Of a DNA stretch of 21,969 nt, positions 1-21,969 are shown piece after piece (position 1 is the first letter of the stretch; every line of letters starts with the position of its first letter). The stretch spans positions 1 to 21,969 of IMG/VR virus record IMGVR_UViG_3300020119_000155; one strand, 5' to 3'. Below the pieces are notes generated by a model, which saw only the letters and a list, made by a program, of their open reading frames with translations, searched no databases and was not told the DNA's origin. The stretch comes from a virus. The translations under genes and the position numbers were made by a program.

Positions 1-849
1 CAGGGAGAAGGGTTTTTACATAAATTACCAAGAAATATTTTGATTGGATTAGCAGGGTTAGGTCATTCTACACTTAACCTTCCTCATGATTTAGCAGAAA
101 CAGCACAAAATAGACTTCAAGAGCTTTCTAAAGGGATGAATGCAAATTTACCTGCATCTGTGAAAAATTCTCCAGCTTTTAATGCTAACGTTGATATTGC
201 AGGTTTAATCCCAAAACAAAATGATTATGATTTTGCAGGTATGTTAGGACAAAAAGGCGACCCCACATTAATGGATAGTTTGGTTCAAGGCGGTATTAAA
301 TATTTGCCTGAAATTATGGGGGGAAAAGCTTTGTTAACAGGTGGTTGGAGACGATTAATAGGAACGCATGATTTGGATGCTGTTAAAGATGCAGCAGAAC
401 AGTTTGGAGGAAATAATTTTTCTTATTCTCCTAATGTTGTGAATCAAGCAAGACGAAATCTGCCTAATACAGAGGCAACTAAACAAATGTTTAACAATAG
501 TAATCAAGGAAATTATGCTGCTTCATTATCGATGCGCTCTCAATTAGGCCGACATCAAAATAATTTAGCTAATTCTCCACTTGCAGCCGAACGATTATTA
601 GCACCACAAGTTTCAGATTTAAGACGAACTATGTTGACTCAATTACAAGATGCGTTACGTGGACAAGGTATGCATGCAGAAGCAGATATGTTGCAGAATG
701 GTATTAGAAATTACGCGCAATATATGCGGGTTAAAGATGCTGTAATGCCAGTTATTAAAAAGTTAGGTATGCCTATGACTATTTCTGCACTTATAGGTGG
801 CGGTATTGGTTACGGAGTTAAAAAAGCTATGGATTATGGGAAAGACTAA
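1..849 (+). CDS. Phage virion or DNA-ejection-like protein, 5' truncated
   Basis: The frame is open from the first base of the window, so the gene starts upstream; the TTG at 40 is only an internal codon. About 282 residues are visible. They are polar and rich in Asn, Gln and Ala, with predicted helices, and they end in a small Gly-rich hydrophobic stretch (MTISALIGGGIGYGVKK) that could be a membrane-inserting helix. Position directly upstream of tail-fibre genes, together with this composition, suggests a virion-internal or ejection protein of a podovirus-like particle. That is inference; I do not recognise a named domain. The gene ends in TAA at 847-849. Confidence 0.6.
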   Translation, partial: QGEGFLHKLPRNILIGLAGLGHSTLNLPHDLAETAQNRLQELSKGMNANLPASVKNSPAFNANVDIAGLIPKQNDYDFAGMLGQKGDPTLMDSLVQGGIKYLPEIMGGKALLTGGWRRLIGTHDLDAVKDAAEQFGGNNFSYSPNVVNQARRNLPNTEATKQMFNNSNQGNYAASLSMRSQLGRHQNNLANSPLAAERLLAPQVSDLRRTMLTQLQDALRGQGMHAEADMLQNGIRNYAQYMRVKDAVMPVIKKLGMPMTISALIGGGIGYGVKKAMDYGKD

Positions 850-985
850 TACATATTTTTACAGTCGCATTTGATATTGGATGCATTTGATTCGCAACAG
901 GGTGATATTACATCTAGAATACAGGATATAATAACACGGGATATAAAAAGTATTATAAAGCACCAAAAGAACCAGAAAATCATAA

Positions 986-1012
986 ATAACCTCTCAAAAA
1001 ATGACAGGTTAT
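986..1012 (+). terminator. Weak hairpin upstream of the collar fibre gene
   Basis: Perfect 7-bp inverted repeat, ATAACCT (986-992) and AGGTTAT (1006-1012), with a 13-nt A-rich loop, in the 209-nt gap between two virion genes. It lacks a following T-run, so it may be a weak terminator, a processing site or chance. Confidence 0.25.
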
Positions 1013-1058
1013 GACTAAAATGTAGAAAAAGCAAGCATTAATTGACAAGGAGTCGATA

Positions 1059-2666
1059 ATGGCATTAGGAATACGGGGATTTAACCCCATTTGGTCAGAG
1101 GTGGATTTACAAGGAAAGTTATTTGACGACACGTTCTGGATGTTCGTGTTAGAAAATACTATTCCTTATATCCCGGCGGATGTTTATCATGACCCAAATT
1201 TCAATCAAATATGGCATAATCCTATTCAATTCTTAGCGAATGGGACTCTCCCTGTAGATATATATTTTGAACCTGATACTGTTTATAGATTAGAGTTTAG
1301 ACAGCATATTGGTGCTGGAATGCAAACACAGCAAGACCCCCTTATTTATGAAGTCAATAATTATGTACCGGGATCAGGTGGTTCGACGCCTGTTAATACG
1401 GTGGCTTTCGCCTCAAGTAACCAGATAACTAATCCTCAATTTGCTTTAATGAGCTTGCAAAATCCAGTAACGATTGCAGGCACTGACCCTGATCCTATTG
1501 AAATAGCTCCGGGCTGGACACTGTTACTTGCGGGTACTGGTACCGTTACTATTACCCGTGTTCCTTTAAATAATTCAAATATTAATCCGTCAAATGCACC
1601 TTACGCATTACAACTTACCATGAATGGCTGGACGGCTGATTCTGTTATCTTGCGCCAGCGATTTGAGCAAAATGGCATGTTATGGTCTGATAAAATTGTA
1701 TCCACAACCGTAACAGCACATTTGAATGGCAGTCCTCAATCGATTACTGCTGATTTGGTTGATTCTAATAATGCAGTATTAGCGACAATATTGCCCTTAA
1801 TACCTATTAATGAGGCGTGGAATGAATATAAAGGGCATGCGACATTAGTTGACACCACCAATCCTGATACACCGCCAGCGGCTTATATTGATTACTTGCT
1901 ACGTTTACCAAGTAATATTGATATCTATTTGACAAGCTTTCAACTTGTAGTTCAAGAATTACCTTTTGAGCCACCGTTTGAACAAGATTCAATTAATCGT
2001 CAAATAGATCATACGTATAATACGGCATATCCCATTGTGCCAGTAGGTACCATTATTGATTTTGGTGGCTTTGTTGTTCCCCAACATTATTATTTATGTA
2101 ATGCAGCAGCTAAAAGTCGCGTGCGTGATTATTTGTTATTTAATGCCTTAACAACTACTGAAACAGTGACATTAACAAGTGGATTAAGTACGTTTACAGT
2201 AGTTTCAAATGCGGATTATCACATTGGCATGGCGATAGAAGGAACAGGGGTTCCCGCAGCGACTACCATTAGTAATATCGTAGGCACGACAATTACAATG
2301 TCTGCAAATGCGACGGCTACAGGGCCATCTTTAGTTCGCTTTTTTGCATGGGGCGCGGGCGATGGATCAACTACATTTAATGTGCCAGACTTGCTTGGAT
2401 GGACTACAGCCGGTGCAAATGGTGCTACATTAAGCGGTATTAATGGAGTGGGTTTAAAAGGTGGTGCTGCTACTACAACATTAACTAGCAACGAACTTCC
2501 TACAAACGTTCCAGTTGCAAATGCTGTCTTCTCGACGCAGTCGGTTGCAACTGGAATTAATACTAATGTACCGGGAGGTGCAGGAGGATGGGCAGGTGGT
2601 GGTGGGCAATCATTTAGCCTTGTCCAGCCCACAGCATTAGTTAAAAAATGTATTAGATATCAATAA
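1059..2666 (+). CDS. Tail fibre protein with C-terminal tail-collar domain
   Basis: 535 residues, with AAGGAG at 1048-1053 before the ATG. The N-terminal ~110 residues (Trp- and Asp-rich, with IWSEVDL and LANGTLPVDIYF) look like a virion-attachment domain. The middle is beta-rich, a carbohydrate-binding-like sandwich. The C-terminal ~200 residues carry the phage tail-collar signature: PVGTIIDFGG, then YLCNAAA, then GAGDGSTTFNVPDLLG, ending in a Gly-rich stretch and VKKCIRYQ. The collar domain is split between YLCNAAAKSRVRDYLLFNAL and GAGDGSTTF by a ~65-residue Thr/Ser/Val-rich insert containing GTGVPAATTISNIVGTTITM, a module common in bacterial and phage surface proteins. The likely role is host adsorption. 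Receptor unknown. Confidence 0.85.
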   Translation: MALGIRGFNPIWSEVDLQGKLFDDTFWMFVLENTIPYIPADVYHDPNFNQIWHNPIQFLANGTLPVDIYFEPDTVYRLEFRQHIGAGMQTQQDPLIYEVNNYVPGSGGSTPVNTVAFASSNQITNPQFALMSLQNPVTIAGTDPDPIEIAPGWTLLLAGTGTVTITRVPLNNSNINPSNAPYALQLTMNGWTADSVILRQRFEQNGMLWSDKIVSTTVTAHLNGSPQSITADLVDSNNAVLATILPLIPINEAWNEYKGHATLVDTTNPDTPPAAYIDYLLRLPSNIDIYLTSFQLVVQELPFEPPFEQDSINRQIDHTYNTAYPIVPVGTIIDFGGFVVPQHYYLCNAAAKSRVRDYLLFNALTTTETVTLTSGLSTFTVVSNADYHIGMAIEGTGVPAATTISNIVGTTITMSANATATGPSLVRFFAWGAGDGSTTFNVPDLLGWTTAGANGATLSGINGVGLKGGAATTTLTSNELPTNVPVANAVFSTQSVATGINTNVPGGAGGWAGGGGQSFSLVQPTALVKKCIRYQ

Positions 2667-2683
2667 TCACAAGGACGGATAAA

Positions 2684-3019
2684 ATGACTATTCCATACAA
2701 TGCAAATTACATCGAAACAATGCCATTTAGTGATACATGTATTCAGATAAATTGTGCGGCTAATGTTCAACAAACGTATACTGTACCCGGTACAGATGAA
2801 CAACAATATCAGGCGTATTTTGAATATACATCCACCTCTAACGTCTTTGTTTGTAAGAATGCGGCTCCCACCATTCCTAGTAGTGGAACAGTAGGAACGC
2901 AACAATACAATGAGTTTAAACCAAAAAAACGCTATGTGCGTGGCGGCGATGTACTTCATTTTATAACACCAGATACTAATGCTTACATCGGCATGTCATT
3001 AAGACAGCTTCAAGGTTAA
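2684..3019 (+). CDS. Small phage structural-like protein, unknown function
   Basis: 111 residues, ATG preceded by AAGGA at 2671-2675, 17 nt after the collar fibre gene and 26 nt before the long fibre gene. The sequence is beta-rich with few charges (QQTYTVPGTDEQQYQAYFEYTSTSNVFV, then RYVRGGDVLHFITPD near the C-terminus) and looks like a compact beta-sandwich. Position between two fibre genes suggests a virion decoration protein, adaptor or fibre chaperone. I recognise no domain. Confidence 0.75.
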   Translation: MTIPYNANYIETMPFSDTCIQINCAANVQQTYTVPGTDEQQYQAYFEYTSTSNVFVCKNAAPTIPSSGTVGTQQYNEFKPKKRYVRGGDVLHFITPDTNAYIGMSLRQLQG

Positions 3020-3045
3020 TATCACTTAATCACAAGGATATCGTG

Positions 3046-5682
3046 ATGGTCGATACTATAAAGTTCAGTCAGATGACGAATGCTGGCAATATCAATAACG
3101 ATGATATTATGCCGAGCTTACGTGGCGGCGAAAATGTCATTTTAACCAATCCATGGACTTTTTTGCCATCGGGTACAACTGCTCAAAGGCCGGTACCATC
3201 CTCTACAATTAATTATCGTTTGCGTTTTAATACGGATGATCAACTATACGAGTATTATGATGCGACGCTAGGTGCGTGGACTCAATTACAAGAGAGTGCT
3301 TTTACTCAAGGGCCATTTTTAACTTATACCGCATCCGCAAGTCTACCTGATGCACAAAATCTAGGGGCATTGGCTAATGGAATATTAAAACAAACCATTA
3401 GTTTGGGAATTGCAACACTGGATATAGCCATTGTTGATACCGATTATTATGGCCCGGGTATGATGAGTTATTTGCAAGCGCCCGCCGGTGTTAAAGATAG
3501 TAACGGTAATATAGTAATGGTGTTTACACCTACTGCATCAGCTGTTAATTATTTTAATTTTACCAATTCAGCAACCGGCTTTAATCCAAATTTATATGCT
3601 GGAGGAAGCGATGCAAATATAGGAATATCCATTGTTGCAAAAAACGATGGTATTAATTTCATAAGTTCAACAGGTAATACACCATTAACATTTTCGTCTG
3701 GAACTAATTATCAACACGATACTTTATTTACATTTCCTAATACTCTAGCCACAAGAACAGTTACGTTCCAAGATGCGAACGGTACCGTTGCCTATTTAGC
3801 GGATATTCCCGCTGGTTCACCGTCTGCATTAACAAAAACTGATGATACAAATGTTACCCTAACTTTAGGTGGCTCACCCACGATTGCATTGTTGGCCGCA
3901 ACTTCACTAACGTTAGGATGGACGGGTTCATTAGCTGCTACGCGTGGTGGCACAGGAATTGCTACATATACACTTGGTGACACACTTTATAGTTCTGCTG
4001 CAAATACCTTATCAAAACTTTCTGGTAATATAACGGCTGTCAAACAATACCTGTCACAAACAGGTGATGGCGTTAACTCAGCAGCTCCGGCATGGGCTAC
4101 TATTTCAGGTAGCGATATCACAGGCGCAGCATTAACCAAGACAGACGATACGAACGTTACCTTATCTCTAGGCGGCACACCCACAACAGCTTTATTGCGT
4201 GCAGCTTCATTAACATTAGGGTGGACAGGTACATTAAGTGGGTCTCGTGGTGGTACTGGTGTTAACAATGGTTCATCAACTGCAACCTATGCGGGTAACT
4301 TAAATTTTGCTGCTGCATTTTCTACATCCGGTGCATTTGCTGTTACACAAACTTATACTGGTATTACGAATGTAACTTTTCCAACAACAGGCACGCTTGC
4401 AACTACTTCGCAAATTCCTACAGGTGCAGCATTAACTAAGGTTGATGACACGAACGTTACTCTAACTTTAGGTGGTTCGCCCACTACAGCTCTCGTTAAT
4501 GCATCGTCAATTACAGTTGGATGGACGGGTACACTTTCTGGAACACGAGGCGGAACTGGAGTAAATAATGGTTCCAATACTATTACAGCGGGTGGAAATA
4601 TCTCTACTGCTAATTCATTTACAACAAGTGGTAACTTCGCCGTTACTCAAACTTATACGGGTATTACAAATGTAACCTTTCCAACCTCTGGAACACTTGC
4701 AACCACCGCACAAATTCCAACAGGCGCAGCTTTAACCAAAACAGACGATACCAACGTAACCTTATCGTTGGGAGGATCACCGACAACTGCACTTGTTAAT
4801 GCGGCTTCTTTGACACTTGGATGGACTGGTCAGTTATCATTAACTCGTGGTGGGACTAATGCAAGTTTAACAGCTTCCAATGGTGGTATTTTCTATAGCA
4901 CAGCATCAGCGGCTGCCATTCTTGCAGGAACTGCATCTAATGGGCTGGCTTTATTATCAGGTGCGTCTGGCGCTCCCACTTGGTCATTAAGCGCACCTTT
5001 AACAAGAATTAACGTTCAATCTTTTACAGTAGCAGGTACAACTACATATACACCTACTACGGGCACTAAATATGTTTTAATGCGATCTGTTGGTGGTGGG
5101 GGTGGTGGCGCTGGTGTTGTCTTATCTGCTGCTGGTTCTGCTGCTGCTGGTGGTGGTGGTGGTGCTGGTGGTTATGCGGAAGATACTCTCCCTATTGCAA
5201 CAATATTAGGTGGTGGTACAACTGCTCAAGTAATTGTAGGAGCGGCAGGTGGTGGCGGTGGCGCTGGTGCAAATAATGGTGGCTCTGGTGGCAATACAGT
5301 TGTAACTGCTAACGGTGGTTCAGGTTCTATTATATTACAAGCTAATGCAGGCGCAGGTGGTTCTACAGGTGCATCACTTGCTCTTAATGCACAAGTAGGT
5401 GCTCCGGGAGCAACAGGTGTTGGAACTGTAGGGTCAGTATTATCTGGTGGAACACCTGCCTCTTTTGGTACTATTTTTGCGGTTGCTGTACAAGGTATTG
5501 GTGGTGTGGGAGGTAGCACTGTATTCGGTCAAGCTGCTATTGCTACAGTAAGTATAGCTGGTTCTTCAGGTACAGGTTTTGGTTGTGGCGGTAATGGAGG
5601 AGGATCAGCAAATAGTGCGGCTGCGGCTGGTGCAGCTGGTAAACAAGGTGCAGTTTATATGATTGAGTTTATTTCAATATAA
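3046..5682 (+). CDS. Long repetitive tail fibre with glycine-rich tip
   Basis: About 878 residues. ATG 3046 has AAGGA at 3034-3038 at better spacing than GTG 3043, so I prefer it. The N-terminus (TIKFSQMTNAGNINNDDIMPSLRGG, then PSSTINYRLRFNTDDQLYEYYD) looks like a virion-attachment module of phage fibres. Four copies of a repeat beginning near LTKTDDTNVTL and containing SLTLGWTG..LS..RGGTG start at about 3828, 4131, 4431 and 4731; the last three are exactly 300 nt apart. Copies 2-4 are linked by AVTQTYTGITNVTFPT.GTLATT. After about residue 680 the protein becomes glycine-rich (VGGGGGGAGV, AAGGGGGAGAN) and ends GAAGKQGAVYMIEFISI, typical of glycine-rich fibre tips. Predicted role: receptor-binding fibre. 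Tip specificity unknown. Confidence 0.88.
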   Translation: MVDTIKFSQMTNAGNINNDDIMPSLRGGENVILTNPWTFLPSGTTAQRPVPSSTINYRLRFNTDDQLYEYYDATLGAWTQLQESAFTQGPFLTYTASASLPDAQNLGALANGILKQTISLGIATLDIAIVDTDYYGPGMMSYLQAPAGVKDSNGNIVMVFTPTASAVNYFNFTNSATGFNPNLYAGGSDANIGISIVAKNDGINFISSTGNTPLTFSSGTNYQHDTLFTFPNTLATRTVTFQDANGTVAYLADIPAGSPSALTKTDDTNVTLTLGGSPTIALLAATSLTLGWTGSLAATRGGTGIATYTLGDTLYSSAANTLSKLSGNITAVKQYLSQTGDGVNSAAPAWATISGSDITGAALTKTDDTNVTLSLGGTPTTALLRAASLTLGWTGTLSGSRGGTGVNNGSSTATYAGNLNFAAAFSTSGAFAVTQTYTGITNVTFPTTGTLATTSQIPTGAALTKVDDTNVTLTLGGSPTTALVNASSITVGWTGTLSGTRGGTGVNNGSNTITAGGNISTANSFTTSGNFAVTQTYTGITNVTFPTSGTLATTAQIPTGAALTKTDDTNVTLSLGGSPTTALVNAASLTLGWTGQLSLTRGGTNASLTASNGGIFYSTASAAAILAGTASNGLALLSGASGAPTWSLSAPLTRINVQSFTVAGTTTYTPTTGTKYVLMRSVGGGGGGAGVVLSAAGSAAAGGGGGAGGYAEDTLPIATILGGGTTAQVIVGAAGGGGGAGANNGGSGGNTVVTANGGSGSIILQANAGAGGSTGASLALNAQVGAPGATGVGTVGSVLSGGTPASFGTIFAVAVQGIGGVGGSTVFGQAAIATVSIAGSSGTGFGCGGNGGGSANSAAAAGAAGKQGAVYMIEFISI
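3828..4860 (+). repeat. Four ~300-bp in-frame repeats inside the tail fibre gene
   Basis: Copies begin at about 3828, 4131, 4431 and 4731, each encoding TK(T/V)DDTNVTL(T/S)LGG(S/T)PT followed by GWTG and RGGT. Spacing is 303, 300 and 300 nt. The DNA diverges mainly at third codon positions, so the copies are conserved at protein level and not a recent perfect duplication. Confidence 0.9.
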
Positions 5683-5695
5683 AAGCAATATAATA

Positions 5696-5716
5696 TTTAG
5701 CATAATTTATGCTAAA
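5696..5716. promoter_or_regulatory. Perfect 10-bp inverted repeat after the long fibre gene
   Basis: TTTAGCATAA (5696-5705) and TTATGCTAAA (5707-5716) form a perfect palindrome around a single T. A 1-nt loop makes a good RNA hairpin unlikely unless inner pairs open, and no T-run follows, so a protein-binding site is more likely than a terminator. It lies in the 73-nt gap before the next gene. Confidence 0.4.
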
Positions 5717-5755
5717 GTAAGTAAGTATTTTTTAAAACAACATGGAGAGTTAAAG

Positions 5756-6028
5756 ATGTCTGATACACCTACCAAAGTAAGTTTATTACAACAATTCATA
5801 CAGCAACGCGATGCATTTGTTCAACAAAGCACTCAGTTACAGACCCAATTTCAACAAGTACAAGGTGCTATTTTTGCATGTAATACTATGATTGATAAAA
5901 TTGAAAATGATGCTAAAGAACAAATGGAAGCGATGGCTAAAAAAGTACAGGAAGATTTAGCAAATCAAGGAGAGAATGGCGATGGCGAAGCTAACAGCGA
6001 ACAAGCGGAACAGCCTTCCCAAGAGTGA
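5756..6028 (+). CDS. Small coiled-coil phage protein
   Basis: 90 residues from ATG 5756, which has GGAGAG at 5744-5749. The longer frame upstream overlaps the fibre gene and lacks a good ribosome site. Residues ~8-70 are Gln-rich with heptad-like spacing (QQFIQQRDAFVQQSTQLQTQFQQVQ), consistent with a coiled coil. The C-terminus is acidic (GENGDGEANSEQAEQPSQE). It could be a scaffold, a fibre-assembly factor or a chaperone. No family recognised. Its 3' end overlaps the next gene by up to 53 nt. Confidence 0.7.
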   Translation: MSDTPTKVSLLQQFIQQRDAFVQQSTQLQTQFQQVQGAIFACNTMIDKIENDAKEQMEAMAKKVQEDLANQGENGDGEANSEQAEQPSQE

Positions 6029-6206
6029 TTTTGGGTTGCCGGGACAAGAAAAATACCCGGTTGATACAAAAGCGAGAGCTGCCAATGCAAAAGCACGGTC
6101 TACGCAAATGGTAAATAAAGGTAAGCTGTCACCATCATCTAAATCAAAAATAGATGCTAAGGCTAATCGTGTTTTAGATAAGGGCAAACGTGGCGCTGAA
6201 GGGTAA
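5982..6206 (+). CDS. Small basic phage protein, DUF6582-like
   Basis: 74 residues from ATG 5982 (AGGAG at 5968-5972, 9-nt spacing); ATG 5976 is also possible but sits too close to the ribosome site. The sequence is strongly basic. The run KRNSLPKSDFGLPGQEKYPV followed by DTKARAANAKARSTQ and SKSKIDAKANRVL matches, from memory, a small family common in phages (DUF6582-like), often near structural genes. Molecular role unknown. It overlaps the preceding acidic coiled-coil gene by 47 nt, which suggests translational coupling. Confidence 0.7.
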   Translation: MAKLTANKRNSLPKSDFGLPGQEKYPVDTKARAANAKARSTQMVNKGKLSPSSKSKIDAKANRVLDKGKRGAEG

Positions 6207-6236
6207 AAAAGGATGTAATTAATCAAGGAGTGAATC

Positions 6237-6446
6237 ATGGCTTATGACGATGTTCCACGTAAACCAATAGAAGTTAGAGAGGGAAAAGGAGTCGGTCGCG
6301 CAGGTCATGATGAGCTTATTGATCAAGCGGGTAACTCTGGTAAATATGGTGTACGCACTGATGCTGCGGCTGAAGGTGTAGGCTATTTGGGTATGGATGA
6401 CCTAGATAGGATCAGACGTAAAAAGCTCAATCATGAAACACGGTAA
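6237..6446 (+). CDS. Small hypothetical phage protein
   Basis: 69 residues, ATG with AAGGAG at 6224-6229. Highly charged and Gly-rich (REGKGVGRAGHDELIDQAGNSGKYG), with no membrane segment. It is co-directional with the fibre genes and lies 29 nt before the next one. No family recognised. Confidence 0.65.
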   Translation: MAYDDVPRKPIEVREGKGVGRAGHDELIDQAGNSGKYGVRTDAAAEGVGYLGMDDLDRIRRKKLNHETR

Positions 6447-6475
6447 CTTAACGGATAATTTAAGGAGATAAAGGA

Positions 6476-7456
6476 ATGTCTATTTTAGCGATTGCGCGTA
6501 ATTTTAATGGCGACCCCAATATAGTAACGATGGTCACAGATAACTCTGCGGCTGAAATTACTACCAATGATTACTTCACGGGTGCAGCAATTGTTGCCGA
6601 AGTGGAAGCTTTACAAAATGGTGTATTTGAAACAGCGGCTACTGATTTATGGTTAATCTATGTCACTGATGGAGTTGGCTTTTATACCTATGATTCATCA
6701 ACAGGTGGATTTGTCGCTTTAACAGGTAATGCGGGATTATCATCGACATTATCAAGCGGTAATATTTTTGTAGGTAATGCATCAAATGTTGCAACCGGTG
6801 TTGCAATGAGTGGTGATGTCACTATAAGCAATGCAGGTGTTGCAGCTATTGCTGCGGGTGTTATTGTTAACGCAGACATTAATGCTGCTGCTGGAATTGC
6901 ATTCAGCAAACTAGCTTCGTTAGCGTCTGGAAATATTTTAGTCGGTAGTGCTGGAGCTGTACCAACATCGGTTGCTCTATCTGGTGATGCTACTATTTCT
7001 AACGCGGGTGTTTTAACCTTAGATCCAACATTGCAATTAGGTGCAAGCGGTACTGCATCATCATTGACGATGTATCCACCAACAGCAGCTAATGGCTTTT
7101 TTGAGTTATTACCTGTCAATGCTGGCGCTAACTTTAATACCATTCTTAGCAATGGCGCAATGGGTCAGACAACTACTTACACCATCCCTGATATTGGGGC
7201 TTCTACTGGTGGTGTAGTTGTATCAACAGCCGCAGTTAGATTGAAATCGGTAGCCGCAGCAGCAGCCGCCGGTGGGGCCGCTGCACAATCCTTCACTGAT
7301 GCATTCTGTACGTCTGGAAGTGTTGTTATTGGTAATTGGGTAACTCAAGCGAATGCTGCGTCTGTGTTAAAGATTGTACCGGGTAATGGAAGCTTTGTTG
7401 TTACATCTAGCGCTGATGCTGGAGTAGGAACATTCAGTTACATTATCCAAAAATAA
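6476..7456 (+). CDS. Fibre-like or decoration-like virion protein with internal repeats
   Basis: 326 residues, ATG with AAGGAG at 6461-6466. The N-terminal ~85 residues (ILAIARNFNGDPNIVTMVTDNS, then YTYDSSTGGFVAL) form a probable attachment domain. Two copies of SGNI.VG.A..V.T.VA.SGD.TISNAGV follow at about residues 92 and 151, a repeat seen in many phage fibres and virion surface proteins. The Ala-rich stretch SVAAAAAAGGAAAQSF lies near residue 260. The end is beta-rich (VTSSADAGVGTFSYIIQK) with no collar domain. It may be a short side fibre or a decoration protein. Confidence 0.75.
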   Translation: MSILAIARNFNGDPNIVTMVTDNSAAEITTNDYFTGAAIVAEVEALQNGVFETAATDLWLIYVTDGVGFYTYDSSTGGFVALTGNAGLSSTLSSGNIFVGNASNVATGVAMSGDVTISNAGVAAIAAGVIVNADINAAAGIAFSKLASLASGNILVGSAGAVPTSVALSGDATISNAGVLTLDPTLQLGASGTASSLTMYPPTAANGFFELLPVNAGANFNTILSNGAMGQTTTYTIPDIGASTGGVVVSTAAVRLKSVAAAAAAGGAAAQSFTDAFCTSGSVVIGNWVTQANAASVLKIVPGNGSFVVTSSADAGVGTFSYIIQK

Positions 7457-7460
7457 TACT

Positions 7461-8006
7461 GTGAAGCGTCAAGGATTGATGCTTTTAGTATGGCTGACTC
7501 TAACTGGATGCGTGGCTAATGCAGACCGCATCCATACGGAGTTTTTAACTTCGAGTTGTATAAAACCCTATTACGATTATCATTATCATACTTGTAAAAA
7601 TATCAAATTTATTGTCAATGACCGTCAATTTGAAATACCCGCAAACTTTGAAACCGATCTTGCCAGTATTCCTAAAATAGCATGGATAATTATGGCTCCT
7701 GCTCATTCATCCTTAATTCGCCCCGCTATCGTTCATGACTGGTTTTATAGAAAAACCTGCCAATTTACACGACAAGAAACGGACTTAATTTTCTATCATA
7801 TGCTTAAAAATGATGGTATATCCACAATGGATGCATCCATCATGTATTATGCTGTTCGTTGGTTTGGGTGGTATTATTACAAGGAGGATTATTGTGAATC
7901 AAAATTTAAAGGAATGGATCAAACGATGCGAGGGGTTCGACTCACATCTTTACTTCGATACGACAGGAAACGAAACAATCGGATGGGGGAGAAACCTGCG
8001 TGCTAA
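7461..8006 (+). CDS. DUF1353 family lipoprotein
   Basis: 181 residues from GTG 7461, 4 nt after the previous stop and without a clear ribosome site, so probably translationally coupled. Residues 1-20 form a lipoprotein signal (MKRQGLMLLVWLTLTGCVAN; lipobox LTGC, lipidated Cys17). Residues ~50-150 match DUF1353, a common phage family of unknown function: FEIPANFETDLASIPK, then IVHDWFYR and a Trp/Tyr-rich segment. DUF1353 is often found near lysis genes. A lipidated form suggests action in the envelope, perhaps accessory to lysis (inference). The last ~38 residues are encoded by DNA that also encodes the lysozyme N-terminus in another frame. Confidence 0.82.
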   Translation: MKRQGLMLLVWLTLTGCVANADRIHTEFLTSSCIKPYYDYHYHTCKNIKFIVNDRQFEIPANFETDLASIPKIAWIIMAPAHSSLIRPAIVHDWFYRKTCQFTRQETDLIFYHMLKNDGISTMDASIMYYAVRWFGWYYYKEDYCESKFKGMDQTMRGVRLTSLLRYDRKRNNRMGEKPAC

Positions 8007-8301
8007 TGGGATTTCTCAAGAAGAGGCGGATTACCTATTTAATAATGATTTTATTCGGTGTAAACGAGAGCTTCTTGAGTGTTCATGGTATATTGATCAG
8101 CCGGAAGGTGTACAAGGGGCCTTAATCAATATGTGCTTTAACCTTGGGCTCACACGCCTTAAAGAGTTTAAAGGCATGATTAATGCGTTAGAAATGAAAA
8201 ACTATACGTTAGCCGCTCAGGAAGCCTTGAATAGCAAGTGGGCAACCCAAGTCGGTCAACGTGCCAAAGATGTTGCAGTTATGCTCAGGGAGGGCAAATG
8301 A
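7894..8301 (+). CDS. T4-type lysozyme (endolysin, GH24 muramidase)
   Basis: 135 residues. GTG 7894 has the strong site AAGGAGG at 7881-7887; the longer upstream frame is only the overlap with DUF1353. The catalytic triad of T4 lysozyme is present with exact spacing: Glu13 (CEGF), Asp22 (YFDTTG) and Thr28 (ETIGWG). This matches E-x8-D-x5-T. The enzyme cleaves the MurNAc-GlcNAc bonds of peptidoglycan. There is no signal peptide or signal-anchor segment, so export should need a holin; none is evident next to it. The start lies inside the DUF1353 gene (113-nt overlap). Confidence 0.95.
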   Translation: MNQNLKEWIKRCEGFDSHLYFDTTGNETIGWGRNLRANGISQEEADYLFNNDFIRCKRELLECSWYIDQPEGVQGALINMCFNLGLTRLKEFKGMINALEMKNYTLAAQEALNSKWATQVGQRAKDVAVMLREGK

Positions 8302-8429
8302 AAATAATATATCGCTTACTATGCAGACTTTTTAAATTACATAGATGGACAATGTCTAAAGCGACAGGCCTAAACCGTAGAGCTTGTAGTGTTTGTAGCC
8401 ATACGGAATTTAGATATGGCCCAACTTGA
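8298..8429 (+). CDS. Tiny zinc-ribbon-like protein, DUF1660-like
   Basis: 43 residues. The ATG overlaps the lysozyme stop (ATGA at 8298-8301), with GGGAGGGC just upstream at 8288-8295. The pattern LCRLFKLHRW...RACSVCSHTEF resembles small phage proteins of the DUF1660 type: a Cys and His near the N-terminus and a CxxC near the C-terminus, probably binding one zinc. The role is unknown. It overlaps the next gene by 14 nt. Confidence 0.6.
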   Translation: MKIIYRLLCRLFKLHRWTMSKATGLNRRACSVCSHTEFRYGPT

Positions 8430-8784
8430 ACGTATAGATCATATCAATACGGTGAATTGGTTTAAGTATCACTATCCTGAGCTTGATGATGACTTTCATC
8501 ATTTTGCCAATGAAAGGCGTTGCAGCCCTCAAGAGGGGCTTATATTAAAAAAAATGGGTGTCAAACGAGGTATTGCTGATTTTTTTCTTGCGATACCCCT
8601 AAATGGAAAAGCGGGTTTATGGATAGAGCTTAAGGTGGGTAAAAATAAACCAAGCAAAGAGCAACAGGCTTTTTTGGATAGGAAAGCGCAGCGGGGCTAT
8701 GAAACAGTTTGTGTATGGGGAACTGAGGCCGCACGTGAAGCTATCAAAACTTATTTGAAAGATTATAAGTCAAAGACCAATTAA
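8416..8784 (+). CDS. VRR-NUC domain nuclease
   Basis: 122 residues from ATG 8416; the upstream frame overlaps the zinc-ribbon gene. Motifs of the VRR-NUC branch of PD-(D/E)XK nucleases are present: GIADFFL with Asp55, WIELKVG with Glu71 and Lys73, and the following KEQQAFLDRKAQRGYETVCVWG. Stand-alone VRR-NUC proteins are common in phages and are thought to cut branched or structured DNA during replication, recombination or packaging. Its position after the lysis genes may point to late-stage DNA processing (inference). Confidence 0.9.
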   Translation: MAQLERIDHINTVNWFKYHYPELDDDFHHFANERRCSPQEGLILKKMGVKRGIADFFLAIPLNGKAGLWIELKVGKNKPSKEQQAFLDRKAQRGYETVCVWGTEAAREAIKTYLKDYKSKTN

Positions 8785-8810
8785 CTACCAATTTATACCA
8801 AATTGATAGT
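8784..8810. terminator. Probable bidirectional terminator between convergent genes
   Basis: ACTACCAATTT (8784-8794) pairs with AAATTGATAGT (8800-8810), with one mismatch and loop ATACC. It lies exactly between the stop of the VRR-NUC gene and the stop of the minus-strand DUF551 gene. The T-run is short (TTT) and the stem AT-rich, so termination may be modest. Confidence 0.5.
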
Positions 8811-8828
8811 TTCACGTAGAACTTAATT

Positions 8829-9008
8829 TTAGGGTGGTTCCGGTAATGGCATCCAGTGAGTAATCCATCCTAAATCTTGATGAGTATTCCAATATTTTAT
8901 CTTTCTATCTATAGACAAATAACCAAATCCAATTTTTTTTCCATCCGTTAGTAATACATTTGTATGACACTCAGGATAAGAAATACCTATGTGTATCCAT
9001 TCACCCAT
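8829..9008 (-). CDS. DUF551 family small protein
   Basis: 59 residues from the ATG at 9008, with AGGTG 9 nt upstream on the minus strand; an in-frame GTG at 9020 is the alternative. The N-terminal W(I)HIG, central VLLTDG and C-terminal ITHWMPLPEPP are the hallmarks of DUF551, a small family very common in gammaproteobacterial phages and of unknown role. It is a lone minus-strand gene, divergent from the partition operon and sharing its AT-rich upstream region. Confidence 0.85.
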   Translation of the reverse strand: MGEWIHIGISYPECHTNVLLTDGKKIGFGYLSIDRKIKYWNTHQDLGWITHWMPLPEPP

Positions 9009-9025
9009 AAAAGCAGTCACCTATC

Positions 9026-9056
9026 TTGACATTTATATACATTTATATAATTATAC
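9026..9056 (+). promoter_or_regulatory. Putative promoter of the partition operon
   Basis: A perfect -35 TTGACA (9026-9031) is followed by candidate -10 elements TATAAT (9046-9051, 14-bp spacer, short) and TTATAC (9051-9056, 19-bp spacer, long). Neither spacing is ideal. The candidates sit inside the left arm of an inverted repeat, which would suit autorepression by the RHH protein. Confidence 0.4.
9030..9049. repeat. Tandem 10-bp direct repeat upstream of the partition genes
   Basis: CATTTATATA occurs twice back to back (9030-9039 and 9040-9049). Short AT-rich repeats upstream of type Ib parA genes are typical operator or centromere elements bound by RHH partner proteins. Confidence 0.5.
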
Positions 9057-9074
9057 ACATGTTCAATTATATAA
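9043..9074. promoter_or_regulatory. Inverted repeat upstream of partition operon (candidate operator or centromere)
   Basis: TTATATAATT (9043-9052) and AATTATATAA (9065-9074) form a perfect 10-bp inverted repeat with a 12-nt spacer. It overlaps the -10 candidates and a DnaA-box match TTATACACA (9051-9059). The geometry is the same as that of the repeat at 10102-10133 on the other side of the operon. Confidence 0.5.
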
Positions 9075-9083
9075 GTATATGTT

Positions 9084-9284
9084 ATGAAAATAAATATCTC
9101 ACCATTGCTTTCCCGTAAACAAGCCGCCGAGTATCTAGGCGTAGAACCAGAAACACTTCACAACTGGGCTTGTACAAAACGATATAATTTGAAATTCTAC
9201 AAAATAGGTAGGTTGGCAAAATATAAAATAGAAGATTTAGACGCATTTATCTCTGCAAGAGCTGTAAATACAAAGGCATTATGA
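9084..9284 (+). CDS. Excisionase/MerR-type HTH DNA-binding protein
   Basis: 66 residues. The sequence [49 protein letters not shown] is a textbook HTH_17 or excisionase-like winged helix: helix-turn-helix at ~8-30, wing near KIGRLAKYK, then the DLDAFI helix. ParA follows after 1 nt, so the two are co-transcribed. Small proteins of this fold regulate or assist plasmid partition and phage excision. With no integrase in view, a role as regulator of the parA operon is more likely (inference). Confidence 0.85.
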
Positions 9285-9285
9285 C

Positions 9286-9918
9286 ATGATTATTTCAATA
9301 TTAAATCAAAAAGGTGGAACAGGCAAAACTACTCTAGCGGTTAATATGGCGCGTGAGTATACCAACCGTGACTTTAAAACGTTGCTGGTGGACTCTGATA
9401 GCCAAGGATCAGCGTTACGCTGGCATGAGGAGTCAGGAGGCGAGTTAATAGATTTAACATGCTTACCTGTCACTACCTTAGATAAAGACGTGGTGAAATT
9501 TAAAGATCGTTACGAGCGAATTATCATTGATGGTATTCCAAGAGTATCGCCATTGACGATATGCGCTATAAAGGCCGCTGATATAATTCTTATTCCCGTG
9601 CAACCATCCCCGTATGACATTTGGGCGACTGAAGATTTAGTGCGACTGGTTCAGGAACGAATTGAGATTACCGAGGGGAAGCTTAAAGCTGCTTTTGTAG
9701 TATGCCGAAATATTAAAGGCACATTATTAAGTAGAGAGATTACTACACAATTATTGACCTTTGGCCTTTCAGTATTTATACATGGCACCTTTCAACGCCA
9801 AGAATATGCCAAATCAGTACAAGAGGGTCGCACCGTCTTAGAATCAAACACGGAAGCTAAAAAAGAGATTATATCTATTGTCAACGAACTAGAGGATTTT
9901 CATCATGGCACTCATTAA
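9286..9918 (+). CDS. parA: ParA-family partition ATPase (type Ib)
   Basis: 210 residues, short and without an N-terminal HTH, as in type Ib ParA/ParF proteins. The deviant Walker A is KGGTGKTT at 9-16, with signature Lys9 and catalytic Lys14. Walker A' is [11 protein letters not shown] with Asp36 and Asp38. Walker B is RIIIDGIP with Asp82, where most relatives have DTPP. It would polymerise or form gradients on nucleoid DNA with ATP and pull RHH-bound copies of the element apart. It sits between an HTH gene (1-nt gap) and an RHH gene (14-nt overlap), a complete partition cassette. Confidence 0.93.
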
Positions 9919-10105
9919 ATCAGGTGTTGAATTTGACAAAAAAGCAAACCATGTCAATTTAGCAAAGAATATTGATATCATTAAACCATATTTGTTTAAT
10001 ATACCTTCAGGGCTTTATAAGAAGGTTAAACGTAAAATGGTTGAGGATGAACGAAATTTACGAGATATATTAATTGAGTCTTTGAATAAATATTTAGATG
10101 AATAG
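9905..10105 (+). CDS. Ribbon-helix-helix partition protein (ParB/ParG-like)
   Basis: 66 residues; the start overlaps the end of parA by 14 nt. After a basic, flexible N-terminus (~30 residues), the C-terminal half [34 protein letters not shown] has the hydrophobic pattern of a ribbon-helix-helix domain: a short strand, helix, turn with Asn-Leu, helix. Size and order after a type Ib parA match ParG/Omega-like centromere-binding repressors. Assignment is by fold pattern and context. Likely targets are the AT-rich repeats at 9030-9074 and 10102-10133. Confidence 0.78.
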
Positions 10106-10133
10106 ATATATAAATATATATCGATATATCTAT
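10102..10133. promoter_or_regulatory. Inverted repeat downstream of partition operon (candidate centromere)
   Basis: ATAGATATAT (10102-10111) and ATATATCTAT (10124-10133) form a perfect 10-bp inverted repeat with a 12-nt spacer. It overlaps the RHH stop codon and contains a 14-bp palindrome ATATATCGATATAT (10116-10129). It could be a centromere, an operator for the RNA promoter just downstream, or a weak AT-rich hairpin. Confidence 0.45.
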
Positions 10134-10149
10134 ATAAAAGTATTATAAT
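10121..10149 (+). promoter_or_regulatory. Putative promoter of structured RNA A
   Basis: -10 TATAAT (10144-10149) lies 17 bp after a -35-like TCGATA (10121-10126). Transcription starting about 7 nt downstream would begin at GGGATG (10156), the first base pairs of the closing stem of RNA A. The -35 lies in the inverted repeat, so RHH binding there could control it. Confidence 0.5.
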
Positions 10150-10154
10150 TTTTA

Positions 10155-10277
10155 TGGGATGGAGGTGCAGAATTTGCTGCATAGTTGTCTTAGGTGCCTG
10201 AGATGTTAAAACATCGCTGACGGTGACAACTGCGAATTCACCTACTTGGCTTTCCAGTGAAAGGCTGGAACATCCCA
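10155..10277 (+). ncRNA. Structured RNA A: three-way-junction RNA candidate downstream of parA
   Basis: The 5' and 3' ends pair perfectly: TGGGATG (10155-10161) with CATCCCA (10271-10277). Inside are two arms. Arm 2 stacks AGGT/ACCT (10163-10166 with 10240-10243), GAATTTGC/GCGAATTC (10170-10177 with 10232-10239, one G-U) and AGTTGTC/GACAACT (10183-10189 with 10225-10231). It is capped by GATGT-TAAA-ACATC (10202-10215). Arm 3 is TTCCAG-TGAAAGG-CTGGAA (10252-10270), directly abutting the closing stem. No T-run follows, so the RNA probably reads into the next gene, as a leader would. I recognise no known family; it is not tRNA, tmRNA or RNase P RNA. Confidence 0.7.
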
Positions 10278-10297
10278 CCTATTAAAAAGGATTAAAA

Positions 10298-10552
10298 ATG
10301 GCACTGCAAAATAGAGGTAACAAAATGAGCAATGATGAACGTATCGCAATATTAGAGACGACCAGCTCACATATTTTAGATACATTATCTAGGTTAGAAA
10401 ATAGATTTATTGCATTAGAGAATAAAATAGATTTTAAATTTGATACTTTAGATAGGAAAATAGACTCAAATTTTAAATGGCTACTTACCATTATGATAGG
10501 CGGCTTTGTAGGAACATGGGGTGTTTTATCGCATGTGTTGCATTGGGTTTAA
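10298..10552 (+). CDS. Coiled-coil protein with C-terminal membrane anchor (XhlA/holin-like)
   Basis: 84 residues from ATG 10298 (AAGGA, 6-nt spacing); an alternative ATG at 10325 has its own AGAGG. Residues ~13-60 are a strong coiled coil with repeating Leu/Ile and Asp/Lys (ILETTSSHILDTLSRLENRF, then ALENKIDFKFDTLDRKIDSN). Residues ~61-83 form one membrane helix (LLTIMIGGFVGTWGVLSHVL). This architecture is shared with XhlA-type hemolysin/holin accessory proteins and many small phage membrane proteins. It is a candidate holin partner for the distant lysozyme, or an unknown membrane effector. It lies directly between structured RNAs A and B. Confidence 0.72.
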   Translation: MALQNRGNKMSNDERIAILETTSSHILDTLSRLENRFIALENKIDFKFDTLDRKIDSNFKWLLTIMIGGFVGTWGVLSHVLHWV

Positions 10553-10555
10553 AAG

Positions 10556-10572
10556 TTTATGGCCGACGATAC
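10556..10572 (+). repeat. 17-nt repeat TTTATGGCCGACGATAC, copy 1
   Basis: Identical to 10848-10864, 292 nt away. Each copy forms the 5' side of the closing stem and the GACG loop strand of an outer domain of RNA B. The 3' partner AATAGGCCA is also conserved at 10630-10638 and 10911-10919. Confidence 0.9.
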
Positions 10573-10847
10573 TAAGTATGGGATTTCCCAATAAGCATTT
10601 GTCCGTCCTAGCGGCGTGCTATTTAGTATAATAGGCCACCAGTTTATGGCAATCGCGGCGTGGACAGTGAGGAATTATGTTCCAAGACACGCACTGATGC
10701 GGATGAAATAATGTTAATAGGCTTAGCGGCTGAAATCATTATCCGACTGAGTGGTACAGCGTCACTAGAGACGGGTTGATCGCCGTAACTAACCATTACA
10801 ACGTGACGGTCAAATATAGCCGGTGCAATTCCGGCCGATTGCCACTT

Positions 10848-10864
10848 TTTATGGCCGACGATAC
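10848..10864 (+). repeat. 17-nt repeat TTTATGGCCGACGATAC, copy 2
   Basis: Second identical copy, opening domain 3 of RNA B. A shorter related sequence, AGTTTATGGC, shared with the flank of copy 1, opens domain 2 at 10641-10650. Confidence 0.9.
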
Positions 10865-10944
10865 CGACTTAAATTGCAATACAAGAAATTGGGATTGCTA
10901 ACCCCGGGAAAATAGGCCATCTATTTATATTAAAAGGATTTAAT

Positions 10945-11226
10945 ATGGAATTTAGTTACTATGGAAGAATAGAAGGAATCAAGGAAAAAAAAGGAGTTGA
11001 GTATTTTATGTTTGAAGAAGCTATGGAGAAAAAATTGACTGAATGTTTATCAGAATTGACTCATGAAGCAAAAAAGATTTATAAACAATATGAGGATCAG
11101 ATTGGAAAATTAATTAAAGAAACTACTTCTTTGAATCAAAGATTTGGATTTTTATTAAAGGTTTTTGAAAAAGATGAATTAAAAGACAAAATAGAAAAAG
11201 CTAAATATGAAGGGATTAAAAAATGA
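10945..11226 (+). CDS. Small charged coiled-coil protein, unknown
   Basis: 93 residues, ATG with AAAGGA 7 nt upstream in a leader very similar to that of the gene at 10298. It is Lys/Glu-rich and helical throughout (FEEAMEKKLTECLSELTHEAKKIYKQYEDQIGKLIKETTSLNQRF), with no membrane segment. It overlaps the next gene by 4 nt (ATGA), so the two are coupled. No family recognised. The segment right after RNA B makes it a possible RNA-associated protein, but nothing in the sequence proves that. Confidence 0.7.
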   Translation: MEFSYYGRIEGIKEKKGVEYFMFEEAMEKKLTECLSELTHEAKKIYKQYEDQIGKLIKETTSLNQRFGFLLKVFEKDELKDKIEKAKYEGIKK

Positions 11227-11459
11227 AAGTTAATATAGATGGATTAGAGATCGAAACAGAAATCAATAATCAATTAGCATGGGAAGATATTTTTCATAAA
11301 GAAAACGGAGTTGTCTCCTTTTCAACTGCTAGGGCTAAAACACACGGCGGTTGGCTTGTATCGCATAGCATTCGTTGGAGGGATAAACTGACTACATCAA
11401 TGTGTTTTATGCCGGATGAAAATCATGAATGGAAAATTGGCGAATCAGCGGGATTTTGA
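11223..11459 (+). CDS. Small protein, paralogue of the gene at 13993-14199
   Basis: 78 residues, start overlapping the upstream stop by 4 nt. The C-terminal two thirds (ARAKTHGGWLVSHS, then TSMCFMPDENHEWKIG) match the minus-strand protein at 13993-14199 (SRAKVIDGWVVKT, then SNMVFISDINHEWKVK). The shared pattern is RAK...GW(L/V)V followed by M.F..D.NHEWK, so these are diverged copies of one small beta-rich fold. Function unknown. The stop lies in the loop of a strong hairpin. Confidence 0.78.
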   Translation: MKVNIDGLEIETEINNQLAWEDIFHKENGVVSFSTARAKTHGGWLVSHSIRWRDKLTTSMCFMPDENHEWKIGESAGF

Positions 11460-11472
11460 AACCCGCTGATTC
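11442..11472. terminator. Strong 11-bp hairpin over the 3' end of the small-gene operon
   Basis: GAATCAGCGGG (11442-11452) and CCCGCTGATTC (11462-11472) are perfectly complementary around the 9-nt loop ATTTTGAAA, which contains the TGA stop. There is no T-run after it on either strand, so it may act as an RNA 3' stabiliser or processing site, or as a factor-dependent terminator between convergent transcription units. Confidence 0.55.
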
Positions 11473-11600
11473 TCATAGTCTCTCAGTACATGATCGAATT
11501 TACGATTTCACTGGTTTACCGTCCTCAGCTTTCGCTTTGGAAAAGACTTCGAGGGGGCATCCGTGGATATCACATGCGCAAGACACACGCCGAAGTCAAT
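11473..11600. other. GC-richer non-coding stretch between convergent genes, possibly structured
   Basis: About 130 nt between the hairpin and the helicase 3' end, with composition unlike the AT-rich flanks. GACTTCG (11545-11551) pairs perfectly with CGAAGTC (11591-11597). Inside, GCAT/ATGC (11557-11560 with 11574-11577) and GTG/CAC (11563-11565 with 11571-11573) form a bulged hairpin. A plus-strand frame runs through it (11429-11674) but lacks a ribosome site and extends antisense into the helicase. Could be a third RNA, an antisense RNA or a gene remnant. Confidence 0.35.
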
Positions 11601-11610
11601 TAATTATAGC

Positions 11611-13992
11611 TTATGATCGCCAATTAAAGCAATTCTGTTTCATAAAAATTCTACCTTCCGTTGTTTTCCATTGATCTACATCCTCGCCATGTCGACCGTC
11701 AGCAATTACTTGTAAATAGCGATATTCCTTTGATTGTATTTTATCAAGGTCACTTTCAGATATTTTACAGGAAATTCTAATGAGGCGATTGTAGGGTTCG
11801 CCATAGTAATTATCAAAAGTACCGTATGCATATATATGAATTCGAAATACCTTAAAAAATTTATCTTCTCTATCATATGCAATTGCATTATTAAATACTT
11901 GAAATTTAACAATCTCACACCATTTTTCAAAAGCACAATTTAGATCGACACGGGGACATACGAAATTAAATCGGCTATCACGGTCTATTTTAGGGGCATC
12001 CTCAACAAATTTTTGCATACGATTATTAATATCGACCCATATTTTTGAAGGTGTAAGCAAATCTTGCTGATTATCTTCAATAGATACAGAACCATAGTTT
12101 TTTGCATATCGTTTTGCAGAGGTAGGTGTTTTTAATTTATAACTATCTCTAATCAAACTAAATATTTCATTTTCACGTACTAAATATTCAAACGTGACTG
12201 TATTTTTTAATTTATCAAAATCATAGAATGTATATATCACATCTAATTGACGTAAATCTGTTTCCATTATGGGGTGATCAAAATACTTTTCTAATACCTT
12301 TAAACGATTATTATCCATTTCTACACACTGAATTGCTCTCGGTGAATGTAACTCGCCATTTTCAATAACGCTTTTTAAATACTTAATATTTTGCAAACGA
12401 GAATAGGCTTGGTGAGTATGCACAAAATGAGATTGTACAACTGTATGATAAAAAAATCTAACTGCTTTATCACTACTTAATAAAAAGTTTTCTTGTACGA
12501 TTTGATAAGATGTAGGATTGTTGCTACTGTCAATTAAATAACGAATATCAAAGCGTGGGAAACCATTCACGATGGTTAGAGCATATTGCGTTTCTTTGAC
12601 ATATAAAAATACCTTATTTTTAGAAGATGCTAAGCTGCTTAAGTTTCGGTTAGGATCAATTAATTCTGTATGACATGACCGGCATTGCCTAGCTACAATA
12701 TCATTTTTTGTTCCACAGCCGGGACAGTCTCGCCACTCAAACCAATGGTCACAACGTTTATCGTCTTTAGTGCCGATACATCGACGGGACATAAGGGTAT
12801 TCATGGAATTACAATTGAAACATTCAATACAATAATCGGGATCTTTTGGATCTCTTGGTTGAATCGCTTTATTAATAATAGAATTATCTATATCACCGTG
12901 TCGCTCAAGATTACCGGCATAATCCAAAATTAAACAATCTGTTTTGCCATCCGCAAGACGTAAGCCCCGACCTAAGCATTGCATATATAACACAAGTGAT
13001 TCTGTGGGTCTGACAAAGACAATAGTATCAAAGGTAGGTACATCCACCCCGGTACTCAAAACATTAACGTTAATCAAGTATTTGATGATCCCGGCACGTG
13101 CTTTTTTAATATAAAGCTCACGCATATTATCTGGTGTATCGCCGGTAATAATTGCAGTTTCTTCAGGCGGCAACCATTCTGCACATTCTTGACAATGTTT
13201 TACGCTAGATGCAAATATAAATGCGCCCTTACGATTCTTAACAATCTCTGCGACCTCAGCCATTATTTTACCGGTAAGACGAGGTTTTTTATGGATAGCT
13301 TCCTCTAATTGAACAGAATTAAATTTACCCATAGCATTAACTTTTAATTCGTGAAAATCATATTGGAGCGTTTTTTCACAATATCCCCATGTAGGAGGCG
13401 TTAGATAAGTATTTTCAATCAACCAATCGGCAGTGATAGCGCATACCTCTTCTTTAAAGAAAAGATTTTCGCCAACAATAGTATGGCCTTTGCCACGATA
13501 GGGCGTACCCGTTAAGCCAACAAAACGTACCTTATGCCCTAGTGTTTGGGCTTGGATGGCATAGTGATTAAATATGCGCATGTACGTTGTGTCTTTATCA
13601 TTGAAGTTAATGTTGTGGCATTCATCAACTATGATAAGATTAAATGGTATTTTTGAAAGTTTACCAGCTATTTTTATGCTACCTCTGACTGATAAAGGTG
13701 ATGCAAAAATAATGGGTTGGGTAGTATCTTTTAAATTAAGTGATGCGCAATAAATGCCTGCATGACCGCCTTGTTTCATATAGGTGTCGGCGTTTTGGCG
13801 AATCAGGGTACTATTCATTGTTAAGCATAAAGCACGATAACCACTGCGCTCTATTAGGCGCAACAATTCAGCAATAATGAGTGACTTACCCGATCCCACG
13901 CTGGCATTTACCAATAAGGGATTGTCGGTTTCTTTTAACCTTATCTTTAGCTTGTCTAATACTTCCTGTTGATAGGGTCGCAATTGCATCAT
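11611..13992 (-). CDS. SF2 DEAD/DEAH-type helicase with zinc-ribbon insert
   Basis: 793 residues. Helicase core: RPYQQ at ~5, Walker A NASVGSGKS (29-37), Walker B DECH (123-126), motif III LTGTPYR (160-166), motif V STGVDVP (313-319) and motif VI QCLGRGLR (338-345). Residues ~388-440 hold nine cysteines (CIECFNC, then C-x8-C, then CPGCG...CRSC), probably two zinc ribbons. The C-terminal ~350 residues match nothing I recognise. Related phage helicases unwind or remodel branched DNA during replication and recombination. It is the last gene of the minus-strand operon, starting right after the 68-residue gene. The stop overlaps no other gene. Confidence 0.9.
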   Translation of the reverse strand: MMQLRPYQQEVLDKLKIRLKETDNPLLVNASVGSGKSLIIAELLRLIERSGYRALCLTMNSTLIRQNADTYMKQGGHAGIYCASLNLKDTTQPIIFASPLSVRGSIKIAGKLSKIPFNLIIVDECHNINFNDKDTTYMRIFNHYAIQAQTLGHKVRFVGLTGTPYRGKGHTIVGENLFFKEEVCAITADWLIENTYLTPPTWGYCEKTLQYDFHELKVNAMGKFNSVQLEEAIHKKPRLTGKIMAEVAEIVKNRKGAFIFASSVKHCQECAEWLPPEETAIITGDTPDNMRELYIKKARAGIIKYLINVNVLSTGVDVPTFDTIVFVRPTESLVLYMQCLGRGLRLADGKTDCLILDYAGNLERHGDIDNSIINKAIQPRDPKDPDYCIECFNCNSMNTLMSRRCIGTKDDKRCDHWFEWRDCPGCGTKNDIVARQCRSCHTELIDPNRNLSSLASSKNKVFLYVKETQYALTIVNGFPRFDIRYLIDSSNNPTSYQIVQENFLLSSDKAVRFFYHTVVQSHFVHTHQAYSRLQNIKYLKSVIENGELHSPRAIQCVEMDNNRLKVLEKYFDHPIMETDLRQLDVIYTFYDFDKLKNTVTFEYLVRENEIFSLIRDSYKLKTPTSAKRYAKNYGSVSIEDNQQDLLTPSKIWVDINNRMQKFVEDAPKIDRDSRFNFVCPRVDLNCAFEKWCEIVKFQVFNNAIAYDREDKFFKVFRIHIYAYGTFDNYYGEPYNRLIRISCKISESDLDKIQSKEYRYLQVIADGRHGEDVDQWKTTEGRIFMKQNCFNWRS

Positions 13993-14199
13993 TTATTTTA
14001 CTTTCCATTCATGGTTTATATCAGAAATAAATACCATATTTGATAAAGCATTTCCGATATTATTATGAAAAATTGTTTTAACAACCCATCCGTCAATTAC
14101 TTTTGCCCTAGATGTAACTTCACCATATCCCATTTTACCATCATCACTCTTATATATATCAGTTCCTATACTTTCCCATTTAAATTCTATTTCTTTCAT
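13993..14199 (-). CDS. Small protein, paralogue of the gene at 11223-11459
   Basis: 68 residues, start overlapping the upstream stop by 4 nt, stop adjacent to the helicase start. It shares the pattern RAK...GWVV and M.F..D.NHEWK with the plus-strand protein at 11223-11459. It is beta-rich, with no membrane segment or known domain. Its placement inside the early replication operon, with its copy in the RNA-linked operon, suggests a small partner protein used in both units. Confidence 0.75.
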   Translation of the reverse strand: MKEIEFKWESIGTDIYKSDDGKMGYGEVTSRAKVIDGWVVKTIFHNNIGNALSNMVFISDINHEWKVK

Positions 14200-14555
14200 T
14201 TTTTTATTTCCTTGACCGACTCTAGTTTAAATTTTAAAAGAGGAGAAACTTCCTTTTCAAAATAATTTACTAATCCCATATAATCTGCCATCCAGAATAA
14301 AGCCGAGTAATAACCTGAATTAACACCTAAGAAAAAAGCTTTTCTTTTTTCAGGCTCGTTTTCATATGTTTTATTTGATTCACAATCAATATCCCATTCG
14401 TAAGAATGGATTGATTTAATTAATGCTTCTTTTAAATATTCTTCCGCATCTAGTTCATTTTCCCATTCTGAATGACATTTTATATCAAATAATATGTTTT
14501 CTAATTTATCTGCTGTTTCTGATGCTTCTTCTATCATGCTTAATAATTTTTTCAT
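14196..14555 (-). CDS. Hypothetical acidic helical protein
   Basis: 119 residues, overlapping both neighbours by 4 nt, so translationally coupled. Acidic and mostly helical (MIEEASETADKLENILFDIK, then ENELDAEEYLKEALIKSIHS), with a Trp/Tyr-rich segment SGYYSALFWMADYMGLVNYF near residue 81. No family recognised. Acidic helical proteins in phage early operons are sometimes DNA mimics or host-factor inhibitors; that is only a possibility here. Confidence 0.7.
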   Translation of the reverse strand: MKKLLSMIEEASETADKLENILFDIKCHSEWENELDAEEYLKEALIKSIHSYEWDIDCESNKTYENEPEKRKAFFLGVNSGYYSALFWMADYMGLVNYFEKEVSPLLKFKLESVKEIKK

Positions 14556-14866
14556 CTAAAATTCACCGGCCTCATTTCACCCAAATTACGCTTAATCCCA
14601 TCCAATACTTTTTGATAAGAATCAGCAACAATATGCATTATCTCAGTCGCATTTACTTGGTGATGACCACTTTGTAAATAAATATCAATATTCTTGATAG
14701 ATAGGTTAATCATGTTAAATAATGCAATTTCCATAAAGTCATGGATACCACCGCGTTCTGCGTGATCAAATTTCGCTAAAAAATCTTTTAGGAATTGGTG
14801 GGCGTTTAATACCTGTTCCCGTGGGGCGATTTCGGTTGGTTCTTTGTTTTTGGTTAGTTCATTCAT
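14552..14866 (-). CDS. Hypothetical helical protein
   Basis: 104 residues, coupled to its neighbours by overlaps of 4 nt downstream and 8 nt upstream. Predicted mostly helical after a polar N-terminus (MNELTKNKEPTEIAPREQV), with HDFMEIALFNMINLSIKNID in the middle. No membrane segment and no recognised domain. Confidence 0.7.
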   Translation of the reverse strand: MNELTKNKEPTEIAPREQVLNAHQFLKDFLAKFDHAERGGIHDFMEIALFNMINLSIKNIDIYLQSGHHQVNATEIMHIVADSYQKVLDGIKRNLGEMRPVNFR

Positions 14867-15089
14867 TATTTTTTTTCTCTAATTTTATTTCACCGGATTT
14901 TAATTTTCTTTCTAATTCGTGAATTTCTTCTGCTTTAAAGAGAATATCATCTTTAGTTATTTTTCTTATTCCACGTCCGGGAATAGGAAGGTAGGCATAT
15001 CCTTTTTCAAAAATATCTGTTATAGCCCAAGTTGGAATTTGCATCATTCCATCTGGCGGGTAAAAATCATCTGTCTTGATAGCCATCAT
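14859..15089 (-). CDS. Hypothetical small protein
   Basis: 76 residues; the ATG overlaps the upstream stop in an ATGA. The N-terminal half is rich in Pro, Tyr and Gly (DDFYPPDGMMQIPTWAITD, then YLPIPGRGIRKI); the C-terminal half is a charged helix (KAEEIHELERKLKSGEIKLE). No recognised family. Confidence 0.7.
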   Translation of the reverse strand: MMAIKTDDFYPPDGMMQIPTWAITDIFEKGYAYLPIPGRGIRKITKDDILFKAEEIHELERKLKSGEIKLEKKNNE

Positions 15090-15298
15090 TTAGCCTCTAT
15101 TATTTCTTTAATTATTTCGTACCGCTTACGTGCCTCTTTTTCATTTTTAAAATGTTCTTCCCATCCCAGCTTCCCTTGTCCTGTTATAATTATTTGATAA
15201 CCTTCATCATCCTTCGCTTTCATTATAATATGCTCAATGTTCGCAATCGGAATTAGCACATCATTACCTAGCCATGTTATGGATTCTAAAAATTTCAT
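15086..15298 (-). CDS. Hypothetical small protein
   Basis: 70 residues, ATG with AAGGA 7 nt upstream on the minus strand. Short beta strands (ITWLGNDVLIPIANIEHIIM, then GYQIIITGQGKLGWEEHF) are followed by a charged helix to the end. The compact alpha/beta shape resembles small YqiJ- or RelE-inhibitor-sized folds only in length; I make no family call. Confidence 0.7.
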   Translation of the reverse strand: MKFLESITWLGNDVLIPIANIEHIIMKAKDDEGYQIIITGQGKLGWEEHFKNEKEARKRYEIIKEIIEAK

Positions 15299-15308
15299 TA
15301 TTGTTTCC

Positions 15309-15569
15309 TTATTGCATAGTATTTGATATTTTTTCTAATAATAAAATAGTGTCATTAAGCATGTTTTCAGTATGTTTAATTAAATCATCGCCAAATTTAT
15401 TATTTTTATCCATTCCCCCCAGTAGGATAATGACTGTTCCTAACAAAGTAGTAATTGGAGTCATAATATTTTCAGATTTATACTCTTTAAAAAAATCATC
15501 AATATTTTTTAAAAATATATCGCGTAATTTAGTAGCTCTAAACTCTAAAGATTTATATTGTCTATCCAT
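15309..15569 (-). CDS. Hypothetical small protein with hydrophobic segment
   Basis: 86 residues, ATG with AGGA about 9 nt upstream. Helical N-terminus (RDIFLKNIDDFFKEYKSE), one short hydrophobic stretch ITTLLGTVIILLGGM at about residues 39-53 that could be a membrane helix, and a polar C-terminal helix. It lies 10-12 nt from both neighbours in the operon. Function unknown. Confidence 0.65.
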   Translation of the reverse strand: MDRQYKSLEFRATKLRDIFLKNIDDFFKEYKSENIMTPITTLLGTVIILLGGMDKNNKFGDDLIKHTENMLNDTILLLEKISNTMQ

Positions 15570-15580
15570 GATTTTTAATC

Positions 15581-16234
15581 CTATTTATGACATACCTTAT
15601 TAAACTTGCAGGTCTTGCATTGAAACCACAACGGAGAACCATTTATCTTCGGTGGCGGAACATTTGCATTCGCAATCATAGAAGCCTTGTTTCGTAGTGT
15701 CTGATAAAATGCTGCATCAAACGTTACTAATTCGTCAGCAATTTCACTATTATCTTTGTTAAGCACAAGTATATAGGCACTGTGTATTCCACTCATACCC
15801 ATATACGATTGTATTTGCGCATAATATTGAGGGTTCCAAGTGCGTAGCCCTTTTTTAACAAAAATATTGAAGCTGGTATCTTTTGCAGTTTTGATTTCGA
15901 TAATAGCAAATGGTTTACCTTTTTTCATCCATACAGAATCGAGATGGCCTTTGAAAAAGGGCATTTCATCCGCTACAAGGTCAGCCCATGTTCGCGCAAT
16001 CTCAATGCCAGCTTCACTTAACCAATCTAATATTAAACCTTCAAGATGCCGACCTATAGCCCATGTCCTACGTATTTTTGTAGGCACTGATTCGGCTTCA
16101 ACACCTTTAAATTCATACCAGATTTGGCGCAAACAATCTGCGCCAATACCCGATGCTCCAATATAGTCGCGGGTTTTTTTATCATCCCGCGACTGTACTT
16201 TTTCTATCTTTTTACATAATGTATTTTTAATCAC
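15581..16234 (-). CDS. Cas4-like PD-(D/E)XK nuclease with Fe-S cysteines
   Basis: 217 residues. The nuclease core is visible: GHLDSVW with Asp99, IIEIKTAK with Glu113 and Lys115, and the QxxxY motif Gln140-Tyr144 (YAQIQSYM). Cys34 (GADCLRQ) and the C-terminal cluster Cys206, Cys209 and Cys215 (QCKTCKFNKVC) match the four-cysteine iron-sulphur layout of Cas4/AddB-type nucleases. There are no CRISPR genes or arrays nearby, so this is a phage recombination nuclease that would resect DNA ends to give single strands for the neighbouring annealing proteins. It lies 18 nt after the SSB-like gene. Confidence 0.88.
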   Translation of the reverse strand: MIKNTLCKKIEKVQSRDDKKTRDYIGASGIGADCLRQIWYEFKGVEAESVPTKIRRTWAIGRHLEGLILDWLSEAGIEIARTWADLVADEMPFFKGHLDSVWMKKGKPFAIIEIKTAKDTSFNIFVKKGLRTWNPQYYAQIQSYMGMSGIHSAYILVLNKDNSEIADELVTFDAAFYQTLRNKASMIANANVPPPKINGSPLWFQCKTCKFNKVCHK

Positions 16235-16252
16235 TTTTACGCCCTGTAGGAA

Positions 16253-16843
16253 TTAAAAAGGTACGTCGCTATCATCAAAGACTGGAGGCGAAGCATTCGT
16301 ATCAAACGTACTGTTTGATGCATAATTACTGATTGCAGCATGAGCCACTATTGGCATACCCATACCTGTTTCGCTTTTAAAGCCTTGTGATGCGTGTACC
16401 TCAGCAACCCAATTATATTGTTTACCCTTATCATTAGGGGCTGTTTCACGAATTTTGATACCGGCAGTTTTATTGACAAACGCTGCTAGATCTTGATCAG
16501 TGGGTGGGTTAGTGTGCTTTGGCTTTATATTGAATAACTGATATAAAAGCTTAAGCATGTTCAAAGCACGATGACGTGTTTTCATGGGATCTTTATCATA
16601 CTGATCCCCACCATAAACTTTTAATTTTTGCTGTACTTTACTTCCTTTAAAATCACCATCCGTTAATATCCACTCGATATTCAAATATTTAAATCCTGAA
16701 TCCTTATAGACTTGGTTGGTGAAGCTCTCAATTTTAGCGAGAGCCTTTGTGCCATCCGGTATTTGTGTAAATTGTTTTGCAAACGCATCTTGTGCTTTGC
16801 CTGTTACTTCACCTACTTCTGAATCCCAAAAACTTGCGCTCAT
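16253..16843 (-). CDS. SSB-like phage protein (DUF669-like) with acidic C-terminal tip
   Basis: 196 residues. The middle contains beta-rich segments typical of phage ssDNA-binding or DUF669 proteins (KALAKIESFTNQVYKDSGFKYLNIEWILTDGDFKG). The last residues are PPVFDDSDVPF, closely matching the acidic tip of bacterial SSB (DDDIPF) that recruits partner enzymes. Adjacent genes are a Sak4-like ATPase and a Cas4-like nuclease, a combination in which an SSB is expected. The family call is moderate; the SSB-like role is supported by the tip and the context. Confidence 0.72.
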   Translation of the reverse strand: MSASFWDSEVGEVTGKAQDAFAKQFTQIPDGTKALAKIESFTNQVYKDSGFKYLNIEWILTDGDFKGSKVQQKLKVYGGDQYDKDPMKTRHRALNMLKLLYQLFNIKPKHTNPPTDQDLAAFVNKTAGIKIRETAPNDKGKQYNWVAEVHASQGFKSETGMGMPIVAHAAISNYASNSTFDTNASPPVFDDSDVPF

Positions 16844-16889
16844 ATTTTATCTCCAATAATTAAAGTAATTTTTACAAGTTAATAAAAGC

Positions 16890-17543
16890 TCAATAAGTAT
16901 TAATTTTATTGAGTACAACGGTTAAATCATTTTCCATAAATTGATTATCAAACATACCCATAGGACTACGTGCCATAAATTCAGCGTCTTGGTTCGTTTG
17001 AAATATATATTGTCCGTCACTCATGCGAGCGTGTAGACATACCTCAAACTCTCCTTCAAAATCCACTTTCTCACTGAGTAGTTTCCCAATTGTTTTAAGT
17101 CTAGCGAATCCATAATGATCTAATTCGCTATGAGCTAAAATAATTGATGCCAAATCTTCCCTTAACCCTTTTAAGGATATAATTGACTGCCATCCAGTAA
17201 GCGCTAAATCAGTAAATTTTTCATATCCTTTTTCTTTAGCTCGCCTCATAAACTCATGAGACAAAATGTATTGCCAATCATCAATGACTAATGTTTTTAT
17301 ATCTAACCGTTTTGTATTAATCACTTCAACGCATTTCAATATTTTTACAATATCGTCAGCGATGTAAAAATTACCTTTTTTATCATCCCATCCAGTTATT
17401 GCTTTGTAATCTTTACGAAAAGATTTAAAAGGCAATGACTTTCCGATCACACTAATAACAAAAGTAGTTTTTGGGTCTAAGTTTCTGAGAGAAGCAGACT
17501 TGCCGCTTCCCGGTTTTCCTATAATAAGTATTGGATAATACAT
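16890..17543 (-). CDS. Sak4-like RecA-fold ATPase (phage AAA protein)
   Basis: 217 residues. Walker A is GKPGSGKS at 9-16, Walker B is TLVIDDW with Asp88 and Asp89, followed by a sensor-like SIILAHSELDHYG. A single short P-loop domain of this length next to an SSB-like gene matches phage Sak4/AAA_24 proteins, which are RecA-fold single-strand-annealing ATPases stimulated by SSB. The 5' end overlaps the coiled-coil gene by one base. A generic phage NTPase is the alternative. Confidence 0.82.
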   Translation of the reverse strand: MYYPILIIGKPGSGKSASLRNLDPKTTFVISVIGKSLPFKSFRKDYKAITGWDDKKGNFYIADDIVKILKCVEVINTKRLDIKTLVIDDWQYILSHEFMRRAKEKGYEKFTDLALTGWQSIISLKGLREDLASIILAHSELDHYGFARLKTIGKLLSEKVDFEGEFEVCLHARMSDGQYIFQTNQDAEFMARSPMGMFDNQFMENDLTVVLNKINTY

Positions 17544-17959
17544 TAGAATCTCTCCTTAATTGTAATGCTTGCCTTCCCGGGCTTTTTATCAATCAATTCG
17601 GCTAGTGCCACCTGTACTTTTTTAGGCGCATCTAACATATATTTATCGCATAGCCCTTTATCGATTGAATACGATATCGATTCTTTGATAGGATTGAAAT
17701 TGTCTGGCAGGACAATGTTACCTGATTCATAGAGCTTTTTATTTAAACAATATGTAATGGGAGTTTTAATTTCTACTTTCCATACATCATATTCATAAGT
17801 GCGTTGGCCTTCATGATTGTGACTCATAGCAGAGATGATCATGTCGGTTAGTTCTTCCTTTCGTAAGGTAAGCTTTGCTAATTGCTTGTTTACCTTTTCC
17901 AATTCCTTAATGTATTCTTTTAAATCCTGTGTAAATTCAATCATATTAAAAGCTCTCAT
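17543..17959 (-). CDS. First gene of the early operon, coiled-coil protein
   Basis: 138 residues, ATG with AGAGG 8 nt upstream. Residues ~8-45 form a coiled coil (EFTQDLKEYIKELEKVNKQLAKLTLRKEEL); the C-terminal half is mixed, with ISYSIDKGLCDKYMLDAPKK and a basic tail KKPGKASITIKERF. Unknown small proteins of this kind often precede recombination ATPases in phages. It is the promoter-proximal gene of the minus-strand operon. Confidence 0.75.
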   Translation of the reverse strand: MRAFNMIEFTQDLKEYIKELEKVNKQLAKLTLRKEELTDMIISAMSHNHEGQRTYEYDVWKVEIKTPITYCLNKKLYESGNIVLPDNFNPIKESISYSIDKGLCDKYMLDAPKKVQVALAELIDKKPGKASITIKERF

Positions 17960-18008
17960 TGTAACTACCTCTTTAGTGTATGTACTGCGTCGGTATTGAC
18001 GTAAGGCC

Positions 18009-18038
18009 AGTATATGCCAAGTATTGTGATCATGTCAA
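18009..18038 (-). promoter_or_regulatory. Early-operon promoter, minus strand
   Basis: Read on the minus strand: perfect -35 TTGACA (18038-18033), 18-nt spacer, -10 TATACT (18014-18009). It lies ~50 nt upstream of the coiled-coil gene and would drive the whole nuclease-SSB-ATPase-helicase operon. Its -35 lies inside the opposing promoter. Confidence 0.7.
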
Positions 18039-18053
18039 CACATGTGATATAAT
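18024..18053 (+). promoter_or_regulatory. cro promoter, plus strand
   Basis: -10 TATAAT (18048-18053) with -35-like TTGTGA (18024-18029), 18-nt spacer, 34 nt before the cro GTG. It overlaps the divergent early-operon promoter. Confidence 0.6.
18031..18044. promoter_or_regulatory. Candidate Cro operator
   Basis: CATGT-CAAC-ACATG is a perfect inverted repeat (5-bp arms, 4-nt spacer) lying between the -35 and -10 of the cro promoter and covering the -35 of the early-operon promoter. A second weaker dyad, CGTC-N6-GACG, lies near 17988-18001. Binding here would affect both directions. Confidence 0.5.
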
Positions 18054-18086
18054 ATTTTTAATCTTATAAAAGGGGAGGGTTATTTA

Positions 18087-18275
18087 GTGAAACCTAAAGA
18101 TGTAAAAAACTATTACGGCAGCCAATACAACTTTAGAAAGGTGACGGGCATGTCTGTATCAACGCTCGGTAATTGGCTGAAATGGGGGTTTGTACCAGAG
18201 GACGCTCAATATAAGCTTGAGCGATTGACTAAGGGTGAATTAAAGACGGAATGGACAAAAAACGATCCAAAGTGA
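18087..18275 (+). CDS. cro: Cro-type transcriptional regulator (P22 Cro-like)
   Basis: 62 residues from GTG 18087 with GGGGAGGG upstream. The N-terminus VKNYYGSQYNFRKVTGMSVSTLGNWLKWGFVPEDAQYKLERLTKGELK has the YGS-x-helix-turn-helix and the W..G.(V/I)P..(A/R)Q pattern of P22-type Cro. It should bind the overlapping divergent promoter region just upstream and regulate early transcription. A matching CI repressor is not seen in the window: the gene on the other side of the promoter is the early coiled-coil gene, not cI. Confidence 0.88.
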   Translation: MKPKDVKNYYGSQYNFRKVTGMSVSTLGNWLKWGFVPEDAQYKLERLTKGELKTEWTKNDPK

Positions 18276-18286
18276 GGATGAAGAAA

Positions 18287-18661
18287 ATGACAGTGATTCA
18301 TGATGATGATTTGCCAATAGGAATGAAAAAACGGCAAGGATTAGCGCACGACATTGCAAAACAAGCATGTGAGCAAGTATGGAATATTGCAATAGATGCA
18401 AACCAAACTCTTAATTTGCAAATAACGGGTAATGAAGCTTTGTCCTATATGGGAACCATTTTACAAGATTTTGCTGCCCGATGGATTGTCCTCATGGATA
18501 ATATAAGAAGAGCCGATCATTCTATTGTCGATAGGGAAGATATGCTTAAAAATTTAATAAATGGAATTTTGGTCTGTGTAGGCGCTACCGCCTCTTTTGA
18601 AGAAGAACCACCATTACCGGATGGTATTAAAAAATTAAAAAATGGGTGTGATGATGAGTAA
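18287..18661 (+). CDS. Hypothetical phage protein
   Basis: 124 residues from ATG 18287 (GAGG, 9-nt spacing); ATG 18278 and 18251 are alternatives, the last overlapping cro. Predicted helical (LAHDIAKQACEQVWNIAIDA, then YMGTILQDFAARWIVLMDNI), with an acidic Pro-rich end EEEPPLPDGI. It overlaps the next gene by a few bases. No family recognised. Confidence 0.72.
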   Translation: MTVIHDDDLPIGMKKRQGLAHDIAKQACEQVWNIAIDANQTLNLQITGNEALSYMGTILQDFAARWIVLMDNIRRADHSIVDREDMLKNLINGILVCVGATASFEEEPPLPDGIKKLKNGCDDE

Positions 18662-18983
18662 ATCAACTGAAAAAGCAATCGCGTTTAATGAATTAAAAAC
18701 GCAAATGGTTAAGTTAATGTTTGAATTTACCGAAAAATATGCACCTCATGGTGATAACTGTCTTTATCCGCAAGTGGGTCAAATTTTGGTAGATGTATTA
18801 ACGGCATGTTTATCAGAGGCTCAATACCAAATTAAAGGTCACCCCAATTTTACCTCAAAACAAAGAGATCATATTTGCTATCAAATCGGCGATTGGTATT
18901 TGATGATGAAACCTTTGCTTGAAGGGCAGCATAATTTAGGTTATATGAAAGAAAAACTTAAGATAATGATATGCGGGGAATAG
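18654..18983 (+). CDS. Hypothetical helical phage protein
   Basis: 109 residues from ATG 18654 (GGGTG ~6 nt upstream); ATG 18651 and 18642 are in frame. The start overlaps the upstream stop by 8 nt. All-helical composition (FNELKTQMVKLMFEFTEKYA, then YPQVGQILVDVLTACLSEAQ). It resembles the neighbouring upstream protein in style, with similar size and helices, but I see no clear sequence match. Function unknown. Confidence 0.7.
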   Translation: MSKSTEKAIAFNELKTQMVKLMFEFTEKYAPHGDNCLYPQVGQILVDVLTACLSEAQYQIKGHPNFTSKQRDHICYQIGDWYLMMKPLLEGQHNLGYMKEKLKIMICGE

Positions 18984-18987
18984 GAAA

Positions 18988-19302
18988 ATGGGCATTAAAA
19001 GGAATGTGTTTTTTTGTTTGGATTGTGACAATGTTTTTTCAAGCTTGGAAGCTTCCCAGCATCCATGCCATTTCCCGCTCCGAATTGTTCAGGCGACCGT
19101 TACTTTTAAAGCAAAACAAACTAGGTGGCAACATTTTTTTGATTGGTTCTTAAAAGATATTAATTACACACTAGCTTTTTTGGCAGCCATAATTATAAAT
19201 GTGCTTATAGTTCCTCATTTTAATTTAAGCTTTAAGGAAGAATTGCTCGAATCATTTTGTTTAGGGTTTGTATTAATCAGATTATTTAAGGATAAAAAAT
19301 GA
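18988..19302 (+). CDS. Small membrane protein with N-terminal Cys/His cluster
   Basis: 104 residues, ATG with AGGA a few bases upstream. N-terminal FFCLDCDNVF...HPCHF gives CxxC plus H-x-C-H, a likely zinc site. Residues ~61-79 (TLAFLAAIIINVLIVPHF) form one membrane helix, and FCLGFVLIRLF may be a second, short one. The C-terminus is KDKK. It overlaps the next gene by 4 nt. Unknown function; a cytoplasmic zinc knuckle tethered to the membrane. Confidence 0.7.
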   Translation: MGIKRNVFFCLDCDNVFSSLEASQHPCHFPLRIVQATVTFKAKQTRWQHFFDWFLKDINYTLAFLAAIIINVLIVPHFNLSFKEELLESFCLGFVLIRLFKDKK

Positions 19303-19526
19303 CAAAGGAATATGACAACGTACTGGAAGCAAAGCGTAGTTTAAAAGCACATATTGAGTTTATGGAATCCTTGGTCAAGCATCTAAATGGCCCTGATAAA
19401 ATACTACGTGGCCGTGCGTGTTGGGCTGCGTGGTGTATTCATCGTTACTTCAACGACAATCTTGTCAATGATATCCAAAATGCGATAGAAAAAAATTCAC
19501 CCAAGGAAGGCGCTAATGTTCAATAG
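19299..19526 (+). CDS. Hypothetical small protein
   Basis: 75 residues, ATGA overlap with the upstream membrane-protein gene and 11-nt overlap with the downstream mini-gene. Helical, charged N-terminus (NVLEAKRSLKAHIEFMESLV), then a Trp/Cys-containing segment RACWAAWCIHRYF. No recognised family. Confidence 0.68.
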   Translation: MTKEYDNVLEAKRSLKAHIEFMESLVKHLNGPDKILRGRACWAAWCIHRYFNDNLVNDIQNAIEKNSPKEGANVQ

Positions 19527-19668
19527 TTACATGAGAAATATGAAACATTACTGGAAAATAGCGAGGTGTCGATTTTCTGGTAAACACGCACCTCGTACCA
19601 TTCTTTTTGGAGGACGAAAATTTCACGGATGTCGAACTTGTGATTTATGGCGTTGTGTTCAAGATTGA
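19516..19668 (+). CDS. 50-residue Cys-rich mini-protein
   Basis: Starts at ATG 19516 with the near-perfect site AAGGAAGG (19503-19510), inside the end of the previous gene. 50 residues, basic, ending GGRKFHGCRTCDLWRCVQD, with Cys18 earlier and CxxC plus a third Cys at the end: a likely small zinc-binding protein. SGKHAP and C(R/K).C..WR recur in the interrupted gene at 19949-20074. Confidence 0.65.
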   Translation: MFNSYMRNMKHYWKIARCRFSGKHAPRTILFGGRKFHGCRTCDLWRCVQD

Positions 19669-19718
19669 GCTAACATGGGTCTAAGATAGAAATTTTCACG
19701 TCGGCACTAAGGAATTTT

Positions 19719-19883
19719 ATGGAAATTGATTTATATTCAAAGGCGGTTCATTTGCTGGAAAAAATAGCGAATTCGGTACATGAGCGCGACCCTAAGAATC
19801 CAAACTTGATGTGTTTTAGTTCAAATGAGGTACAGGTTGTAGAACAATGGTTAAAAGAATTTATACAAGAACAACAAAAATGA
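19719..19883 (+). CDS. 54-residue hypothetical protein, last gene before the terminator
   Basis: ATG 19719 with AAGGA at 19709-19713. 54 residues, acidic, helical (DLYSKAVHLLEKIANSVHER, then SNEVQVVEQWLKEFIQEQQK). The stop is immediately followed by a strong terminator, supporting it as a real gene. No family recognised. Confidence 0.62.
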   Translation: MEIDLYSKAVHLLEKIANSVHERDPKNPNLMCFSSNEVQVVEQWLKEFIQEQQK

Positions 19884-19885
19884 AG

Positions 19886-19922
19886 AAGCCCGCAAATTGA
19901 CAAAAAATGCGGGCTTTTTTTT
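19886..19922 (+). terminator. Rho-independent terminator
   Basis: AAGCCCGCA (19886-19894) and TGCGGGCTT (19908-19916) form a perfect 9-bp GC-rich stem, followed by a T-run to 19922. It ends the cro-led plus-strand operon 3 nt after the last stop. Confidence 0.95.
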
Positions 19923-19948
19923 ATCTTCAACACAGTAAGGGAACTATC

Positions 19949-20074
19949 ATGAAAAACAAAATGAATATATCACGACAAATAAGAGATGGATAGTTTTTAG
20001 TTCAAAGCGGCAAGCATCCCTGCCCGCTAATGAATCGATGTAAATGTAATGTTTGGCGACGGATCATTTACTAA
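19949..20074 (+). pseudogene. Cys-rich mini-gene interrupted by an in-frame TAG
   Basis: ATG 19949 with AGGGAAC upstream gives 14 residues (MKNKMNISRQIRDG), then TAG at 19991-19993. The frame then continues for 26 codons, ending in SGKHPCPLMNRCKCNVWRRI(I)Y before TAA at 20072. The downstream part carries Cys-x-Cys and the SGKH..., C.C..WR features of the mini-protein at 19516-19668, so the frame looks like one former gene. TAG could come from TGG (Trp) by one change. Amber readthrough is the alternative. Confidence 0.5.
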
Positions 20075-20083
20075 AAAGACAAC

Positions 20084-20117
20084 CCTTTAGACATCAATGT
20101 TTATAGGGCTTTTACAT
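20084..20117 (+). terminator. Possible terminator before the iterons
   Basis: CCCT...AGGG arms with inner AGACAT/ATGTTT pairing (about 20085-20108) are followed by CTTTTAC. The stem is imperfect and the T-run short. Confidence 0.4.
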
Positions 20118-20178
20118 TAATACAAATAACCATTAACAAAAATAACCATTAATACAAATAGTCATTAATACAGGAACG
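20115..20178. repeat. Iteron array, 16-bp tandem repeats (candidate replication origin)
   Basis: CATTAATACAAATAAC (20115-20130), CATTAACAAAAATAAC (20131-20146) and CATTAATACAAATAGT (20147-20162) are tandem 16-bp units with no spacers. A fourth, CATTAATACAGGAACG (20163-20178), keeps the first ten bases. A head-to-tail AT-rich repeat array 135 nt upstream of an initiator-like gene is typical of iteron origins in plasmids and lambdoid phages. Confidence 0.75.
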
Positions 20179-20186
20179 ATTATACC

Positions 20187-20297
20187 ATGATGTCATTAAA
20201 AGAAAACCCGCATCTTTCCTCATTTCGCTCACAATTTACCTTATTGCTTCATATAAACTACCAAAATAACCCCTTTAATGGATTTAAAGGCAATTAA
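20187..20297 (+). CDS. Possible 36-residue protein between iterons and rep gene
   Basis: ATG 20187 (or 20190) with AGGAA about 11 nt upstream, 36 residues rich in Asn, Phe and Leu (LKENPHLSSFRSQFTLLLHI), ending 15 nt before the replication gene. Coding status uncertain: it could simply be leader sequence or a short translated leader coupling to rep. Confidence 0.35.
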   Translation: MMSLKENPHLSSFRSQFTLLLHINYQNNPFNGFKGN

Positions 20298-20312
20298 TAG
20301 GAGAAGGAATTT

Positions 20313-21035
20313 ATGTCCACAGAAAAATTCATTATTACCAAAGAAGATACAAATTATACGATTATCCCTAATGCCATTTGCCAAAATCTAAAAGATGCGG
20401 AAGCGTTGGGTTTATATATTTATCTCATGAGCCTTCCACCTCAATGGGAATTTTATAAGACAGTTATCAGAAAACATTTTGGTTGGGGTAGAGATAAGCT
20501 TGATAATAAATTAACCATATTAAAAGCACACAATCTAATAGAGCCAGTCCCCCATAGAAACAATAAAGGGCAATTTGAAGAGTGGAATTTACATGTGAAA
20601 AATGGTCGTGATTTTGTCCCCATCCAGGATACTGAAAATCCGTGTACTGGTGAGTTATCCACAGGTCTGGACAAAAATAGTACCCAGAACACTGAAAACT
20701 CGGCTGCGGGTAAATCAGTTACTGGTTTTGATACACCTATAAATAATACAAATACAAATTCAAAAGATTTTAAAAAGAAAAGCTTTTGTGCATCCGCACA
20801 AAAAAAGCCAACCTCAAAAGCAAAAGCGCCAGTCAAAACTAAAAGCGAGTGGAAAGCAGAAAACGAGAAAAGACACGAGTTTGCAGATAATATGGACAAT
20901 GTGGCCCAAAGCAAACAACAAATGGCGAACGAGGAGAAACATATTCAGGAGCATGAGGCCATTAAATATGCCCCCATGCCTGAATATTTAAGGGAAATGA
21001 TTAAAACTAGGAAGTATAATTTACCGGCGCATTAA
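20313..21035 (+). CDS. Replication initiator-like protein (lambda O-type, winged helix)
   Basis: 240 residues with a strong AGGAGAAGG site. Residues ~10-95 form a winged helix-turn-helix (IIPNAICQNLKDAEALGLYIYLMSLP, then FGWGRDKLDNKLTILKAHNLIEPV), typical of phage/plasmid replication proteins. Residues ~105-150 form a Thr/Asn/Ser-rich linker, followed by a Lys-rich stretch (KKKSFCASAQKKPTSKAKAP) and a charged helical tail. The linker DNA contains a perfect DnaA box, recalling lambda, whose origin lies inside gene O. Iterons lie just upstream. It would bind the origin and help load the replicative helicase (inference). Confidence 0.75.
   Translation: MSTEKFIITKEDTNYTIIPNAICQNLKDAEALGLYIYLMSLPPQWEFYKTVIRKHFGWGRDKLDNKLTILKAHNLIEPVPHRNNKGQFEEWNLHVKNGRDFVPIQDTENPCTGELSTGLDKNSTQNTENSAAGKSVTGFDTPINNTNTNSKDFKKKSFCASAQKKPTSKAKAPVKTKSEWKAENEKRHEFADNMDNVAQSKQQMANEEKHIQEHEAIKYAPMPEYLREMIKTRKYNLPAH
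20655..20663 (+). promoter_or_regulatory. DnaA box within the replication gene
   Basis: TTATCCACA is an exact DnaA-box consensus, located in the low-complexity linker region of the initiator gene. Confidence 0.65.
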
Positions 21036-21037
21036 CC

Positions 21038-21271
21038 ATGACGGTGGATGAATGTAGAAGGATGTTGTTTAAGCTCGCGATTAGCTATGGGGTTGCACCT
21101 AAACTAATTTCTGAGAGACTATTGAGCAAAGACGATAAACAGGATATGTTACAGGGGCTTGTGACATACCAGACGTTAAATTGTTTTGTTAAAGTTTGGA
21201 TTGAGTATGGCATGTGTAATCACGCTGATGGCACAATGACGCCATACAAGGCGATTTTGAAACACCAGTAG
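21038..21271 (+). CDS. Small protein coupled to the replication gene
   Basis: 77 residues starting 2 nt after the initiator stop, so very likely co-translated. Helical (MTVDECRRMLFKLAISYGVAPKLISERLLSKDDKQDMLQG), with a Trp/Tyr/Cys-containing end (VKVWIEYGMCNHADGTMTPY). Position suggests a replication accessory factor, in the place of lambda P or a helicase loader, but it is too short to be one and I recognise no family. Confidence 0.68.
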   Translation: MTVDECRRMLFKLAISYGVAPKLISERLLSKDDKQDMLQGLVTYQTLNCFVKVWIEYGMCNHADGTMTPYKAILKHQ

Positions 21272-21356
21272 GGTGAGGTGGGGTGATAGCTTAAGTAAGC
21301 CAGGATCGCCAATTTGACCCATAGGATTTGATTTTTAATGATAGGATAAGAGCACC

Positions 21357-21557
21357 ATGCGAAAGGGAATTGTAAAGTGGTTTAATGATGGGAAAGGATT
21401 TGGATTCATCGCCTCTGAAGGTAGTGATTTTTTTGTACACTTTAAAGAAATACAAAGTGCAGGATTCAAAAGCTTGAAAGAAGGCGACAAGGTGACCTTT
21501 GAACCGGGAAATTCACCAAAGGGCCCCGTCGCAACAAATGTTCGAACTCAAGAGTAA
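21357..21557 (+). CDS. Cold-shock protein, CspA family
   Basis: 66 residues, full family length. RNA-binding motifs RNP1 KGFGFI and RNP2 DFFVHF are present, with the family start [16 protein letters not shown] and end GPVATNVR. It binds single-stranded RNA or DNA as an RNA chaperone and antiterminator. A csp next to a phage replication gene is probably an acquired host gene. A hairpin terminator follows the stop. Confidence 0.95.
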
Positions 21558-21566
21558 AGTTTGTTC

Positions 21567-21588
21567 AAGGGCATTAATGGATGCCCTT
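21567..21588. terminator. Bidirectional terminator after csp
   Basis: AAGGGCA (21567-21573) and TGCCCTT (21582-21588) form a perfect 7-bp stem with an 8-nt loop between the csp stop and the stop of the convergent minus-strand gene. The plus-strand downstream sequence is T/C-rich. Confidence 0.7.
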
Positions 21589-21772
21589 AACCTTTTCCTT
21601 GTTCTAATAACGAAATATGCCCAATGGCGGCAAATCGTGCTATGGATTCGTATTGAAAAAACTCTTTTGATTCACGTAACACAATGCTGCCATCCCCTGT
21701 AATTTGATAGAACCATGCATTTTTATCTTTATCTCTTATTATCCTAAATTTATATAATCCAAAATTTTCCAT
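21587..21772 (-). CDS. Small hypothetical protein
   Basis: 61 residues, minus-strand ATG at 21772 with AGGAG at 6-nt spacing. Beta-rich N-terminal half (YKFRIIRDKDKNAWFYQITGDGSIVLRESKEFFQY) followed by a short helix; it recalls the small DUF1508-type fold in layout, but I do not claim membership. The stop lies in the shared terminator hairpin. Its start is 14 nt after the end of the gene upstream. Confidence 0.72.
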   Translation of the reverse strand: MENFGLYKFRIIRDKDKNAWFYQITGDGSIVLRESKEFFQYESIARFAAIGHISLLEQGKG

Positions 21773-21786
21773 GACCAGCTCCTAAT

Positions 21787-21969
21787 TTAATTAAATATTG
21801 TTGAAATTGAATTGTCTAATAATTCCTGTATTTTGTTGTTCAAGTAATCTGTTACACAGTCTCGCCATATTGTATTAAATTCAATAGCTTCATCTTTATC
21901 GGTCGCATTTTTTAGATAACGAGTGAGAGCGGGTAACATTTTGGTTTCCCAATGTTTATTATCGGGGCC
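21787..21969 (-). CDS. Hypothetical protein, C-terminal part cut by window edge
   Basis: The minus-strand frame is open from the last base of the window to TAA at 21789-21787, giving 60 residues (..KHWETKMLPALTRYLKNATD, then FNTIWRDCVTDYLNNKIQEL). It is coding-like, helical, and 14 nt upstream of the next minus-strand gene with its strong ribosome site, so the two form an operon. The start is outside the window; no family recognised. Confidence 0.65.
   Translation of the reverse strand, partial: GPDNKHWETKMLPALTRYLKNATDKDEAIEFNTIWRDCVTDYLNNKIQELLDNSISTIFN

Follow-up and report, generated by a model that had tools for sequence, protein, structure and literature searches.

Organization of the locus

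The window, that is, the whole stretch of 21,969 nucleotides analyzed here (IMG/VR virus record IMGVR_UViG_3300020119_000155), encodes a ParA-like protein and then a 66-aa ORF at positions 9286–10105. Farther along, the gap at 10556–10921 consists of three separable tandem modules, A1, B, and A2, and a fourth tRNA-like module, M1, is located one gene upstream of it (Table 1). All three domains of the gap start with TTTATGGC and finish with GCCA, as can be read directly in the sequence. Both outer domains share an exact 17-mer, TTTATGGCCGACGATAC, and the ending AATAGGCCA, while the middle one is closed by a perfect 9-bp helix, TGGCAATCG/CGATTGCCA, with a span of 198 nt. An earlier note on this DNA had described these common starts and ends, the 17-nt sequence, and the helix, placed around about 200 nt, and all of them are present; M1 is outside the coordinates that it gave. 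Two details were revised by comparison with related modules. The internal loop of the outer domains, described in the note as 4 × 4, is a 7 × 7 loop across the family (GACGAUA/GAAAAUA), and the GNRA-capped hairpin of the third domain does exist as CAA-GAAA-TTG, but such a cap is not a family feature.

Table 1. Modules and adjoining genes in and around the gap
Feature	Position	Strand	Description
Module M1	10155–10277	+	U-1 (10155); 6-bp acceptor GGGATG/CATCCC, 7 bp with U-1:A73
M1, T-arm-like hairpin	10252–10270	+	TTCCAG-TGAAAGG-CTGGAA, stacked on acceptor; A73, then CC
Gene for a small protein (M1–A1 interval)	10298–10552	+	Weak XhlA-like match; relatives at 5 loci, window included
Module A1 (type A)	10560–10641	+	U-1; P1 GGCC/GGCC plus U:A; internal loop GACGATA/TATAATA; P2 CTAA/TTAG; variable hairpins; A73; CCA
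Linker A1–B	10642–10646	+	GTTTA; in other phages, similar linkers lie between modules and true tRNAs
Module B (type B, tRNA-like)	10647–10844	+	U-1; 8-bp acceptor GGCAATCG/CGATTGCC (10648–10655/10836–10843) plus U-1:A73; linker CG
B, D-arm-like hairpin	10658–10692	+	GCGTG/CACGC; loop GACAGTGA; 17-nt insertion; variable domain next
B, T-arm	10819–10835	+	GCCGG-TGCAATT-CCGGC; A73 at module end
Module A2 (type A)	10852–10919	+	U-1; P1 GGCC/GGCC; internal loop GACGATA/GAAAATA; P2 CCG/CGG; variable hairpin; A73; TC in place of CC
93-aa ORF	10945–11226	+	Start 25 nt past A2, same strand

Folding energy and covariance models

The earlier note had chosen folding energy better than that of shuffled sequence as a measure of its reading; by this measure, under which the reading would have been refuted, the whole 406-nt stretch was no better (z −0.89; 19 of 100 shuffles equally good). 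Folded singly, A1 (z −3.47) and A2 (z −2.57) surpassed shuffles, and B (z −1.2) was unremarkable. Since energy is insufficient to decide and related sequences are able to do so, the comparative evidence is decisive. Covariance models for type B (R1) and type A (R2) were built without the window sequences, and both gave full-length module matches in the window. R1 matched module B at 10643–10848 (78 bits, E 1.5e-22) with the 17-nt insertion in the D hairpin, and R2 matched A2 at 10847–10923 (48.9 bits, E 6.8e-12) and A1 at 10555–10642 (44.6 bits, E 1.1e-10), all these E-values being rough. Elsewhere in the window, no further match to R1 or R2 was found at E up to 1.

Type A, type B, and M1

Among viral contigs, 33 stretches contain the 17-mer, and in nearly all of them it runs on through a variable hairpin to ...GGGAAAATAGGCC. 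A relaxed type A pattern retrieved 57 stretches, and the total collection comprises 68 distinct modules from uncultured phage contigs. Type A is a hairpin consisting of U-1, P1, a near-invariant 7 × 7 internal loop, and P2. P1 occurs as GGCC/GGCC and also as GGGC/GCCC, GCCC/GGGC, GTCC/GGAC, or GGCU/AGCC, and P2 begins with C-G and U.G, the latter being its commonest second pair, and is variable thereafter. The search pattern partly fixed P1, the internal loop, and U-1, while P2 and the trailing CC were free of it. Pairing in P2 was far above permutation, and double compensatory changes occurred in 9 of the 11 pairs of the alignment. The covariation score of 0.414 can be compared with 0.180 for shuffled controls, which ignore relatedness, and 0.09–0.14 for slid controls, which preserve it. 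CC follows N73 in 51 of the 68 modules (P about 6e-47) and N73 is a purine in 63, while the presence of U-1 is partly forced by the pattern. No T-arm is present, that is, the acceptor-stacked 5-bp T-arm of tRNA is missing, and the resemblance of type A to tRNA is confined to its ends and its company.

About 76 distinct type B modules were collected from other uncultured phage contigs with a pattern describing the D-arm-like hairpin alone, which retrieved 92 stretches; a variant hairpin added 10 more. The D hairpin of type B was thereby in part imposed by the search. The other conserved parts lie outside this pattern and include a 9-bp acceptor (8 bp plus U-1:N73) of freely varying sequence, a 5-bp T-stem stacked directly on it, and a 7-nt T-loop. 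The loop reads TGCAATT in 64 of 79 cases, with mostly G and not U at position 55, and an A precedes the T-stem in 76 of 77; these features were likewise pattern-free. A variable domain of 29–254 nt is found at the position of the anticodon arm. Double compensatory changes were detected in 18 of 19 pairs, and 96% of the alignment cells were paired versus 72% in shuffles and 33%–41% when slid; the covariation score was 0.62, with shuffles reaching 0.155 and slid controls no more than 0.11. When examined for tRNA architecture, type B showed an acceptor (8–9 bp) stacked on a T-arm (5 bp, 7-nt loop) and a 2-nt linker from the acceptor to the D-arm-like hairpin, and its predicted plan is that of a tRNA that has an 8 + 5 bp acceptor/T stack but lacks the anticodon arm. 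This family shows no enrichment of encoded CC (7 of 77), and modules B and A2 of the window do not have it.

A specific pairing between the D-loop and T-loop was considered and rejected as inconsistent: L148 and L087 have TTC loops yet carry the usual D hairpin. Matches to the D-hairpin pattern in three contigs derived from isolates (L077, L136, and L159) were likewise rejected, since they looked like coding sequence and the rest of the module was missing. Mechanically predicted ORFs of at least 100 aa overlap 21 of 77 type B modules and are taken as mostly spurious. A 67-nt, tRNA-sized type B module with the TGCAATT T-loop (L052:6128–6194) is possibly a minimal form of the family.

For M1, a 7-bp acceptor with a T-arm-like hairpin stacked against it arose in only 5 of 5,000 shuffles of its gap. 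Its homologues in L003 and L055 preserve the structure, with four double-changed pairs in the three sequences. By eye, M1 resembles a third tRNA-like group found in L041, L049, L093, L102, L114, and L127. This group has T-loops TGAAANY (TGCAATT in L127) and a D-arm of the GCTC...GAAGAGC type, and its inner segments are conserved in L041, L049, and L127.

Position of the modules in tRNA arrays

Type A modules, type B modules, and true tRNAs are found in the same arrays, on one strand, and are separated by similar AU-rich linkers of 5–9 nt (gttta, ccagttta, aagttta, agattaa). Examples are tRNA-Gln-aatttta-A (L022), B-tRNA-Gln-gttta-B (L092), and tRNA-Asn-aagttta-B (L147). Such alternation with tRNAs was observed in other phages, while the window itself contains no tRNA gene. 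The zone extending 500 nt from the modules makes up 11% of the sequence and contains 19 of the 32 tRNA genes. Matches to an acceptor plus T-arm numbered 108 in 237 kb near modules, many of these being type B modules themselves, versus 12 in 925 kb farther away. R1 detected type B in more than 20 loci retrieved for type A alone, which means that the two families travel together; type B is also present in many phages without type A. The families, their predicted secondary structures, covariation, strand, and place among tRNAs are all established at the level of sequence comparison.

Of the few true tRNAs in the vicinity of modules, most belong to Gln(TTG), Asn(GTT), Tyr(GTA), or Met(CAT), and this narrow set may hint at the tRNAs attacked in the host. 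Arrays of the same kind in L009, L031, L056, L082, L113, and L121 contain a module of about 110 nt, TTTATGGCTYTCGA...GARAGCC-NCCA. Another module, TTTATGGGG(A/T)GAGAAGGG...CAAAGTAAGCGTACGATGAAATG...TCCC, is strongly conserved across the different phages L008, L012, and L015.

These data change the overall reading of the gap. The earlier note was right in seeing a selected RNA structure, which is borne out by strong covariation among homologues, and in recognizing no known family, in agreement with the Rfam 15 search described below. Its single RNA of about 370 nt with three domains is not supported, since in other phages each domain occurs alone, in other orders and combinations, or beside true tRNAs. 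The proposed tie to the partition locus appears incidental because the neighboring genes differ widely between phages, and nothing was found in support of a role in copy number or packaging. Of the roles suggested in the note, a decoy for a host factor may still apply.

One could suppose that the modules have no function as RNA and represent insertion or recombination repeats acting at the DNA level, or decaying tRNA remnants. Recombination can indeed yield tRNA-like sequences and repeated ends, and several modules adjoin true tRNAs. However, compensatory double changes are found throughout A, B, and M1, the second position of P2 in type A is most often a U.G pair, and the modules follow the direction of the genes on either side, the members of all 27 neighboring module pairs being co-stranded. 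Taken together, these three features indicate selection on RNA, and an explanation at the DNA level is extremely improbable.

The strongest rival is tRNA punctuation, according to which the modules are cut sites that split a polycistronic message into mRNAs and the excised RNA has no further role. It is consistent with the location of modules between co-directional genes and with the fact that many of them finish a few tens of nucleotides ahead of the next start codon; in the window, M1 and A2 each end about 20–25 nt before an ATG. Punctuation would nevertheless require neither the invariant 7 × 7 loop of type A, nor the invariant D hairpin of type B, nor a gene-free A-B-A tandem. Moreover, relatives differ in their module sets at a comparable position, where L003 has a single A and the window has A-B-A. 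We consider this explanation unlikely, although it deserves to be kept in mind.

The frequent location of modules just 5′ of a same-strand gene would also suit a cis-acting leader or UTR element controlling this gene, such as a riboswitch-like element or one acting on translation. Inspection of the neighbors for a dedicated partner protein or conserved downstream gene revealed none, the protein families being diverse. The tandem copies and the alternation with true tRNAs also disagree with a leader, and a terminator or ribosome-site switch was not seen as a common feature. A cis-acting role is therefore improbable.

Database searches and comparison with known RNAs

Searches of the window against Rfam 15, run with the gathering cutoff and also with E up to 10, produced only chance-like matches, and neither family A nor family B is in this database. 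ARAGORN and Rfam found no tRNA (RF00005) with an anticodon and no tmRNA in the window. BLASTN of the array and a typical type B module against cultured phages and plasmids returned nothing useful, and a search for homologous loci by way of the 93-aa protein downstream of A2 yielded none. In bacterial genomes, the type A pattern gave three chance-like matches and type B was absent; in 398 genomes of one phylum, searched with strict filters and no positive control, type B was not found either. No description of A or B was found in open-licence papers.

The closest precedents are RNAC and RNAD of phage T4 (species 1 and 2), of 139 and 119 nt, which are encoded in the T4 tRNA array. Like the modules, they are RNAs other than tRNA that are encoded next to tRNAs in the array of a phage, and the T4 RNAs are stable. 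They are expressed late (PMC9697503), and their roles are unknown (PMC3014915). Neither matched R1 or R2 at E up to 10, so RNAC and RNAD are outside families A and B, and RNAC differs in its body and in its T-loop, which is canonical. A perfect T-arm-like hairpin, CCGGG-TTCGAAT-CCCGG, forms the end of RNAC (L160:1409–1547), which folds at z −4.6 relative to shuffles and has no Rfam model.

The modules resemble phage tRNAs and viral tRNA arrays in their arrangement, strand, and linkers, and type B shares the acceptor and T-arm architecture. On the contrary, type B has no anticodon arm, an 8 + 5 bp stack instead of 7 + 5, and the T-loop TGCAATT, and it is negative in ARAGORN and Rfam. In tmRNA, a tRNA-like end with acceptor and T-arm is combined with a large domain that replaces the anticodon arm, and type B is alike in this respect. 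Besides being ARAGORN- and Rfam-negative, type B differs from tmRNA in that no tag reading frame was noted, and since the acceptor sequence varies freely, it has no fixed acceptor identity element. The bacterial Y RNA-like RNAs, YrlA, are tRNA mimics as well; the YrlA model (RF02553) had no match in loci carrying type A, type B, or third-group modules, and its weak match of 25.8 bits (cutoff 69) fell over T4 tRNAs only.

ROOL and GOLLD, large RNAs of phages that are often located near tRNA islands (PMC12286853), invite the idea of an RNA-only assembly or small self-cleaving ribozyme, in which type A would be catalytic or self-assembling. The very strong conservation of GACGAUA/GAAAAUA, a loop between two helices, fits this idea. 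However, the modules are far smaller than ROOL and GOLLD, have no sequence or structure in common with them, and did not match these models or those of ribozymes, OLE, and other families of Rfam 15. In addition, the linkers shared by A, B, and true tRNAs are more in keeping with common host enzymes than with A-specific cleavage. This reading is quite improbable. The phi80 M3 RNA, C4 antisense RNA, and plant-virus tRNA-like structures, all non-tRNA RNAs cut by RNase P (PMC11143913), may serve as a model for the putative excision of A and B, although judging by Rfam they are not homologous to these families.

Proposed maturation and role of the modules

The best explanation, and in our opinion a rather probable one, is that the modules give rise to stable RNAs that the tRNA-maturation enzymes release from transcripts of the tRNA array and that act as tRNA mimics. 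The gap would then be a part of a phage tRNA-type array encoding separate small RNAs. We infer that the modules are co-transcribed with the neighboring genes and excised in the manner of tRNAs by the tRNA-maturation enzymes. RNase P would make the 5′ cut between U-1 and G1, and the 3′ side would be formed by cleavage in the AU-rich linker plus trimming. U-1 and the 3′ RCCA are recognition features of bacterial RNase P, whose substrates also include hairpins other than tRNA, tRNA-like structures of viruses, and RNAs of phages, M3 RNA among them (PMC11143913; PMC12710915). Type B retains the acceptor stem, T-arm, and D-arm-like hairpin, i.e., the parts read by maturation and tRNA-binding proteins, M1 retains the acceptor and T-arm, and type A the helix end alone, usually with CC or CCA. 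Decoding is impossible because the modules have no anticodon.

Defenses attacking tRNAs are common. The Cas12a3 defense recognizes the T-arm, acceptor stem, and CCA tail of tRNA (PMC12851939), and phages reportedly counter tRNA-targeting defenses with tRNAs (PMC11555353, PMC10264068). The likeliest use of the modules would be to engage a host factor that binds tRNA, either as a decoy for a defense nuclease or toxin attacking tRNA ends or as a sponge for a tRNA enzyme, a conjecture that we put forward tentatively. As targets of such decoys, one may conjecture factors reading the tRNA elbow or CCA end, for example, Cas12a3-type tail-cleaving nucleases (PMC12851939) or CCA-modifying toxins. It is also possible, with considerable doubt, that a group of uncultured phages employs its tRNA arrays as production lines for anticodon-less tRNA mimics, with A, B, M1, and the related group as independent families of counter-defense decoys or sponges matured by host enzymes.

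At least two RNA families supported by covariation, which have no counterpart in Rfam 15 or in the records of cultured phages that were searched, fill a niche like that of T4 RNAC and RNAD in many uncultured phages. With the alignments, models, and conserved loops now at hand, it can be asked why phages retain non-decoding RNAs among their tRNAs, which bears on the phage answers to tRNA-destroying defenses. Phage annotation pipelines overlook this class of conserved RNA genes.

Other noncoding features of the window

At 20115–20168, in a noncoding gap of about 430 nt just 5′ of the gene for a DnaD-like replication protein, a 22-nt repeat (CATTAATACAAATAACCATTAA) occurs three times with an exact 16-nt spacing. 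These repeats are a candidate iteron-like origin, and together with the ParA-like protein they suggest a phage-plasmid lifestyle. A strong terminator-like inverted repeat (GCCCGCA...TGCGGGCTTTTTTTT) at 19883–19919 closes the rightward operon.
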